From: Tissierella pigra
Lineage (GTDB): Bacteria > Bacillota > Clostridia > Tissierellales > Tissierellaceae
DNA: 64,000 bases
Reading direction: 5' to 3'
NCBI RefSeq assembly: GCF_009695605.1
Contig: NZ_VUNQ01000006.1
Location: 1-64,000, forward strand
Shown here: positions 1 to 64,000 of the stretch, piece by piece
Layout of the letters: each line of letters starts with the position of its first letter
Numbering within the stretch: position 1 is the first letter of the stretch
Notes under the pieces: model-generated
What the model saw: the letters and a program-made list of their open reading frames with translations, nothing else
Database searches by the model: none
Told to the model about the DNA's origin: nothing
Translations under genes and position numbers: made by a program

Positions 1-607
1 CTTTAAATCCTAATTTATCTTCTAATCGTGTTAAAAAGTTAGATGTACTATATGTGCTAAGTTCATTAACTAATTCTAAATATCTCTTTCTTGAATATTC
101 ATCAATAGCTGTTATTTGGTAGTATCTACTATGATTACTTGCAAAACCAATACATTCATTTGGAACATATTTTACATCTATTTGCACTCTTTCTCCAGGA
201 TAAGTAGTAGCATCTTTACGATAATTAGATTTAGGATAACTAGCTCTTTTCTTGGCTACGTTTAATTTCATTTTTCTTAGCTGTCTACACATAGAGTCAT
301 AAGTTCTTTTATACCCTGCATCCCTTAACTTCCGATACACTTGTGCATATCCTTCATGCTGATGGTATCTATGTTTATGCTTTATTAAGTCCAACTCTTC
401 TTGAGTATGTTGGTTAGGATGAAATTGTGGTCTTCTGCTTTTATTTGCCAAAGATCTTACATCTCCATCATATCTTTTTCTCCAACGTTGGACTTGCTGA
501 CGGCTAGTGTGGTATCTTCTAGCTGCTTTAGCATTATTATCATGTTTAATTGCATATTTAACTACCCTTTGACGAAATCTCATCTCTTCTGTTATAATTG
601 TTTTCAT
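1..607 (-). CDS. DDE transposase with integrase core (IS481/IS3-like), partial
   Basis: This open frame starts at the ATG at 605-607 and runs off the window after about 202 residues. The N-terminus is a basic helix-turn-helix region (residues about 12-60, with HTSRQQVQRWRKRY). It is followed by a second DNA-binding segment and the start of an rve integrase core: VQIDVKYVP around Asp144 gives the first catalytic Asp, and ITAIDEYSRKRYLELV is the conserved second strand. The remaining catalytic residues lie beyond the edge. The domain order fits the IS481/IS3 superfamily; the exact IS family cannot be fixed from this part. An AGGGATC-like ribosome site precedes the start. Confidence 0.75.
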   Translation of the reverse strand, partial: MKTIITEEMRFRQRVVKYAIKHDNNAKAARRYHTSRQQVQRWRKRYDGDVRSLANKSRRPQFHPNQHTQEELDLIKHKHRYHQHEGYAQVYRKLRDAGYKRTYDSMCRQLRKMKLNVAKKRASYPKSNYRKDATTYPGERVQIDVKYVPNECIGFASNHSRYYQITAIDEYSRKRYLELVNELSTYSTSNFLTRLEDKLGFK

Positions 608-706
608 AAGGAAAGATCCCTCCGATTTTTGTTTGTTATGGTAAACAACATTATATCAGAGGTCTTTCCTTTTTTCATATTTACTTGTCACAAATGTATT
701 GTCTCA
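1..706 (-). mobile_element. Insertion sequence, 5' part, cut by window edge
   Basis: The left end of the window holds the 5' part of an insertion sequence that reads leftward off the edge. It carries a DDE transposase. Upstream of the gene, 656-671 is roughly complementary to 610-625. A probable terminal sequence, TGAGACAATACATTTGTGAC on the minus strand, lies at 687-706. The other end and any target duplication lie outside the window, so the outer boundary near 706 is an estimate. Confidence 0.6.
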
Positions 707-882
707 TATCATAAATAATTTGAGCAATATCAATGAGCAAACTTTTTTAAATACCCTGTTAGATATATTTTATAACCTACAATACACGGAATGTTCCAAA
801 GTATCTTCATATTTCTCTATTCTTTACTCTCCTAATTAAATCTTCTATTCTTTCCTTAATTCGGTATACCTCAAAACTAGAA

Positions 883-1944
883 TTAGTTATTATTTGGTTT
901 AGCAAACCAATACTTTGTCCTATTGGCAACACTTACAAGAGCCAACATTATAGGTACTTCTGTGAGTACACCTACTACTGTTGCTAAAGCAGCTCCTGAT
1001 TTTAATCCAAATAATGATATTGCTACAGCTACTGCAAGCTCAAAGAAGTTTGATGCACCTATCATACCTGCTGGTGCTGCAACATCAAATGGAAGTTTCC
1101 ATGCTTTTGACCATAAATATGCTATAAAAAATATTAAGAATGTTTGAATTGTCAATGGTACTGCAATTAACAATATATCTAAAGGATTTTCAATAATAGT
1201 TTGACCTTGGAATGAAAATAAAATTATCAATGTTAATAATAATCCAACAATCGTAACACTACTAAATTTAGGTATATACACCTTTTCAAAGTATTCTACA
1301 CCTTTTTTCTTTGTAATAAAGTTCCTTGAGAAAATTCCTGCAATTAAAGGAACTACTACGAATAATACTACAGATAAAAAAAGAGTACCCCAAGGAATTG
1401 TAAATCCACTTATACCTAATAAAAACGCTACTATTGGAACAAATGCTATTAAAATAATAAGATCATTTGTCGCAACTTGTACAAGGGTATAGGCAGGATT
1501 TCCCTTTGTTAAGTGACTCCAAACAAATACCATGGCTGTACATGGAGCTGCTCCCAAAAGCACTGCTCCCGCTAGATAATCTTTAGCTAGATTAGGAGAA
1601 ATCATATTTTTGAATAATATAAAAAAGAAAAAATATGCCAGACCATACATGGTAAATGGCTTAATCAACCAATTTGTAACCCAAGTAACTATAAGTCCTC
1701 TCGGGTTTTCCCTCACTTTCTTTACACTATTAAAGTCAACTTTTAACATCATTGGATATATCATCAGCCATATTAATATTGCTACAGGAACTGATACATT
1801 ATAATACTCAAATTTATTTAAAAATTCGGGAATACCTGGCAGATAGACTCCTATTAACACTCCAATTATCATACATATAGCTACCCATATAGTAAGGTAT
1901 TTTTCAAAGAAACTAATTCCTGGTGATAGTTTCTCCTTTGTCAT
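883..1944 (-). CDS. acr3: Arsenite efflux transporter Acr3
   Basis: Membrane carrier that exports arsenite, last gene of the ars operon. The protein is about 353 residues with ten hydrophobic segments, the usual Acr3 size. The segment AVLLGAAPCTAMVFVWSHL (about residue 130-150) carries the conserved Cys of the Acr3 family (BASS fold), and a second conserved stretch is GMIGASNFFELAVAVAISLFG near residue 305. I chose the second in-frame ATG (1942-1944) because AAAGGTGG sits at the right distance before it; the upstream ATG at 1962 falls in front of that site. It lies 48 bases after arsA. Together with ArsA it may act as an ATP-driven pump, although Acr3 can work alone. Confidence 0.93.
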   Translation of the reverse strand: MTKEKLSPGISFFEKYLTIWVAICMIIGVLIGVYLPGIPEFLNKFEYYNVSVPVAILIWLMIYPMMLKVDFNSVKKVRENPRGLIVTWVTNWLIKPFTMYGLAYFFFFILFKNMISPNLAKDYLAGAVLLGAAPCTAMVFVWSHLTKGNPAYTLVQVATNDLIILIAFVPIVAFLLGISGFTIPWGTLFLSVVLFVVVPLIAGIFSRNFITKKKGVEYFEKVYIPKFSSVTIVGLLLTLIILFSFQGQTIIENPLDILLIAVPLTIQTFLIFFIAYLWSKAWKLPFDVAAPAGMIGASNFFELAVAVAISLFGLKSGAALATVVGVLTEVPIMLALVSVANRTKYWFAKPNNN

Positions 1945-1992
1945 AAATATTCCACCTTTCATTTAAAATTATTTAACTTTGCTAAGTAAGCT

Positions 1993-3738
1993 CTATTTTA
2001 AGAGCTTACTTAGATTTTCTCCCTTTAGTTCCTCTGGGGTCCACTTAACTACTGCAAAGTTTCCTTTAGAGATTTCATTCACCTTATTTATCCATTGTAT
2101 TTCATTACTTGCCTTTGCTTTTAAAATCTCGTTTGTTGTGTCAGTAGCATAAAAACTAGAGTTGATTATCCACCACTTGCTAAATATTTCAGCTCTATTT
2201 AAGTCCTCCTGTAATCTCATAGCTTCAAAGTAAGGAGTTGCTTCAGCTAATGTTATAATTATTACCTCTGTCAAACTATCATTCTTTAGCTTAGGTAACA
2301 GATTTTTAACTGATTCTGGAATATCACCCTGTGTACGTGCTATTTCCTTGTTATAGCTTTGGGTTGATTCCAATAATAATAGAGTATGACCTGTAGGTGC
2401 TGTGTCGATGACCACAACCTCATCTTCTGAGCGCTCTACTATTTCCGCAAATGCTCTAAACACAGCTATCTCTTGGGTACATGGTGATCTTAAATCTTCT
2501 TCTACATAGGCAATATCTTCATCACTCATTGTTTCTCTAGCTTTGCTCAATACTTCTTCTTGGTATTTTTTCAATTCATTTTTTTCATCTATATTACTTA
2601 TAGTAATTCCAAAGCTTTCATCTATTACATAGCCTATATGGGCTGCTGGATCAGTAGTTGTTAGATGCACTTTCTTTCCTCTCTTAGCTAGTTCGCTAGC
2701 AATTGTAGCAGCTATAGTGGTTTTTCCTACGCCACCTTTACCCATTGTAAAAATTACCTTTTTATTTGAATTATATAAATCATCTATAACATTACTTAAA
2801 GTGGGGATTACTTCTGGTTTTAATTCTTCATCTGAATATTTTATATCTCCACTATTAAAAAATGCTCTAATATTTTCAATTCCTGTAATATTATATGGTC
2901 TTAGTGGTATTTCAAATATTTCTAAATTCCTTAGTCCTTCTGGTATATCCCTCAGCACATCTTGTTGCTTATTAAAAATTTCGTTTGAAAGCTCATCATC
3001 ATGCTCTTTTAATACTCCGTTTATTACTAAAAGCTGATTACTTACTCCAATATCCTGTAGCTCCTTTGATGCTCTATCAGCCTCTTTTAGTGCTGATACT
3101 TCAGGTCGAGAAACAAGTACAAGAGTAGTCTTTTCCTTATCTGCTAAGTTTTCTACTGCATTTTTATATATATCCTTTTTTTCCTCTAGCCCTGATAATT
3201 GACCAAGACATGATGCTCCATGAGTGCTTTCGCTTATAAAATTAGTCCAAGCAGATGGTAATTGAAGCATTCTTAGGGTATGACCTGTAGGGGCAGTATC
3301 AAATATTATATGATCATATTCCTCTGTAGCTTTTTTGTCTGTTATAAATCCTGAGAACTCATTAAAGGCAGCTATTTCAACTGTACAGGACCCTGAAAGC
3401 TGTTCCTCCATGTTTTGAATAACAACTTCTGGAAGTTTTCCCCTATATGGTGCTATTACGCTTTCTCTATATTCTGCCGCTGCTTCCTCAGGATCAAAGT
3501 TTGCAACTACTAGGTTTGGTACGTCCTTTATAGGAACTCCTTTGTTGTTAAGCTCTGTGTCAAATACATCCTGTAAATTTGAAGCTGGATCAGTGCTTAT
3601 AAGCATAATCTTCTTGCCTTTATCTGCTAGACTAACAGCTATAGCACAGGCTGTAGAGGTTTTCCCAACTCCACCTTTTCCAGTAAAAAATAAATATTTT
3701 GTTAAATCCATATCTTTTACATTAAAATCCTTGAACAT
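1993..3738 (-). CDS. arsA: Arsenite-stimulated ATPase ArsA (two-domain)
   Basis: Cytoplasmic ATPase that energises arsenite export. At 581 residues it has the duplicated ArsA architecture. The N half has the P-loop GKGGVGKTSTACAIA (about residue 20) and the signature DTAPTGHTLRMLQLP (about 148). The C half repeats both as GKGGVGKTTIAATIA (about 333) and DTAPTGHTLLLLES (about 449). Cys residues for metalloid binding are present (GSCTVEIAAF, SPCTQEIAVF, GASCLGQLSG). AGGAGGAGATAAG precedes the ATG. The gene lies 46 bases after arsD, the usual partner that hands arsenite to ArsA. Confidence 0.95.
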   Translation of the reverse strand: MFKDFNVKDMDLTKYLFFTGKGGVGKTSTACAIAVSLADKGKKIMLISTDPASNLQDVFDTELNNKGVPIKDVPNLVVANFDPEEAAAEYRESVIAPYRGKLPEVVIQNMEEQLSGSCTVEIAAFNEFSGFITDKKATEEYDHIIFDTAPTGHTLRMLQLPSAWTNFISESTHGASCLGQLSGLEEKKDIYKNAVENLADKEKTTLVLVSRPEVSALKEADRASKELQDIGVSNQLLVINGVLKEHDDELSNEIFNKQQDVLRDIPEGLRNLEIFEIPLRPYNITGIENIRAFFNSGDIKYSDEELKPEVIPTLSNVIDDLYNSNKKVIFTMGKGGVGKTTIAATIASELAKRGKKVHLTTTDPAAHIGYVIDESFGITISNIDEKNELKKYQEEVLSKARETMSDEDIAYVEEDLRSPCTQEIAVFRAFAEIVERSEDEVVVIDTAPTGHTLLLLESTQSYNKEIARTQGDIPESVKNLLPKLKNDSLTEVIIITLAEATPYFEAMRLQEDLNRAEIFSKWWIINSSFYATDTTNEILKAKASNEIQWINKVNEISKGNFAVVKWTPEELKGENLSKLLK

Positions 3739-3784
3739 CTTATCTCCTCCTCACCTATATTAATAATATCCACTCTGTATAACA

Positions 3785-4144
3785 TTATTGTTTTTCGTGT
3801 CTAGCCTTTCTAGCACCTAATTCAGACATAATATACTCCTCAGGTATTTCAAGTAAACTTACAAACTCCTCATTAGTTGGATATTCCTTTGTTTTAACCA
3901 CCTCTCCATCAACCATGGTTATAGGCAAAATATCGACTCCGTTGTCAAGCAGCAATTTATTTACAATACTGTTATCCACGTATGATTTTGGGTCACTAGT
4001 TAGATTATGTCTTTCTACTTTTACACCTTTTTTCTCCAATCTATTTAAGAGCGTAGCAACTCTTAATAAATTTTTATCTACAGAGGGTCCACAAACTCCA
4101 GTAGAACAACACATAGCCGGATCAAATATTTCCATTTTCTTCAA
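3785..4144 (-). CDS. arsD: ArsD arsenite metallochaperone / weak repressor
   Basis: Small cytoplasmic protein of 119 residues that transfers arsenite to ArsA and in some systems weakly represses the operon. The family signature is the N-terminal FDPAMCCSTGVCG, giving Cys12, Cys13 and Cys18, the known arsenite-binding set. The start is TTG at 4142-4144, because AGGAGGAG lies 8 bases upstream; the next ATG (residue 4) is too far from that site. It follows arsR by 15 bases and precedes arsA, the canonical arsRDA order. Confidence 0.93.
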   Translation of the reverse strand: MKKMEIFDPAMCCSTGVCGPSVDKNLLRVATLLNRLEKKGVKVERHNLTSDPKSYVDNSIVNKLLLDNGVDILPITMVDGEVVKTKEYPTNEEFVSLLEIPEEYIMSELGARKARHEKQ

Positions 4145-4159
4145 TTGAATCTCCTCCTA

Positions 4160-4483
4160 TTAACATTTACACTCTTTATTATCAATTACTTTACAAATGC
4201 AGTTTTCAGATTCATGAAATACATCATTTAAAAATTTAACTATATTATTACACTTAATCATATCTAATGAATAATAGTTCCAAATCCCATCCTTTCTTAC
4301 CTTAACCAAACCAACATCAGCCAAAACCTTCATATGATGTGAAAGTGTTGGTTGTGTAAAATCAAAATTCTCCAGTATATCACAGGCACATAGTTCACCA
4401 CATGATAATATATCAATTATCTTTAATCTGTTTGAATCAGCAACAGCCTTTAGTATTTTTGCATTTTTATCATAATTATTCAT
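4160..4483 (-). CDS. arsR: ArsR family arsenic-responsive repressor
   Basis: Winged-helix repressor of 107 residues and first gene of the ars operon. ELCACDILENF (Cys32, Cys34, with Cys28 nearby) is the metalloid-binding motif on the recognition-helix region, followed by the DNA-binding helix TQPTLSHHMKVL. The C-terminus is unusually Cys-rich (CICK and CKC), which could add ligands. A TAGGAGGTG ribosome site precedes the ATG; an overlapping upstream ATG (4487) is out of frame and stops at once. The 42-bp palindrome just upstream is its probable operator, so it is autoregulated. Confidence 0.93.
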   Translation of the reverse strand: MNNYDKNAKILKAVADSNRLKIIDILSCGELCACDILENFDFTQPTLSHHMKVLADVGLVKVRKDGIWNYYSLDMIKCNNIVKFLNDVFHESENCICKVIDNKECKC

Positions 4484-4500
4484 TCATCCTTCACCTCCTA

Positions 4501-4551
4501 CATAGATAATCATCTATATATTAATATAGATGATTATCTATGTATTGTCAA
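4501..4551 (-). promoter_or_regulatory. ars promoter with 42-bp palindromic ArsR operator
   Basis: On the minus strand TTGACA (4546-4551) and TATATT (4523-4528) are separated by 17 bases, a good sigma-A promoter. A perfect palindrome overlaps it: a 19-base arm at 4501-4519 and its exact complement at 4524-4542, with four bases between. It covers the -10 box, most of the spacer and the transcription start, and ends 18 bases before the arsR ATG. Position and symmetry make it the likely ArsR operator. Confidence 0.85.
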
Positions 4552-4564
4552 TATAAATAAAAAA

Positions 4565-4588
4565 GATTGCTTAGTTTTTGAAGCAATC
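4565..4588 (-). terminator. Intrinsic terminator between divergent genes
   Basis: The stem GATTGCTT/AAGCAATC has an 8-base loop. Read leftward it is followed by TTTTTTATTTATA, so it should end leftward transcripts just before the ars promoter. No leftward gene lies directly upstream, so it may insulate ars from antisense transcription of the next operon. Confidence 0.6.
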
Positions 4589-4699
4589 CTAATATAAAAG
4601 TTTTTTATTATTTTTATTATATACTTGACAGCTTACTATTAATTTTACTTTATTTGTTTTTTAATAACAAAATTCACTATTCATACATTTTATATATTG

Positions 4700-4717
4700 C
4701 TATCTTATACATGATAG
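4700..4717. promoter_or_regulatory. Dyad upstream of the first BlaI-type gene (possible operator)
   Basis: CTATC and GATAG flank an 8-base centre (CTATCTTATACATGATAG), about 50 bases upstream of the repressor start, within an AT-rich promoter region (TATAAT-like TATATTATATAAT follows). BlaI-type repressors bind dyads of this size at their own promoters. The assignment rests only on position and symmetry. Confidence 0.4.
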
Positions 4718-4768
4718 TATATTATATAATATAACCCTATTATTAATGAATTAAAAGGAGAATAAAAA

Positions 4769-5170
4769 ATGTCAAAAATTAATTTTAAACTTTCTAATAA
4801 CGAAGAACAAATTCTAGAAACATTATGGAGAGAGAATAAATCATTAACACGTTCTGAAATAATAGATTTAACATCCAATAAAACTTGGAAAGAAAGTTCT
4901 ATTCATATTTTATTAAATCAACTTTTAGAAAAAGATGCTATTAAAATAGATGATATTGTAAGAACAGGAAAAAGTTATGGAAGGACTTATAAGCCAACAT
5001 TGACAAAAGACGAATATGAAATAATGCAATTAAAAAACTCTTTCAAAGAATTTAAACCTAGTAAATCAGCATTAACAAATTTCTTTTCGGCTTTAATTGA
5101 ATCTCAAAATATTGAAAATGATACTTTAGAAGAATTAGAAAACTTAATTAAAAAATACAAAGAGGATTGA
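4769..5170 (+). CDS. BlaI/MecI-family repressor
   Basis: Winged-helix repressor of 133 residues, standard for the BlaI/MecI/CopY family. The N-terminal half (NNEEQILETLWRENKSLTRSEI to KSYGRTYKPTLTKDEY) matches the DNA-binding domain and the Tyr-rich wing. The C-terminal 50 residues would form the dimerisation helices. AAAAGGAG precedes the ATG. It is directly followed by an M56 peptidase gene, the usual sensor that triggers cleavage of such repressors. The operon ends in a small secreted peptide rather than a beta-lactamase, so its inducer is unknown. Confidence 0.88.
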   Translation: MSKINFKLSNNEEQILETLWRENKSLTRSEIIDLTSNKTWKESSIHILLNQLLEKDAIKIDDIVRTGKSYGRTYKPTLTKDEYEIMQLKNSFKEFKPSKSALTNFFSALIESQNIENDTLEELENLIKKYKED

Positions 5171-5175
5171 TAAAT

Positions 5176-6237
5176 TTGAAATTTTCTTTTTTTTCTTTAA
5201 TAATGTCTATATGTTTAATAAATATTCTCATATTATTTCTTTCATTATTAAAAAATAAAAACAAATTTATTAAACACTTTAATGTTACTTCCCTAATAGT
5301 TTTTATTATTTTAATTATATTTAGGACTTTATTTAATTTTGAATTTAAAAATTCTATTAATATTAATTCAAAAATTATCCTTCCTAAAATTATTGATTGG
5401 CTGAGAATGCCACTATATGTGGATTCAAATTTAACTCTATTATCATTTTTTTTATTTATTTGGATAATAGGTAGTTGTATTATAAGTTTAAAGACTATAT
5501 TTACATATTATAAATTTAAAATATATTTAAAAAATATATCTAAATTTAGTTACATTCAAGATTTAGAGTTATTAGAAAAAATAAAGCAAGAATTGAATAT
5601 AGACAAAAATATAAATCTATATCGTTCTAATGAAATAACTATTCCAATTGTAGTGGGAATAACTGAATTTAGTATCTACTTACCTAATATAATACTTTCG
5701 GAAAATAAATTAAGAAATATATTGATTCATGAATTAAATCATATAAAAGGTAAGGATAATTTTAAAAAGATAATAATATTATTATTTAAAATATTATTCT
5801 GGTGGAATCCCTTTATTTATCTTTTAAATAAAGATATAGATCATATATTAGAAATTCAATGCGATATTAGAACTGTATCATATATGACAGATAAAGAACG
5901 TATTAAGTATTTAGAAAGCATCCTTGCTATAATAAAAAATACTAAATATATTAATAGTAATGCTTTAATTAATAATTTACAAGTATCTGCTTTATATAAT
6001 GATGATGATAATAAATTAAAACAAAGATTTAATCTAGTTTTAGATCATAATAATAAGCAACAAAATAAAAAATACAATTTAATATTTTGCTTCGTATTTA
6101 TCGCTATTTTTATGTCATCATATATTTTTACATTTAAACCTATATATTATCCGAAGGAAGATTATATTTTTATAGAAGAAGATGATTTTATATATGAAAG
6201 AGATAGTTATATATTAAAAATAAAAAATAAGGAGTGA
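5176..6237 (+). CDS. BlaR1/MecR1-like M56 membrane metallopeptidase
   Basis: Membrane peptidase of about 353 residues with several N-terminal transmembrane segments and the zinc motif HELNHIKGKD (about residue 190), followed by FWWNPFIYLLNKDIDHILEIQCD, the conserved M56 continuation with its third zinc ligand. A further membrane segment near residue 310 is followed by only about 40 acidic residues, so the large penicillin-binding sensor domain of BlaR1 is absent. I chose the TTG at 5176, because AGAGGA (5161-5166) lies 9 bases before it; the TTG at 5167 directly abuts that site. It overlaps or abuts the upstream repressor gene and should be its signal-dependent activator. Confidence 0.85.
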   Translation: MKFSFFSLIMSICLINILILFLSLLKNKNKFIKHFNVTSLIVFIILIIFRTLFNFEFKNSININSKIILPKIIDWLRMPLYVDSNLTLLSFFLFIWIIGSCIISLKTIFTYYKFKIYLKNISKFSYIQDLELLEKIKQELNIDKNINLYRSNEITIPIVVGITEFSIYLPNIILSENKLRNILIHELNHIKGKDNFKKIIILLFKILFWWNPFIYLLNKDIDHILEIQCDIRTVSYMTDKERIKYLESILAIIKNTKYINSNALINNLQVSALYNDDDNKLKQRFNLVLDHNNKQQNKKYNLIFCFVFIAIFMSSYIFTFKPIYYPKEDYIFIEEDDFIYERDSYILKIKNKE

Positions 6238-6241
6238 ATTT

Positions 6242-6487
6242 ATGAAAAAGAAGAAAATACTTTTACTTTTAATTACGATTTTTAGTACACTTATTTTTAG
6301 TAATACTATTTATGCTAGTGAAGGAAGTATTCAAACTCTTATGGAATATTCAAAAGTATTTGATGAGTCTATTGAACCTCAATATGAAAAAGTAAGATGG
6401 TATTATAGGACAGTTAATGGGAAAAAACAAAAGCGTTTATGGTCACTTACTGCTGGTGAGTGGTTAACTGACTGGCAGTGGGTATAA
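6242..6487 (+). CDS. Small secreted Trp/Tyr-rich peptide
   Basis: 81-residue product with a clear signal peptide (KKKK, a hydrophobic stretch, then IYAS/EG) and a predicted mature part of about 56 residues. The mature C-terminus is rich in Trp and Tyr (VRWYYRTVNGKKQKRLWS and GEWLTDWQWV) and ends in Trp-Val. Similar short Trp-rich secreted proteins exist in Firmicutes, but I know no assigned function. A strong site AAGGAGTGA precedes the ATG, and it lies 4 bases after the M56 peptidase gene, so it is the only obvious effector of this BlaI/M56 operon. It could be a secreted antimicrobial, a signal or an envelope-binding peptide. Confidence 0.8.
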   Translation: MKKKKILLLLITIFSTLIFSNTIYASEGSIQTLMEYSKVFDESIEPQYEKVRWYYRTVNGKKQKRLWSLTAGEWLTDWQWV

Positions 6488-6540
6488 GCAGTATATTGAA
6501 ATATTTAAAGTTTAATAGGAATATAAAAATTTGCATTAAT

Positions 6541-6582
6541 ATACCCTAGACTCATATTTAATCAAATATGAATCTAGGGTAT
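6541..6582. terminator. Bidirectional intrinsic terminator
   Basis: A 19-bp stem (6541-6559 with 6564-6582, one mismatch) with a 4-base loop lies between two convergent transcripts: the secreted-peptide operon (+) and the radical-SAM peptide locus (-). U-rich sequence follows on either strand. Confidence 0.85.
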
Positions 6583-6597
6583 ATTTACTTTATCCTT

Positions 6598-6798
6598 CTA
6601 ATAAGCTGTCCTCGTTTCTTCTTTAGCACAATTTTTATTACCATCACGATTCTCTTTACCTATACAAGAAGCTTTACAGCGAATAATTGGATCCCACCAA
6701 CCTTTTGTATCAGCTTGATTATCCAGTTGTCCATTACATATGCATCCTGCATTAGGTGTAATATTACCATTGTTTGAAAAGTCGTCAATAATTCTCAC
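6598..6798 (-). CDS. Cys-rich precursor peptide of a radical-SAM (RiPP) locus
   Basis: A 66-residue peptide starting with GTG (6796-6798) behind AGGGGGG. It has no signal peptide. An acidic/Asn-rich leader-like start (RIIDDFSNNGNITPN) is followed by five Cys (19, 21, 41, 45, 57) in C-x-C, C-x3-C and single arrangements, a GWWDP segment, and a polar, charged tail. It stands at the end of a cluster with a radical SAM/SPASM maturase, so it is the probable substrate, with Cys-derived cross-links (thioether type) the most likely change. It may correspond to the clostridial CLI_3235-type precursors that partner with CcpM maturases; this link is from memory and not verified. It has its own promoter. 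Confidence 0.72.
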   Translation of the reverse strand: MRIIDDFSNNGNITPNAGCICNGQLDNQADTKGWWDPIIRCKASCIGKENRDGNKNCAKEETRTAY

Positions 6799-6827
6799 TT
6801 TTTTCCCCCCTGTTTTAAGTTTAATTT

Positions 6828-6871
6828 ATAATAAGGATATAAATGAGCTAGCATCATTTATCCATTATTAT
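6828..6871. promoter_or_regulatory. 44-bp dyad in the 5' leader of the precursor gene
   Basis: ATAATAAGGATATAAATGA (6828-6846) is nearly complementary to ATCATTTATCCATTATTAT (6853-6871) around GCTAGC. It lies just downstream of the precursor promoter and 30 bases before the gene. It could be a repressor site at the transcription start or a hairpin that protects the peptide mRNA. Confidence 0.6.
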
Positions 6872-6875
6872 CGCT

Positions 6876-6903
6876 ATTATAATTGAACTTATATAGTTGT
6901 AAA
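6876..6903 (-). promoter_or_regulatory. Promoter of the precursor peptide gene
   Basis: On the minus strand TTTACA (6898-6903) and TATAAT (6876-6881) are 16 bases apart. The same boxes and spacing occur in front of the maturase gene (10314-10341), which suggests shared control. Confidence 0.65.
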
Positions 6904-6969
6904 ACTCACCAAATAAAATTTATATATCTATTTGAGTTTTTATCTAAATTATTTTTATTCATTTCCACT

Positions 6970-7686
6970 TCATATAATCAATTTGATTATTTTTAAAACA
7001 ATAAAATGTAATGGATAGATTAAGTAATAGCTATATTTAAAAACTTCTTTTTGTTTTAAAGCCAAGTTTTCTTTATTTGTAAGATTATTATTAAACATTC
7101 CTATTAACAATATTATTATCAGTCCTATTAAAAAATTAGAATATCTAGTTATGTAAATCAAATAACATATTATAAGTTTTATAGCAGGATTATCTCTAAA
7201 AAAGAAAAAATTAAAGGCTAAAATTATAGGAAAAAAACCATAATCTGTTGACAATATATTTGTTAAAATGATTATTAAAGTAAATGAAAATCCAATTAAA
7301 AACAAATTATTTTTAACTGTATCGAATAAATATACCGCAACAAGTGTTAATGCAAGTGTGGCCATTATATTTCCAAAATAAAATCTTTCTTGAGGCATTA
7401 TAGGAAATATTAATCTATACGGAAATTCAGAAATAAGCATAGCTATTACTAAACGAAGAAAATATTTATATATATTCTTGGTATGAATGTATCCTTCAAC
7501 TAGTAAGAAAGTAATTAAAGGCATTGTTATAGTTCCAATAATTTCTGGTAATTTATAATAGTTTTTAATCAAACCACTATACATAGCATGTTGAATAATC
7601 ATACAAATAATCGCTATTGTTTTGAGTTCATTAGAACTTAGTAATTTCTCCCCATTATTATTTACTATTTTATTTTTAATTTTCAT
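6970..7686 (-). CDS. TraX-like polytopic membrane protein
   Basis: A 238-residue membrane protein with about seven hydrophobic segments. It matches the TraX family (named for the F-pilin acetylase) through LKTIAIICMIIQHAM near the start, the middle segment FLLVEGYIHTKNIYKYFLRLVIAMLISEFPYRL, LSTDYGFFPIILAF, and the C-terminal YYLIYPLHFIVLK. TraX-like proteins are common in Firmicutes and most have no known substrate. The ATG at 7686 shares bases with the stop codon of the preceding VanZ-like gene (TGATG), so the two are translationally coupled. In this cluster it might acylate a product or be an immunity or transport factor; this is inference. Confidence 0.75.
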   Translation of the reverse strand: MKIKNKIVNNNGEKLLSSNELKTIAIICMIIQHAMYSGLIKNYYKLPEIIGTITMPLITFLLVEGYIHTKNIYKYFLRLVIAMLISEFPYRLIFPIMPQERFYFGNIMATLALTLVAVYLFDTVKNNLFLIGFSFTLIIILTNILSTDYGFFPIILAFNFFFFRDNPAIKLIICYLIYITRYSNFLIGLIIILLIGMFNNNLTNKENLALKQKEVFKYSYYLIYPLHFIVLKIIKLII

Positions 7687-8705
7687 CAAAATTTATTCAC
7701 CCCATTTTTGTAGAGTTCACTGGATATACATAAAAACTTCAATATATTGTTTTCATCAAAAATAACATTAACTTCAGCTCCAGAACTTATAAGGGTTGCT
7801 AATCTTTCATTAATTTTACAGATATTTTTATCATCTAAATTATCTTTAAATATATCATTTAATCTAGGATGTACATATATTTTATGATGATCATAATCTA
7901 AAACTTGTTTATCAATAATTTTGCTTTCTCCATCAATTTTAAACTTATGAATTTCATCAGAGATATTAACAAATAAGTAATTATCTTTGAATAGAAGGCC
8001 TTTAAGATCTCCTTTAATCTGTTTATTGTCTGTTATACTTTCTAAATATTTTTTGTATGAATCATAAAGATACTTTTCATACGGATCATAAAGTTTTTCT
8101 AATCTTACCTCCTCAATAAAATTTTGCTCAGTTGTACTATTTAGGTCAATAAAAAAAAATTCATATATAATTCTAAATTGAGAAATCAACGTAAAAATGA
8201 AAAAGAAAATGATTAATAATATTCCCTTTTTCAAAAATCTATCTTTTGCTTTGTATACATAGAATCTTGTCACTACATGTCCCAGATATAATCCTATAAA
8301 ATGTAAAAATACCATATCCATTCCTAGTTGGCTGATATGTAATAATGATTTTATAAGTTCATAAAGTATTGATATTATTAAAAATATAATTATAGACTTT
8401 TTCTTAGATATATTTTGTATATTTAAAATACATCCTATGGGGATAAATATAAAGATATTAAATATTATAAGGTATATAATAAATTTTATATTTACTCCAT
8501 AAAAAATTGCATTAGAATATATATTAGATATGTTAAATCGAAAGCTATTATATTTAATAATATTTGGAATATCTTTTATGTAATTTCCTCTTACTATATC
8601 AAATTGAAAAAAGAATATAAGAATTATAAACGCAAGAAAAATCAAACTTAATAGATTTAAAAACTTATTTATATTCTTTATTGAATCGTTACTTTTTAAA
8701 TCCAT
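7686..8705 (-). CDS. VanZ-like membrane protein with C-terminal soluble domain
   Basis: 339 residues. The first 175 form a membrane domain with VanZ features: IFIPIGCILN, then YELIKSLLHISQLGMDMVFLHFIGLYLGH, where family members usually have E..Q and D..D..N..G. A further hydrophobic segment (about 160-180) leads to a soluble, charged domain of about 150 residues of unknown role. VanZ gives low-level teicoplanin resistance in enterococci, so an immunity role for a membrane- or wall-active peptide is possible. The gene lies 26 bases after the radical SAM gene and is coupled to the TraX-like gene. Confidence 0.65.
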   Translation of the reverse strand: MDLKSNDSIKNINKFLNLLSLIFLAFIILIFFFQFDIVRGNYIKDIPNIIKYNSFRFNISNIYSNAIFYGVNIKFIIYLIIFNIFIFIPIGCILNIQNISKKKSIIIFLIISILYELIKSLLHISQLGMDMVFLHFIGLYLGHVVTRFYVYKAKDRFLKKGILLIIFFFIFTLISQFRIIYEFFFIDLNSTTEQNFIEEVRLEKLYDPYEKYLYDSYKKYLESITDNKQIKGDLKGLLFKDNYLFVNISDEIHKFKIDGESKIIDKQVLDYDHHKIYVHPRLNDIFKDNLDDKNICKINERLATLISSGAEVNVIFDENNILKFLCISSELYKNGVNKF

Positions 8706-8731
8706 TCTTTAACCTCTTTCTTTTAGATTTG

Positions 8732-10219
8732 CTATACTATTATTTCATTTACTACTTCCTTCAATGCAGATTTTTTATTTTCTAATAGATTATAATAGTT
8801 TATAAATTTCATTTTTATTTCTTTTTTAGTTTCTTCACACAATCCTTCTTCTTCATCAATTCCATTTTCCCCCATATTTCTTGAATAACAAATATTACAT
8901 AACCCCTGAGCCCAACATTTACTACACTTATCTTCATAATACTCTATATACTCTTTAAAATAATATTTCAAAATATCTTCTATATTAATTCCATCTTTAT
9001 AATTTCCAATAGATGGACAATTTCCAATACGTTCGCAAGGCTTAAATTCACCATCTACTGTTACATAAAGTCTTCTTTGTCCAGGAACACAATTCCCATG
9101 TAAAAATTTTTCTTTAAACACACCTTTATTTAAAACCTCTCTATGTGATACTGATTGTATTGACGTTAAAAGTAAATTAAGATCACTTCTTTTAATAGAA
9201 GATTCATTGTCTTTAATAACAGTATTTGTCACCCAATTTGTTATATTTACTGACTTTAAATTATTCTCTTCTTCTCCATTTATTTTCTTGTTTTCATTAT
9301 AGTCAAAAACCATATCTCCTTCGTCAACATATCCTAGATCAAACTTAACATCATTAGGTAAATTTAGTTCTTTTTCAAAATATTTTTTTATTAGTGTAAT
9401 TTTTTCTTCACTACAGGGAGGTGTAATAACACAATTAATAGATATATTTTTATTTCCATTATTTTTTTCATAAAAATTATCCATCAATAGATTAAACTTT
9501 TCTATTACTATTTCAAATGATCCCTTTCCATTTTTAAACCTTCTAAATCTATTATGTATAGCCATAGGACCATCTATACTACACATAATATTAACACTAA
9601 TGTTATCGCTATGTAGAGTATTGAAATAATTTATCATGTCTAAAGTTAATAAAGTTAAATTTGTTGTAAATGAAACACCTAGATTTATATTTTTATAATT
9701 ATTCCTAACATACTCTATACATTTTTTCATTAAATCAAAATTTGCTAATGGTTCTCCACCATAAAATGTCAAAAAGAATCTATCTCTTTTATAATCTTTT
9801 AAAACAATATCTAATGTTTTTTTTGCAATTTCAAAAGGCATACTTTTATTTCCAAAACTTCTATATTTAGGATGGTGTTCGTTATATATACAATATCCAC
9901 ATCTTAAATTACATTCCTCCGTTAATTCTATAATTATTTGTGTACATTGTCCATTTAAGCTCTTTTCCAACTCTTTAACTGTTGGAATAGAAAAAGGTAT
10001 TCTTTCAGGATATTTAAACAAGTTTTCTTTTTCAATAAATTCTTTAAATGTTTTATTTTCTTTACAAGCCCTTTCTAGTGAAAGTTTATTATTAAGAATT
10101 CTATGAATTAATTTTATTTCTTTTAAATCACAGCCTACTACTTTTCCAGTTCCTGAATCATAAAAATAATTGTTTTTCTTCGAAGTTTCAAATATCATTC
10201 CATATCTTTGGTTTTTCAT
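8732..10219 (-). CDS. Radical SAM/SPASM peptide maturase (CcpM-like)
   Basis: 495-residue enzyme that should install cross-links in the locus peptide using S-adenosylmethionine and iron-sulfur clusters. Cys103, Cys107 and Cys110 (EECNLRCGYCIYN) bind the catalytic [4Fe-4S] cluster, and TFYGGEPLANFDL is the GGE motif for SAM. The C-terminal SPASM domain has eight Cys for auxiliary clusters (377, 395, 401, 432, 435, 441, 444, 461), including GNCVPGQRRLYVTVDGEFKPC and CSKCWAQGLCNIC. The first 90 residues could be the peptide-recognition part. The ATG at 10217-10219 is preferred, since AAAGGAG lies 7 bases upstream; the earlier ATG (10240) lacks a site. The layout fits the Cys-rich-peptide maturases (CcpM) of clostridia. 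Confidence 0.85.
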   Translation of the reverse strand: MKNQRYGMIFETSKKNNYFYDSGTGKVVGCDLKEIKLIHRILNNKLSLERACKENKTFKEFIEKENLFKYPERIPFSIPTVKELEKSLNGQCTQIIIELTEECNLRCGYCIYNEHHPKYRSFGNKSMPFEIAKKTLDIVLKDYKRDRFFLTFYGGEPLANFDLMKKCIEYVRNNYKNINLGVSFTTNLTLLTLDMINYFNTLHSDNISVNIMCSIDGPMAIHNRFRRFKNGKGSFEIVIEKFNLLMDNFYEKNNGNKNISINCVITPPCSEEKITLIKKYFEKELNLPNDVKFDLGYVDEGDMVFDYNENKKINGEEENNLKSVNITNWVTNTVIKDNESSIKRSDLNLLLTSIQSVSHREVLNKGVFKEKFLHGNCVPGQRRLYVTVDGEFKPCERIGNCPSIGNYKDGINIEDILKYYFKEYIEYYEDKCSKCWAQGLCNICYSRNMGENGIDEEEGLCEETKKEIKMKFINYYNLLENKKSALKEVVNEIIV

Positions 10220-10313
10220 AATATACTCCTTTCCATTCAATATTATCTAAAATCACTTGATTAATATCACCATTTCATTTTGAATATAATAGTATTATTC
10301 TATATATAACTCT

Positions 10314-10341
10314 ATTATAGGATATATCACCCTATTGTAAA
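10314..10341 (-). promoter_or_regulatory. Promoter of the radical-SAM operon with overlapping dyad
   Basis: On the minus strand TTTACA (10336-10341) is 16 bases from TATAAT (10314-10319). A dyad, ATAGG-9 bases-CCTAT, spans the spacer at about 10317-10335, a position where a bound regulator would block RNA polymerase. A second possible -35 box, TTGACA, lies at 10343-10348. Confidence 0.6.
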
Positions 10342-10427
10342 TGTCAATAATTTTTATACAATATTTATGTATTTAATATAAACTATAATATTTTGATATT
10401 GATGATACTAGATTTGAGAAAAAAATA

Positions 10428-10472
10428 TAAAGCCCCCATAATGCCAAATTTATTAGCATTCTGAGGGTTTTA
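10428..10472 (-). terminator. Intrinsic terminator after the subtilase operon
   Basis: AAGCCCCCATAATGC (10430-10444) pairs imperfectly with GCATTCTGAGGGTTT (10456-10470). Leftward it is followed by TATATTTTTT, so it should end the subtilase operon; U-rich sequence on the other side would let it work in both directions. The rest of the 395-base gap 10220-10614 holds the radical-SAM promoter and no convincing gene. Confidence 0.65.
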
Positions 10473-10614
10473 TATTTAACCAGTAATCATCCTAATATAA
10501 CTTTCAGATAATCCTTATAAAAGCATGGGAGTTGACAAAGTAAAGGCCATTGGCTTTAATATAAGATCCTTAAATTCTGTATCCTTAGAGAGATATAAGA
10601 TATAATGCGAAACA

Positions 10615-11853
10615 TTATTTTTCAGCTAGTTTGGTAATTAAGTTAACAGGATTAGCAATTAAAATATTTTTATTATAAACAGAGTCCATTTTAACATCAG
10701 CAGTTTCTTCAACTGAACTCCAAAATAAATCTGGAGTAATTTCAGGGTTAACCTGCAAAGCCATAGCATAAAGTCCTGCAATATATGGTGCTGTCCAGCT
10801 TGCTCCCCCTGATCGCATCCATGTGTAATCATTCTCACCTGCATAGCTAGCAAAGGCACGGGAACCCATTGGGAAGAAAATACGCCCCTCATCCTTCCAT
10901 TCATTCAGATCAGTAGCATAATATGAATTAAGATCGTTCGGATCACCAAGAGGTTCTCTACTAAGTCCACCAAAGCGAAAACCATAATCCACATCAGATG
11001 AGACTGCCATAATAAATACTCCTTCTTCTTTCGCCCTATTCAAAGCTTTTTCATAGTCTGCATAGTTGCTGACACCATAATCTGGACTAGGATTAGCAGA
11101 AATAGAAATTACCTTTATTTTTTCTTTATTCGGTAATTGCTTGTTTATATCCAACAATCTGTGTATACCTTCTGCATTATATCTGTATGTCATATCCCCT
11201 TCTTTACCATTCTCATCATCCCATGAAGCTTCTATAAAATATAACTTTGCACCTGGAGCAACTCCTGTGGTTTTCCCTACTGCGAGGGACGCCACCGCTG
11301 CACCATGCATATGCCACTCTGCATCACTCTTAGGAATATCTTCATAATATATAAGATTATCCCTATATTCGTCGTGTCCTGTAAATAATGTCACATCAAC
11401 AATCCCAATTGATATTCCTCTTCCATCTATTCCTTGAGCATGTAAATCACGTACATTAAGTCCCGGATCTTTCCCTAATTCAATAATCTTATTTGGATCA
11501 AAATTTCCTGGTAATTTTTCTGGCCAAATAGTCTTTGTGTTAAACCGAATATAATATAGTAAATCTTCATACTTGGAAATATCCAACTTACTTATATTAT
11601 AGCTCCCAACATCTATTCTGGTAGTGTTGTCATTTGGGGCTTCAGGAAAAGAATCTAAAGTTCCATGCGTTTCAGGATTAGGCTTTGTAGTCTTATGTAT
11701 ACCTATTTCAATTATTTCACTACTTTCATTGGAAGCAGAATATACATCTATCTTCCCAAGACTTTGCAGGAAGGTTTTGTCGGAACACCCCATTAGCATA
11801 ATTATCAAAACAAACAAAGAAACCATTATTTTTATGGCAGTAATGCGTTTCAT
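10615..11853 (-). CDS. Subtilisin-like (S8) lipoprotein, divergent copy
   Basis: 412-residue lipoprotein (lipobox LMGC, Cys23) with an S8 fold outside the membrane. The triad is readable as Asp153 (GIVDVT), His183 (HMHGAAVASLAVG) and Ser352 (SGGASWTAPYIAGL). The oxyanion-hole Asn, found as GSN in the neighbouring paralogue, appears as Asp287 (AVSSDVDYG), so catalysis may be reduced. Residues 24-140 form a low-complexity linker and a conserved lead-in shared with the paralogue (WPEKLPGNFDP versus WPNKLPEGFDP). It is last in the operon BlaI-BlaR1-S8-S8, 95 bases after the paralogue. The substrate is unknown. Confidence 0.85.
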   Translation of the reverse strand: MKRITAIKIMVSLFVLIIMLMGCSDKTFLQSLGKIDVYSASNESSEIIEIGIHKTTKPNPETHGTLDSFPEAPNDNTTRIDVGSYNISKLDISKYEDLLYYIRFNTKTIWPEKLPGNFDPNKIIELGKDPGLNVRDLHAQGIDGRGISIGIVDVTLFTGHDEYRDNLIYYEDIPKSDAEWHMHGAAVASLAVGKTTGVAPGAKLYFIEASWDDENGKEGDMTYRYNAEGIHRLLDINKQLPNKEKIKVISISANPSPDYGVSNYADYEKALNRAKEEGVFIMAVSSDVDYGFRFGGLSREPLGDPNDLNSYYATDLNEWKDEGRIFFPMGSRAFASYAGENDYTWMRSGGASWTAPYIAGLYAMALQVNPEITPDLFWSSVEETADVKMDSVYNKNILIANPVNLITKLAEK

Positions 11854-11948
11854 ACAGACACCCCTTTCTTAATAATTGAATTTATTGTGTTGCTGTAGCA
11901 AGGCTAACCTAATAGTTGAAGTTTCTTATCTAATAGATTTCACTATTA

Positions 11949-13220
11949 CTATTTTATATTCTCTATCTTTTCAATCAATTTTATTGGATTAACTATTTTA
12001 CCAAGTTTCTCTTGACTATTGTTATCAACAGATATTATATCACTTGCATTAAATGCTTCTCTCCAGAAAGCTTCAGGTGTAATATCAGGATTAACTTGAC
12101 ATGCAAGTGCATATAATCCTGCAATATAAGGTACTGTCCAACTCATACCGCCTTCTTTATAAAAGACATAATCATCAACACCTGTAGGGCTTGCAGTACA
12201 TCTATAATCCATAGGAACTAAAAGTCGGTCATTTTCATATATTTGTTTCTTCCAAAAATCTCCTTTTGTAAACGAATTAATATCATCTGGGCTTTTTAAA
12301 GGGTCACGTCCAAGTCCAAAATATGGATTACTTCCTACATATACAGTATAAATTCCTTCCTCTTTCGCTTTCTTAATTGAGTCAAATACTTGTTCATATC
12401 CATTCATGTTTCCCCCTACTCCTAAAGAAATTGATATAACTCTGATTTTTTCCCCTTTAGGCAGTATTTTATTAATCTCTACAATACGATCAATAGATTT
12501 TGCAAGCCAAGAAAGATCCCATTCAAATCCTCCATTTTCAAAAATTCCATGTGTTTCAGCAATATAATAAAGATCTGCTTCAGGTGCTACTCCAACTGTC
12601 TTACCTACAGCAATAGATGCAACTGCTGGTCCGTGCATTGCTGCAACTTCATCAATACAGTGAATTTCCTCATACAATTTTAATTGCTCTTTATACTCTA
12701 CATGATCCACTAATAAACCTTGGTCAATTATTGCTATACCAATTCCCTTTCCAGTGATTCCTTTTTTATGGAGTTCTCTTATTCCCAATCCAGGGTTTTT
12801 CCCTAATTCCATTATCATCTCAGGATCAAATCCTTCAGGTAATTTATTTGGCCATTGGGTTTTACTGTCAAAATTAGCATTAAGTAAATCGTTCAGCCTT
12901 TCTGATAAATCAAGCTTTGTTAAATCACTGCTCCTCAAATCAATCTGCCACATTTCATCTGAATCCGAATTATAAATTGGTAACTCTTTCATTTTTCCAG
13001 GATTAATAAAAGAATAATCTGCCGCACTAGGTTTTCTCACAATGGTCAACTGATTTTCTGGCGATAGCAACGTCCTATATTCCTCTGACTCTTCTAGAGT
13101 TTCCAATATTTCATCTGGTTGTTCTGGTATTTCTGATATTTCTGTTTGTGTTGTTTTAGCTGGAGCACATCCTGCCAGTAAAATTGATATTGCTATAAAT
13201 AAACAAATAAATCTTTTCAT
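11949..13220 (-). CDS. Subtilisin-like (S8) lipoprotein
   Basis: 423-residue lipoprotein (LLAGC, Cys18), followed by an acidic linker (about 25-50) and an S8 protease domain from about residue 130. Catalytic positions are Asp166 (AIIDQG), His196 (AMHGPAVASIAVG) and Ser360 (GGMSWTVPYIAGLYAL); the oxyanion Asn298 (VGSNPYFG) is kept. The motifs are non-standard: MHGPAVAS in place of HGTHVAG, and GMSWTVP in place of GTSMA(A/S)P. It starts 21 bases after the BlaR1-type gene, so it is probably induced through that sensor. It is homologous to the next gene and likely arose by tandem duplication. Confidence 0.87.
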   Translation of the reverse strand: MKRFICLFIAISILLAGCAPAKTTQTEISEIPEQPDEILETLEESEEYRTLLSPENQLTIVRKPSAADYSFINPGKMKELPIYNSDSDEMWQIDLRSSDLTKLDLSERLNDLLNANFDSKTQWPNKLPEGFDPEMIMELGKNPGLGIRELHKKGITGKGIGIAIIDQGLLVDHVEYKEQLKLYEEIHCIDEVAAMHGPAVASIAVGKTVGVAPEADLYYIAETHGIFENGGFEWDLSWLAKSIDRIVEINKILPKGEKIRVISISLGVGGNMNGYEQVFDSIKKAKEEGIYTVYVGSNPYFGLGRDPLKSPDDINSFTKGDFWKKQIYENDRLLVPMDYRCTASPTGVDDYVFYKEGGMSWTVPYIAGLYALACQVNPDITPEAFWREAFNASDIISVDNNSQEKLGKIVNPIKLIEKIENIK

Positions 13221-13241
13221 CTTAATTTTCCTCCCCTGTTA

Positions 13242-14981
13242 TCAATTTAAATCCGATAAAATAACTCCATGACTTTTAAGATTACCAAGTTCATCAATTG
13301 TAATCATAAAATCTGCCCATTCACTATATATGGGATTTGGAGAAAATTTATATAGTGTCCCTACATTATTCTGCCAAGAGTCACTATAATCCCCTAATTT
13401 TGAAAACAACTTATTTACTATTGCTGGATTTTTCTCGTATTCCTTTTCTTCAATTCCTAAACTAGAAAAAAAATCCGAATATCCATATACGATAATCACA
13501 TTATTACCGCCCATACTTTGCCAAAAACTATTATCAATTTTAGGAGTAATATTTAAACTTTCCATATCAATTCCAACTACGGACAAGTCACCATATTGTT
13601 CTTCAATTTCACTTCTTTTATAAATATAAGAAATGGGTGCTTTTTCATTTTTAATAGCTGAATTGGCAGGCTTATCAATATAAGAAATCGTTATATTTTC
13701 TAAATCAACTATGTTAGAAAATAGATATAAAGCATTTTTGTTTATTCTTTTCACATGGTCATCCTTAAGACCTGAGACACTATCACTTCTGGAAAATTCA
13801 TATCCCAAATACAGACTTCGTCCTACATCATCCAGATCTTTTCTATTTCCTCTATTGTCAATTATAATAGTATTGATTTTATAATTGTCATTGGGATTTT
13901 CAAGTGAGGTTAAAAGCTGATAAACTTCATATATATTCCCAAGAGAAATAGATTCAGTCAATCCCTCGATTATATTTGAATTCTCCGCTCTTACATTTAT
14001 ATTGATAAATGAGACTGCACCAAAAGAGATACAAATTATGGCTACAATAAGAGCAATATTAGATTTTTGTGGAGGCTTGAGTATCATTTCAATACGATTT
14101 TTCATTTTTCTGCCTCCTGTTGACATAGCAGCAACTATTTGATTGCCACTGTCAGCTATGGATAGAAGCGTAGTACAATAATTGAGATGTTCACTTGAGC
14201 CTATTTTTTCAATAACTCTGCTGTCGCAAGATAGTTCAGCGTCATTCCTTGACACCTTTACGGATAGCCAGATGAGGGGATTGAACCAATATAAAGCACA
14301 AAGAATATTTCCCAGTAGACGAATAAAGTTGTCCCTTTGCCTGTAATGAACCATTTCATGTATAAGTGCAAATTTAATTGCTTTAGTATCATGAATGATA
14401 TTTTCTGTTAGAATGATACTTGGATTAAATATTCCAATTAGACAAGGAGATTTTAGATTTTGAGAAATATATACTGGAATATTATGTTTCAATCCTGCCA
14501 TCTCAGCAACTTCATCATAATCATGAAAATCATAGAATGTCGCACTCTTCAGAATTTTCCTTTGAAAAAAAACATTGCGTATCCCAAAAACAGCTAATAT
14601 ATAAATAACTCCTAAAATCCATACTATAGATAAAATATCAAATAAACCATCATAATTATCCCCTGATCCATTATTCCATATTCGTGTATAACTGGTAGTA
14701 TCTTCATTAACTAAATGTTGATATATATTACTCTCATATAAATCCAAATCATTATCGAGTCTAAAGTCTAAAGCTTGAATTTGCGGAAAAATATTCTTGA
14801 CTTCAATCTCCCATTGAAGATTTAAAGGAATAATCAATCTTAATGCAATGATCATCCATAAAGCATATTGTATTCTTGGATTTATCTTATCTTTAAAAAT
14901 AAATCGAAGCATAAAAATAAGTAGTATCAACAAAGATGCAAGGATTGAATTATGTATTAAGAAGTTCAAAACTTCATTCAT
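13242..14981 (-). CDS. BlaR1-like M56 sensor peptidase
   Basis: 579-residue membrane metallopeptidase. Transmembrane segments are near residues 5-25, 32-52 and 115-135. The zinc motif is HEMVHYRQRD (about 227), followed by ALYWFNPLIWLSVKVSRNDAELSCDSRVI, typical of BlaR1/MecR1. After a segment near residue 320, about 250 residues lie outside the cell and probably form the sensor; they do not show the penicillin-binding STYK pattern, so the signal is probably not a beta-lactam. The ATG at 14981 is chosen since AAAGGAGG lies just upstream; it overlaps the end of the BlaI-type gene by 8 bases. Confidence 0.87.
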   Translation of the reverse strand: MNEVLNFLIHNSILASLLILLIFMLRFIFKDKINPRIQYALWMIIALRLIIPLNLQWEIEVKNIFPQIQALDFRLDNDLDLYESNIYQHLVNEDTTSYTRIWNNGSGDNYDGLFDILSIVWILGVIYILAVFGIRNVFFQRKILKSATFYDFHDYDEVAEMAGLKHNIPVYISQNLKSPCLIGIFNPSIILTENIIHDTKAIKFALIHEMVHYRQRDNFIRLLGNILCALYWFNPLIWLSVKVSRNDAELSCDSRVIEKIGSSEHLNYCTTLLSIADSGNQIVAAMSTGGRKMKNRIEMILKPPQKSNIALIVAIICISFGAVSFININVRAENSNIIEGLTESISLGNIYEVYQLLTSLENPNDNYKINTIIIDNRGNRKDLDDVGRSLYLGYEFSRSDSVSGLKDDHVKRINKNALYLFSNIVDLENITISYIDKPANSAIKNEKAPISYIYKRSEIEEQYGDLSVVGIDMESLNITPKIDNSFWQSMGGNNVIIVYGYSDFFSSLGIEEKEYEKNPAIVNKLFSKLGDYSDSWQNNVGTLYKFSPNPIYSEWADFMITIDELGNLKSHGVILSDLN

Positions 14982-15375
14982 TTTGATCCTCCTTTTCAAT
15001 TAACGCCTTTTTAAGAGATTGTAACATGGAATTAATTTCGTCTTTTGTAATATCCTCACTATCTACTAATGAGGAAACAAGTAACCCCATTTTTCCATGA
15101 AATATTTTTTCTACAAATGAACGTGTTTCCTGTAATACGGTTTCATCTTTATTTAGCAAAGGGTAATAAAGTCTTGCAGGGTTTGCCTCTTCCATACGAA
15201 TATAGTTCTTTTTCTGCATACGTTTTAGAAATGAAATAATTGTATGTCTTGACCAACCTGTTTCCTCCTTTAAATCATCTTCCATCTGTCTACAGGTTAA
15301 AGGATTTTTCTCCCATAAAAGCATCATTATTTTCCATTCTGTATCTGTAAGTTTTGTTTTTTCTCTGTTATCCAA
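14974..15375 (-). CDS. BlaI/MecI-family repressor (second copy)
   Basis: 133-residue winged-helix repressor. It shows the family start LTDTEWKIMMLLWEKNPLTCRQMEDDL, the recognition helix WSRHTIISFLKRMQKKNYI, and the wing ARLYYPLLNKDE; the C-terminal helices serve in dimerisation. The start is TTG (15373-15375) with GGAGGTGATAAA before it. It heads the operon with the M56 sensor and two S8 lipoproteins. Two copies of a 16-bp palindrome flank its promoter and are its probable operators. Sensor-triggered cleavage of the repressor should derepress the whole operon. Confidence 0.9.
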   Translation of the reverse strand: MDNREKTKLTDTEWKIMMLLWEKNPLTCRQMEDDLKEETGWSRHTIISFLKRMQKKNYIRMEEANPARLYYPLLNKDETVLQETRSFVEKIFHGKMGLLVSSLVDSEDITKDEINSMLQSLKKALIEKEDQNE

Positions 15376-15390
15376 TTTATCACCTCCATA

Positions 15391-15465
15391 GTAATCAATT
15401 GCCTACTCATATCATAATATATAAATTTCAATATTGTCAACTATTATTTGTAGGCATCTGCCTAC
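15391..15465 (-). promoter_or_regulatory. Promoter with two BlaI-type operators
   Basis: On the minus strand TTGACA (15435-15440) and TATGAT (15411-15416) are 18 bases apart. A perfect 16-bp palindrome, GTAGGCATCTGCCTAC, lies at 15450-15465 (arms of seven), just upstream of -35. A second copy, GTAATCAATTGCCTAC at 15391-15406, matches 12 of 16 positions and covers the start of transcription. The pair is well placed for repression by the BlaI-type protein of this operon. Confidence 0.8.
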
Positions 15466-15582
15466 TTTAATTAGCAAATCAAAATTTGGGCGAAAAATTC
15501 TCTTAGTCGATTACAGAAATATAATTAAAATTCCTAAATGCAACTAATACATTTGTTATCCTATGAAACTTATAATAGTAAA

Positions 15583-15612
15583 AAAAGACTTACTTTTAAA
15601 AGTAAGTCTTTT
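15583..15612 (-). terminator. Terminator of the LysR gene
   Basis: A perfect 30-base palindrome (AAAAGACTTACT pairing with AGTAAGTCTTTT). Leftward it ends in a run of T, 80 bases after the LysR stop codon. Confidence 0.8.
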
Positions 15613-15689
15613 AGATTTAAAACTTATTTCTTTATTATTCTAGTTAAAAATATTAAACATATACATAAGATTTCTAAAACTTTTAACAC

Positions 15690-16559
15690 CTATGGACTCC
15701 CAAAACTTTCTATAAATTTTAATGCAATAGGAGAAATATATCTATCTTTCACCCATATTGCAGCTATTTGAGTTTTCAACTTTTCACTTTCTATCTCTTT
15801 GTAGATAAGATTTCTATTAGCTGCAAGCTCAAATGCAGACTTAGGAACTATAGCTATTCCAAGTCCTGCATTTGCCCACAAAATGGTGGTTCGAGCATCA
15901 TCATTTTTACAAAATATTTCTGGCTCGAATCCATGCTCCATACAGGTTTCATAAATTAAGTGTTCAAACCTTCTATAAATGATCAATGGTTTATTTTTTA
16001 GTTCACTAACTGATATAGTAGAATCAGTAGAATCCCAATGACATTCCTTTGGTATTGCAGCTATCATAGGTTCAGCCTTTGTATATTTACACTCAAAGTT
16101 CAAAGCATTAAATGGAGTTCTGGCAATACCTACTTCTATAATACCTTTGTTTAGAAGATCAATAAGCGTAAAAGTATTACCCTCGTATATTTCAAACTTA
16201 ATACCAGAATGTTCCCTGCGAAATTCTGATATTCTTCCGCTTAAAAGCGTTTCGCCTGAGGAGGAAACTGTGCCTATTGATAATGTTCCTTTTAATCCCT
16301 TACTAAAGTCATCAATTTCCCTTACAACTGAATTGGACAATTCTAAGATTTGACGTGCTCTGTTCATTAGGATTTTCCCTGCATCTGTAAGTTTCACATG
16401 TCGTGAGCCTCGCTCCACGAGCTTTACACCAAGCTCCTCTTCCAACAGCTTGAGTTGTTGACTTAGAGGAGGCTGTGCCATATTAAGTTTTTTAGCCGCT
16501 GAAGTTATCTGACCTTCCTCTGCAATTGTAAGAAAATATTTTAATTGTCTTAAATCCAT
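15690..16559 (-). CDS. LysR-family transcriptional regulator
   Basis: 289 residues, standard length. The N-terminal winged helix (MDLRQLKYFLTIAEEGQITSAAKKLNMAQPPLSQQLKLLEEELG) is typical, followed by a linker helix and the two-lobed inducer domain (SIGTVSSSGETLL from about residue 93). TTGGAGG precedes the ATG. It is divergent from the ABC exporter pair and separated from it by about 150 bases, the usual arrangement when a LysR protein controls its neighbour. The inducer cannot be told from the sequence. Confidence 0.92.
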   Translation of the reverse strand: MDLRQLKYFLTIAEEGQITSAAKKLNMAQPPLSQQLKLLEEELGVKLVERGSRHVKLTDAGKILMNRARQILELSNSVVREIDDFSKGLKGTLSIGTVSSSGETLLSGRISEFRREHSGIKFEIYEGNTFTLIDLLNKGIIEVGIARTPFNALNFECKYTKAEPMIAAIPKECHWDSTDSTISVSELKNKPLIIYRRFEHLIYETCMEHGFEPEIFCKNDDARTTILWANAGLGIAIVPKSAFELAANRNLIYKEIESEKLKTQIAAIWVKDRYISPIALKFIESFGSP

Positions 16560-16709
16560 AAAAAACCTCCAAAATGATATATGATTTTAATATATTATAT
16601 ATATTAAATAGATATTTTAAATATGGAAACCCTTATGATACAATTATAGTCTGAGATATGAAAATATGCAATATTTCTAATCATTATATTATGATGGAGG
16701 ATGATAGAT

Positions 16710-18446
16710 TTGTTCAAACTTGCAGTCTTTTTAAAACCATATAAAAAAGAATGTATAATCGGGCCAGCTTTTAAACTATTGGAGGCAATTCTTGAATTAC
16801 TACTGCCTACAATTATAGCACTTATTATTAATAATGGTGTTGCTAATCACGATACAAATTATGTACTTAAAATGGGGGGACTTATGCTCCTAATGGCAAT
16901 ACTAGGATTTTGTAGTTCTATGATATGTCAATATTATGCGGCACGTGCATCACAAGGTTTTGGTACGACTTTAAGAAATACCCTTTTTAAACATATATCT
17001 TCTTTTTCTCATTCTGAAATAGATACTTTTGGTACATCATCACTAATAAATCGAATTACAAATGACGTAAATCAACTTCAACTTGCAGTTGCAATGCTTA
17101 TACGCCTAGTTATACGTGCACCTTTTATATGTATAGGTGCAATCATTATGGCCATGATACTAGACTTTAAATTATCATTGATTTTTTTAGCTGTTACACC
17201 TATTTTTGCAATTATATTGTATTTTGTTATAAGCAAATCTTCACCTCTTTATCGTAAATATCAAAAAAAATTGGATAAAATGGGACTAATATTGCGTGAG
17301 AATCTTTCTGGAGTAAGAGTAATCCGTGCATTTGCTAGAACTAAAAACGAAAAACAACGATTTTATGCCGCAAATGATGATTTAACTGAGTCTGCCATTA
17401 ATGTTGGTAAAATATCTGCATTACTTAATCCTATGACTTCATTTGTAATGAATGTTGCTATCATAGCTATATTATGGGTGGCTGGGTTCCATGTTAATAC
17501 AGGAAGGCTTTCCCACGGAGAAATTATTGCATTTGTCAATTATATTACTCAAATACTACTTGCACTTATGGTGGTGTCAAATCTTGTAATTATATTTACT
17601 AGAGCATCTGCTTCTGCCGACCGTATAAATGAATTGTTAGCCATTACTACATCAATTAAGGACAATACAGAGTTTCTTACCAATATTGTAAATAATAACA
17701 CTCCATCAATTCAGTTTACTGATGTTTCCTTTGCTTATAATAATACAGGTGATATGGCCCTTGAAAATATTTCAATAACTATTCATCCTGGAGAAACCAT
17801 TGGACTTATAGGTAGTACTGGATCGGGAAAATCTACATTTACAAACCTTATTCCAAGATTTTATGATGCCACAAAAGGTAATATATTTGTAGACGGGATA
17901 AATGTCAAAGATTATAAGCTCAATGAACTCCGTAATAAAATTGGTATTGTACCACAAAATGCTGTGCTATTCACAGGAACTATAGCAGAAAACATTCGTT
18001 GGGGCAAACAAAATGCCACAGATGAAGAGATTATAATAGCAGCTAAAATTGCACAGGCTGATGAATTTATTTCAAAGCTTCCTGATGGATATAACACACA
18101 GGTATCACGTGGTGGATTAAATTTTTCTGGTGGACAAAAACAACGTCTAACCATTGCTCGTGCAGTAGTTTCAAAACCTGATATTTTGATACTTGATGAT
18201 TCTGCAAGTGCATTAGACTTTGCCACAGATGCAGCACTAAGGAAAGCAATTAATGATATTAGTAAAAACATGACTGTAATAATAGTGTCTCAAAGAGTTA
18301 ACACCATAAAAGAAGTGGATAAAATTATTGTACTTGATAACAAACATATTGTAGGCACTGGTACACATAAAGAACTTATGGATAATTGTAAAGTGTATAA
18401 AGAAATATGTCTATCACAATTTTCAAATGAGGAGGCTTCCATATGA
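16710..18446 (+). CDS. ABC exporter subunit with degenerate ATP site
   Basis: Half-transporter of about 578 residues: a six-segment ABC-B membrane domain (1-320) and a nucleotide-binding domain. Walker A is GSTGSGKST (about 370) and the signature is FSGGQ. Walker B reads ILILDDSASALD, with Asp for the catalytic Glu, and the switch His is Gln (IIVSQRVNTI). These are the marks of the non-hydrolysing site of heterodimeric exporters such as BmrC/D, LmrC/D and TM287/288. The start is uncertain: the ATG at 16701 directly abuts GGAGG, so the TTG at 16710, 9 bases after it, is preferred. The next gene overlaps by 4 bases. Substrate unknown; multidrug export is likely. Confidence 0.9.
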   Translation: MFKLAVFLKPYKKECIIGPAFKLLEAILELLLPTIIALIINNGVANHDTNYVLKMGGLMLLMAILGFCSSMICQYYAARASQGFGTTLRNTLFKHISSFSHSEIDTFGTSSLINRITNDVNQLQLAVAMLIRLVIRAPFICIGAIIMAMILDFKLSLIFLAVTPIFAIILYFVISKSSPLYRKYQKKLDKMGLILRENLSGVRVIRAFARTKNEKQRFYAANDDLTESAINVGKISALLNPMTSFVMNVAIIAILWVAGFHVNTGRLSHGEIIAFVNYITQILLALMVVSNLVIIFTRASASADRINELLAITTSIKDNTEFLTNIVNNNTPSIQFTDVSFAYNNTGDMALENISITIHPGETIGLIGSTGSGKSTFTNLIPRFYDATKGNIFVDGINVKDYKLNELRNKIGIVPQNAVLFTGTIAENIRWGKQNATDEEIIIAAKIAQADEFISKLPDGYNTQVSRGGLNFSGGQKQRLTIARAVVSKPDILILDDSASALDFATDAALRKAINDISKNMTVIIVSQRVNTIKEVDKIIVLDNKHIVGTGTHKELMDNCKVYKEICLSQFSNEEASI

Positions 18447-20179
18447 ATAAGAATATATTAAAAAGAACTTTAAAATATATTGAAAACTACAAAGTTTATG
18501 TATTTGGTTCCTTCATAGCCGCTTTTTTAAGTGTTGTGTCAAGTTTAATCGGTCCTATGCTCATAGGTAAATCTATTGACCATATGATTGGAGTAGATGC
18601 TGTAAATTTTACATTACTATTCAAAACTTTAATCATTTTAGCATTGATCTATGGTCTTGGTAACCTATTTACATGGCTCTTGACCTATTTAACAAATTGG
18701 ATTTCATATAAAACTGTCAATGATATGCGTCATCAACTTTTTGATAAAATTAGTATACTGCCTCTTAAGTTCTATGATAGTCACCCTCATGGTGACACAA
18801 TAAGTCGTTTTATAAATGATATAGATACTGTTTCAGATGGAATGCTTCATGGACTTTCAACATTGCTTACAGCCATGGTTACTATCATAGGTGCAATAGG
18901 ATTTATGCTATATATAAGTCCAATTATGACAATAATAGTGATTTTTTCTGCTCCTGCTTCCTTTTTAATAGCACGATTTATTGCTAATCGTTCACAACAA
19001 ATGTTTAGAAACCAAGCAAAAAGCTTAGGAAAGTTAAATGACTATGTGGAAGAAATTATTAGTGGACAAAAAATTGTTACTGCCTTTAATTATGAAGATC
19101 GTTCTTTCGAGAAATTTAAAAAAATTAACAACACCTTATATAATTCTGGAGTAAAATCACAATTTTATGGTTCATTATCTGGACCTACTACTCGACTTGT
19201 AAATAATATCACCTATGCTATTATAGGTATTATTGGTAGTACCTTAGCTATTTTAGGTAAAATCACAGTTGGAGAAATATCTAGTTTTCTTATTTACTCA
19301 AACTTATTTGCAAAACCTTTTAATGAGATAACTGGAATATTTACTCAAATACAGGCTGCTGCTGCATCAGCACAACGTATATTTCATATTCTTGATTTAC
19401 CTCCAGAAAGACCTGATGCCATAGATGCTATTAATATTAACCATAGTCTAGGTAAAATAGACTTTAATAATGTGAGTTTTTCATATAATCCTGATAATCC
19501 TTTAATTACAAATTTCAACCTAAATGTAAAACCTGGTACTAGAATTGCCATAGTAGGTAAAACTGGTGCGGGTAAGACAACTCTTGTAAATTTACTTATG
19601 AGATTCTATGATGTTAATAAAGGCTCCATATCTATTGATGGTATTGATATCAATACCATCACTCGTGACAGTCTACGATCCAATTTTGGTATGGTGCTTC
19701 AGGATACATGGCTATTTTCAGGTACTATACAAGATAATATCTCTTATGGTAAGCCAGATGCCACAGATGAAGAAATCATTGCAGCTGCCAAAGCTGCTGA
19801 TGCTCACAGTTTCATACAATGTTTACCTCATGGTTATAACACTTTTATTTCTGATGATGGCGGAAATTTATCGCAAGGACAAAAACAACTTCTCACCATT
19901 GCTCGAGTAATGCTTGTTGATCCACCAATGCTTATTTTAGATGAAGCCACAAGTAACATAGATACTAGAACAGAAATCAATATACAAAGAGCATTCTTGA
20001 AGATGGTAGAAGGTAGAACAAGCTTTGTTATAGCTCATAGGCTTTCAACTATACGAGAGGCGGACTTAATTTTAGTCTTGGATAATGGTAATATTGTAGA
20101 AAGTGGAACTCATAGTCAATTATTAGAAAGTGGTGGCTATTATGAAAGACTTTATAACAGCCAATTTGCACATTCATAG
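18443..20179 (+). CDS. ABC exporter subunit with canonical ATP site
   Basis: 578-residue partner of the preceding half-transporter. It has six membrane segments, Walker A GKTGAGKTT, Walker B LILDEATSNID with the catalytic Glu, and the switch His in IAHRLSTI. Its signature is LSQGQ instead of LSGGQ; in the heterodimer this signature faces the degenerate site of the partner, as in other asymmetric exporters. The ATG overlaps the upstream stop codon (ATGA) and a GAGGAGG site lies 8 bases before it. The pair probably forms a drug or lipid exporter in the cell membrane. Confidence 0.92.
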   Translation: MNKNILKRTLKYIENYKVYVFGSFIAAFLSVVSSLIGPMLIGKSIDHMIGVDAVNFTLLFKTLIILALIYGLGNLFTWLLTYLTNWISYKTVNDMRHQLFDKISILPLKFYDSHPHGDTISRFINDIDTVSDGMLHGLSTLLTAMVTIIGAIGFMLYISPIMTIIVIFSAPASFLIARFIANRSQQMFRNQAKSLGKLNDYVEEIISGQKIVTAFNYEDRSFEKFKKINNTLYNSGVKSQFYGSLSGPTTRLVNNITYAIIGIIGSTLAILGKITVGEISSFLIYSNLFAKPFNEITGIFTQIQAAAASAQRIFHILDLPPERPDAIDAININHSLGKIDFNNVSFSYNPDNPLITNFNLNVKPGTRIAIVGKTGAGKTTLVNLLMRFYDVNKGSISIDGIDINTITRDSLRSNFGMVLQDTWLFSGTIQDNISYGKPDATDEEIIAAAKAADAHSFIQCLPHGYNTFISDDGGNLSQGQKQLLTIARVMLVDPPMLILDEATSNIDTRTEINIQRAFLKMVEGRTSFVIAHRLSTIREADLILVLDNGNIVESGTHSQLLESGGYYERLYNSQFAHS

Positions 20180-20194
20180 ATTATTGTTTACAGG

Positions 20195-20228
20195 AAAAAC
20201 CTTAAGATATTAATATTCTAAGGTTTTT
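20195..20228 (+). terminator. Terminator of the ABC exporter operon
   Basis: AAAAACCTTA pairs with TAAGGTTTTT around a short loop, and T-rich sequence follows 16 bases after the last stop codon. No gene is seen between here and 20400. Confidence 0.85.
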
Positions 20229-20400
20229 TATCTCTTTACTAATGGAAATGTTATTAACATCCTTTATGGAGGCTAACTTATACAATCAATATTTATTTAG
20301 AAATAAAAAGAAACGAATTTATCAGTTGTACGGCAAACATTAGTATCACAAGATTGAAAAAAATAACCCTTCTGTATTAATTCTCCAACACTACATAGTT

Positions 20401-20988
20401 TTATCTTGCTTTAAATATTTGTACCTTTTTCACTTCATCAAATCTCAACTCCCAAAATGTACCTTGAATATATTCTCCCGAGGAGTAAATTCCATTATTA
20501 AGCAGTTCTTTTATGTTGAATATTTTATCCCATGATTCTTCGATTAAATTTCGTCTTTTTTCTTTTGGTAATGAGTCCAACCATTCACATTCAGAATCCA
20601 GTTCTTCTTCATTCGTACTATTCCCTATATATCCATTGTTCAAAACATAATGCCATAACTCAAAGTCACTTAATAAGACTTTCTCATTTGGAATCTCTAA
20701 TTCAATACAAGTCATTTGTTCACCTAATGGCCCGTGAGCTGAGTGTCTTAAATCTGGTTTCTTATGTTGCCCTTTATAAAGATACCATCCCCATATAGGA
20801 TATATATTAGATTTATAAGAGCTATGGCCTATTCTATTTATCATTTTATCTCTAATCCAATTATATTGCTCCAAAAATGAATAATTTTCATCTTTTAAAT
20901 AAAATGCTAACTTCTCATCACAGGTAACAATCTTTTCTTCTTTTAGCTTATTCCAAACATCAATTGATTGTATGGTCCATATTCTCAT
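20401..20988 (-). CDS. DUF3841 family protein
   Basis: 195-residue soluble protein. The N-terminal MRIWTIQSIDVWNKLKEEKIV, the PIWGWYLYKG segment (about 65) and the SDFELWHYVLNNGYI segment (about 110) resemble the DUF3841 family. That family has no known function; it is usually a single stand-alone gene in Firmicutes. AGGGAG precedes the ATG. It stands alone between two other transcripts. I see no catalytic motif that would justify a functional guess. Confidence 0.7.
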   Translation of the reverse strand: MRIWTIQSIDVWNKLKEEKIVTCDEKLAFYLKDENYSFLEQYNWIRDKMINRIGHSSYKSNIYPIWGWYLYKGQHKKPDLRHSAHGPLGEQMTCIELEIPNEKVLLSDFELWHYVLNNGYIGNSTNEEELDSECEWLDSLPKEKRRNLIEESWDKIFNIKELLNNGIYSSGEYIQGTFWELRFDEVKKVQIFKAR

Positions 20989-21112
20989 GCTTAAATCTCC
21001 CTATTTTTCAATTCATTTAATACTCCTTATGTTAATTTGTTTTTCCCATTGCTTATTTTAATTTTAATCCTTCATCACTTAAATTACCATGTCATTTATA
21101 TTTTATCCTAAA

Positions 21113-21147
21113 AACACTGTAGAAAATAATATGCTGTTATCAGTGTT
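21113..21147 (-). terminator. Terminator after the HelD-like gene
   Basis: AACACTG (21113-21119) pairs with CAGTGTT (21141-21147); the leftward transcript continues into TTTTTAG. It lies 7 bases past the stop codon. The stem is short and the loop is 21 bases, so strength is uncertain. Confidence 0.55.
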
Positions 21148-21153
21148 CAAATT

Positions 21154-23451
21154 TTATAAGATATTAAAATATTCACTATTAATATCTAACAGTACAGATG
21201 GCTTATCTTTATAATATATAAAAAGCTTATGCAAAGGTCTTGTTATTGAAACATATAGTAATTTTATGTGAAGTTCATTATCAATATAATTATCATTGGA
21301 GCAGTTAAACACCATAACCACATCAAATTCCAATCCTTTTGATAAATATGCAGGAATTACTACTACTCCCCCATTATAGAAAACATCCTTATCTGTGATC
21401 AAATGTATATCATCAATTAAAGTATCCTTTAGAATTTCATATACTTTTGTACTTTCTTCCGTAGTCTTACATATTATGGCAATGGACTTATGTCCTTCTT
21501 TCTTTAATTCCTTTAATCTTGAACTTATATCTTTAATAATCTCTTGGTCATTATTTTTCCTCAAAATAAAGGGTTTATCTCCAGACCTTAGTACAGGCTC
21601 TGCAAGAGTTATTTCTTCTTTTTTCCATTTCTTTATGACTTCATTAGCAAAATTCATTATTTCCATAGTTGAACGATAACATTTTTTTAACTTTAATAGT
21701 TCCTTATCACAGCTTTTAAATACATTTTCCATTAGTTCCTTCCAGTCACCTATACCCTTATATGAATGTATTCCCTGTGAAATATCACCTACTATTGTAA
21801 AAGAATCATTACTACTAAGCTGTCTTAATATATACATTTGAAGCTCACTATAGTCCTGTGCTTCATCTACTATTATATGATTGTACTTACTCTTTAAAGA
21901 TAGTCCTTCTAGCTTCAAATCAAGATATGACAATGCAGCTAAATCCTCTCTTTCTAACATTCCATTATCAAATATCTTTTTAGAGTAATTGCTAATAAAA
22001 TCTAATATATCTTTATCAACTTCACCATTACTATATTTCTCCAATTTCTGAGAATCTGAAAGTAAATTCTGATATAATGTTAGAATATCAAGATTCTTCC
22101 ACTGATTAAAATATTCCTTTACAGCCTTATACATAGAACCTTCCAACTCTTGATTGATTCTATCTCTCTTATTATATATACGTCTAATTTTACCTCTAAT
22201 GGTTTCTATATCATCTACAGAATCCTTCATCTCTTGTATTTTCCTATCACATTTTTTAGTTACTTTATCTTGAATTACTTTAACTTTTTCTGAAATATTT
22301 GCTTCCATATATTTTTGTATCCTCTTTGAACGCGGTACAACGGGAAGGTATTTATAATCTTTTTCATACATCTTTAGTACTTCATTATAGGAATATATAG
22401 TAATATCATTTATCTTTAGATCAATTTGAGGAACTAAATCTAAGGTTAAATCTACCACATATTTATCTATTATGTTTTTCAATGTCATGGAGCCTTTAAA
22501 ATATGAGGTTAATTGTAAATTTCTTCTATATTCTTCTGATAATCCCTTATAATCTAGTAACTGATAAAACTTAGTTTCTGTATCTGTAAGTTTATATTCT
22601 TCACCTAATAAAGACATTACAATATCTTCAAAGGTGGACTGTTTTATTTCTTCAACTCCTAAGTCTGGCAGCACATCAGAAATATAGTTTAAAAACAGGT
22701 TGTTAGGTACTACAATCAACAACTTTTCTGCATCAAATATATCTTGATAGGTATACATAAGATATGCTATTCTATGGAGCACAATGGTAGTCTTTCCACT
22801 TCCTGCTACTCCTTGAACAATTAAGGCTTTTTCTTTATCAGCTCTTATAATATCATTTTGCTCACCTTGTATGGTATTTACAATATCCTTAAGTCTATTA
22901 TCTTTCTTTTCCCATAATGCTGTTTGCAAATATTCATCCATAGGAGTAAGCCCTTTATCGAAAATATTAATTAGCTCCTTTTTCTGTATCTCATATTGTC
23001 TTTTGAGCTCCAAATCCCCTATTATCAACCCTTCAGGTGCTTTATACATTACTTCTCCTATTTCTCCGCTATAATATAAACTTGCCATAGGGGTTCTCCA
23101 GTCTATAATAAGCATTTTGTTAGTATCTTTTTTAGTTAAACTTGTTTTTCCTACATAAAAAGTTTCATGTTCATCTTTTCCAAGCTCTTTAAAATCAATT
23201 CTTCCAAAATAAGGTTTATCATCTACACTTCTCAGTTGATTAAGTTTTCTCTTATTTGCTTCATAGATCGTATTTTTTACAATTACATCATCACTATAGT
23301 TACCACCTACAGACCTTTTAAGTTTTAATAATTCCTCATCAGCCTTTTCCACTTCATCAGCAAGGTAAATTATTTCACTGTCTATAAGTTCACAAGTATC
23401 CTTTAAATATTTGTCTTCCATATTAAATTCTGGGTGATTTTTAGCTTGCAT
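21154..23451 (-). CDS. helD: HelD-like RNA polymerase recycling ATPase (UvrD superfamily)
   Basis: 765-residue superfamily-1 helicase-like ATPase. It has an N-terminal coiled-coil arm (residues about 10-60, IYLADEVEKADEELLKLKRSV), the Walker A VQGVAGSGKTTIVLHRIAYLMY (about 215), Walker B HIIVDEAQDYSELQM, and C-terminal motifs SKGLEFDVVMVFN and LLYVSITRPLHKL. HelD removes stalled RNA polymerase from DNA with ATP; in some bacteria related proteins help to resist rifampicin. I chose the ATG at 23451 because GGAGGTG lies 4 bases upstream; the open frame extends further up without a ribosome site. Confidence 0.85.
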   Translation of the reverse strand: MQAKNHPEFNMEDKYLKDTCELIDSEIIYLADEVEKADEELLKLKRSVGGNYSDDVIVKNTIYEANKRKLNQLRSVDDKPYFGRIDFKELGKDEHETFYVGKTSLTKKDTNKMLIIDWRTPMASLYYSGEIGEVMYKAPEGLIIGDLELKRQYEIQKKELINIFDKGLTPMDEYLQTALWEKKDNRLKDIVNTIQGEQNDIIRADKEKALIVQGVAGSGKTTIVLHRIAYLMYTYQDIFDAEKLLIVVPNNLFLNYISDVLPDLGVEEIKQSTFEDIVMSLLGEEYKLTDTETKFYQLLDYKGLSEEYRRNLQLTSYFKGSMTLKNIIDKYVVDLTLDLVPQIDLKINDITIYSYNEVLKMYEKDYKYLPVVPRSKRIQKYMEANISEKVKVIQDKVTKKCDRKIQEMKDSVDDIETIRGKIRRIYNKRDRINQELEGSMYKAVKEYFNQWKNLDILTLYQNLLSDSQKLEKYSNGEVDKDILDFISNYSKKIFDNGMLEREDLAALSYLDLKLEGLSLKSKYNHIIVDEAQDYSELQMYILRQLSSNDSFTIVGDISQGIHSYKGIGDWKELMENVFKSCDKELLKLKKCYRSTMEIMNFANEVIKKWKKEEITLAEPVLRSGDKPFILRKNNDQEIIKDISSRLKELKKEGHKSIAIICKTTEESTKVYEILKDTLIDDIHLITDKDVFYNGGVVVIPAYLSKGLEFDVVMVFNCSNDNYIDNELHIKLLYVSITRPLHKLFIYYKDKPSVLLDINSEYFNIL

Positions 23452-23715
23452 AAGACACCTCCAATATAAAATTATAAATTTAAAATAAGCCGTTAAGCGG
23501 TGAAATGACGGTACACTAATTCTATATAATATATAGAAAAAAATAAAGCCCATGATATTAATAAATATATGGCTCTATTATATGAGAAGAGTATTATATC
23601 ATATAATCTCTATAATTCGTAATATTTTAAGTTATTTTTGTATATCTAATCTTTCTAAGCTAGAATATACTTACAAAAGAATTTTTCCCTAAACTCATAG
23701 TTTAAGGAAATGAAA

Positions 23716-23751
23716 AATCCGCCTTAAGCTTTTATTTGCTTAGGGCGGATT
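23716..23751 (-). terminator. Terminator containing the transglycosylase stop codon
   Basis: AATCCGCCTTAAGC pairs with GCTTAGGGCGGATT around an 8-base loop, and leftward it is followed by TTTTTCATTTCC. The last nine codons and the stop (TAA, 23724-23726) of the transglycosylase gene lie within this hairpin. Confidence 0.85.
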
Positions 23752-24398
23752 GCACGAGTCCATGGTAACACATAGACTGCTATTGGTTTATAAACATTTG
23801 GATTATAATTGTTTGGACTTTTCAGTGTATACACTAAAGCATATGACTGCTCAGTTGATAATTCAATGGGATCTACTCCGTAATAATAATTAGCAGCTTC
23901 TTTAATTCCATAGCATCCCTCGCCAAAATAAGCGATATTACAGTATAATTCCAGTATTTCATCTTTTGTTACCATCTTTTCAAGATCAATTGCTACAAAG
24001 ACCTCTGCAATCTTACGCTCATACTTTTTATCAAAGGAAAAATATAAATTTTTCGCCAACTGTTGAGTTATTGTACTTCCTCCCTGTACCAAGGAGTCAG
24101 CCTTTAAATTATTGTATGCAGCTCTCCCTATTGCAATAAAATCAATGCCAAAATGATAATAAAATCGCTTATCCTCTGACTTTAAAACAAGTTTTAAATA
24201 GTCATCTGATATTTTATCAAGTTCAATATAATTTTCATCATCTCTAACTTGATTAATTGCATCTTCAAGATTTGTGTTATCTATAGCAGATTTATACATT
24301 TCATATCCAGTAATAATAGTCGGAGCTGTAAATATACCTAATGCAAAAATGCCCATGAGAAAAATACATATAATTAAAACAATTATTTTCTTTTTCAT
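23724..24398 (-). CDS. Monofunctional peptidoglycan glycosyltransferase (GT51)
   Basis: 224 residues: one N-terminal membrane anchor (KKIIVLIICIFLMGIFALGIF), then a GT51 domain that polymerises lipid II. Motifs are SEDKRFYYHFGIDF (catalytic Glu), RAAYNNL, QGGSTITQQLAKNLY, RKIAEVFVAIDLEKMVTKDEILELYCNIAYFGEGCYGI and the final YALVYTLKSPNNYNP. There is no transpeptidase domain. The last 19 residues after NPNVYKP do not look like the family and are encoded partly within a terminator hairpin, so the 3' end may be altered. Starting at the ATG of 24398 puts AAGGAG 9 bases upstream; a GTG 6 bases earlier is possible. Confidence 0.87.
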   Translation of the reverse strand: MKKKIIVLIICIFLMGIFALGIFTAPTIITGYEMYKSAIDNTNLEDAINQVRDDENYIELDKISDDYLKLVLKSEDKRFYYHFGIDFIAIGRAAYNNLKADSLVQGGSTITQQLAKNLYFSFDKKYERKIAEVFVAIDLEKMVTKDEILELYCNIAYFGEGCYGIKEAANYYYGVDPIELSTEQSYALVYTLKSPNNYNPNVYKPIAVYVLPWTRAIRPKQIKA

Positions 24399-24532
24399 CT
24401 CCACCTGCTCCTTTCGTATTCTACTAATTAATTATATTATATAAACCATACATTTGCCATTAATTTACCTTACAATCGCCTAACAATTTTGTAAGAATAA
24501 GAAAGTGATAAATTTTAACCTTTTAAAGACAT

Positions 24533-24717
24533 GAATAATATCCTTCTCACATCCCCTTCTAGATACATATTATTCTTTAAGTGTATCCCATACAATACAT
24601 TATTCATTTATTTTTATGAAATTTTGCTGAACAATAAAATGGAGAGTACCCAACATAATTGGACATTTCAACCAAAGTTGGATTTTCTGTTATATTATCT
24701 TCAATCCAATCATCCAT
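24533..24717 (-). pseudogene. AraC-family regulator remnant
   Basis: On the minus strand from 24717, the frame reads MDDWIEDNITENPTLVEM then a NYVGYSPFYCSAKFHK segment before a stop, which matches the first helix-turn-helix of AraC-type regulators (WIEDNLTENPTLEEM, VGYSPYYCSRKFH). The continuation appears in another frame as DTLKE-stop-YVSRRGCEKDI, resembling the usual LKEYV-x-RR. The effector domain and second helix-turn-helix are missing. It is therefore a decayed fragment with at least one frameshift and two stops. Confidence 0.75.
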
Positions 24718-24790
24718 TACTAATAAAAACTTGATATGACTTGCACTACTAATAAGATTAATATGATATTAATGTTTTTGAAGTAAAAAA

Positions 24791-24811
24791 CACCTGATGC
24801 TAAATCAGGTG
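24791..24811 (-). terminator. Leftward intrinsic terminator
   Basis: CACCTGAT pairs with ATCAGGTG; leftward a run of six T follows. It could end the LytTR/ABC operon, although 265 bases separate it from that operon's last stop codon, or end the small frame just upstream. Confidence 0.65.
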
Positions 24812-24866
24812 ACAATATTTGAATTAGTATTTGTTATATTTATTTTTATGCCTTGATAATTATTAT

Positions 24867-24986
24867 CTAATTTCCGTCATTATTCTTCGCCATATACAAA
24901 ACATCATCACCAAATCTTCCAAATAAGTCATATCCACTCTTTTCAAGTTTATGGGAAAAACCAATTGATTTAATAGATATTCCCAT
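24867..24986 (-). CDS. Possible 39-residue protein or gene fragment
   Basis: An open frame of 39 codons (ATG at 24984-24986) reads MGISIKSIGFSHKLEKSGY and continues DLFGRFGDDVLYMAKNNDGN. Its codon and residue use look like real protein, but there is no ribosome site before the ATG. I do not recognise it. It could be the 3' remnant of a lost gene, like the AraC fragment next to it. Confidence 0.35.
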   Translation of the reverse strand: MGISIKSIGFSHKLEKSGYDLFGRFGDDVLYMAKNNDGN

Positions 24987-25075
24987 AATATAAGATAAGT
25001 AAGTTAAGTGGCAAGATAATTTTTTTGTAGCTAAATATTAATTGATATATAACATTTTTTTATTATTATCCAGTT

Positions 25076-26797
25076 TTAATTCGTATTTGTATAATGAGTT
25101 ATATTTTCTCTTTTGATAATACTCTTAATTTCTCTGCTAAAAGTAATCTTCACTAATGAATAAAGCATATTTAATAAAATAAAAATAACAAATATAAATA
25201 AATAGCTTATCTGAAAAGGCATATAGTCACCAGTTTGAATAGATAATGTTTTTTGCACTGATTGAGCAATCATAATACTTGGCATAAGTGTTAACAAGAA
25301 AGTCATTCCAATAATAGGCCTATAAATATCAATCAGCAACGTTCCTATTGCTTTAGGTTTGTACCCCATTAGGTGTAAAATAAGTATATCTCTTTTGTTT
25401 TCTTGAAAATTTATTAAAAGAGCCAAATAAAGTAAAATAGAACCAACAATAAATCCAATAATTTGATTGATAACCGCACTATTTCGATTGGATACAGAGT
25501 CTCTCTCAAGATTGGCGATTTTTTGTTCATAGGTTGTTGTTATACCTTCATCACTTAATACCTCTTCTATACTTAATATACCATTGTAAACATTTGCTGG
25601 GAGGTTTAAAATCTCAGCCAACTTTTCTTTAGATATATAAATTGATTTTGATTTGGCATTAATGGCTATGTTTTCAATTATTACAGGATAGTTTTTTTCG
25701 CTAAAAGTAAGAATAATCTTGTCTCCAATATTAAAACCATATAATTCATTTAAGGCTGGAGAAATATAAACTTTATCTTTTTTAATACCATTCAGTAACT
25801 TTCCTTTTCTGTCTTGAAGAGCTAATATTTTATCATTTTGTTCTATACCGATAATCTGCTGTTCCACCTCTGTGCCATTTTGGGATTTAACAACAACATC
25901 AGAAATCAGATAATATATGGAATTATCTTTTTCTTCATCTTTTATTTTAAATTCTGTAAAATGGGTGTCAAACATATATCTATGTCCAACAGTCTGTGAT
26001 AAAAATACTTTTTGACTACTGCGGTTTAGTGAATAACCCATAATAAACATAACCGTAAATCCCATAACAGCAGTAATAATAAGTAAGACTGCAATAGGCT
26101 TTCTAAATGCTATACGATAAGGAAACTTATCTTTAACAGGCAAAATTTTGACGAAACTATTTACGAATTTCAATATCCCTGAAAATCCGTACTTATTATT
26201 TACTCCAGAAAGTAAATTGCCAACCTCCATACGTCCAACAAAACCATAGCTGAAAAATGTCACAATACAAAATATAACTATTGGAGCAAGTAAGCCAATG
26301 ATAATACTTGATAAATCAATATTTTTTATAAGACCTGCTAAATTATAGGACTGTTTATTTGCATTTATGAGAATATCTGATGCAAAATAACCGAAAACAA
26401 ATCCAAACAATCCTCCAACAAGAGAAAGTATCGCAGTAAAGCTGACAAAATAACTCCTTAATACTCGATTTTTATACCCCAATGCCCTTAAACATCCTAT
26501 TTGCTTTCCATTTGATTTATAAAATCTATAAAAGAACATAGCAAATACAAAAGATGTTAAACCTATTAAAACAATAAGAAAGTTTTTAGAAAGAATTACA
26601 TTAGAATTTAATGCCTTTTGATAAAGTAATTGATTTTCACTTAAAACAGATAAAGATTTTAGCATTTTCATATTACCGTCAATTGAAAATTGTACAAAAA
26701 AATACATAAACGAAGTAAACGCACTTAGTAAAAATAATAAAAATACAAATATTTTATTTCTCACTATTTCTCTAGTAATTTGCTTAAATAAATACAT
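25076..26797 (-). CDS. FtsX-family ABC transporter permease
   Basis: 573-residue permease with an N-terminal segment (FVFLLFLLSAFTSFMYFF), a first FtsX block of three segments (about 70-185, with RALGYKNRVLRSYFV), a segment near 235-255, an extracellular domain of about 170 residues, and a second FtsX block (about 435-555, with LHLMGYKPKAIGTLLIDIYRPIIG). This is the layout of BceB/MacB-like permeases, often used for peptide or antibiotic defence. GGGGTGATACC precedes the ATG; the ATPase gene ends 4 bases upstream. It is the last gene of the LytTR operon. Confidence 0.85.
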   Translation of the reverse strand: MYLFKQITREIVRNKIFVFLLFLLSAFTSFMYFFVQFSIDGNMKMLKSLSVLSENQLLYQKALNSNVILSKNFLIVLIGLTSFVFAMFFYRFYKSNGKQIGCLRALGYKNRVLRSYFVSFTAILSLVGGLFGFVFGYFASDILINANKQSYNLAGLIKNIDLSSIIIGLLAPIVIFCIVTFFSYGFVGRMEVGNLLSGVNNKYGFSGILKFVNSFVKILPVKDKFPYRIAFRKPIAVLLIITAVMGFTVMFIMGYSLNRSSQKVFLSQTVGHRYMFDTHFTEFKIKDEEKDNSIYYLISDVVVKSQNGTEVEQQIIGIEQNDKILALQDRKGKLLNGIKKDKVYISPALNELYGFNIGDKIILTFSEKNYPVIIENIAINAKSKSIYISKEKLAEILNLPANVYNGILSIEEVLSDEGITTTYEQKIANLERDSVSNRNSAVINQIIGFIVGSILLYLALLINFQENKRDILILHLMGYKPKAIGTLLIDIYRPIIGMTFLLTLMPSIMIAQSVQKTLSIQTGDYMPFQISYLFIFVIFILLNMLYSLVKITFSREIKSIIKRENITHYTNTN

Positions 26798-26801
26798 GGT
26801 A

Positions 26802-27500
26802 TCACCCCCAAATCATATTACTTGCAGATATTGGATTATGATTAATTATGTCCTCGAACAATAAGCCATCTTTAATTGTAATGATCCTATCTGCTGTTTC
26901 GGCAATTTGAAGATTATGTGTTATAAAAAGTACACTAATACCAAAAATATTCTTTAAACTATGTAAAAGTTCCACTACCTTTTTACTGTTTGACTCATCA
27001 AGGGAACCAGTAGCTTCATCACAAAATAAAATACTTGGATTTTTTATTACAGCTCTGGCAATTGCAGTACGTTGTTGCTCTCCTCCCGACATTTCAGATG
27101 GAAATTTATCAAGAATACTTTCTATTCCTAAAATACGAGTAAGTCTATCAAATGGAAGTGGCGTAGAATTAGGAGATATACCGATTTTAATATTTTCTTC
27201 AGCTGTCAGATTATTTAACAACATATAATTTTGAAAAACATACCCCACTTCATTACGTTTCCAATCTGCCAACTGACTTTCAGTAAATAATGTTAATTCT
27301 TTTCCTCTATACACCACTTTACCAGAAGTAGGTTTCAACAGCCCTGATAATATATTGAGAAGGGTTGATTTACCAGAACCGCTAGGTCCTAAAATTACAG
27401 TAAAAGTTTCCTCCTCAATCCCTAAAGAAATACCTTTTAGAATTTGTTCTTTTTTGTTAAATTCCTTTGTTATACTTTGTGATACCAATATTTTAGACAT
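26802..27500 (-). CDS. ABC transporter ATP-binding protein (MacB/LolD type)
   Basis: 232-residue ATPase. It has Walker A GPSGSGKST, Q-loop VFQNYMLLNNLTAEEN, signature MSGGEQQRTAIARA, Walker B ILFCDEATGSLD, and the switch His in FITHNLQIAETADRI. The signature MSGGEQQR and the pairing with an FtsX permease place it in the MacB/BceA group. AGGAGAACATTTCT precedes the ATG. It lies 12 bases after the DUF3021 gene. Confidence 0.92.
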   Translation of the reverse strand: MSKILVSQSITKEFNKKEQILKGISLGIEEETFTVILGPSGSGKSTLLNILSGLLKPTSGKVVYRGKELTLFTESQLADWKRNEVGYVFQNYMLLNNLTAEENIKIGISPNSTPLPFDRLTRILGIESILDKFPSEMSGGEQQRTAIARAVIKNPSILFCDEATGSLDESNSKKVVELLHSLKNIFGISVLFITHNLQIAETADRIITIKDGLLFEDIINHNPISASNMIWG

Positions 27501-27512
27501 AGAAATGTTCTC

Positions 27513-27914
27513 CTAATCTTTCTTTATATCTCTATTTACTTTTAATCGGTTATTGATAAATGCAATATCATCATTAATTTTTATTATATTTATAAGATAG
27601 CTTATAACATATATTACTAAACCCATAATAATAACCACTAAAATAGGAGTACTGCTGTACCAATTAAAAAGATAACCTGCAAAGATGAGTATACATAGGG
27701 TAAAAGTAACATCTCGAAAAACTTCAATAATAAAATATTTACTTTCAATATTTTGGATAATATTTAATCCTAAAGCAATAATTAAATTTACAGCAAGAGC
27801 TTGATAGACACTACTAATAAACAAAAACTCCCCTCCATATAAACTTGCAATAACAGCTAATATAATTAAAGTTAGTCCTGTTGCAGCAAATATATTTGTT
27901 ATTATTTTTCTCAA
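27513..27914 (-). CDS. DUF3021-like four-segment membrane protein
   Basis: 133 residues with four transmembrane segments and a charged C-terminal tail, the size and layout of DUF3021 proteins. These are usually encoded next to a LytTR regulator and are thought to hold it at the membrane or inhibit it. The start is TTG at 27914 with AGGTG 8 bases before it. It begins 7 bases after the LytTR stop codon, so coupling is likely. The family assignment rests mainly on topology and context. Confidence 0.65.
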   Translation of the reverse strand: MRKIITNIFAATGLTLIILAVIASLYGGEFLFISSVYQALAVNLIIALGLNIIQNIESKYFIIEVFRDVTFTLCILIFAGYLFNWYSSTPILVVIIMGLVIYVISYLINIIKINDDIAFINNRLKVNRDIKKD

Positions 27915-27921
27915 TTTCTCA

Positions 27922-28362
27922 TCACCTCTCCTGTAATTTTAACTTTATCTCTGCAAGATATTTACGAGTAATATATAGTCGCTCCCCATTTATAAGTGTG
28001 GCTTCCAGACGACTATTGACTAGGGGACGTATACTATCCAGCACATTCAAATTTAAAATACATGATTTGCTAATCTGTACAAAATCGCAAGAACTAAGCT
28101 GTTCCAACAACTGATATAAGCGAAACTCTGTACGATATACGGATTTTTCACAATAGACAAATGTCTTTTTATCAACACTTTCAATATAATAAATATAGGA
28201 AGCATCAATCCAAGTTTCTTGATTTTCCAAACTACATTTAATTATATTGTCAACAGATCTTATAAGTGAAACAATACGTTTAACCTTTTTATCAATTTTT
28301 GTACATTTTATAGACACTTCAAGTTCTTTTTGATTGGGGTTCTCCTCTAGTTTGATTATCAT
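27922..28362 (-). CDS. LytTR DNA-binding regulator
   Basis: 146 residues without a receiver domain. The C-terminal 100 residues form a LytTR domain: WIDASYIYYIESVDKKTFVYCEKSVYRTEFRLYQLLEQL, then FVQISKSCILNLNVLDSIRPL and RLEATLINGERLYITRKYLAEIK. Such LytTR regulators paired with a small membrane protein control bacteriocin, competence or stress genes in Firmicutes. AGGAGGCAGGAATT precedes the ATG. It heads the operon LytTR-DUF3021-ATPase-permease and probably regulates it. Confidence 0.9.
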   Translation of the reverse strand: MIIKLEENPNQKELEVSIKCTKIDKKVKRIVSLIRSVDNIIKCSLENQETWIDASYIYYIESVDKKTFVYCEKSVYRTEFRLYQLLEQLSSCDFVQISKSCILNLNVLDSIRPLVNSRLEATLINGERLYITRKYLAEIKLKLQER

Positions 28363-28577
28363 AATTCCTGCCTCCTAGTTCAATATATTACATCATATAC
28401 TATAAAACAATACCTCTAAAACCAAGATGCAAATTTACTTTACTATCATGCAAAATTTATTCTAAATGCCTTTCACATAAATTCTCCTACTTTTTTACAT
28501 TGTGTACATCATATTATAATATATATTAAATTACAATATATCTGAATATCTCTAAAGTTTGTTTTTTCGCATATAAT

Positions 28578-28609
28578 AAATTCCCTCAAACATTGGTTTG
28601 AGGGAATTT
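28578..28609 (-). terminator. Terminator after the ABC-F gene
   Basis: AAATTCCCTCAAAC pairs perfectly with GTTTGAGGGAATTT around a 4-base loop. It lies 120 bases past the ABC-F stop codon; the following tail is only moderately U-rich. The rest of the gap 28363-28728 shows no gene. Confidence 0.65.
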
Positions 28610-28728
28610 ATAACACACTAGATATTTAATTAAAAAACCTTTAACTTAATATTTCCTATTTTTGATATTTGTTTAAATATAGAAGTTCGCACTATTAATC
28701 TTAAATTCATAATTTGAAATATCAATAC

Positions 28729-30264
28729 TTATGTTAGTTCTATGTTTATTACCTTGTCTACCCATGAACGATAAAATGCTTCTTCGTGGCATACTATCAA
28801 TACAGTACCTCTAAAATTCTTTAAGCTATTTTTAAGTGCCTCTTTAGCAGTAGAGTCCAGATGATTTGTCGGTTCATCAAGAATTAAAAAGTTACAAGGA
28901 GATAGCATTAGTTTGCATAATTTCACTTTTGCCTGTTCCCCTCCACTTAATGTTGACACTGGCTGTATTACATGATCATTACTTATGCCACATCGTGAAA
29001 GTTGTCGGCGTACCTCTTTAATGTTTAGGGACGGATAGCATCTAGTAATTATCTCAAGGGGTGTGAGTGATGGATTTTCCCATATAATATCCTGCTCATA
29101 ATATTCAATTCTCACAGAATTGTCAAATATAAACTCACCTGATATTTTTTCAATATATCCAGTTAAGGTTTTAAGCAAGGTAGATTTCCCTATTCCATTA
29201 AAACCTGTAATCACAATTTTTTGACCACCATCAATAGTAAAATTTAAAGGTGATAATAAAGGATAGTAATAACCCACCTCAAGTTTTTTTACTTTTAATG
29301 CTTCATGTGCTGAACTAGGACTTTCTAGGAAACAAAACTCTGGCTTTGAAATTGTAACAGAAGGTGGGACTATTCGTTCCATACGTTCAAGTTGTTTTCG
29401 TCTTCCCTTAGCATTTTTACTGTTTACACCTGCAATATTCTTGCGGATAAATTCCTCAGTCTCTTTGATCTGCTGCTGTTGAGCATAATATCTACGAATA
29501 TGTTCCTCTCTTAAGTGTTCTTTTTGTTTCAGAAAATTAGAATATTTTCCCGTATATTTTCTGATTACTCCTCCATCAATGTCACAAATACAACTAGAAA
29601 TTTTTTCGAGAAAATCATAATCATGGGAAACTACAGCAAAGGCACTAGGAAATGTAGATAGATATTCTGAAAGCCACAGAACATGCTCCTTATCCAAAAA
29701 ATTTGTAGGTTCATCAAGCAGTAAAACATCTGGTTCTTCCAACAGTAGCTTCGCAAGAATTACTTTTGCTCGTTGACCACCACTTAGCTGTGAAATCAGT
29801 TTATCCCCACCAATGGCAGATAGTCCAAGTCCATTCATAACCTTTTCTATTCGTGACTCTATAATATAGAATTCTCGAACTTCCAAGATGGTTTGACACT
29901 CTGCTGCTTGTAATAAATCTTTTTCATTACCAGTAATAGCATATTTCTCGTACAGCTTATTCATCCTTTCTTCCAAGATGTATAAATTTTGAAATGCTGT
30001 TTTCAAGTACTCTATAACTGTATATTCTCCTAGAACAACTGCATGTTGATCAAGATGTCCAAGTTTTATATTTGGCTGCCAAATAATACGCCCCCTATCA
30101 GGAATGATTTCTCCTGACAACATTCCAATTAAGGTACTTTTTCCTGTACCATTCTGCCCTACAATACCCATATGTTCTCCCTTGAACAATGCAAGAGATT
30201 CATTTTTATATAATATCTTGTCTCCATAAGTATGAGACAAATTTTTAATTTCTAATAAACTCAT
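28729..30264 (-). CDS. ABC-F protein (possible ribosome protection factor)
   Basis: 511-residue soluble protein with two ABC ATPase domains and no membrane part. Walker A motifs are GQNGTGKST (about 38) and GFNGIGKST (about 350); signatures are LSGGQRAKVILAK and LSGGEQAKVKLCK; Walker B motifs are LLLDEPTNFLD and LILDEPTNHLD. The inter-domain linker (about 240-310, basic and Gln/Glu/Arg-rich) is the part that reaches into the ribosome in this family. ABC-F proteins act on translating ribosomes, and many give antibiotic resistance. The attenuator in front fits drug-inducible expression. Which subgroup it belongs to is not clear. Confidence 0.88.
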   Translation of the reverse strand: MSLLEIKNLSHTYGDKILYKNESLALFKGEHMGIVGQNGTGKSTLIGMLSGEIIPDRGRIIWQPNIKLGHLDQHAVVLGEYTVIEYLKTAFQNLYILEERMNKLYEKYAITGNEKDLLQAAECQTILEVREFYIIESRIEKVMNGLGLSAIGGDKLISQLSGGQRAKVILAKLLLEEPDVLLLDEPTNFLDKEHVLWLSEYLSTFPSAFAVVSHDYDFLEKISSCICDIDGGVIRKYTGKYSNFLKQKEHLREEHIRRYYAQQQQIKETEEFIRKNIAGVNSKNAKGRRKQLERMERIVPPSVTISKPEFCFLESPSSAHEALKVKKLEVGYYYPLLSPLNFTIDGGQKIVITGFNGIGKSTLLKTLTGYIEKISGEFIFDNSVRIEYYEQDIIWENPSLTPLEIITRCYPSLNIKEVRRQLSRCGISNDHVIQPVSTLSGGEQAKVKLCKLMLSPCNFLILDEPTNHLDSTAKEALKNSLKNFRGTVLIVCHEEAFYRSWVDKVINIELT

Positions 30265-30283
30265 GTTTAAAACTCCTTTCTAA

Positions 30284-30327
30284 TAAAAAAAGCAGAAGGT
30301 CTTGTGCAAAACACACGACCTTCTGCT
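30284..30327 (-). terminator. Attenuator terminator before the ABC-F gene
   Basis: AGCAGAAGGTC (30291-30301) pairs with GACCTTCTGCT (30317-30327), extended by further pairs, and leftward it is followed by TTTTTTATTA. It lies only about 20 bases before the ABC-F start, so transcription must pass it for expression. Confidence 0.88.
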
Positions 30328-30512
30328 TCCTAATAGTACGTATTATTAACGTACATTACGGCTCAAAATTTAGTTTGAGCTCACACAAAAGGCCGCAGAC
30401 AAAACATTGTCCACGGCCAATAAACCACTCATAATTACTCGGAAAATAGGTACGAAAACAAAGCGTAACAATATACGCCTAAAACAACCTATTTACCGAT
30501 GAATGGAAAGCT

Positions 30513-30611
30513 TCATGCTTTTAGTTTAAGCTCGGTACAATGCTTCATCGGCTTCAATTGTACAGAGCAGATTTCTCTTGTCATTTGATCTATAATAATA
30601 TGATTCACCAT
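30513..30611 (-). CDS. Putative leader peptide of the ABC-F attenuator
   Basis: A 32-codon frame in the leader starts at the ATG at 30609-30611 with GGGGG 5 bases upstream, and reads MVNHIIIDQMTREICSVQLK followed by PMKHCTELKLKA. It begins about 30 bases after the predicted transcription start and its end lies inside the first stem, which is where a stalled ribosome would change folding. An internal ATG (codon 10) could give a shorter peptide. Confidence 0.5.
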   Translation of the reverse strand: MVNHIIIDQMTREICSVQLKPMKHCTELKLKA

Positions 30612-30646
30612 AATAACCCCCAAATTTACTACATATAAGCTTCTTT

Positions 30647-30675
30647 ATAATATCACATTTATTTGAGATTGTAAA
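30647..30675 (-). promoter_or_regulatory. Promoter of the ABC-F leader
   Basis: On the minus strand TTTACA (30670-30675) and TATTAT (30647-30652) are 17 bases apart, upstream of the leader frame. Confidence 0.6.
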
Positions 30676-30953
30676 CAATAAATAAAATAGTCTGAAATCT
30701 TATTGCGATCTTTTCTGATATTTCCCAAATATTATAATGCCTTAAATAGACTTCAGTGCTTAAAATAATATCTTTATTTACATAAGTGAAGCCATAAAAT
30801 CCGTAAAGAAATCTATCTATTTGAGCAAAGGGAGTTATAAATTTTAGGATTTTGTAGCTGAATGAATTGCAGGAGTTATCCATATTCTAAACAGCAGGAA
30901 CGGTATTTTTTATTATGATGTTGGTTATCTATATCATATTATTATGTACTTAC

Positions 30954-30995
30954 AAAATACAGTCCTTCATTTATTACATTGAAGAACTGTATTTT
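30954..30995 (-). terminator. Terminator of the cobalamin operon
   Basis: AAAATACAGTCCTTCAT pairs with the region ending in AACTGTATTTT (30980-30995), with one bulge. It starts 6 bases after the last stop codon of the operon. The 30676-30953 stretch upstream shows no gene I can support. Confidence 0.75.
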
Positions 30996-31001
30996 AGATT
31001 T

Positions 31002-31568
31002 TTAGCTATAATTTAATTTCTTTATATATTTGAATCCATCATCTATTGATATTACATTGATACTGCCATTATCTACTTTAAATCTAAAAAAGTAATCGGG
31101 ATTATCAAATATCCAACATAATGCCAGTCTTATTATACAATCATGGCAGACCAATAAAATATTATCTTCTTCTTTAGAAATCTCTTCTAAAAATTCACTT
31201 AGTCTATTATATACATCTATTAAGCTTTCCCCTTGAGAAATTACATAATTAATTGAATCTTCTACCCAATCCTTACTTTCTATAGGATAAATTTCTGATA
31301 TTTCTTCAAATGTTTTTCCAGTGAATATACCAAAGTTAATTTCTCTAATTCTATCCTCTTTTATCCCCTCTAACCCTAGATTTTCTAAAGTCTCCACAGT
31401 TCTTGTTAAGGGACTATAGTATATTTTACTGTAGTCAAAATGCCTTAGTAGTTCTTTAGTCTTTTTAATTTGTTCTATACCATTATCTGTAAGTCTAGTA
31501 TTATCTCTACTAAATATCTTTTTCACGTTGTCTTCTGTTTCCCCATGTCTTATCATAATTATATCCAT
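31002..31568 (-). CDS. cobC: Alpha-ribazole-5'-phosphate phosphatase
   Basis: 188-residue histidine phosphatase, last gene of the cobalamin operon. It removes the phosphate from alpha-ribazole phosphate or from cobalamin phosphate in nucleotide-loop assembly. The phospho-acceptor is in MIRHGETEDN, the second His in LLVCHDCIIRLA, and YYSPLTRTVETLE is the conserved middle block. I chose the ATG at 31568, because TTGGAG lies 9 bases before it; it overlaps the cobS end by 10 bases. The family also contains phosphoglycerate mutases, but the operon settles the role. Confidence 0.88.
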   Translation of the reverse strand: MDIIMIRHGETEDNVKKIFSRDNTRLTDNGIEQIKKTKELLRHFDYSKIYYSPLTRTVETLENLGLEGIKEDRIREINFGIFTGKTFEEISEIYPIESKDWVEDSINYVISQGESLIDVYNRLSEFLEEISKEEDNILLVCHDCIIRLALCWIFDNPDYFFRFKVDNGSINVISIDDGFKYIKKLNYS

Positions 31569-32293
31569 ATCATCACACTCCAAAAGCTAAGTAGAGAAAT
31601 GCCCTCTCCTAATTCTATAATTGCACCATATACATCTCCTGTTAATCCATCTATTTTTTTATAAGATATAAAGGACATATATTCTCCAAATAAAAATGTA
31701 ATTATAAGGGGTATGATATATTTTATGTCTAATAAAATTAATATGGCAATATATATAATTCCACTTATAAACATCATATTCTTAGGATTACTTTTATGAA
31801 ATAATTCTCCTAAGCCTCCTGGTCTTCCATTCTTCTTATAAGATATTATATAACTAAGTACTAGTCTACTATTTGCAAAGGATAAGGTTATGGCTAAAGG
31901 TAAGTTTTTTACACTTGAAATCAAGATAAACTTAAATAAAATTAAAAGAATTAAGCTTATTACTCCAAAAGCCCCAATTCTACTATCTTTCATAATTTCT
32001 AGAGTTCTTTCTTTATCTCTCCCCGATAAAAATCCATCAAAGGTATCTGATAATCCGTCTAAATGTAGTCCTCCAGTCAATATAATTGTAGTTAATAATG
32101 TTAAAAAGGAGGCTAATTGAATATTATAGGGTGATATTAGGTAATAAACTAAACCTGCCAATCCTCCTATTATTGCTCCTACTAAGGGTAAGAAAAATAC
32201 ACTATATTTAATATTTTTTCCATTGAAATCTACATTTATATTGATAGGGATTCTCGTAAAAAACTGCAGAGAAAGTATAAGCCCTTTTATCAT
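31559..32293 (-). CDS. cobS: Adenosylcobinamide-GDP ribazoletransferase
   Basis: 244-residue membrane enzyme that joins adenosylcobinamide-GDP with alpha-ribazole (or its phosphate) to make adenosylcobalamin (phosphate). FFTRIPI near the start, GGLHLDGLSDTFDGFLSG (about 75) with its acidic motif, and RIGAFGV mark the family; several membrane segments follow. The ATG overlaps the cobU stop codon (ATGA), so translation is coupled. Confidence 0.95.
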   Translation of the reverse strand: MIKGLILSLQFFTRIPININVDFNGKNIKYSVFFLPLVGAIIGGLAGLVYYLISPYNIQLASFLTLLTTIILTGGLHLDGLSDTFDGFLSGRDKERTLEIMKDSRIGAFGVISLILLILFKFILISSVKNLPLAITLSFANSRLVLSYIISYKKNGRPGGLGELFHKSNPKNMMFISGIIYIAILILLDIKYIIPLIITFLFGEYMSFISYKKIDGLTGDVYGAIIELGEGISLLSFWSVMIWI

Positions 32294-32826
32294 TTAATTT
32301 TCACCGGTATGCCACAACATACCAAATAAACCTGATCTGAAATTGAAGCTATCCTTTGGTTTATCCTTCCTTGAATGTCTCTAAATACTCTAGATATATG
32401 ATGTTCCGGAACTATGGAATCTCCCACTTCATTTGTTACTAATACTAGATCATAATCTTTTTCTCTAACTTTATCTATTAAGGCTTTTAATTCCTCTATT
32501 ATAGTATTTTCTATTTTATTTTGCAAATCATAGTCTATATACTCCACATCCTTAGATATATCAAACATTATATTGGAAGTAAGGACTGTTATACAATCTA
32601 AAAAGTAATTTTTTTCTTCACCTACTGCATTTTGAAGTTCATAATTTCCCTCATAGGTTCTCCACTCCTTTGGTCTAGATTCCCTATGGAGATTTATTCG
32701 TTCTGCCATTTCATTATCTGTAACCTTAGATGTGGCTATATACACCACATCTAAAGTATCTTTATATATACTTTCTGCAAATCTACTTTTCCCTGACCTT
32801 GCACCACCTGTAACTAATGTAATCAT
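32290..32826 (-). CDS. cobU: Adenosylcobinamide kinase/guanylyltransferase
   Basis: 178-residue enzyme that phosphorylates adenosylcobinamide and then transfers GMP to it. The P-loop is TGGARSGKSRFAE and the guanylylated His lies in NLHRESRPKEWRTYEG. FLDCITVLTSNIMF and LVLVTNEVGDSIVPEHHISRVFRD are the other conserved blocks. It starts 13 bases after cobT and overlaps cobS. Confidence 0.95.
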   Translation of the reverse strand: MITLVTGGARSGKSRFAESIYKDTLDVVYIATSKVTDNEMAERINLHRESRPKEWRTYEGNYELQNAVGEEKNYFLDCITVLTSNIMFDISKDVEYIDYDLQNKIENTIIEELKALIDKVREKDYDLVLVTNEVGDSIVPEHHISRVFRDIQGRINQRIASISDQVYLVCCGIPVKIK

Positions 32827-32839
32827 TTTACCACTCCAT

Positions 32840-33913
32840 TTAGTCTTCTCTTATATCTACTAATGCATCACCATCTAATGACAAAGATTCAAAGGTTCCC
32901 ATATTCTCCAATGTATACAATCCTGCTTCTATAATTTGAAAAGCCAGTGGACATCCTGAGCCTTCACCTAATCTCATACCTAAATTTAACATAGGTTTTA
33001 GACCTAATTTATCCATTACATACTTTGCCCCAGGTTCTCCAGATAAATGAGATGGAATTATATATTCTTTAACTAAAGGGTTTAATTTAACAGCACAAAG
33101 GGCCGCTGTAGATGATATAAATCCATCTATGACTACAGGTCTTTTGTTTTTGGCAGCGGATAAAAACAAACCGCACATACCTCCTATATCAAAACCCCCT
33201 ACTTTTGCTATTACGTCAATAGGATCTTTACCATTGGGTTTATTTTTTTCTATACCTTTTCTTATTACATCTTTTTTGTTTGAATGTTGTTCATCAGTTA
33301 AACCTGCACCTTTTCCACAAGTTATATCTACATCTAAACCTGTTAAAGCTGATAAAACTGCTGCTGCAGTAGTGGTATTTCCTATACCAACTTCTCCAGT
33401 ACCTAATATATCATATCCCTCACCATATAGCTTGTCCCCTGCTTCTATACCTGCTTCTATTGATTTAACTGCTTCATCATAAGTCATTGCAGGTTCTTTT
33501 ACAAAGTTTTTTGTTCCATTGGCAATTTTTCTATTTATTATTTTAGGGTCATCTATTTCTCCTATTACTCCTAGATTTATAGTAACTATATCTGTACTCG
33601 TATATTTACCTAAAGTAGCAACTCCTGTTACTCCTTTTGTCATACTTTCAGTTAGTACCTTAGTAAATATCTGTGGAGCAGAGCTGACTCCTTCTTCTAC
33701 TACTCCATTATCACTACACATTACAACAATTGCCTTTTTATCAATTTTGTTGTTTACTTTTCCAGTCATACCTGCTATTTTTATAGTTGCTTCTTCCAAT
33801 GTACCTAGACTTCCCATTGGTTTTACTAGTCCATCCCACTGATTTCTTACTAGATTTTTCACTTCCTCATTTGTGGGTGTTATTAATTCTAAAGTATCTT
33901 TAAGTAGTTTCAT
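32840..33913 (-). CDS. cobT: Nicotinate-nucleotide-dimethylbenzimidazole phosphoribosyltransferase
   Basis: 357-residue cytoplasmic enzyme that activates the lower-ligand base to alpha-ribazole phosphate. MGSLGTLEEATIKIAG, MCSDNGVVEEGVSSAP, LGTGEVGIGNTTTAAAV, VGGFDIGGMCGLFL and the C-terminal RLGEGSGCPLAF with the catalytic Glu are all present. No lower-ligand synthesis genes (bza) are seen in the window, so the base may come from elsewhere. AAGGATG precedes the ATG. Confidence 0.95.
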   Translation of the reverse strand: MKLLKDTLELITPTNEEVKNLVRNQWDGLVKPMGSLGTLEEATIKIAGMTGKVNNKIDKKAIVVMCSDNGVVEEGVSSAPQIFTKVLTESMTKGVTGVATLGKYTSTDIVTINLGVIGEIDDPKIINRKIANGTKNFVKEPAMTYDEAVKSIEAGIEAGDKLYGEGYDILGTGEVGIGNTTTAAAVLSALTGLDVDITCGKGAGLTDEQHSNKKDVIRKGIEKNKPNGKDPIDVIAKVGGFDIGGMCGLFLSAAKNKRPVVIDGFISSTAALCAVKLNPLVKEYIIPSHLSGEPGAKYVMDKLGLKPMLNLGMRLGEGSGCPLAFQIIEAGLYTLENMGTFESLSLDGDALVDIRED

Positions 33914-33930
33914 ATGTACACATCCTTATC

Positions 33931-34185
33931 TTATTTGTTTCTTTTAAGATTATTTTGTTCAATTAACTTTTTATTTATATAATCATAACCATTTGGTCTA
34001 TGGGGTAAAAGACAATTAGAGCAGTCCTTCACACCATAATTTTCCATATGATTCCCGCCACAATCCTCTAATAAATATAAGGGGCAATAGCAAAACATAC
34101 AATTAAACTCTTCTGTATTTTCTACTTTATGACATGGAAAATAGTCACAATCAGTATTTCTATAAAATCTATAGGAATTTTCCAT
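33931..34185 (-). CDS. Cys-rich small domain protein in the cobalamin operon
   Basis: 84 residues with ten Cys and two His arranged as C-x4-C-H, FNCMFCYCPLY, EDCGGNH and VKDCSNCLLPHRP. It fits the small Cys-rich family found in clostridial and archaeal cobalamin loci, whose role is unknown; zinc or iron-sulfur binding is likely. GAAAGGAGAGATATAA precedes the ATG, and it is tightly packed between cbiJ and cobT. A role in cobalt handling or lower-ligand attachment is only inferred from position. Confidence 0.85.
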   Translation of the reverse strand: MENSYRFYRNTDCDYFPCHKVENTEEFNCMFCYCPLYLLEDCGGNHMENYGVKDCSNCLLPHRPNGYDYINKKLIEQNNLKRNK

Positions 34186-34935
34186 TTATATCTCTCCTTT
34201 CTTATTATTTTTTTCTCTGATTATATTCTCTATTATATTTAAATCTCTAATTCCATTTTCATATCCTCTGCCTATTACTATTGGTGTTATATCTAATTCC
34301 TTGCAGGCCTTTATCTTTTCCAGAGTACCTCCTCTATGCCCACTATCTTTCATAACACAATATTTAGGATTATATTCCTCAAACATAACCTTATTATATT
34401 CCTTAGAAAATGGGCCTAATACTGCAACTATATCTTTCATCTGTACATTATATTTCTTACATTCCTCTATGCTTTCTAATGCAGGAAGTATTCTATATAT
34501 AAATCTATTATTTCCTCGTATCTTTTCAAAATCTCCAATATTTTTAGAGCCTGTTGTAAAAAACACTGTTCCTGAAATCTTTGATATATATTCATAAGCT
34601 TCCTCGTAGCTTTGTAAATAGATAATATTATTTTCTACGTCTACTTTATCTCTTATATATCTAATATAATCTATTTCTAAAGTGTTTGCCACTTTTTTTG
34701 CATTTTCTGATACTATTCTAGCATAGGGATGAGTTAAATCTACTATTAAAGATATTTTGTTTTTCTTGGAAAACTCTATCATTTCCTCATAATTCATTCT
34801 CCCTATTAGAATTTTATTACTATGAAGAAATTCCTTTCCTCCATCTGTTGCCATGGTAACAATATAATTATCTATATCTTTTATCCTATTTACTATTTCT
34901 CGTGCTTCGCTGGTTCCACCTATTATCCAAATCAT
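34186..34935 (-). CDS. cbiJ: Cobalt-precorrin-6A reductase
   Basis: 249 residues. It catalyses the NADH-dependent reduction of the corrin ring. The N-terminal IWIIGGTSEAREIVNRI is the nucleotide-binding start of CbiJ/CobK, followed by DLTHPYARIVSENA, FFTTGSKNIGDF, AVLGPFSKEYN and the C-terminal SGHRGGTLEKIKACKELDITPIVIGR. The ATG overlaps the cbiH stop codon by 4 bases. Confidence 0.93.
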   Translation of the reverse strand: MIWIIGGTSEAREIVNRIKDIDNYIVTMATDGGKEFLHSNKILIGRMNYEEMIEFSKKNKISLIVDLTHPYARIVSENAKKVANTLEIDYIRYIRDKVDVENNIIYLQSYEEAYEYISKISGTVFFTTGSKNIGDFEKIRGNNRFIYRILPALESIEECKKYNVQMKDIVAVLGPFSKEYNKVMFEEYNPKYCVMKDSGHRGGTLEKIKACKELDITPIVIGRGYENGIRDLNIIENIIREKNNKKGEI

Positions 34936-35654
34936 TTTATATTGTATCCTCTTGGTGTAATGATTTTATCACCCTTTATATAAGTGTTGGAATTTCCAAT
35001 AATAAGTACGCAAAGCATATCTACTTTATCATAATCTATACTTCCTAAAGTAGTAATAATGATTTCTGTCCCTTCTCTACCTGAATTTTTAACTATACCT
35101 ACTGGTGTATCAATTTTTCTATGATTTAAGATTATATTTACTGCCTTCTCTAGGTGTTCCTTTCTTCCCTTTGATTTAGGATTATATATGGAAATTACAA
35201 AATCAGCCTCAGCAGCTTTTTCTAATCTGCTTTCTATTACTTCCCAAGGAGTAAGTAAGTCAGACAAACTAATTGAGGTATAGTCGTGCATAATAGGAGA
35301 ACCTAGTTCTGCTGCTGCAGAAAATGCCGCTGTAACTCCTGGTATTATTTCCACTTCTATGTCTTCTGCCAATTCTAAAATCGGCCCTGCCATTCCATAA
35401 AGACCCGAGTCCCCTGTACTTACAATTGCTGTATTTTTTCCTTCTCTAACCTTTTCTATGGCCACTTTACATCTCTCTATTTCACCTTTCATTCCTGTGG
35501 AAAAAAGTTCTTTTCCCTCTACTAAATCTCCCAAATATTCTATATAAGGAGTATAGCCTACTACCAAATCGCTTTTTTTAATTACTTCCACCGCTTTATA
35601 AGTCATATGTTCTCTACCGCCTGGTCCTATGCCTACTACATATAATTTAGCCAT
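34932..35654 (-). CDS. cbiH: Cobalt-precorrin-3 C17-methyltransferase
   Basis: 240-residue SAM-dependent methyltransferase that also contracts the ring in the anaerobic pathway. It has the tetrapyrrole methylase fold: LYVVGIGPGGREHMTYKAVEVI at the N-terminus, VSTGDSGLYGMAGPI, and IPGVTAAFSAAAELGSP. VGYTPYIEYLGDLVEGK and SIYNPKSKGRKEHL are typical for CbiH/CobJ. It overlaps cbiG by 8 bases. Confidence 0.93.
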   Translation of the reverse strand: MAKLYVVGIGPGGREHMTYKAVEVIKKSDLVVGYTPYIEYLGDLVEGKELFSTGMKGEIERCKVAIEKVREGKNTAIVSTGDSGLYGMAGPILELAEDIEVEIIPGVTAAFSAAAELGSPIMHDYTSISLSDLLTPWEVIESRLEKAAEADFVISIYNPKSKGRKEHLEKAVNIILNHRKIDTPVGIVKNSGREGTEIIITTLGSIDYDKVDMLCVLIIGNSNTYIKGDKIITPRGYNIK

Positions 35655-36669
35655 TTCTTATCTCCTTTGATATGGATATTGTAATACCATTATATTTTGA
35701 TTTCTCTTTAATTAATTTTCCTCCAAGTAAGTATGCGGAAGGCTCTGATACTGAATAAACGCCTATTGTATCTTTCACAAACTGAGATTTCTCAAATTTA
35801 TCTTCTACCTCTTTTATTTCCTCTATGGTAAATATTTTAATTGGACAATTAAAATATTTTGCAGCTTCTATAATACCTTCTTCATCTTTTTTTACTTCTA
35901 CTGTACCAATAGCTTGTATACTATTCTCTGAAAGATTTAATTCCTTCATGGCAGATTTTACAGATTCAATAATTCTTTTTCCCTCTACTCCTTTTCTACA
36001 TCCAATTCCAATATTTATATTTCTAGGTCTTAGATATATATAGGGAATATTTATATTTTCAATCTGTTGGTTTTCTGAACTTACTATAACTAAACCTTCT
36101 ATTTCAGAAGGTATATTGTTTAAATCTTTAACTGTTACTATATTGGGATAATTAATTGTTTTATTATCTTCAGAATAAAATCCCAAGGTCTTCCCATTTA
36201 CCATGATTCCAGTTATTTTAGTCACCAATTTCATATTATCCATATAATAGTTGTTTTTCTTAGCAAATATATCTATTGCCTCTATGCCTCTATTATCAGA
36301 TGCAGTAGTTATAACTGGCATAGCATCTATTGCTTTTGCAATCCAATTAGAAAGCTCATTTGCCCCACCTAAATGTCCTGACAATAAAGATATGGAAAAT
36401 CTGCCACAGTCATCTATGACTACTATTGCTGGATCCATAGTTTTGTTTTTTATATATGAATTTATCATTCGTATGGCTATGCCAGTAGATGAAATAAACA
36501 CTAATCCATTATATTCTTTCCAGATATAATCCAATCGACTTTTTATTCCGCCTTCTATTTCATCATTTGAATAATGATGAAATAGATATTTTCCCTTTTC
36601 ACTAAGGGTTTTTAATTTGTCACCTATTTCTTTACCTTTATGGGTAAAGGATAGACAGGCTATTTTCAT
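35647..36669 (-). CDS. cbiG: Cobalt-precorrin-5A hydrolase
   Basis: 340 residues. It opens the delta-lactone of cobalt-precorrin-5A and releases acetaldehyde, a step of the anaerobic pathway only. The N-terminal domain contains LVFISSTGIAIRMI and VIDDCGRFSISLLSGHLGGANELS; the C-terminal domain has NIGIGCRKGVEGKRI and GVYSVSEPSAYLLGG. Overlaps of 4 bases with cbiF and 8 with cbiH indicate coupling. Confidence 0.94.
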   Translation of the reverse strand: MKIACLSFTHKGKEIGDKLKTLSEKGKYLFHHYSNDEIEGGIKSRLDYIWKEYNGLVFISSTGIAIRMINSYIKNKTMDPAIVVIDDCGRFSISLLSGHLGGANELSNWIAKAIDAMPVITTASDNRGIEAIDIFAKKNNYYMDNMKLVTKITGIMVNGKTLGFYSEDNKTINYPNIVTVKDLNNIPSEIEGLVIVSSENQQIENINIPYIYLRPRNINIGIGCRKGVEGKRIIESVKSAMKELNLSENSIQAIGTVEVKKDEEGIIEAAKYFNCPIKIFTIEEIKEVEDKFEKSQFVKDTIGVYSVSEPSAYLLGGKLIKEKSKYNGITISISKEIRNG

Positions 36670-37421
36670 TGAGATGCACTCCTAAACTTATGGGTAAAAC
36701 TAGGGTCATATAATTTTGACCTTTCATACTCTCCTTCTATGAAATTGCCTACTAATATTTGTGCCATTTTATTGATATTCTTCTCTTTTACCTTTTCCTC
36801 TATATTAGAAAGAGTACCAAATAATATATCTTCATCTTCCCATGTAGCTTTATATACTACTGCTACAGGTATATCGTCTCTGCCATATCCTTTTACTAGT
36901 TTTTCTACTACTCTGCCTATTTCCTGTACTGATAAAAATATTGCCATGGAAGCCTTGTGTTTAGCTAAACTTTCTAAGTCCTCTTCCTTTGGCACTGGAG
37001 TACGTCCTTCTATACGAGTAAGTATTACAGTTTGACTTACATCAGGTAATGTAAATTCTCTCTTTATGGAAGCACAAGCAGCAGTAAAGGAACTTACTCC
37101 AGGTATTACCTCATACCCTATTCCCTTACTGTTCAATAAATCCATTTGCTCTCTTATGGCTCCATATATAGTAGGATCTCCTGTATGTAATCTAACTACC
37201 TTTAGATTGTCTCTTATGGATATTTCCATTACTTCAATTACTTCCTCTAAAGTCATTGAAGCTGAATCGTATAGTTTAGCCCCTTCCTTGCAAAACTCTA
37301 GATGCTCCTTAGATACTAATGAACCTGCATATATAATAACATCTGCTTCTTCTAAAAGCCTTCTTCCCTTTACTGTGATTAAATCCACATTCCCTGGCCC
37401 TGCACCTACAAAGCTAATCAT
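36666..37421 (-). CDS. cbiF: Cobalt-precorrin-4 C11-methyltransferase
   Basis: 251-residue SAM-dependent tetrapyrrole methylase. The motifs are FVGAGPGNVDLITVKGRRLLEEAD, VVRLHTGDPTIYGAIREQMD and VIPGVSSFTAACASIKREFTLP, the last being specific to CbiF/CobM. ILTRIEGRTPVP is also typical. An AAGGGAGTGAAGGATA stretch precedes the ATG, which overlaps the cbiT end by 8 bases. Confidence 0.95.
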   Translation of the reverse strand: MISFVGAGPGNVDLITVKGRRLLEEADVIIYAGSLVSKEHLEFCKEGAKLYDSASMTLEEVIEVMEISIRDNLKVVRLHTGDPTIYGAIREQMDLLNSKGIGYEVIPGVSSFTAACASIKREFTLPDVSQTVILTRIEGRTPVPKEEDLESLAKHKASMAIFLSVQEIGRVVEKLVKGYGRDDIPVAVVYKATWEDEDILFGTLSNIEEKVKEKNINKMAQILVGNFIEGEYERSKLYDPSFTHKFRSASQ

Positions 37422-37968
37422 TATCCTTCACTCCCTTTACTATAAATATGGGATTTTGTCCCTTTAAAAGTCCTATTTTATCCATGGTAGATACTTGAAT
37501 AAGTTGTACTTCTATATCTCTATATCTATACTTATTAAGTAGCTCTATAAAATTATTTAAGTTTTTAATAGTTATAAAATTTCCACATACTATTCCATTA
37601 TCTTCTAAGTTTATATCTAAATAAGAAAATATTCCTTCCAATTGACCACCACTGCCACCTATAAAACATTTATTTATCTTTATATTAGGTAAATCCTCTG
37701 GTGCTTGTCCTTTTATTATATCAATATCTACACCAAACTTTTCTCTGTTGGTCTTTATTAGTTCTACTCCTTCTTCTTCCCTCTCTATGGCATAAACCCT
37801 TGCTCCATGAAGAGCTGCTTCTATAGATATGGAACCTGTACCTGCTCCTATATCTAAAAATCTATCTCCTTTTTCTATGGCTAAATATCCTAAAGTTAGG
37901 ATTCTAATATTAAATTTAGTCATAGGAATATTTCCTCTTATGAAATCTTCATCTTTAATCCATTTCAT
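37414..37968 (-). CDS. cbiT: Cobalt-precorrin-6B C15-methyltransferase (decarboxylating)
   Basis: 184 residues. Class I methyltransferase that methylates C15 and removes the acetate carboxyl at C12. IKDEDFIRGNIPMTK is the family start, and FLDIGAGTGSISIEAAL the SAM site. FIGGSGGQLEGIF is also conserved. It is separate from CbiE, in contrast to the fused CobL. ATG at 37968 is preferred, being 9 bases after GGTGG; a TTG at 37974 is possible. It overlaps cbiE by 14 bases. Confidence 0.93.
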   Translation of the reverse strand: MKWIKDEDFIRGNIPMTKFNIRILTLGYLAIEKGDRFLDIGAGTGSISIEAALHGARVYAIEREEEGVELIKTNREKFGVDIDIIKGQAPEDLPNIKINKCFIGGSGGQLEGIFSYLDINLEDNGIVCGNFITIKNLNNFIELLNKYRYRDIEVQLIQVSTMDKIGLLKGQNPIFIVKGVKDND

Positions 37969-38551
37969 TTTCAATTACCACCACCCCAAGGGAAGAAATA
38001 TCTTCTATTTCTTCTCCTATGTTTCTTACTATTATTTTTTCATCATCATAAGACAGATTAAATCCTGCATATATTTTTCCTTTAATATTTAATCTATATA
38101 AATCCTTAGATATTTTGCTAGGCAAATTATCTTTATCTATAAGAAGTATACTAAGTCTATTGTCCTTAATACTTTCCAAACCTCCACTTCTGCCATGGAG
38201 AGACAAAAATACTCCTTCTTGCCATGATCTTTGAAGCTTTGCCATCATATATTGAAATGAAGAAATTCCAGGCAATACTTCCTTTACCCTCAGTCCTTTT
38301 TTCTTTAGAAATTCTACTATTCCAAAAAAATTAGGATCTCCTGAGGCAAGTAACAATATTTCTTTTTCATCATCTATGTAATTTAATATTTCTTCTACTT
38401 TATTTACTTCTACAATATCATCTCTAATATCTTTAAGAGAGTTTGCAATTCTTCCAAAGGCTAAAATATGTTCGGTATTTTCTATTTTTTCTCTTACATC
38501 ATAAGTTAAATAATTTGGATTCCCCGGGCCTATTCCTGCTACTATTAACAT
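37955..38551 (-). CDS. cbiE: Cobalt-precorrin-7 C5-methyltransferase
   Basis: 198-residue tetrapyrrole methylase. It begins MLIVAGIGPGNPNYLTYDVREKI and shows LLASGDPNFFGI and VLPGISSFQYMMAKLQRSWQEGVFLSLHGR, which identifies CbiE. It overlaps cbiD by 7 bases and cbiT by 14. With CbiT it performs the last two ring methylations. Confidence 0.94.
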   Translation of the reverse strand: MLIVAGIGPGNPNYLTYDVREKIENTEHILAFGRIANSLKDIRDDIVEVNKVEEILNYIDDEKEILLLASGDPNFFGIVEFLKKKGLRVKEVLPGISSFQYMMAKLQRSWQEGVFLSLHGRSGGLESIKDNRLSILLIDKDNLPSKISKDLYRLNIKGKIYAGFNLSYDDEKIIVRNIGEEIEDISSLGVVVIENEMD

Positions 38552-39621
38552 ATATTCGTACCTCTTTCCATGGAATATATAATTACTTTTACATTATAAT
38601 CTTCATCTTTTAAATACTTTCGTATTCTTTCCTCTGCTCCCTTTTCCATACGCTTTACAACACTGCCATAACCTGCTTCTATACATATATTTAATCCTTC
38701 TTCTGCTGTTACTGCATTATTTACTTTATTAAGCAATTCAACTGGGGCACCCATAAAAGATAAATAATATATAAACGCCTCCATTCTTCCATCGCATACC
38801 TTACTATGAGTATTAAATACACCTATGGCTAGTTTAGCAAATTTACCTATATGACCTATTAAAGTCATGGATTTAAACCCTTTATTATAAACATATAGTA
38901 GACTATCTCCTATAAAGTTTGATATTTTTACCTTTGGTTCTTTAATTCCCAATTCTTCTCCTATTTTTTCCCCATAATTACCTGGTACTAAAACTATATT
39001 ATCTTTTCCCTGATCTTCTTCTATCATATCCACTTCCATATATATGGTTTTTATAAGGGCTTCTTCACTCATAGGATATACTATTCCCTTAGTTCCAATA
39101 ATAGATATACCCCCTTCAATACCTATGTTTTTATTAAAAGTCTTTTTCCCAATTTCTTCTCCTTGGGGGGCAAATATAACTATGTCATAGCCATTATTTG
39201 AAACTTCCCTTACTTCCTTTTCTATCATCTTTCTAGGTACTGGATTAATAGCCGCTTCTCCTACTTCTCCAAATAATCCTTTTCTCTTTATTCTTCCAAT
39301 ACCTTCTCCACCTTCTATGAAAACTTCTCCATCATTTCTCTTAGAAACCTCTGCATATATTTCTATACCATCTGTATTATCTGGGTCATCTCCAGCATCT
39401 TTTACAATGGAACATATAGCCTTATTCCCTTCAATAACTGGATTAGTTACTTCAAGTTTTAGTCTAATATTAGCTGGTGTATCTATTTCCACATAGTTTA
39501 TTACACCTTTTTCTTCCAGCATAATAGCTGCTGCCTTAGCTGCTGCCGCTGCACAGGAACCTGTAGTATAGCCACATCTTAAACTTTTTCCTTCTTTAAC
39601 TACATACAAATCTAAAGTCAT
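38545..39621 (-). CDS. cbiD: Cobalt-precorrin-5B C1-methyltransferase
   Basis: 358 residues. It methylates C1 in the anaerobic pathway and is not related to the other methylases. The family features are LRCGYTTGSCAAAAAKAAA near the N-terminus, KDAGDDPDNTDG, EGGEGIGRIKRKGLFGEVGEAAINPVPR and LIGHIGKFAKLAIGVFNTHS. The ATG overlaps the cbiC stop codon by 4 bases. Confidence 0.95.
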   Translation of the reverse strand: MTLDLYVVKEGKSLRCGYTTGSCAAAAAKAAAIMLEEKGVINYVEIDTPANIRLKLEVTNPVIEGNKAICSIVKDAGDDPDNTDGIEIYAEVSKRNDGEVFIEGGEGIGRIKRKGLFGEVGEAAINPVPRKMIEKEVREVSNNGYDIVIFAPQGEEIGKKTFNKNIGIEGGISIIGTKGIVYPMSEEALIKTIYMEVDMIEEDQGKDNIVLVPGNYGEKIGEELGIKEPKVKISNFIGDSLLYVYNKGFKSMTLIGHIGKFAKLAIGVFNTHSKVCDGRMEAFIYYLSFMGAPVELLNKVNNAVTAEEGLNICIEAGYGSVVKRMEKGAEERIRKYLKDEDYNVKVIIYSMERGTNIC

Positions 39622-40238
39622 CTTCCTACCACCATATATAATAGAGCATTAATAATAGAAGCAGCCACATTACTCCCACCCTTAGTACCTACTGTAGATA
39701 TAGATGGAATGTCAAATTCTCTTAAATATTCCTTTGACTCCGCTGCACCAACAAAGCCTACAGGCACTCCTACAATTAGTTTAGGATTTGCTTTTCCTTC
39801 CTTCACCAACTCCAATATCCTAAACAATGCAGTAGGCGCATTTCCTACTACAAATATGTCTATACCTTCCTCTATGGCTAAATCCACTGCACAAGCCGAC
39901 CTTGTAGTTCCCAATGCTTTAGACATTTCAAATACTCTTTCATCATCTATGAAACATTTCAATTCACAATTTGCCTTTTTGAGAGCAGGTTTATTGATTC
40001 CCATATATGCCATCTTTGTATCTGTAAAAATTGTAGTTCCTTTGAATATAGCCTTTTTTCCTTCTTCTATGAAATCATTTTTAAATACTATTATATTTCT
40101 ATAGTCAAAATCTCCAGTTGTATGAATCATTCTCTTAGCTATTATCTTTTCTTCTTCTGAAAAACTAGTGTCATTCATGACTTCATCTATAATATCCATA
40201 CTTTTGTTTTCTATTTCCATAGGATTTTTTATATACAT
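39618..40238 (-). CDS. cbiC: Cobalt-precorrin-8 methylmutase
   Basis: 206 residues. It moves the C11 methyl group to C12 to yield cobyrinate. The catalytic His lies in AKRMIHTTGDFDYRNI; KANCELKCFIDDERV, TRSACAVDLAIEEG, NAPTALFRILELV and GVPVGFVGAAESKEYL are conserved. AAAGAGGGATAAA precedes the ATG. It follows cbiA by one base. Confidence 0.95.
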   Translation of the reverse strand: MYIKNPMEIENKSMDIIDEVMNDTSFSEEEKIIAKRMIHTTGDFDYRNIIVFKNDFIEEGKKAIFKGTTIFTDTKMAYMGINKPALKKANCELKCFIDDERVFEMSKALGTTRSACAVDLAIEEGIDIFVVGNAPTALFRILELVKEGKANPKLIVGVPVGFVGAAESKEYLREFDIPSISTVGTKGGSNVAASIINALLYMVVGR

Positions 40239-40239
40239 T

Positions 40240-41559
40240 TTATCCCTCTTTTCTTATGTTTTCTGCCATATCCAACAAATAATTAAAAGCATTTATATTT
40301 CCAAGGAAATTAATATGCTGATAGTATCCTAATACATTTTTATAAGTATAACCACATTCCCAAAATCTATTGTTATTCATTGGCTTTGTAATATGAAATA
40401 CTGGCTGTTCGTCAGTATCTACTTGAGAACGGTGATATTCATTTCCTGTAACAGTAGTGCCTTTTTTTCCTATTATTGTATCCTCTTTTAATTCTATATT
40501 TACATATCCAAATCTCTGTAGTCTATTTGTCATAATAGCATTTCCACTAAATATATTACACATGGGAATATCTTCTATAGATGTTAAAAGATACATTAAT
40601 CCTCCTGCCTCTGCTATAATAGGTATACCTTTTTCTGCATTTTCCCTTATATCATTTATCATAAATACATTAGATGATAACTCCTCTTTATATAGTTCTG
40701 GATATCCTCCACCTATATATATAATATCAGCCTTTGGAACTTTCTTATCCTTCATAGGTGAAAAATATTCTATATTACATATATTCTCTAATAACTTTAA
40801 ATTCTCATTATAGTAAAAATTAAATGCTTTATCATAGGCTAAGGCAACAGTTATATTTCTTTTTTCAGGATAGTTATATGGCTCCAGTTCTATATTATTA
40901 GTCAAATCAAGTATTCGATCTATATTTACTGTGTTTTCTAAGGCTTCCGCCGCCTTTGATATTAAATATTCAGACTGTTGATTTTCATGAACCTGTTTTA
41001 ATCCTAAATATCTACTATCAATTTCTAAAGATGTATCCTTAGGTAAATATCCTAATACTTCTATATTTATATATTCTTCTACTTTTTCTTTCAATAAAAG
41101 AAACATATTTTTATCCACTTTATTAAATATAATCCCTTTAATCCTTGAATCAGAAAATTCCACCATACCTTTTATTTTGGGAATTGCCGAAAACATTTCT
41201 CCCTCTGGTTTATATACCAATATAGCAGGAATATCTAACTCCTTAGATATATGAAAGCTTGAGTTTTCATAAGTATTATATATTCCATCAAAATACCCCA
41301 TTACCCCTTCTACAACACCATAATCTCCTAAATTCATCTCTAAAGAATTTCTTATGCCATCTTTCCCCATTAAATGTATATCAAGATTTCCTGCTTTTTT
41401 ATTTGAGGCTTGTTCTAGATATTTTGTATCTATAAAATCAGGACCTGTCTTAAATGCAGATATATTGAAACCTCTATTTTTTATGGCTCTAATTAGTCCA
41501 AGGGTTATAGTTGTTTTTCCTGTATTACTTGATGGAGCTGTAATCATTACGGTTCTCAT
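40240..41559 (-). CDS. cbiA: Cobyrinate a,c-diamide synthase with altered glutaminase site
   Basis: 439-residue enzyme that amidates the a and c carboxylates of cobyrinate with ATP. The N-terminal synthetase domain is intact (APSSNTGKTTITLGLIRA, SAFKTGPDFIDTKYL, VVEGVMGYFDG). The C-terminal class I glutamine amidotransferase domain has IPIIAEAGGLMYL, with Ala318 where family members have the nucleophilic Cys (AECGGLMYL). Other usual His positions also differ: TGNEYHRS for (R)GHEFHYS, and YYQHINF for Y-x-H-x-H-F (Asn417). The glutaminase is therefore probably inactive, and free ammonia may be the nitrogen donor. It lies one base after cobD. Confidence 0.93.
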   Translation of the reverse strand: MRTVMITAPSSNTGKTTITLGLIRAIKNRGFNISAFKTGPDFIDTKYLEQASNKKAGNLDIHLMGKDGIRNSLEMNLGDYGVVEGVMGYFDGIYNTYENSSFHISKELDIPAILVYKPEGEMFSAIPKIKGMVEFSDSRIKGIIFNKVDKNMFLLLKEKVEEYINIEVLGYLPKDTSLEIDSRYLGLKQVHENQQSEYLISKAAEALENTVNIDRILDLTNNIELEPYNYPEKRNITVALAYDKAFNFYYNENLKLLENICNIEYFSPMKDKKVPKADIIYIGGGYPELYKEELSSNVFMINDIRENAEKGIPIIAEAGGLMYLLTSIEDIPMCNIFSGNAIMTNRLQRFGYVNIELKEDTIIGKKGTTVTGNEYHRSQVDTDEQPVFHITKPMNNNRFWECGYTYKNVLGYYQHINFLGNINAFNYLLDMAENIRKEG

Positions 41560-42609
41560 CTATTTATTCTCCAATTCTTTAAGAATTTCCATAAGTTTTA
41601 TATTATTTTCTCTGCTCTTTACAGCAACTCTAATATGATTATTATCTAATCCAATAAAGCTGGAACATTTTCTAATAACTATTCCTCTCTCTAAGAAAAA
41701 CTTAAATACATATTCTTCATTCCAATTCAATAATTCAATTAAAATATAATTGGTTTCAGTAGGATATACTCTTATTCCTTCTATATTAGATAATTCCTTA
41801 AAAAGATAGTCTCTTTCTTTTTTTATATACTCTTTACTTTCTTCTATATATTCCTCATTGTGAAATATATAGTTTCCTGCTGATTCCGCCAACGAATTTA
41901 TGCTCCATGGTAATTCTATATTAGATATTTTCTCAACTAAATCAACAGAAGTACATCCATATCCTAATCTAATACCAGGTAATGCAAAAAACTTTGTAGC
42001 AGCCCTTATGATGCCTAAGTTTTCATAATTTGTATTTCTAAAAACTTCAATACTATCATAATCCATAGGGCAGAACTCAAAAAACGCTTCATCTAATAAT
42101 AAATATGACTTAGTTTTTTTTATTAAATCATATAGCATTATTAACTCTATTTTATCTATCCTAAGACCAGTAGGATTATTGGGGTTACCTAATATTACTA
42201 AATCACCTTTCTGTATTTTGCTCCCTATGGCTAGAATATCTATTGTAAAATCATCCTTATAAGGTACTCTAATTACTTCTTTTCCATGAACAATAGCTCT
42301 TTTTTCATATTCTGAAAAAGAAGGTGTACAGACAAATACCCTATTGGATAATATTATAAAATTATCTATTAGCTCTACTGCTCCATTACCAACTACAATA
42401 TTCTCATCATTACATTTTAAGTAACTAGATATAGATTTCTTTAATTTTCTATATTTAATATCTGGATATGCTTCAAGACTATTAAAACTATCTATTAAAA
42501 TCTTTTCCAATCCCTTTGGTGGTCCTAAAGGATTTATATTACTGCTATAATCTATTAATTCTCCATCATAATAGTCTTCGTAGGATAACAAGTCTCCTCC
42601 ATGCTCCAC
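41560..42609 (-). CDS. cobD: Threonine-phosphate decarboxylase-like aminotransferase
   Basis: 349-residue PLP enzyme of fold type I. SSNINPLGPPKGLEKIL, NIVVGNGAVELIDNFI, LGNPNNPTGL, YLLLDEAFFEF and AATKFFALPGIRLGYG (with the PLP Lys in TKFFALPG) match CobD, which makes aminopropanol phosphate for the nucleotide loop. It resembles histidinol-phosphate aminotransferase, but the operon supports CobD. The start is GTG (42607-42609) with AAGGTG 5 bases upstream. Confidence 0.87.
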   Translation of the reverse strand: MEHGGDLLSYEDYYDGELIDYSSNINPLGPPKGLEKILIDSFNSLEAYPDIKYRKLKKSISSYLKCNDENIVVGNGAVELIDNFIILSNRVFVCTPSFSEYEKRAIVHGKEVIRVPYKDDFTIDILAIGSKIQKGDLVILGNPNNPTGLRIDKIELIMLYDLIKKTKSYLLLDEAFFEFCPMDYDSIEVFRNTNYENLGIIRAATKFFALPGIRLGYGCTSVDLVEKISNIELPWSINSLAESAGNYIFHNEEYIEESKEYIKKERDYLFKELSNIEGIRVYPTETNYILIELLNWNEEYVFKFFLERGIVIRKCSSFIGLDNNHIRVAVKSRENNIKLMEILKELENK

Positions 42610-42645
42610 TTCATCACCTTCTTTATATAATATTATCTTATGGAC

Positions 42646-43458
42646 TCAAACTAAGTTTAAATCATTATTTGTTGAATTCAAACTCAATTTATGTGGTATA
42701 AAATATGGACAGCGATTTATTTCGTCTTCATATATATGTGCCTCTATTCTAAATACGTCTTTTAATAATTTAGCTTGTAATATATCACTAGGTTTCCCAT
42801 ATTCGCAAATTTCTCCATTTTTCAATACATAGATATTATTTGAATATCTAGCCGCTTGATTTAAATCATGTAAAACCATTATTACTGTAATGCCTAAAGA
42901 TTCGTTTAGCTCCTTTACTAGCTCTAATACTTCCAGTTGATAAGATATATCTAAATATGTAGTAGGTTCATCAAGGATTAGTATTTTAGGTTTCTGTGCC
43001 AGTGCCATCGCTATCCAAGCCCTCTGTCTTTCTCCTCCAGATAGTGTTGCTATATATCTATCCTTAAGCTTCACAAGTCCAGTCTTTTTAATCGCCCAAT
43101 TAATAATATCTTTATCATTTTTGTTTATTCTTTTACCAAAGCTTAAATGTGGGTATCTGCCATAGGATACAAGATTTTCTATGGTAACATCGGCTGATAC
43201 ATTTTTCACCTGTGGTAATACGGCTACTTCCCTTGCTATTTTCTTTGTAGGTATTTGAGATATATCCTTTCCATCAAGATATATCTCTCCCGAATAAGCC
43301 TTTATATATCTTGACAATGATTTAATGAGAGTAGTTTTACCCGATCCATTTGGTCCAATTATAGTAACTATTTCTCCATTGCTCACTCTAAAGTTAATAT
43401 CCTTTAATACTAGCTTTTCACCATATTTAACCTGTAAGCTTTTTGTTTCCATACTCAT
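42646..43458 (-). CDS. btuD: Corrinoid/iron-type ABC importer ATPase
   Basis: 270-residue ATPase. Walker A GPNGSGKTT, signature LSGGERQRAWIAMALAQ, Walker B ILILDEPTTYLD, switch His in VLHDLNQAARYSNNIYVL, typical of the FecCD/BtuCD family. It shares a base with the permease stop codon. Its place inside the cobalamin operon indicates corrinoid uptake, but siderophore or heme systems look the same in sequence. Confidence 0.88.
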   Translation of the reverse strand: MSMETKSLQVKYGEKLVLKDINFRVSNGEIVTIIGPNGSGKTTLIKSLSRYIKAYSGEIYLDGKDISQIPTKKIAREVAVLPQVKNVSADVTIENLVSYGRYPHLSFGKRINKNDKDIINWAIKKTGLVKLKDRYIATLSGGERQRAWIAMALAQKPKILILDEPTTYLDISYQLEVLELVKELNESLGITVIMVLHDLNQAARYSNNIYVLKNGEICEYGKPSDILQAKLLKDVFRIEAHIYEDEINRCPYFIPHKLSLNSTNNDLNLV

Positions 43459-44459
43459 TATCTCATTGCCTCCTTTTTCCTTAATAAATAAAGAAAAAAT
43501 GGTGCTCCTAATGCTGACATTATAATACCTACTGGAATCTCCATTGGTGCAAATAATATTCTTGACAAAGTATCACAAATCATCACAATAGATGCACCAA
43601 AAAATATAGTTCCTAGAAAGAGGTATCTATAATCTGAGCCAATAAATAATCTTGTCATATGCGGTACAATAAGTCCAACAAAACCTAATAGACCTACTAC
43701 TGATACTGCTGCTCCTGCTAGTAAGGAGGATATTATGATAAAAACAAATCTAGTCCTTTCAACTCTTAATCCTAATCCTGTAGCAACTTCGTCTCCTAGC
43801 ATAAGGATATTTAATTTATCTGGTAGGAATAATATCAATATCATACCTAGAATTGCATAGGGTAAAATCATCCTTACATCTTTCCAAGTTATAGCCGAAA
43901 GACCTCCAACCATAAATCCTAAAACTCCATGAACTCTATCAGGAAAAAAGGTCATAAGAGCATTTGTACCTGCACTAAATAAGGATGAAACAGCTACCCC
44001 AGCTAAGACTAATCTAGTAGGAAGTACTCCCTCTTTCCATGCCAAAGAATATATAAACAAAGTAGCTGACAGGGCACCAATAAATGCACCTATGGGGACG
44101 AGATAATAATAGCTTGGAAAAATTATAAGAATAACAAGGGCAAAAAATCCTCCCCCAGAGGATACTCCTATAATATTAGGTCCTGCCAAGGGATTTCTCA
44201 TTATTCCTTGTAATATAGCACCAGATAATGACAAACATATGCCTACTAATGCTGCAACTATGGTTCTTGGTAATCTTACATTCCATATTATTTGATAGTT
44301 AACTGTACCTTTCTCATATAAAATTGACTTAATTATTCCTATGGGACTTATTTGTACTGCTCCATTGCCAACACTGAAGAAAAAGCTGACTATGAATAAG
44401 ATAATAAAGACAGTAATTATTGTCTTTTTCTTAGATTCCTCTTTTGTATATTTAATCAT
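43458..44459 (-). CDS. btuC: Corrinoid-type ABC importer permease
   Basis: 333-residue permease with about ten membrane segments of the FecCD/BtuC type: NVRLPRTIVAALVGICLSLSGAILQGIMRNPLAGPNIIGVSSGGGFFA, GLLGFVGLIVPHMTRLFIGSDYR and the C-terminal PMEIPVGIIMSALGAPFFLYLL. AAAGGAGAGGCT precedes the ATG, 12 bases after the binding-protein gene. It forms the channel of the BtuFCD-like importer. Confidence 0.9.
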   Translation of the reverse strand: MIKYTKEESKKKTIITVFIILFIVSFFFSVGNGAVQISPIGIIKSILYEKGTVNYQIIWNVRLPRTIVAALVGICLSLSGAILQGIMRNPLAGPNIIGVSSGGGFFALVILIIFPSYYYLVPIGAFIGALSATLFIYSLAWKEGVLPTRLVLAGVAVSSLFSAGTNALMTFFPDRVHGVLGFMVGGLSAITWKDVRMILPYAILGMILILFLPDKLNILMLGDEVATGLGLRVERTRFVFIIISSLLAGAAVSVVGLLGFVGLIVPHMTRLFIGSDYRYLFLGTIFFGASIVMICDTLSRILFAPMEIPVGIIMSALGAPFFLYLLRKKEAMR

Positions 44460-44471
44460 AGCCTCTCCTTT

Positions 44472-45503
44472 TTATTTAAATACTTCTGGGTATAAAATCT
44501 TAGCTAGTCCTTCATATGCTTCTGCGTATCTATGATTTGGTTTAAACATATAAAGATCCTTTGGTAGAATCACATATCTATCGTTCTTAACTGCTGAAAG
44601 AGATGCCCATGCAGGATTGGACTCCACATCTTCTTTAATTCTTTCCATTACCTTATCCATATCATTTCCTGTAGTTTGTACAAATATGAAATCTGGATCT
44701 TCTTCCAGTATCTTCTCAATACTAAAATTTTTATCACTTAGCATATCATTAGATGTATCTGCAATATTTATGGTATTCAAATCCTTTAACATCTCTCCAA
44801 CTGTAGAATCTGAACCTCTAGCAGTAACAGATTTAGCACTGGCCATCATTATAAGTACTTTATTTTCCTTATCTTTTGGTGATTTTTCAATTATACTGTC
44901 TATTTCATTTTTAACCTTTAGGACATTTTCTTCGTATAAATCTTCTCTTTCATTAAGAGCAGAAAATAATCTTGCTAATTTAAAATAATCCTCTTTAACA
45001 TAGTATTCCATTGCTATAAATGGTATATTATTCTCTTCAAATGAAGGAACTAATTCTATTTGTGATTTTTGAGTTGATATTAAAACTACTAAGTCAGGAC
45101 TTAATGACAGTATCTTCTCTAAACTTATGGAGCCAAGAGCTCCTACAATTTCAGCATCATCAGTTCCTGATATTATTTCTTGACCAACAGAATCTTCTAA
45201 CTTACCTATTACTTTACCACCGTTTTTCATCCATATATCTAAATAGTAGTTATATATAACTACTACTTTTTCAGGATTTTTATTTAAAGTAACTTCTTCT
45301 CCCCTACCATCTACAAAGGACACAGTTTTATCTGTAATTGTTATTCCATATTCCTCTTTTATATCTTCATTTATTTCTAGTGGTTGTGAGTCACCTTCTG
45401 TTTGCACTATCGGTTCATTATTTTCTTTGGTTTTACAAGCTGTTAATATGGTTGCCATTAATATAAATACTAGTAACAGCGATAATATTTTTTTGTTTTT
45501 CAT
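44472..45503 (-). CDS. btuF: Corrinoid-type substrate-binding lipoprotein
   Basis: 343 residues with a lipoprotein signal (ATILTAC, Cys23). The mature protein is a two-lobed TroA/FepB-like binding protein joined by a long helix. VSFVDGRGEEVTLNKNPEKVVVIYNYYLDIW opens the first lobe, and EKILSLSPDLVVLIS and KILEEDPDFIFVQTTG mark the lobes. It heads the importer genes within the cobalamin operon, so it likely binds cobalamin or cobinamide; the ligand is inferred from context. Confidence 0.88.
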   Translation of the reverse strand: MKNKKILSLLLVFILMATILTACKTKENNEPIVQTEGDSQPLEINEDIKEEYGITITDKTVSFVDGRGEEVTLNKNPEKVVVIYNYYLDIWMKNGGKVIGKLEDSVGQEIISGTDDAEIVGALGSISLEKILSLSPDLVVLISTQKSQIELVPSFEENNIPFIAMEYYVKEDYFKLARLFSALNEREDLYEENVLKVKNEIDSIIEKSPKDKENKVLIMMASAKSVTARGSDSTVGEMLKDLNTINIADTSNDMLSDKNFSIEKILEEDPDFIFVQTTGNDMDKVMERIKEDVESNPAWASLSAVKNDRYVILPKDLYMFKPNHRYAEAYEGLAKILYPEVFK

Positions 45504-45513
45504 TGTTGTCCTC

Positions 45514-46167
45514 CTAATTCCTTCTGCCTATTATCAATGATATATAGTCTTTATCCTTCAATATTTCTTCTTTATCTATTATGATTTCTTGTTCTTTCAA
45601 GGTTGCTCTTTTAATGTATTTATAACTAAAGTCCTGCTCCTCTAAACCATTTAATATGCTTTCCTTATCTTTTAAGGTCTTCAATATGGCTATGGAGTCT
45701 ACCTTTTCCAATAGAGACTTATCTAACTCATCACATAGTAAAAAATTTTCTCCCTTTACAGTTATAGGAGTTTTGCTTTCACCAGCTGCTGCTACAAAAG
45801 ATGGAATTCCTGATATTATTTCTACATCAATATCCTTTCCTTCTAATTCATCCATAATATATATAAATGTACTATATATCATAGGGTCTCCTATTGTAAG
45901 AAATGAACCTATTTCATCTTCTGGTATCTCTTTCAATATAATTTCTGCTGCCTTTTTATAATCCTCTGTTTGAACTTGTCCCATGGGAAAATCTATAAAT
46001 ACTACTCTTTTATCTCCAATAAAATCTTTTACAGTATCTATAGCCATATTTTTCCCTTTATTATTTGGAGCAAATATAACTGATGATTTTTCTATTGTTT
46101 TAACAGCTTTAAGGGTCAGTAATTCTTTATCTCCTGGACCAGTTCCAATTCCATATAGTTTTTTCAT
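45514..46167 (-). CDS. cbiL: Cobalt-precorrin-2 C20-methyltransferase
   Basis: 217-residue tetrapyrrole methylase, first methylation after cobalt insertion. It begins KKLYGIGTGPGDKELLTLKAVKTIEKS, typical of CbiL, and has TIGDPMIYSTFIYIMDEL and IISGIPSFVAAAGESKTPI. The ATG overlaps the cbiK stop codon by one base, matching the order of the reactions. Confidence 0.94.
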   Translation of the reverse strand: MKKLYGIGTGPGDKELLTLKAVKTIEKSSVIFAPNNKGKNMAIDTVKDFIGDKRVVFIDFPMGQVQTEDYKKAAEIILKEIPEDEIGSFLTIGDPMIYSTFIYIMDELEGKDIDVEIISGIPSFVAAAGESKTPITVKGENFLLCDELDKSLLEKVDSIAILKTLKDKESILNGLEEQDFSYKYIKRATLKEQEIIIDKEEILKDKDYISLIIGRRN

Positions 46168-46916
46168 TATTTCTCTCCTATTATTTGCTCAAGATGTTTC
46201 AAGAATATTTCTTGAATAATTTTATATTCACCTAATCCCCTTAGACATACCTCAACTTCAAATCCTTCTTTTTCAAGTATTGATTTCCATGAATCATCTT
46301 CTTCTGAAGCCATATCATTTTGGGCATGATCTCCAGCCACTAACATAAATGGTTTTAGTTTTACCCTTTTTATATTTTTTTCTTTTAATTTCATTACTAT
46401 ATCTTCTATGGTTTTATTTCCTTCTACTGAACCAATAAATATATTTTTAAAACCCTCCTCATGATAAGTGTTTTCCAACACCTCATAAGCTTCATCTGCC
46501 TCATGGTCGGAACCATGTCCCATGAATACTAGGGCCTGATTACTTCCTAATTCATTGACTTTAGGATCATAGACAATCTTCATGTAATCCTTTCGTAAAC
46601 TTAGTAATGGTAAACCTACCTTTAAATTTAGGCTGGTGATTTTTTCATATTCATGGCCAGGAATTATGTGTAAGGGTTGAATATATATTTCTTCTATACC
46701 TTGATTCTTCATTTCTTCCACTGCTTCTATTTCATTTAACACATGAAGATTATCTCTTTGCCTTAATCTATGAACAACTATCCTGGAAGTAAAAGCCCTT
46801 AATACCAAGTAATCCTTATATTTTTCTTTTACTAGATTCTCTATGCTCTCAATACATAATTCCCTCGTATCCTCATGGGTGGTTCCAAAACTAGCTACTA
46901 TTATTCCTTTTTTCAT
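46167..46916 (-). CDS. cbiK: Sirohydrochlorin cobaltochelatase
   Basis: 249 residues. It inserts cobalt into sirohydrochlorin, the entry to the anaerobic pathway. The N-terminus KKGIIVASFGTTHEDTRELCIESIE, the metal-binding His in YIQPLHIIPGHEYEKI (about 94) and the second His in LKPFMLVAGDHAQNDMASEE are the CbiK signature. There is no signal peptide, so it is cytoplasmic. It overlaps cbiO by 4 bases, linking cobalt import with insertion. Confidence 0.95.
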   Translation of the reverse strand: MKKGIIVASFGTTHEDTRELCIESIENLVKEKYKDYLVLRAFTSRIVVHRLRQRDNLHVLNEIEAVEEMKNQGIEEIYIQPLHIIPGHEYEKITSLNLKVGLPLLSLRKDYMKIVYDPKVNELGSNQALVFMGHGSDHEADEAYEVLENTYHEEGFKNIFIGSVEGNKTIEDIVMKLKEKNIKRVKLKPFMLVAGDHAQNDMASEEDDSWKSILEKEGFEVEVCLRGLGEYKIIQEIFLKHLEQIIGEK

Positions 46917-47716
46917 AAAATCCCCTTTCCTTTATATAAATTAAATTCTTCTTCATTTTTAAATAATGGTAAATCAAATTTTTGATGAATTCTTACAAGC
47001 CATGGTTTAACCAATCTTGCTTCTTCAATTAACTTATCTTCCGTAAAAATCAGTTCTTTCTCTCCTTGTCCAATGATATTACCCTTACTGAGTATATAAA
47101 TATAATCGCAAATATCATAGATTAAATCCATATCGTGGCTGGAGATTATAATTGTTTTATCTTTACTTATTTCATTTATTATTTCCTTCATCTGCTTAGT
47201 CATATATGGATCAAGTCCAGAGGTAGGTTCGTCTAATAGCAATACTTTAGAGTCCATAACTAAAACTCCTGCAATGGCAATTCTTTTCTTTTGCCCATAA
47301 CTTAAAAAATGTACAGGTTTATTTACTAAATCAAGTCCACCAACCTTTTCCAATGCTTTAAATACTTTTTCCTTGATTATATCTTCAGCAACATCAAGGT
47401 TTCTTAAAGAAAAAGCTATATCATCAAATACATTAGAATAAAATAGCTGTTGGTCAGGATTTTGAAATACAATATTAACCTGCTTTCTATATTCCCTTAA
47501 ATATTTTTTATCATATTTTAGGGATGTATCATTATATATTACCTCACCTTTACTTGGTCTTAATATTCCCATAATATTTAAAAATAAGGTGGATTTTCCT
47601 GAACCATTGGCCCCAATAATTCCTATTACTTTTCCCTTATATGTATCTATGTTTATATTGTTTAATGCATTTGTACCATCTTCATATTTATAGTATAAAT
47701 TATTTATCTTTAACAT
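46913..47716 (-). CDS. cbiO: Cobalt ECF transporter ATPase
   Basis: 267-residue ATPase of the energy-coupling-factor cobalt importer. Walker A GANGSGKST, Q-loop VFQNPDQQLFYSNVFDDIAF (typical of ECF ATPases), signature LSYGQKKRIAIAGVL, Walker B VLLLDEPTSGLD and switch His ISSHDMDLIYDICD. It follows cbiQ by one base. A single copy suggests a CbiO homodimer. Confidence 0.95.
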   Translation of the reverse strand: MLKINNLYYKYEDGTNALNNINIDTYKGKVIGIIGANGSGKSTLFLNIMGILRPSKGEVIYNDTSLKYDKKYLREYRKQVNIVFQNPDQQLFYSNVFDDIAFSLRNLDVAEDIIKEKVFKALEKVGGLDLVNKPVHFLSYGQKKRIAIAGVLVMDSKVLLLDEPTSGLDPYMTKQMKEIINEISKDKTIIISSHDMDLIYDICDYIYILSKGNIIGQGEKELIFTEDKLIEEARLVKPWLVRIHQKFDLPLFKNEEEFNLYKGKGIL

Positions 47717-48397
47717 TTAATCACCTAGTTTAAATTCCCCATCATATAATTTACATTCAAGGGATATATTCATTTCATTATGTTTTATAAATATTCTAAG
47801 GAAAAGATTTCTAATAAGTAATGATATAGATTTTAATGAATTTCTCTTATTTTCATATCCAAACTTCATGGTTTGTGCCATATGAATATTATTTGCTTCT
47901 TCTATAAATATAAATATACTTCTATAAATAAGTACCATCAATTCTATAAATAGACTAGGTACTTTTAATTTTTTTAAAACTTTAATAATATCTATTATTG
48001 GAGTAGTTAATATCAGAAAATATACTGATGTTAGAGATGATAACACTGTGGTAAATAATTTAGCTCCAGTATTGAAGGATTCATAAGTTATACCTATATA
48101 ACTGTTTATAAGCTTAAAACAATAAATATAATTTACATCATTAACTGAAATTACTATTGCTACTATACTGACTAATAAAAATGATAATGGGATAAGTAAC
48201 ATTTTAAAATAGGCTTTACAAGGAATTTTAGCTATTCCAACTATTAATACAGACATAAGTATAATAATCAATAAATCAAAATAATAATTGTTGATTATTC
48301 TTGATATAATTATAGTACCACAGGCAAGAAGTATCTTTGCCTGTGGTGAGTAACATCTTATTTTGTTTGTATAAGCATATTTATCTATTAGCAACAA
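47717..48397 (-). CDS. cbiQ: Cobalt ECF transporter T component
   Basis: 226-residue membrane protein that couples the ATPase to the CbiM component. [23 protein letters not shown] opens the family, and the cytoplasmic coupling helices are in FIELMVLIYRSIFIFIEEANNIHMAQTMKFGYENKRNSLKS. Starts are TTG at 48397 or 48394, each with only a weak AAGGA site. It overlaps cbiN by 17 bases. Confidence 0.9.
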   Translation of the reverse strand: MLLIDKYAYTNKIRCYSPQAKILLACGTIIISRIINNYYFDLLIIILMSVLIVGIAKIPCKAYFKMLLIPLSFLLVSIVAIVISVNDVNYIYCFKLINSYIGITYESFNTGAKLFTTVLSSLTSVYFLILTTPIIDIIKVLKKLKVPSLFIELMVLIYRSIFIFIEEANNIHMAQTMKFGYENKRNSLKSISLLIRNLFLRIFIKHNEMNISLECKLYDGEFKLGD

Positions 48398-48680
48398 TTT
48401 TTCGTCTTTCCTTTAGTACTCCAAATGTATAGCCTATAATTCCAGCACCTATTGCTACCTGTAATGAAAACAATAAACTTTCAATTTCCCCACTTGGTGG
48501 TTCCCATAATGGCTCAAACCATGGTTCATACTCTGGATTTATTTCTTGAATCAGTCCCTCTGCTTGTCCATCTGCTCCTTCAAATTCTGAGTCTCTTTTT
48601 ATGATCAATGGAGTGATTATTATTATAACTGCTAAAAGTAAAAGGATAATATTTTTTTTATATAGACTCTTCAAGTTCAA
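48381..48680 (-). CDS. cbiN: Cobalt transporter auxiliary protein CbiN
   Basis: 99 residues with two membrane segments joined by an outside loop, usual for CbiN. The loop has the typical [12 protein letters not shown] and [29 protein letters not shown]. The start is TTG at 48680 with GAAGGAG just upstream, or TTG at 48674. It overlaps the end of cbiM by 23 bases. Confidence 0.92.
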
Positions 48681-49374
48681 TCACTCCTTCTTTTTTATAT
48701 TCTGCAATAAGATTAAATACCATTAAAGTTATAATTCCTTCAACTATTGCCAATGGCAATTGAGTAACTGCAAATATTGATATGAATTTTGTTAAAGATG
48801 TAAAAAATCCTCCTGCTGCATCTGGAAATGCAATAGAAAGTTGAATAGATGTAATAATATAAGTTGCTAAATCTCCTAAAGCTGCTGCTAAAAATACTGC
48901 TAATCCCCTGTTCTTATTTTTCAAAGACTTATAAATCCAAAATGATACTAAAGGCCCCACTACAGCCATGGAAAATACATTGGCTCCCAATGTTGTAATT
49001 CCACCATGAGCTAATAATAGAGATTGGAACAATAGTACAATGGTTCCTATTACTGTCATAGTCGTTGGTCCAAACATTATTGCTCCCAAGCCTACTCCTG
49101 TTGGATGAGAACAAGACCCTGTAACAGACGGAATTTTAAGTGCAGATAAAACAAAAGCAAATCCACCTACTAAACCTAAAAACATTTTTTGCTCTGGCTT
49201 TAAACCTTTACTTAGTTTCTTAAATCCTGCAATTAAAAATGGTAAAGATAGCACTGCCCATACAATAGCCCATTTCAATGGTAAAAACCCCTCCATAATG
49301 TGCATTGCATGACCTAGTTGTGGAGTTACAAGTAAAAGCAACAATACACTCCACATCATTAATCTTTTTTTCAT
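48658..49374 (-). CDS. cbiM: Cobalt ECF transporter substrate component CbiM
   Basis: 238 residues with a signal peptide ending PQLGHA, after which the mature protein starts [16 protein letters not shown]. In this family the new N-terminal Met-His takes part in cobalt binding. [21 protein letters not shown] and [28 protein letters not shown] are conserved. ATG at 49374 is chosen because GAGAGGTG lies just before it. It is the first gene after the cobalamin riboswitch. Confidence 0.95.
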
Positions 49375-49397
49375 AAAATCACCTCTCATTTATTTTT

Positions 49398-49415
49398 AAA
49401 GGAGTACTCTCCTTT
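49398..49415 (-). promoter_or_regulatory. Small SD-like hairpin between riboswitch and cbiM
   Basis: AAAGGAG and CTCCTTT pair around 4 bases, 24 bases before the cbiM start. It resembles a masked ribosome site, but a second free site (GAGAGGTG) is used by cbiM. It could be a decoy, an mRNA-stabilising stem, or the relic of a leader frame. Confidence 0.4.
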
Positions 49416-49440
49416 ATAACTAAATTAGGTGACCATAAAG

Positions 49441-49475
49441 GAAATAAAAAGTCCCTAACCAAAATAGATTAGGGA
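49441..49475 (-). terminator. Riboswitch-controlled terminator
   Basis: TCCCTAACC (49452-49460) pairs with GATTAGGGA (49467-49475), with one mismatch, and leftward is followed by CTTTTTATTT. It lies between the cobalamin aptamer and cbiM, where it would stop transcription when the cofactor is abundant. Confidence 0.8.
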
Positions 49476-49514
49476 TGGAAATTATACTAGACTTAATTGT
49501 AAATAGTATAAAGT

Positions 49515-49690
49515 TAAGATTTTCCTTCCCTCCGAAGGTCACTTCAATACTACTAGGCAGGTCTCCTGACTTGTGATTTATCTTACTTTCAGTACCTTCC
49601 CAGATTTCTCCAGTGGTATAAACTGATTTCATCATCACTTACAGTAGCGGGGGCTGTATAAGACTTTCACTTATTTCCCTATTAATCATT
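49515..49690 (-). promoter_or_regulatory. Cobalamin riboswitch
   Basis: Read leftward, the conserved elements of the B12 aptamer appear in order: GGGAAATAAGTGAAAGTC (5' part), GCCCCCGCTACTGTAA (49640-49655 region), and the B12 box AGTCAGGAGACCTGCC (49556-49571), followed by a GC-rich stem near CTTCGGAG. It precedes the cobalt-uptake and cobalamin operon, with a terminator after it, so it should turn off about 18 kb of genes when adenosylcobalamin is high. Confidence 0.95.
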
Positions 49691-49839
49691 TATAGAACCT
49701 AATGTATTATATTTAATTTTCACTTTAATGCTATCATAAAACAATATTTAATACAAGATATTTTTATATCCTAAAATATGACCTTTTTTATCAATTTAAT
49801 TGTTTCAGAATACTAGCTTATTAAATAAACCTAAGTTAT

Positions 49840-50367
49840 CTATTGATACACATATTCTTCCCCTCGAGTATCAAGAACAGTTAAGGATGATAAGTTCAGA
49901 CGTAAATACACTTCTCCTTCCTCCTCATATTCTTCTAATACTCCTATAGCTTCTACCCAATCATTTTCATCAGGATATTCACCAGACCAAACTACTTCAA
50001 AACCTGCATTATCATCATATCCACAACACCCTGGTCCATAACGAATAACAAAATTATAGTTTGTATCATTTACATCATAATAAATTGAAGTAAATATACC
50101 TTCATATTTAATAGTTTTTCCTAAATAATCTTCAGAATTTATATAAATATCATTGGTTTGGGCAATGAACATTTTTTCCTTTATTTCGATTATATCCATA
50201 TCAGAAGGGGGAATATCTATGGTACTATGCTGGATTCCATCATTTTGTGAGTCCGTCTCTTGTATAATAGTTGAAATATCATCAGAAGAATTATCCTCTT
50301 GGATTTGCTCCTTACATCCAGTCAATAATATAAGGCAAACAAATATCATTATAAGGTATTTTTTCAT
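49840..50367 (-). CDS. Lipoprotein of the zinc operon (OB-fold like)
   Basis: 175 residues with a lipoprotein signal (LLTGC, Cys18) and a disordered acidic linker to about residue 60. The folded part has TIKYEGIFTSIYY, FVIRYGPGCCGYDDNAGFEVVW, and WVEAIGVLEEYEEEGEVYLRLNLSSLTV. It resembles the C-terminal part of the YcgQ/DUF1980 group, with its CC motif (usually FVI-x-CCAAD), which also sits next to zinc transporters. The Cys pair could bind metal at the cell surface. The ATG touches the permease stop codon. Confidence 0.7.
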   Translation of the reverse strand: MKKYLIMIFVCLILLTGCKEQIQEDNSSDDISTIIQETDSQNDGIQHSTIDIPPSDMDIIEIKEKMFIAQTNDIYINSEDYLGKTIKYEGIFTSIYYDVNDTNYNFVIRYGPGCCGYDDNAGFEVVWSGEYPDENDWVEAIGVLEEYEEEGEVYLRLNLSSLTVLDTRGEEYVYQ

Positions 50368-51233
50368 TACTTAATCCCTCTTTTCTCTATTCCATTTATA
50401 GACTTAACTCCATTTACCTTCATTCTAACTAAGTTTCCAAACCAAAATAATACAAAGGCTCCAATATTAACTATAACTACACTGGCTCCAGTAGGTGTAG
50501 CATAAACATAAGAACCTACTACTCCCAAAAAGAAGCAGATTATAGATATAATAGCTGAACAAATTGTCACAGTTTTAAATTGCTTACAAAATCGCATCGA
50601 TGTTAGGGCAGGAAATATAATTAAACTGGAAATAAGTAGGGCACCCATCATTCGCATACCTAATACAATTGTTATTGCTGTTAAAAATGCAATTAACATA
50701 TTGTAAATGTCAGTTTTTATACCTGTAGCTTTAGCAAAATTTTCGTCAAAGGTTACTGCAAAAACTTTATTATAAAGAAGTATAAACATTCCTAAGACTA
50801 AGATGGACAGTGTCACACTTAATTTAACATCTGCATGGCTCATACTTAAAATGCTTCCAAATAAATAGTTACATACATCGGTGTTCATACCAGTAGTCAT
50901 GGATATAGCTACAACACCAATGGCAAGTGAACTTGTGGAAATTATGGCAATAGCAGCATCACCCTTAATTTTACTATTTTCACTAATCCGAAGTAGCAGA
51001 AATGCAGCCATAACACATACGGGTATGGAAATTGTCAAAGGCGCTACATTCATGGCTGTGGCAATAGCCAAAGTTCCAAAGCCTACATGGGATAAGCCAT
51101 CGCCAATCATTGAATAGCGTTTCAGCACCAAACTTACACCAAGCAATGCCGCACAAAGGGAAACCAACAATCCTACAATTACTGCTCTAACAAGAAATGG
51201 ATATGAAAACATTTGAATTAATATATTAACCAT
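50367..51233 (-). CDS. znuB: Zinc ABC transporter permease
   Basis: 288-residue ABC-3 type permease with about eight membrane segments. FLVRAVIVGLLVSLCAALLGVSLVLKRYSMIGDGLSHVGFGTLAIA and LSLGV-type segments (SSTSSLAIGVVAIS), then MRMMGALLISSLIIFPALTSMRF, are typical of ZnuB/AdcB. ATG at 51233 is preferred, 8 bases after AGGAGG; the GTG at 51242 lies within that site. It comes one base after znuC. Confidence 0.92.
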   Translation of the reverse strand: MVNILIQMFSYPFLVRAVIVGLLVSLCAALLGVSLVLKRYSMIGDGLSHVGFGTLAIATAMNVAPLTISIPVCVMAAFLLLRISENSKIKGDAAIAIISTSSLAIGVVAISMTTGMNTDVCNYLFGSILSMSHADVKLSVTLSILVLGMFILLYNKVFAVTFDENFAKATGIKTDIYNMLIAFLTAITIVLGMRMMGALLISSLIIFPALTSMRFCKQFKTVTICSAIISIICFFLGVVGSYVYATPTGASVVIVNIGAFVLFWFGNLVRMKVNGVKSINGIEKRGIK

Positions 51234-51234
51234 G

Positions 51235-51936
51235 CTACTCACCTCCTAAAAAACCATATCCAACACTGGATTTAACATAGTCAGATGTTTTTCCGAAAAA
51301 TATCTGCTGTCCTTTTAAATGTAAAATAAGGTCAGCATATTTAACAGCACTGTGAACATCATGAGAAACCATAATAATTGCAATTCCCATCTCACGATTT
51401 ATTTTAAAAATCTGCTTGTATAAATCCTGAGTCACTATTGGATCAAGTCCTGCTACTGGTTCATCTAAAATCAATAACTTTTGTGTAGCACAAAGTGCCC
51501 GGGCCAACAGCACACGCTGCTGCTGACCTCCAGACAATTCTCTATAGCATTTATTGCGAAGATGTTCAATTCCTAGAAGGACAAGATTTTCTTCAGCAAT
51601 AGTTTTATCCAATTTTGAATAGAAAGGACGAATTCCCATCTTACTTAATCTTCCAGACAAAATAACTTCATAGACACTGGCAGGAAAATCCTTTTGAACA
51701 ATGGTTTGTTGAGGTAAATAACCAATTTCATTGGATTTAAGTCCTTCATCCATTAGAATACTTCCCCTTTGAGGAACCTTTAAACGAAGTAAGCCTTTAA
51801 TGAGCGTACTTTTACCTGATCCATTTTCTCCTACAATACACAAATAATCTCCACTATTAACCGAAAAATTCAAATCACTGATTACAGTATGCCCCTCATA
51901 AGCAAAGGAGGCATCCTTACAAATAAGAAGTGACAT
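51235..51936 (-). CDS. znuC: Zinc ABC transporter ATPase
   Basis: 233-residue ATPase. Walker A GENGSGKST, GYLPQQTIVQKDFPASVYEVILSG (typical for the metal-ion group), signature LSGGQQQRVLLARALC, Walker B LLILDEPVAGLD and switch His MVSHDVHSAVKYAD. It sits between znuA and znuB in the usual order. Confidence 0.93.
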   Translation of the reverse strand: MSLLICKDASFAYEGHTVISDLNFSVNSGDYLCIVGENGSGKSTLIKGLLRLKVPQRGSILMDEGLKSNEIGYLPQQTIVQKDFPASVYEVILSGRLSKMGIRPFYSKLDKTIAEENLVLLGIEHLRNKCYRELSGGQQQRVLLARALCATQKLLILDEPVAGLDPIVTQDLYKQIFKINREMGIAIIMVSHDVHSAVKYADLILHLKGQQIFFGKTSDYVKSSVGYGFLGGE

Positions 51937-51937
51937 A

Positions 51938-52921
51938 TTATTTAACAGCCTCCTTTATTGCCTCAAGATTAGCTGTCATCAAGTCCAAATAACTTATGCC
52001 CTTTTCAAAATCGCTTTTAGCAATATTATGGCAAGCATGAAGCAATAGCTTTTTCGCACCTGTAGCTTCACAAATTGTATCTGCCATTTTTTCGTTGGAA
52101 AGTTCAATATGGAATACTACAGGAATATTCTCAGTCTTTATTTTGTCAATTAAAAATGCTACAGTGGCAGCACTGGGTTCAGTTTCTGTAGAACAACCAG
52201 GAAATGCGGCAAAATAGTCAAGTCCATATTCATCAGCAAAATATCTAAATGGGAATCTGTCACCAAAAACTATGGTTTTTCTAGCTCCTTCATCTACAAT
52301 ATTTTTAAAATCTATATTTAATTCATCTAGTTTTGCCACATAAGACTCTGTATTCTGTCTGTATATAGAAGAATTATCCTTATCTATATCACATAATACT
52401 TCAGAAATAGCTTGAACGATAATTTTAGCATTCCTAGGAGATGTCCACACATGCTCATCATATTCTGATTCCTCATGGTGTTCATCATCGTGTTCATGAT
52501 CATCATCATGATCGTGGTCGTGTCCATGATCATCTTCCATTCCTTCTACTATTTCTTCCTCTACTACATCTACCATATCCATAAGTGATACGATCTTCAT
52601 TTTGCTTGTATCCATAGATTCTAAAATTCCTTTAATCCAAGAATCAGAATCTCCTCCTACATAGATGAACACATCACAATCTTGTATTGTAGTAATATCT
52701 TTAGGAGTAGGTTCAAAGGAGTGACTTTCAGAACCTGGAGGAAGAAGCATGGTCAATTCAACATTCTCTCCTGCAATTTCCCTAACAAAATCATATTGAG
52801 GAAAAATAGTGGCAACAACACTTATTTTCTCACTAGCAATGGTATTTTCATTTTTACTACATCCAGTTAAGATGGATATAAAAATAAAAAACATCAATAT
52901 TATTGAAATAAATCGTTTCAT
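51938..52921 (-). CDS. znuA: Zinc-binding lipoprotein ZnuA
   Basis: 327 residues with a lipoprotein signal (SILTGCS). The cluster A-I fold shows VVATIFPQYDFVREIAGE, LLPPGSESHSFEPTPKDI (first His ligand), a His/Asp-rich loop (about 145-175, DDHGHDHDHDDDHEHDDEHH), DEHVWTSPRNAKII (second His) and FHIELSNEKMADTIC. The His-rich loop is typical for zinc carriers. ATG at 52921 is chosen as GGAGG lies 10 bases before it. Confidence 0.94.
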   Translation of the reverse strand: MKRFISIILMFFIFISILTGCSKNENTIASEKISVVATIFPQYDFVREIAGENVELTMLLPPGSESHSFEPTPKDITTIQDCDVFIYVGGDSDSWIKGILESMDTSKMKIVSLMDMVDVVEEEIVEGMEDDHGHDHDHDDDHEHDDEHHEESEYDEHVWTSPRNAKIIVQAISEVLCDIDKDNSSIYRQNTESYVAKLDELNIDFKNIVDEGARKTIVFGDRFPFRYFADEYGLDYFAAFPGCSTETEPSAATVAFLIDKIKTENIPVVFHIELSNEKMADTICEATGAKKLLLHACHNIAKSDFEKGISYLDLMTANLEAIKEAVK

Positions 52922-53020
52922 AAAAATATAACCTCCATTTATTCTTGTTTTGGGCATAAAAAAACAAGGGACACTAAATCCTTACTAAAAAAGGACATAT
53001 TACTCCCTTAGAGGTATATT

Positions 53021-53323
53021 TTAATTATTCATTCTAACTTTCAAAATTATTGGTGTCATATTTACATAGGACTTGTTTCGACTAATGAATACAAAAGAAG
53101 TTAAGGATTTAAAGAACCCAGCCATTATAATAATGCCAACTATGCTAAGTTGCTTGAGAAGGTTCTCTAAAGTATGAATTTGTGCACAGACATAGCAATG
53201 CTCACCAATACAATCATGAGCAGCATGGGTGATAATAAACAATTCAGAAAGAATGAAAGTCATAGCTATACAAATAATAAGTAAAACTATCAGCTTTTTT
53301 GTATTAGAATGTTTTATATTCAT
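53021..53323 (-). CDS. Small Cys/His membrane protein of the zinc operon
   Basis: 100 residues with two membrane segments (LIVLLIICIAMTFILSELFII and LSIVGIIIMAGFFKSLTSFVF). Between them, outside the membrane, is HAAHDCIGEHCYVCAQIHTLEN, a H-x2-HDC-x-G-x2-C-x2-C motif well suited to metal binding. I know similar proteins only as uncharacterised neighbours of zinc genes. ATG at 53323 is used since AAAGGAG lies just upstream. It lies between zur and znuA. Confidence 0.78.
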   Translation of the reverse strand: MNIKHSNTKKLIVLLIICIAMTFILSELFIITHAAHDCIGEHCYVCAQIHTLENLLKQLSIVGIIIMAGFFKSLTSFVFISRNKSYVNMTPIILKVRMNN

Positions 53324-53339
53324 TGTGCTTTCTCCTTTC

Positions 53340-53750
53340 CTATGGTCTACATTCTTCACAATACCCATATAGAATCGTTCTGTCCCTATCAAGATTAAAT
53401 CCATGTTTTTCCTGCATATGTATTGTAAGCTCGTTGATATGATTACAATTCAAACGAACTCCCTGTCCGCACCCAACACATATAAGGTGATAATAATCCG
53501 AATTATCATAAGACTTTTCTAAATATTGATAATGGGAACGCATATCTTCTGGCTCTATAAATTTCAGAACAATACCATCCTTAACCAACTTATCCAGATT
53601 CCTATAAATAGTGGTTTGTCCTACAGATTCTCCTTTATTATTCAGATAATCTGCTATCATTTCCACTGTTACATGACGATCTTTATTCTCTTGAAGGTAA
53701 GATATAATCAATTTCTTCTGTTTCGTATTATAACTTTTTCTAACTTTCAT
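53340..53750 (-). CDS. zur: Fur-family zinc regulator (Zur-like)
   Basis: 136 residues. The winged helix (KQKKLIISYLQENKDRHVTVEMIADYLNNKG, VGQTTIYRNLDKLVKDGIV) is followed by the dimer domain with YHLICVGCGQGVRLNC and GYCEECRP, two Cys pairs for the structural zinc. Its operon carries zinc uptake genes, so Zur is more likely than Fur or PerR. AAAGGAGACG precedes the ATG. It heads the operon and probably represses it when zinc is sufficient. Confidence 0.88.
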   Translation of the reverse strand: MKVRKSYNTKQKKLIISYLQENKDRHVTVEMIADYLNNKGESVGQTTIYRNLDKLVKDGIVLKFIEPEDMRSHYQYLEKSYDNSDYYHLICVGCGQGVRLNCNHINELTIHMQEKHGFNLDRDRTILYGYCEECRP

Positions 53751-53784
53751 GTATTTTCGTCTCCTTTAATAAAATAGTAATTTG

Positions 53785-53834
53785 GAAACGATTTTCATAT
53801 TCATAATTTTATTGAATATTAAAAGCGTTGTCAA
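53785..53834 (-). promoter_or_regulatory. Promoter and possible Zur site of the zinc operon
   Basis: On the minus strand TTGACA (53829-53834) and TAAAAT (53806-53811) are 17 bases apart. Around the transcription start lies GAAAATCGTTTC (53785-53796), a dyad with 4-base arms that resembles half-sites of zinc regulator boxes. The remaining part of the gap to the chemoreceptor gene (to 54030) shows nothing I can name. Confidence 0.55.
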
Positions 53835-54029
53835 GCAAAATCTTGTTAAGATTATTCCAAAGGTCCTATTATTTATATTATATAAAAACTTTTTCAATAT
53901 TAATATCAAAATCCAATAAAAAAATTCTAATAGTTAATATCATATGACCTTATTGCCAAAATAATGCCTCTATCATTTTGCATCTAAATATTATATTTTA
54001 AGCTAGTTCAATTAACTAATTGACCTACA

Positions 54030-54060
54030 AAAAAATCCCTAATCAAAATGGATTAGGGAT
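54030..54060 (-). terminator. Terminator of the chemoreceptor gene
   Basis: ATCCCTAATC (54035-54044) pairs with GATTAGGGAT (54051-54060), and leftward a run of T follows. The hairpin is almost the same sequence as the riboswitch terminator at 49441-49475. Confidence 0.85.
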
Positions 54061-54093
54061 AAAAATCAAGAAATCAAAACCAAAGTGAAAGAT

Positions 54094-55836
54094 TTATCTT
54101 AGCTTGAGTTTACTCAATCTTTCATTTAATTCATAGGTTTCATTCTCCATATGAGATACTATCTGTAATATATCTTTAATGGTATTTGTTTCACTATCTA
54201 TGCTAGATGCAATTTCTTCTACTGATGCAGTATTTTCTTCTGAAATAGCTTCTAGGTTTTCCATTCCTTCCGATATTATTGCAGTACTTGAAGTTATTTC
54301 TTCTGTAGAATCAGATACCTCCTCTACCATAGATGATACCTTCTGTATAGACTCTGTAATACTTTCAAAGCGATTTATTACATCATCTACTTGTATATGA
54401 CTTGCTGCTGCTTTTTGAGATACTTCCTTCATGGATTTTGAGGCATTTAAAATCCCTTTCCGTATGTCTTCTAAAAGATTAGATATTTCACCTGCCGATT
54501 TTGATGATTCCTCTGCTAAGGTTCTTACTTCTTCTGCTACTACTGTAAATCCTGCTCCATGTTCCTTTGCTCTGGCAGCTTCTATTGAAGCATTTAATGC
54601 TAAAAGATTTGTCTGTTTAGCTATGCCTGTAATAGTATCTACTATGCTATTTATTTGATTTGAATGTTCATCTAACATCATCATTAATTCTGTGGTTTCA
54701 TTAACAACTTTACCTACATCATTAATATGATTTTTCATTTTTTCAATTGCTTCATTTCCTTGGATTGCATTATTTCGAGTTTCTGTAGCTTCTACTGTTA
54801 CTTGTTGTGAATGTCTAGCTATATCTTTAATAGCTTGATGTGTCCCTGAGATTGAATCAGTCATTTTCGACATTTCAACTGTTTGCCCTGCTATTCTTTC
54901 AGTTACATTATCAACAGTATCATCTATTTGTTCAAAGGATATACTAACCTCTTCAAATGCTTTAGAAAACTGTTGAGTATTATCCAGTAGATTTCTAGAA
55001 TTTTCATCTACATTCAATAATATACTCTGTATTGTATCAAGCATTTGATTTGTGCATATTGCTAATTCCCCTATTTCGTTATTTTCCTCAATTTCCAGTC
55101 TTTTAGTAAGATCTCCACTTAGTTCTGCTATTTCTCGCATCTTAATTACTAGACTTTCTATTGATTTGCTTTGTCGCATAGTTATAAATCGAACAATCCA
55201 CCATATGAAAAACAAACTTATTGCCAATATAGCTATTAGTATACCTAAGAATAGAGTCTGTAATTTTATAAAGGCTTTTGTATTTACATTTACACCTAAA
55301 ACAGCTGTTACTTCATCATTCTGAGAAATAGGTATATAGACTGCTGAGTATGCTTCTTGAGTAAGGAAATCCTGATCTATTGCCACAGTATGAGTACTTC
55401 CTGTTTCATATGCCATGTTCATTTCTTCATTATCATAGGATAAATACTCTCCTATATTGTGCTTATCACTGCTAGATGTATTTGCTATATATATCCATTT
55501 GTTATTGGAATCCTTTGTAAATATATAAATACCTTCCAGTATGGATTTAGCCTTACTTGATATTTCTTCTAATGTAGTTACAATATGCTGGTAGTCTTGA
55601 CTGTTTTCATCCTTACTCACTGCAAGTTCCTTTAAATCATATTGAGATAACTCCCTTGTGGCAATTCCCATCATAGCATTAAGTGAGATATTCAACATTT
55701 GATGTGCTGCTATATTCACTGTTTTATAAACGAAAAATCCAAATCCTAAAAATAAAACAATTATAAAGATCATTATATTTCTTGTCCACTGTTTACGCAA
55801 AGTTGTCTTTTTCTTATTTTTCGTTGCACGTTTCAT
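54094..55836 (-). CDS. Methyl-accepting chemotaxis protein
   Basis: 580 residues: first membrane segment (about 18-38), an outside Cache-like sensor (about 45-190, with [25 protein letters not shown] and [19 protein letters not shown]), second segment (about 195-215), HAMP (about 216-270) and a long cytoplasmic signalling coil. The conserved tip is [40 protein letters not shown]. It is a single gene; the ligand is unknown. It implies that the organism has a chemotaxis system. Confidence 0.93.
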
Positions 55837-55920
55837 TTATTTCCCCCTTAAATTACGTAAAATGGTACCAATTTTTTTATTAAATAAGGTTATATTATAA
55901 TATTTTCTATGTTGACTATT

Positions 55921-56631
55921 CTATTTCTCTCTACTATTTCTATTTCTAATCAATATTAATCGCAATAGCTGTGCGATACCACTGGCCATAGCTGCCACAT
56001 ATGTTAGAGCCGCAGCATTTAAAACTTTTTTTGCCCCTTTAATTTCATCTCCCACAATAAATCCATTGCTGTCAAGTAGTTGTAGGGCACGACTACTTGC
56101 ATTAAATTCAACTGGCAGGGTAATTATCTGAAAAGCTACAGCAGCTCCAAATATCCATATACCAATATCCATTAATCCACCAAGACTAGGAACCATAAGT
56201 CCTACGGCAATAAAAATCCAAGCCGTAGAAGATCCAAAACTAGCCAAAGGAAATATCATATTCCTCAAGGATAAGGGAATATATCCATTAGCATGCTGAA
56301 TAGCATGACCTACTTCATGTGCAGCAACACTAACAGAAGCAATAGAATTACCTTGATAGACTTCAGAGGATAATCTAAGTATACCATTTCCTGGGTCATA
56401 GTGGTCGCTTAAATGTCCCTTTGAAATTTCTATTGGTATATTGTGTAATCCATGCTGGTCCAGAAGAGTTCTTGCTACTTGAACCCCTGTGTATGACTTC
56501 TGTGTTGATTTTCTTAAATATTTAGCAAAATTTGTTTTTACCTTGCTTTGAGCATAGATTGTTAAAATAATTGCTGGAAGCAAAATAATCATTGTAGGAT
56601 CAAATCCATAAAATCCTCTTGAATATAACAT
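55921..56631 (-). CDS. Zinc metallopeptidase, YugP family
   Basis: 236-residue membrane protein. FYGFDPTMIILLPAIILTIYAQSKV is the N-terminal anchor, then SKGHLSDHYDPGNGILRLSSEVYQGNSIASVSVAAHEVGHAIQHANGY with the HEVGH zinc motif (about residue 116), and three more membrane segments. The YugP family (DUF2 neutral zinc metallopeptidase) is widely conserved, with no well-established substrate. It stands alone between the chemoreceptor and the two-component genes. Confidence 0.88.
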   Translation of the reverse strand: MLYSRGFYGFDPTMIILLPAIILTIYAQSKVKTNFAKYLRKSTQKSYTGVQVARTLLDQHGLHNIPIEISKGHLSDHYDPGNGILRLSSEVYQGNSIASVSVAAHEVGHAIQHANGYIPLSLRNMIFPLASFGSSTAWIFIAVGLMVPSLGGLMDIGIWIFGAAVAFQIITLPVEFNASSRALQLLDSNGFIVGDEIKGAKKVLNAAALTYVAAMASGIAQLLRLILIRNRNSREK

Positions 56632-56687
56632 ATAATCACTCCTTAATTTTATTATGATTTCGTGTTGGTTATTTATATTAATAAATT

Positions 56688-57977
56688 TTAATATATTAAC
56701 TCAACTGTAAAAACAGAGCCTATATTGGGAATACTATGAACATGAATATTTCCTCCATATAAATCTATAATCTTCTTTACTAAAGGTAATCCCAATCCAT
56801 TACCTTCAGCAGAATGGGATCTATCCCCTTGATAGAATCTTTCAAAAATACGCTGTAATACTTCTTCACTCATACCAACACCATTATCTTTAATTTCTAC
56901 TCTTATCATTGAATCTATTTCCTCAAGTTTTATACTAATAACACTATTATCTCTTGAAAATTTTATTGCATTTCCCAAAAGATTGATCCAGACCTGCTGA
57001 AATAATCCTTCATCTCCTGCATATTTAACCTTATGAAGTTCAATATCAAACTCAATATTTTTTTTACTCCATTCATATTCCAAAAGTAAAATACTTTTTC
57101 TTATTTGCTCATCTAAGGAAAATTCTGTTTTCCTCTCTACTATCTCTTGGCTTTCTAGTTTTGAAAGTTTTAAAATATTGGAGGAAAGCTTAGACAACCT
57201 TACGGTTTCTTCTGCAATTATATCTGTATATTCTTCTCTTTCAATTTCCGTTAATTTTCCTTTCTGCAATAATCTAGCAAATCCTTGAATAGATGCAATT
57301 GGAGTTTTAAATTCATGTGATACATTTGTTATAAAATCCTTACGAAGATATTCTATGTTTTTTAGTTCTTTAGTCATTTTATTGAAGTTATGGGTCAGTT
57401 GTCCTATTTCATCTTGTCTTTCAACTTCAACAGATACATCAAAATTTCCCTTTGCTACTTCTTGCGTAGCTGATGTTAGTTCCAATATTGGTTTGACTAT
57501 TCTCTTAGATAAAAGTATAATACATAGGCTCCCTATAGCAACATACACTAACATGGTAAACCATACTCTAGATACTACTATTTTAAAGATTGTATTTTTA
57601 GGGTATAGGCTAATTTGTATAAATGAATCATCTAAAAATAATACTACTACAGGACTGTTTCGCTTACTTTCATATGAGAAAACAGGCTCATGATTATAAA
57701 TTTTTTCTAACTCTTTTTCTGTGAACTTAAATAAATCAATATTTTCAATTTTACTTACATGAGATGTGGAAGTAGATGTAATATCTGCAATTTCTTCTAT
57801 ACTTAAATCTGTCTTTTCATATAACTGTAATATAGAGTTTGCTATTTTAAATTGATTTAATTTAATTTCATCTTCAATATTCTCAGTAAATATAGTTGAT
57901 ATAATAAAGGATAGAAAAGAAGAACTATAAATTATAATAATAAAAAATAAAGCTAATTTTACAGCAATCTTTTTCAT
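56688..57977 (-). CDS. Sensor histidine kinase
   Basis: 429 residues: membrane segment (about 8-30), outside sensor of about 110 residues, second segment (about 142-162), HAMP (about 163-215), the phospho-acceptor in FITNVSHEFKTPIASIQGFARLL, and an ATPase domain with LLGNAIKFSRDNSVISI, IKDNGVGMSEEVLQRIFERFYQG and GLGLPLVKKIIDLYGG. Its ATG overlaps the response-regulator stop codon (ATGA). Signal and targets are unknown. Confidence 0.93.
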   Translation of the reverse strand: MKKIAVKLALFFIIIIYSSSFLSFIISTIFTENIEDEIKLNQFKIANSILQLYEKTDLSIEEIADITSTSTSHVSKIENIDLFKFTEKELEKIYNHEPVFSYESKRNSPVVVLFLDDSFIQISLYPKNTIFKIVVSRVWFTMLVYVAIGSLCIILLSKRIVKPILELTSATQEVAKGNFDVSVEVERQDEIGQLTHNFNKMTKELKNIEYLRKDFITNVSHEFKTPIASIQGFARLLQKGKLTEIEREEYTDIIAEETVRLSKLSSNILKLSKLESQEIVERKTEFSLDEQIRKSILLLEYEWSKKNIEFDIELHKVKYAGDEGLFQQVWINLLGNAIKFSRDNSVISIKLEEIDSMIRVEIKDNGVGMSEEVLQRIFERFYQGDRSHSAEGNGLGLPLVKKIIDLYGGNIHVHSIPNIGSVFTVELIY

Positions 57978-58648
57978 GCTTTTATCTCTGCCTTATATCC
58001 TAATCCTCTAACTGTAATAATCTCAAATTCCTCAAATTCAGAAAACTTATCCCTTAAACGCTTAATATGGACATCTACTGTACGTTCTTCAGCTTCTGAA
58101 TCCATCCCCCATATTTCATCCATAAGCTGTTGTCTTGTGAAAATTTGCTTGGGATAACTTAACAGCTTAAATAATAAATAAAATTCCTTCTTGGGAAGAT
58201 TTATAGAGATGTCTTTTTTATTCACATCTAAAGTATTATAATCCAAAACTAATTCACCAATTGTTAGACGATTTTCATTAACAATACGAGAACGACGCAG
58301 TAATGCTGCTACTCTTAATACCATCTCATCTATATCTATGGGTTTTACCATATAGTCGTCTGTTCCTACAATAAATCCCTTTTTCTTATCATCAAGGGTT
58401 TCTTTAGCAGTTACCATTAGAATCGGTAGGTTATAGTTGGATTTTCTAAGTAGGTCAGTTAACTGATAACCATCCATGTTTGGCATCATAATATCACTGA
58501 TAATTAAATCTATATGTACCATATCTAATATTTCTAATGCTTGGATACCATCATTAGCCATTAAAACATTATATCCTTGCTGCTTTAATACAGCTCCAAT
58601 TAATTTTTGCAGATTCTTATCATCTTCAGCTACTAGAATATTAATCAT
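57974..58648 (-). CDS. OmpR/PhoB-family response regulator
   Basis: 224 residues. The receiver domain has NILVAEDDKNLQKL and the phospho-acceptor in IDLIISDIMMPNMDGYQL, with the conserved Lys in DDYMVKPIDIDEMVLRV. The C-terminal winged helix is typical (LTIGELVLDYNTLDV to ERTVDVHIKRLRDKFSEFEEFEIITVRGLGYK). ATG at 58648 is chosen since GAGGG lies 6 bases before it. It forms a pair with the kinase that follows. Confidence 0.93.
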   Translation of the reverse strand: MINILVAEDDKNLQKLIGAVLKQQGYNVLMANDGIQALEILDMVHIDLIISDIMMPNMDGYQLTDLLRKSNYNLPILMVTAKETLDDKKKGFIVGTDDYMVKPIDIDEMVLRVAALLRRSRIVNENRLTIGELVLDYNTLDVNKKDISINLPKKEFYLLFKLLSYPKQIFTRQQLMDEIWGMDSEAEERTVDVHIKRLRDKFSEFEEFEIITVRGLGYKAEIKA

Positions 58649-58761
58649 ATATATCCCTCTTAACAATATTATTTTAAAAATAAATCAATAGTACTAACGA
58701 AATCCTTATATAATTATAAAAAACTAATATGAACTGAATATTAATTTTTATAAAAATTAGT

Positions 58762-58800
58762 TATAAAAATAACTCTTAATTTAAAAGAGTTATTTTTATA
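58762..58800 (-). terminator. Terminator after cbiB
   Basis: TATAAAAATAACTCTT pairs perfectly with AAGAGTTATTTTTATA around 7 bases, 8 bases after the cbiB stop codon. The stem is long but AT-rich; it may act in both directions. Confidence 0.7.
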
Positions 58801-58808
58801 GTTAAATA

Positions 58809-59756
58809 TTATTTTATATTAATTATTATTAATTCAATTATAATACAAGTAGTCAAAAATAATATCTCACTTAAATACATAATATCTATTGTATTTCTTA
58901 CATCTTTTTTTTCAATAGGTCTTATATTATCTCCAATAGTTGGTTTTTCAACTAGTCTTCCATGATAATAATTATTTCCACCTAGCTGAACCCCTAAAAG
59001 TCCTGAAACAGCTCCCTCTGGATATGCACAGTTGGGGCTTTTATGATTTTTTCTATCTCTTATCATTATTCTAAAACCATCTTTCATATTAAACTTTCCT
59101 ATGGAACCTAAACACATAAAAATTCCAGTAAGTCTTGCAGGAATATAATTAAATATATCATCTATCTTCGCAGGGAAATATCCTAAATCTATATATTTAT
59201 CATTCATATATCCTAACATAGAATCCATAGTATTTATAAACTTATACGCTAGTCCACCGGGTGCTCCTAATAAAATTATATACATTAAAGGAGCTATAAC
59301 TCCATCGGAAGTATTTTCTGCCACAGTCTCTACAGTTGCTTTTATGACTTCTTCTTCTGAAAGATTTTTAGTCTCTCTTCCAACAATATAAGAAAGTCTC
59401 TCTCTCCCCTGTTCTATACCACTGTCTAAAGCTTCAGATACTTTAGTTGCCTCGTAGTCTAAACATTTTGCAGCTATACAAGTATAAATTAGGTATGTAT
59501 CTACTAGGATATAAATAAGTCTATATTGTTTTATAAGTTTTAATAGTAAATACGGAACTGTAAATCCAAGTAGGATATTAATTATAACAATAATAAGTCC
59601 TGCAAGTTTAAGTCCATTTTTAGATTTAATAATTCTTCTTACTAATTTCTCTTCAAAAGAGATTATCCTCCCCATCAGTTTTACTGGATGAGGGAAATTA
59701 TAAGGATCTCCTAACTTAAAGTCCAATAAAATTCCTAAAATTACACTCATTGACAT
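58809..59756 (-). CDS. cbiB: Adenosylcobinamide-phosphate synthase
   Basis: 315-residue membrane enzyme that attaches aminopropanol (phosphate) to adenosylcobyric acid. GILLDFKLGDPYNFPHPVKLMGRII opens the family; RETKNLSEEEVIKATVETVAENTSDGVIAPLMYIILLGAPGGLAYKFINTMDSMLGY, and NCAYPEGAVSGLLGVQLGG with YHG follow. AAGGAG lies 8 bases before the ATG. It follows cbiP, and thus completes the pathway of the main operon from a second locus. Confidence 0.95.
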   Translation of the reverse strand: MSMSVILGILLDFKLGDPYNFPHPVKLMGRIISFEEKLVRRIIKSKNGLKLAGLIIVIINILLGFTVPYLLLKLIKQYRLIYILVDTYLIYTCIAAKCLDYEATKVSEALDSGIEQGRERLSYIVGRETKNLSEEEVIKATVETVAENTSDGVIAPLMYIILLGAPGGLAYKFINTMDSMLGYMNDKYIDLGYFPAKIDDIFNYIPARLTGIFMCLGSIGKFNMKDGFRIMIRDRKNHKSPNCAYPEGAVSGLLGVQLGGNNYYHGRLVEKPTIGDNIRPIEKKDVRNTIDIMYLSEILFLTTCIIIELIIINIK

Positions 59757-59768
59757 ATTAAATTCTCC

Positions 59769-60623
59769 TTAATTATTTACTAAATCCAGCCCCATTATTT
59801 TATAAATATAATCCATATCCATATTCTGGCGAAGTAGTAAGGCTAATTTATTTAATTCCCTCTCCATTTCTTCTTCTGTCTGTGGATTTATATTACATTC
59901 CTTATCATAGTCAATTAAACTATCTTCATCTACTAACTCTAAATGTGCAAAAGGTATAGTTCCCACAACTGGTATATTTAATATTTCTTCAATCATTTTA
60001 ATTCCTGGATCTAAAAGGGTTTTGTCTCCTCTAAACTTATTGATTATAAGTCCTTTTATTCTTTTTCTTTCATGTTCTTCTAATAACATCACTGTGCCAT
60101 AAAGAGAAGCAAATACTCCTCCTCTATCTATATCTGCTACTAACAGTACTGGAGCATCTGCCATTTCAGCCATACCCATATTTACTATATCATTTTGTTT
60201 TAAATTTATTTCAGCAGGGCTTCCTGCACCTTCTATAACTACAATATCATTTTTACTTTCTATTTCTTTATATATATCTAGTATCATTGGTCTAAGAGTA
60301 TTTTTATACTTAAAATACTCTACTGCTTCCATATCCTCTGTATCTTCACCTTTTATAACTACCATAGACCCTTTATCTGATTTCGGTATAAGTAAAATTG
60401 GATTCATATTGGGATGAGGGCTAAGTCCTGCTGCCATAGCCTGTAAAGTTTGTGCTGTACTTATTTTATATCCCTCTTTAGTAGTATAATATTTCGATGA
60501 CATATTTTGAGATTTAAAAGGATAAACCTTGTATCCATCTTCTTTAAATATTTTGCATAATCCTGTACACATTAAACTTTTACCTGCGGAAGATGTTGTA
60601 CCTTGTATCATAATATTTGTCAT
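59769..60623 (-). CDS. cbiP: Cobyric acid synthase lacking the glutaminase domain
   Basis: 284 residues; the usual CbiP/CobQ has about 490-510. The N-terminal ATP-dependent synthetase domain is complete: MIQGTTSSAGKSLMCTGLCKIF, YPFKSQNMSSKYY, GLSPHPNMNPILLIPKSD, VVIEGAGSPAEINL, VLLVADIDRGGVFASLYGT, KGLIINKFRGDKTLLDPGI, PVVGTIPFAHLELVDEDSL. The class I glutaminase domain that should follow is missing. The protein goes at once to ERELNKLALLLRQNMDMDYIYKIM, which looks like the normal C-terminal tail of CbiP. The gene has a good ribosome site and no frameshift. It may use ammonia or a separate glutaminase. Confidence 0.92.
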   Translation of the reverse strand: MTNIMIQGTTSSAGKSLMCTGLCKIFKEDGYKVYPFKSQNMSSKYYTTKEGYKISTAQTLQAMAAGLSPHPNMNPILLIPKSDKGSMVVIKGEDTEDMEAVEYFKYKNTLRPMILDIYKEIESKNDIVVIEGAGSPAEINLKQNDIVNMGMAEMADAPVLLVADIDRGGVFASLYGTVMLLEEHERKRIKGLIINKFRGDKTLLDPGIKMIEEILNIPVVGTIPFAHLELVDEDSLIDYDKECNINPQTEEEMERELNKLALLLRQNMDMDYIYKIMGLDLVNN

Positions 60624-60633
60624 ATTTTTCCTC

Positions 60634-61398
60634 CTATCGATATTTTTTTATTTCTTCTTCTAGACTATCTACGTTATACTCTAATGATAATACTGGATTT
60701 ATATTATATTTATCCAATAGATAGTATAACTCTTTTATTTCCCCTAGAGTTGGAGCTTGGTGATTATCGTATAGACCATCATTAGAATGGATATGAATAT
60801 AGAAAATATAATCTTTAAGCTCCTTAATCCATTCTTCCAATGTAACCTTCCCTAAATTAGCGTGTCCTATATCTAGATTGATTTTAACATTAGGCAAGTT
60901 TATAGTTTCTATTAGCTCTTTTAACATACTAGGAGTTTCCTCAAATATATTCTCTAAAAGTATTATTCCTTTATAATCTGGTACTTCCTTTAGAATTGCT
61001 TCCCAAAATTCCCTACTTTGAATATTATTTAATTTCCTTATGGATGGCTGATTTAAATATGGATTTATTTGACTATGAAATATTAAATAATCTATATTTA
61101 ACTCTTTAGCCGCATTTATAGTATATAAATATCTATTATAACTTACTTCTCTAATTAATTTATCTGGACTTGAAGGTTTTAAATCCAAAAAAGGTCCATG
61201 TAAGGCTTTAATGTTTTTAAACTCTTTCAACTTAGCCTTATATCTGTGAATTATCATATTGATTTCATTTAATGATAAATTAGGCTCTGTAAAATCTTGT
61301 ATTTCAATACCTATATTGAGTTTTTCAATCTCTTCCATATTTAAACTATCTATGGTACTTATGGTTTTTAATATTTTCCTTTTCATATACTCACTCAT
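60634..61398 (-). CDS. Xylose-isomerase-like TIM-barrel protein
   Basis: 254 residues of the sugar-phosphate isomerase/AP-endonuclease-2 fold. Likely metal ligands are the Glu in IILLENIFEE, the Asp and His in INLDIGHANLGK, the His in YIHIHSNDG, and the Glu in VLSLEYN. The specific reaction cannot be read. It lies between mprF (4 bases) and cbiP (10 bases), which ties it to cobalamin synthesis or to envelope lipids. The start is either the ATG at 61398, touching AAAGGG, or the ATG at 61386; neither has ideal spacing. Confidence 0.72.
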   Translation of the reverse strand: MSEYMKRKILKTISTIDSLNMEEIEKLNIGIEIQDFTEPNLSLNEINMIIHRYKAKLKEFKNIKALHGPFLDLKPSSPDKLIREVSYNRYLYTINAAKELNIDYLIFHSQINPYLNQPSIRKLNNIQSREFWEAILKEVPDYKGIILLENIFEETPSMLKELIETINLPNVKINLDIGHANLGKVTLEEWIKELKDYIFYIHIHSNDGLYDNHQAPTLGEIKELYYLLDKYNINPVLSLEYNVDSLEEEIKKYR

Positions 61399-61402
61399 CC
61401 CT

Positions 61403-63982
61403 TTAAGATTTATTCTTCTTTGAATGAATCAACCAAGTTACTTCTATCAAAGAAGATGGTAACAATATCAAATCCTCATAAACTAAATATTTCCCTTCCC
61501 ATCTTGGATCAAATTTATTTTTATATTTTCTTAGACCATCAAAACTATAAAAATGTTTACCATACTTAAATACCAAGTGTGCAATTCTCTCTTGTATATG
61601 GGCATTCTGGGCTATACCTACATTTGAAAGTGGAGCCATTCCTAAATTGAATATCTTATAGTTATCATCTTTAAATGTCAAAATCAAATTTAATATAAGA
61701 AAAGTCATAGTGTTATTAGGTACTTCCTTTCTAAAACGCATTAAGTCAATTGAAACGGTTTTATCATCATAACTAGGACTTAAGGAAGCAAACGCTATTA
61801 TTTCTCCTGTTTCTCTATTCTTTATAACCCCAATCTTAGATTTATCTAAATATTCTTTATTAAACCATCCAAGTGAAAAACCCATTTCCTCTCTATGGGC
61901 TAACCATTCATCAGAAACTTTTTTTAAATCTAAAAACAGATTTTCATCTATGGAGTTCTCATAATATGTCTCAAAAGTAAAACCATCTTTTTCAAATCGT
62001 CTAAGTATATTTCTAAAGTCTCTACTTTTGGAACTATTTATGTCAAAATTATCAAGCTCTACTAGTCCTGTCTCACCTAGTTTAAAGAAATAATATCCAT
62101 GATCATGATAAAAAGGCAATAATCTTTCACTTGTTTGATAAAAAACTGATTTATATCCATATTCATCTATGAAGTCCTGAAACTCTGTTAAAGCTTCACC
62201 AAAGTACTTTGCATCTCCAATGGGATCTCCTAAAACTACAGCAAGACCATGACTTATCTCATATTGAATTAAAACCTTATTATCTTTAGACCAAAATAAA
62301 TGTTTATCCTTTAAGAATATAAGGTGAGTTAAAAAGTTTCCATCATATTCCTGTAAAAATTTATTTACCCTCTCTTCATCAACGCCTTCATACCTATCAT
62401 TATTCGTTATCCTTTCCTTTGTCAATTCATAATAGATAACAAAAATAATGAGAAGACCATAAGCAATAACTCCACTAGGTATAGGCCAAGAGATTCCTTT
62501 TGTAATTAAAGACTTAAAATACTCAATTCTTATGAAATCCCTCAGTATTATATGGGACATCTTTACATAGGCTAGGAGCCCGATAAATGATAATATCAAA
62601 GTCATAATAGCTTTAAACCAATCAATTGGCAAACTCCTTCTATAGAAACTATGCTTGGACATTTTTAATATTATTAGAACTAGTATTAGAAAAGTCGCTT
62701 CCTCATAGGCAAATCCCTTAATCATTGCAAATATAGCACCAAAAAACAATAGCCACATAGTAATTTTATAACTACGCTTTACCTTCATTCTTATTTCTCT
62801 AGAGATAACTATCAGTAATATTCCTATACATATTGTTAGTTGTCTTGATAGCTGTAAGATTGGAAAGGATAAAAGCCTTGAAGCGATTTTAATTCGTTCA
62901 ATTGCCCCTGGAGCTAATGCAGATAATAATAATGTTACTCCCGATGCTAATATTAATATTGATAATAATAGATTTGTAATACTAGATGTTTTATTGATAA
63001 AATCTGTTACCTTTGAAAAATCTATAAATTTATTTAATTCATCCTCACTTTGAGATTGTATTATTAAAGTAAGATTTATTCCTATTAGCAACGGCATTAT
63101 ATAGTAAAAGACTCTATATAATATTAATATGGCTAAGACATTTTCAGTTCCTACACCATAATATTGAAAACCAAGTAGCACTACTAAATCAAATGACCCT
63201 ACTCCACCAGGCAATAAACTTAAGATACCAGCTATAGAACCTAAGGTAAATATAATAAATACTATATCTAAATTTACCTCTTGACTAAACTGTCTAACAA
63301 TAACAAAGAATAAAGTAAAGGCAATCATCCATTCCACAAAGGATAAGAATAGCAGCCTCACTCTCAAAATAATTCTATTATTATCTACTTCTCTTGAATT
63401 TTTCTTTAAGATATTAAATATTTTATCTATGAAAAAATAGATAACAAAGTATATCATAAAAGCAATAATGGCTATAATCATCCACCTATATTTCTCTAAA
63501 AGTGAATTTATATATTGATACTTAAATAGTGCAATAATCATCATAAGAGAAAGACCTATACCTGTTGATGGGACTAGTAGTAAATTATAATCTATAATAT
63601 CTTCCTTATTGTTAGCACTCTTTTTAAATAATAGTGATCTAATGGAAGCACCTGCTAATCCACCTAACCCAGAAATATTATTTATTGTATTAGCCACAAA
63701 AGTAATACTAAATATAGTTGTCTTTTTTATATTAAAATTTAGATATTCTATTATTGCAAAATCATATAAGCTCATTGATGATACTGCTAATACTCCCAAA
63801 ATAGTAAATATAAATATAAGAGGCATAGGAAATTCCCTGATTATAGATATTGTCTTAGCAAAATCTATTGATTTTAATTCCCTTATTCCCCCAGTAATTA
63901 TAACCACTGTCATAATCATTATAAATATTATTCTTGAAATCTTTGCTCCATTTTTCTTTAATAGCAACTTAAGCGTTTCCAT
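61403..63982 (-). CDS. mprF: Phosphatidylglycerol lysyltransferase MprF (flippase plus synthase)
   Basis: 859-residue membrane enzyme that adds lysine (or alanine) from aminoacyl-tRNA to phosphatidylglycerol and flips the product outward, lowering surface charge and sensitivity to cationic peptides. The N-terminal flippase domain has about eight segments (NNISGLGGLAGASIRSLLF, LLPGGVGSFDLVVLLGFQYYGVGTENVLAILILYR); further segments extend to about residue 540. The soluble synthase domain shows GDPIGDAKYFGEALTEFQDF, LRRFEKDGFTFE, GWFNKEYLDKSKIGVI and LNLGMAPLSNVG. ATG at 63982 is preferred since ATGGAGGAG lies just before it. Confidence 0.93.
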   Translation of the reverse strand: METLKLLLKKNGAKISRIIFIMIMTVVIITGGIRELKSIDFAKTISIIREFPMPLIFIFTILGVLAVSSMSLYDFAIIEYLNFNIKKTTIFSITFVANTINNISGLGGLAGASIRSLLFKKSANNKEDIIDYNLLLVPSTGIGLSLMMIIALFKYQYINSLLEKYRWMIIAIIAFMIYFVIYFFIDKIFNILKKNSREVDNNRIILRVRLLFLSFVEWMIAFTLFFVIVRQFSQEVNLDIVFIIFTLGSIAGILSLLPGGVGSFDLVVLLGFQYYGVGTENVLAILILYRVFYYIMPLLIGINLTLIIQSQSEDELNKFIDFSKVTDFINKTSSITNLLLSILILASGVTLLLSALAPGAIERIKIASRLLSFPILQLSRQLTICIGILLIVISREIRMKVKRSYKITMWLLFFGAIFAMIKGFAYEEATFLILVLIILKMSKHSFYRRSLPIDWFKAIMTLILSFIGLLAYVKMSHIILRDFIRIEYFKSLITKGISWPIPSGVIAYGLLIIFVIYYELTKERITNNDRYEGVDEERVNKFLQEYDGNFLTHLIFLKDKHLFWSKDNKVLIQYEISHGLAVVLGDPIGDAKYFGEALTEFQDFIDEYGYKSVFYQTSERLLPFYHDHGYYFFKLGETGLVELDNFDINSSKSRDFRNILRRFEKDGFTFETYYENSIDENLFLDLKKVSDEWLAHREEMGFSLGWFNKEYLDKSKIGVIKNRETGEIIAFASLSPSYDDKTVSIDLMRFRKEVPNNTMTFLILNLILTFKDDNYKIFNLGMAPLSNVGIAQNAHIQERIAHLVFKYGKHFYSFDGLRKYKNKFDPRWEGKYLVYEDLILLPSSLIEVTWLIHSKKNKS

Positions 63983-64000
63983 ATACTCCTCCATCTGCCA

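Follow-up and report, generated by a model that had tools for sequence, protein, structure and literature searches.

How would a peptide cross-linked by a radical SAM enzyme leave the cell if no exporter is encoded beside it? The question is raised by a small operon of Tissierella pigra lying in the 64,000-nucleotide stretch of contig NZ_VUNQ01000006.1 analysed here (hereafter the window), in which an earlier note had recognised a radical-SAM peptide locus with two membrane partners and without the peptidase-containing ABC exporter that it took to be normal. Judging from sequence comparisons, we judge it roughly 78% probable that the operon encodes a ruminococcin C-like sactipeptide and that a deletion has removed its dedicated exporter gene from this genome. 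The outline of the locus stands as first described: a maturase and its likely substrate frame share one operon, the coordinates and cysteine positions of the GTG-started 66-residue frame were right, and the two membrane proteins are present, the TraX-like one assigned by PF05857 and the VanZ-like one more weakly. The features, in order of transcription, are the following (G590 is a genome of the same order but another family, which carries a second copy of the cluster).

8732..10219, minus strand: radical SAM/SPASM maturase, RumMC-like, 495 aa from the ATG at 10219
7686..8705, minus strand: VanZ-like membrane protein, 339 aa, with a C-terminal soluble domain (PF04892 at 22 bits for the G590 ortholog)
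6970..7686, minus strand: TraX-like membrane protein (PF05857, 87 bits)
6855..6962, minus strand: relic of an ABC exporter gene (in-frame alignment to the 593-aa G590 exporter at both ends)
6799..6813, minus strand: ribosome-binding site of the precursor, AGGGGGGAAAAAA (identical sequence in G590)
6598..6798, minus strand: likely sactipeptide precursor, 66 aa, GTG start, Cys 19, 21, 41, 45 and 57 (profile and relatives)

An in-frame TTG at 10240 is an alternative start for the maturase, giving 502 aa, and TTG 7689 is one for the TraX-like gene, whose start overlaps the VanZ-like stop (TGATG). The precursor GTG is preceded by AGGGGGGAAAAAAGTG, and its ribosome-binding site is strong. A consensus scan that returned 50 promoter-like sites against 39.4 (sd 6.7) in shuffles, and no terminator, was given no weight.

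The maturase had been called CcpM-like, and CcpM-type systems (TIGR04068) likewise use a radical SAM/SPASM maturase for a Cys-rich peptide. The enzyme is, however, closer to RumMC: its best NCBIfam match is NF035951 (RumMC) at 381 bits, against 237 bits for TIGR04068, both scores being below the respective cut-offs of 720 and 500. CcpM-type enzymes are found elsewhere in the genome, a true one, at 565 bits, with its TIGR04066 partner on contig C94, and a near one, at 458 bits, on C31. The window enzyme carries CX3CX2C and a SPASM spacing of C-12-G-4-C-36-C-2-C-5-C-2-C-16-C, which agrees, with small length differences only, with the published RumMC motif CX13GX4CX36CX2CX5CX2CX18C (PMC6779426). 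Scans with the maturase returned a single distant locus from the genome-contig collection, nothing from viral contigs, and distant maturases only from plasmid and phage records.

The 66-residue frame is likely the substrate of this enzyme. A search with the protein found the precursor in five genomes of the order (the source genome, G590, G446, G423 and G427), and in G590, G446 and G423 it sits in a cluster with a homologous maturase; the lack of conservation beside such enzymes, which the earlier note had named as grounds for giving up the frame, is thus not what we see. When more distant maturase loci are included, the clusters at 14 loci, among them two nearly identical pairs, encode a CxC...CxxxC peptide some 59-84 residues long. 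Precursor and maturase are conserved through the order and also the class. A chance frame can be set aside because the G590 counterpart (65 aa) is 74% identical, the dN/dS between the two is 0.38 (0.18 for the maturase and 0.25 for both membrane proteins), relatives lie beside maturases, and a profile made from 11 relatives, with the window, G590 and RumC1 left out, gives the window precursor 45.2 bits against 12.1 for the best of 500 shuffles. On the same profile G590 scores 47.7 bits and RumC1 15.2, the best shuffle of RumC1 reaching 11.1. No other conserved peptide was seen at the locus that might serve as substrate. The 81-aa secreted protein at 6242-6487 was considered and rejected, as it is encoded on the opposite strand next to a BlaR1-like gene, and the G590 cluster has nothing that corresponds to it; a Cys-motif pattern search of the whole genome was too unspecific.

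What would the product be? A double-hairpin sactipeptide is our best inference from the sequence, because the precursor has the CxC...CxxxC cysteines in common with ruminococcin C1. Ruminococcin C (RumC1-5, with RumMC1/2, of Ruminococcus gnavus) has Cys 22, 24, 41 and 45 where the window has 19, 21, 41 and 45, and the four columns are invariant across the precursor alignment. Asn54 and Asn56 are also as in RumC1, and Cys57 is common, among aligned precursors, to the window and G590 only. The mature part of the RumC1 sequence used for comparison was verified by a full-length match to structure 6t33. The Cys and acceptor positions of the sequence agree with the published ones, Cys 22, 24, 41 and 45 being bonded to residues 35, 31, 61 and 53 (PMC6779426); the bridge pattern, the activation by trypsin and the putative exporters of the RumC system are documented (PMC6779426, PMC8188230), and in engineered peptides RumMC2 accepted changed acceptor residues, including glycine at 61 (PMC8188230).

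The likeness to ruminococcin C thus comprises a small precursor, a RumMC-like SPASM maturase, nearly matching Cys spacing and, in the intact cluster, an exporter. Unlike ruminococcin C, the window has only one precursor gene, at the end of the operon, with the extra Cys57, VanZ-like and TraX-like partners, a deleted exporter, a leader without Lys or Arg past about residue 2-3, and scores under the family cut-offs (381 of 720 bits for the maturase, and 10.4 of 40 for the precursor against NF035950, RumC). The precursor also falls short of TIGR04067, the Apre_1838 family (19.2 bits, cut-off 45); our own 11-relative profile gives it 45.2 bits. Because neither precursor nor maturase reaches any curated family cut-off, we file it as a divergent relative rather than as a member of the RumC family. 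The putative sactipeptides Apre_1838/CLOSPO_01332 (TIGR04067) and CA_C0660 (NF035954) belong to one precursor superfamily with the window peptide, which our profile of such precursors recognises, share its type of maturase and exporter and occur in the same taxonomic order, but most of this kin have CxCxC in the second half, where the window has CxxxC, and they are without the VanZ-like/TraX-like pair.

The leader deserves separate mention. Removal of the RumC leader is by external trypsin (PMC6779426), and the window precursor has no Lys or Arg from residue 4 up to Cys19, being the only one without such a residue in the set of 13 precursors and RumC1; at residue 10, R10 of G590 is N10 in the window. 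Chance loss of a leader Lys/Arg is not very rare, and this observation counts as supporting evidence only.

Why, then, is the exporter missing? The same four genes, which the earlier note had proposed to look for in other genomes, occur in G590, 83% identical in DNA, together with a gene for an ABC exporter of 593 aa. This gene lies between the TraX-like gene and the precursor (L038:12386-14167), and its product is without a peptidase domain by Pfam. When the two DNAs are compared, the window skips from L038 12471 to 14156, leaving L038 12472-14155 without counterpart, a loss of ~1.68 kb. What is left is a relic of ~28 N-terminal exporter codons with an in-frame TGA (6906-6908), followed by the last few bases of the gene; it reads MNKNNLDKNSNRYINFIW*VLQLYKFNYN where the exporter has MSKNDLNKKANIFKNFIWSVLQLYSFDYKYV, and it bears substitutions of its own. 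Since the 5' end remains with a nonsense codon and G590 is intact, we read the absence as deletion. Each of the 14 related loci in which a precursor can be recognised has an ABC exporter, and at 541-612 aa these proteins are too short for a fused peptidase, so that a separate or external protease would be normal for the family, as in RumC. The earlier statement on the exporter thus stands in that no full ABC exporter is present; it had missed the relic at 6962-6855, and the peptidase-containing type that it held to be normal is not the type of this family. A membrane-retained or lysis-released peptide, which had been suggested as the fate of the product, is no longer needed as an explanation once the exporter loss is a deletion, and the proposed novelty of a peptide without an export route by design falls away.

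Is the cluster dead, or does it still work with parts from elsewhere? That another ABC exporter and another protease serve the peptide, and the cluster remains functional, we consider unlikely. All four remaining genes (those for the maturase, the precursor and the VanZ-like and TraX-like proteins) are open and under constraint, and by relative-rate tests they are not faster in protein change than their G590 counterparts (differences not significant); because of this the locus might still be in use with an exporter acting in trans, and either the deletion happened recently or the remaining genes still have a use. The genome is, moreover, rich in ABC transporters, and although it holds no close copy of the lost exporter, the two best matches, at 36-38% identity (C44:34051 and C30:7829), are about as distant as the exporters of related clusters are from each other. 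Of these two, however, one lies beside thiopeptide/lanthipeptide-type genes, as part of a separate RiPP locus, and the other is isolated, while every related precursor-bearing cluster keeps an exporter of its own and the leader is without the usual Lys/Arg. The copy is probably recently disabled or trans-dependent, and since its own transporter is gone and the usual cleavage residue is absent, the locus most likely represents a producer that was disabled recently and may still keep immunity.

Consideration of immunity brings us to the two membrane proteins. The VanZ-like protein of the window has no Pfam match, and its G590 ortholog scores 22.3 bits against PF04892, below the cut-off of 30.1, but the window protein aligns with clear VanZ proteins across the VanZ core. 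VanZ proteins are predicted to use conserved residues of H2-H4 to act on lipid head groups, the VanZ-1 motifs being the H2 Asn, the H3 ExxQ and the H4 DxDDxxxN (PMC12419801); in the window and G590 the H2 Asn is kept, the H3 motif is ExxK, and the H4 DxDDxxLN of VanZ relatives has become GMDMVFLH or GIDMVFLH. Predicted models of the protein are of low confidence (mean pLDDT 48.9 for the whole and 42.2 for the soluble domain alone). The TraX-like protein scores 87 bits against PF05857, well above the gathering cut-off of 25, and keeps the near-invariant K23, H34, E65, Y222, Y225 and H228, of which Lys23 and His34 are in TMH1; Q33 and T53 replace the Asp and Arg of 20 of 21 relatives, with the same change in G590. 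Since the residue changes in both proteins are common to the two clusters, they predate the deletion, and as read from the sequences this suggests a changed function rather than decay.

Of 249 genomes of the order, only G590 has a close relative of the VanZ-like protein; plasmids hold no relatives of either protein at the limits used, and the arrangement is seen in the window and G590 only, being absent from all other related clusters examined. A separate VanZ-TraX tandem in G466 is without RiPP genes. Among the best TraX matches one, in G283 (L124), lies inside a lanthipeptide-like cluster, the sole such case; by the references used, RiPP enzymes were found at none of 60 further TraX loci sampled, so that TraX as a general marker of RiPP clusters is not borne out. 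Because the producer of an antimicrobial needs protection, because the operon holds no other candidate for it, and because VanZ lowers the binding of lipoglycopeptide antibiotics in other bacteria (PMC7146870), immunity would be the likeliest role of the pair.

The product might instead be acylated or membrane-bound, a fate that the earlier note had raised: the TraX-like protein would acylate the sactipeptide, by acetylation, or the pair would anchor it. Pilin acetylation depends on the TraX of F, a borderline case among the transmembrane acyltransferases (PMC12423673); both Lys and His persist in TMH1 here, and in G283 a TraX gene sits within a lanthipeptide-like cluster. With two near-invariant TraX positions changed (D to Q33, R to T53), the pair missing from all the other related clusters examined and RiPP enzymes absent from those 60 sampled TraX loci, we regard this as quite unlikely. 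The fuller form of the idea, that the pair is a tailoring unit acylating a RumC-like sactipeptide on the outside of the membrane, G590 being a source of acylated sactipeptide and the source genome a descendant without export, in which the modified peptide would stay with the cell, strikes us as very improbable. Finally, an assembly error behind the missing exporter is scarcely credible. The genome is indeed a draft of 122 contigs, but its stated completeness is 100%, the deletion is internal to a contig of 107 kb, the exporter gene is on no other contig, and the relic's own substitutions and nonsense codon fit a dead gene rather than a mis-join.

The surroundings bear on the origin of the operon. 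In a congener, G610, the DNA on either side of the locus is present (95% identity over window 835-4558, 88% over 10602-15483) with a different segment in between, so that window 4.6-10.6 kb is a variable segment, and the surroundings of the G590 copy are unrelated to those of the window; this is consistent with horizontal arrival.

Let us return to the reading of a RumC-like operon with a deleted exporter. By homology, the maturase would bind the leader and form thioethers from Cys19/Cys21 and Cys41/Cys45 to downstream alpha-carbons, giving two hairpins as in RumC1. From an intact cluster the ABC protein would then export the leader-bearing peptide, and an external trypsin-like protease would cut after a leader Lys/Arg, again by homology, while the VanZ-like and TraX-like proteins, less certainly, might protect the producer rather than modify the peptide. 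In the source genome the peptide can probably still be produced and cross-linked, and it would neither be exported by a transporter of its own nor carry the usual cleavage residue.

For practical purposes the intact G590 cluster, rather than the window copy, is the version to express. An RiPP locus without an exporter can be a readable deletion, which calls for caution in genome mining. The RumC-like sactipeptides would gain a divergent branch, marked by an additional Cys and by two membrane partners unseen in the other clusters examined. If the pair does confer immunity, a strain that has lost export and kept the pair would be a natural former producer that retains resistance.

Groups of BlaI/BlaR1-like genes lie on both sides of the sactipeptide operon, and the one on the plus strand runs convergently with it:
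4769-6487, plus strand: genes for a BlaI-like regulator, a BlaR1-like peptidase of family M56 and a secreted 81-aa protein
6540-6590: inverted repeat TACCCTAGACTCATATTTAATCAAATATGAATCTAGGGTA, located where the two operons converge
10615-15375, minus strand: second BlaI/BlaR1-like pair, then two subtilase lipoproteins
The second group shows 88% conservation in the congener (G610), where its counterpart contains an additional subtilase-like region. The secreted 81-aa protein, which has the C-terminal end KVRWYYRTVNGKKQKRLWSLTAGEWLTDWQWV, found no match in the plasmids searched. Judged by its sequence, the inverted repeat possibly acts as a two-way terminator; the promoter/terminator consensus scan did not flag it.

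Related genes and Cys-rich peptides occur elsewhere in this genome and in three others:
L037:6855-9928 and L036:1430-5383 (contigs C31 and C94, same genome): two further Cys-rich-peptide systems
L124:3672-14322 (G283): lanthipeptide-like cluster containing a TraX-like gene
L077:7226-8877 (G466): overlapping tandem genes for a soluble-domain VanZ protein and for TraX
L042:699-935 and 6986-7213 (G538): repetitive peptides with a very high Cys/Gly content
Both further systems of the same genome have a CcpM-type maturase with a TIGR04066 partner, and the one on C31 additionally encodes an acyl-carrier-related protein and a 64-aa peptide with CACSRHPCHC, which no NCBIfam model matches. The G283 cluster also encodes LanC-like and ABC proteins, together with three mutually similar membrane proteins of ~330 aa, and the neighbourhood of the G466 VanZ-TraX tandem is without RiPP genes. 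In G538, the peptides carry GCGCGC repeats and flank a RumMC-like maturase, one on each side.
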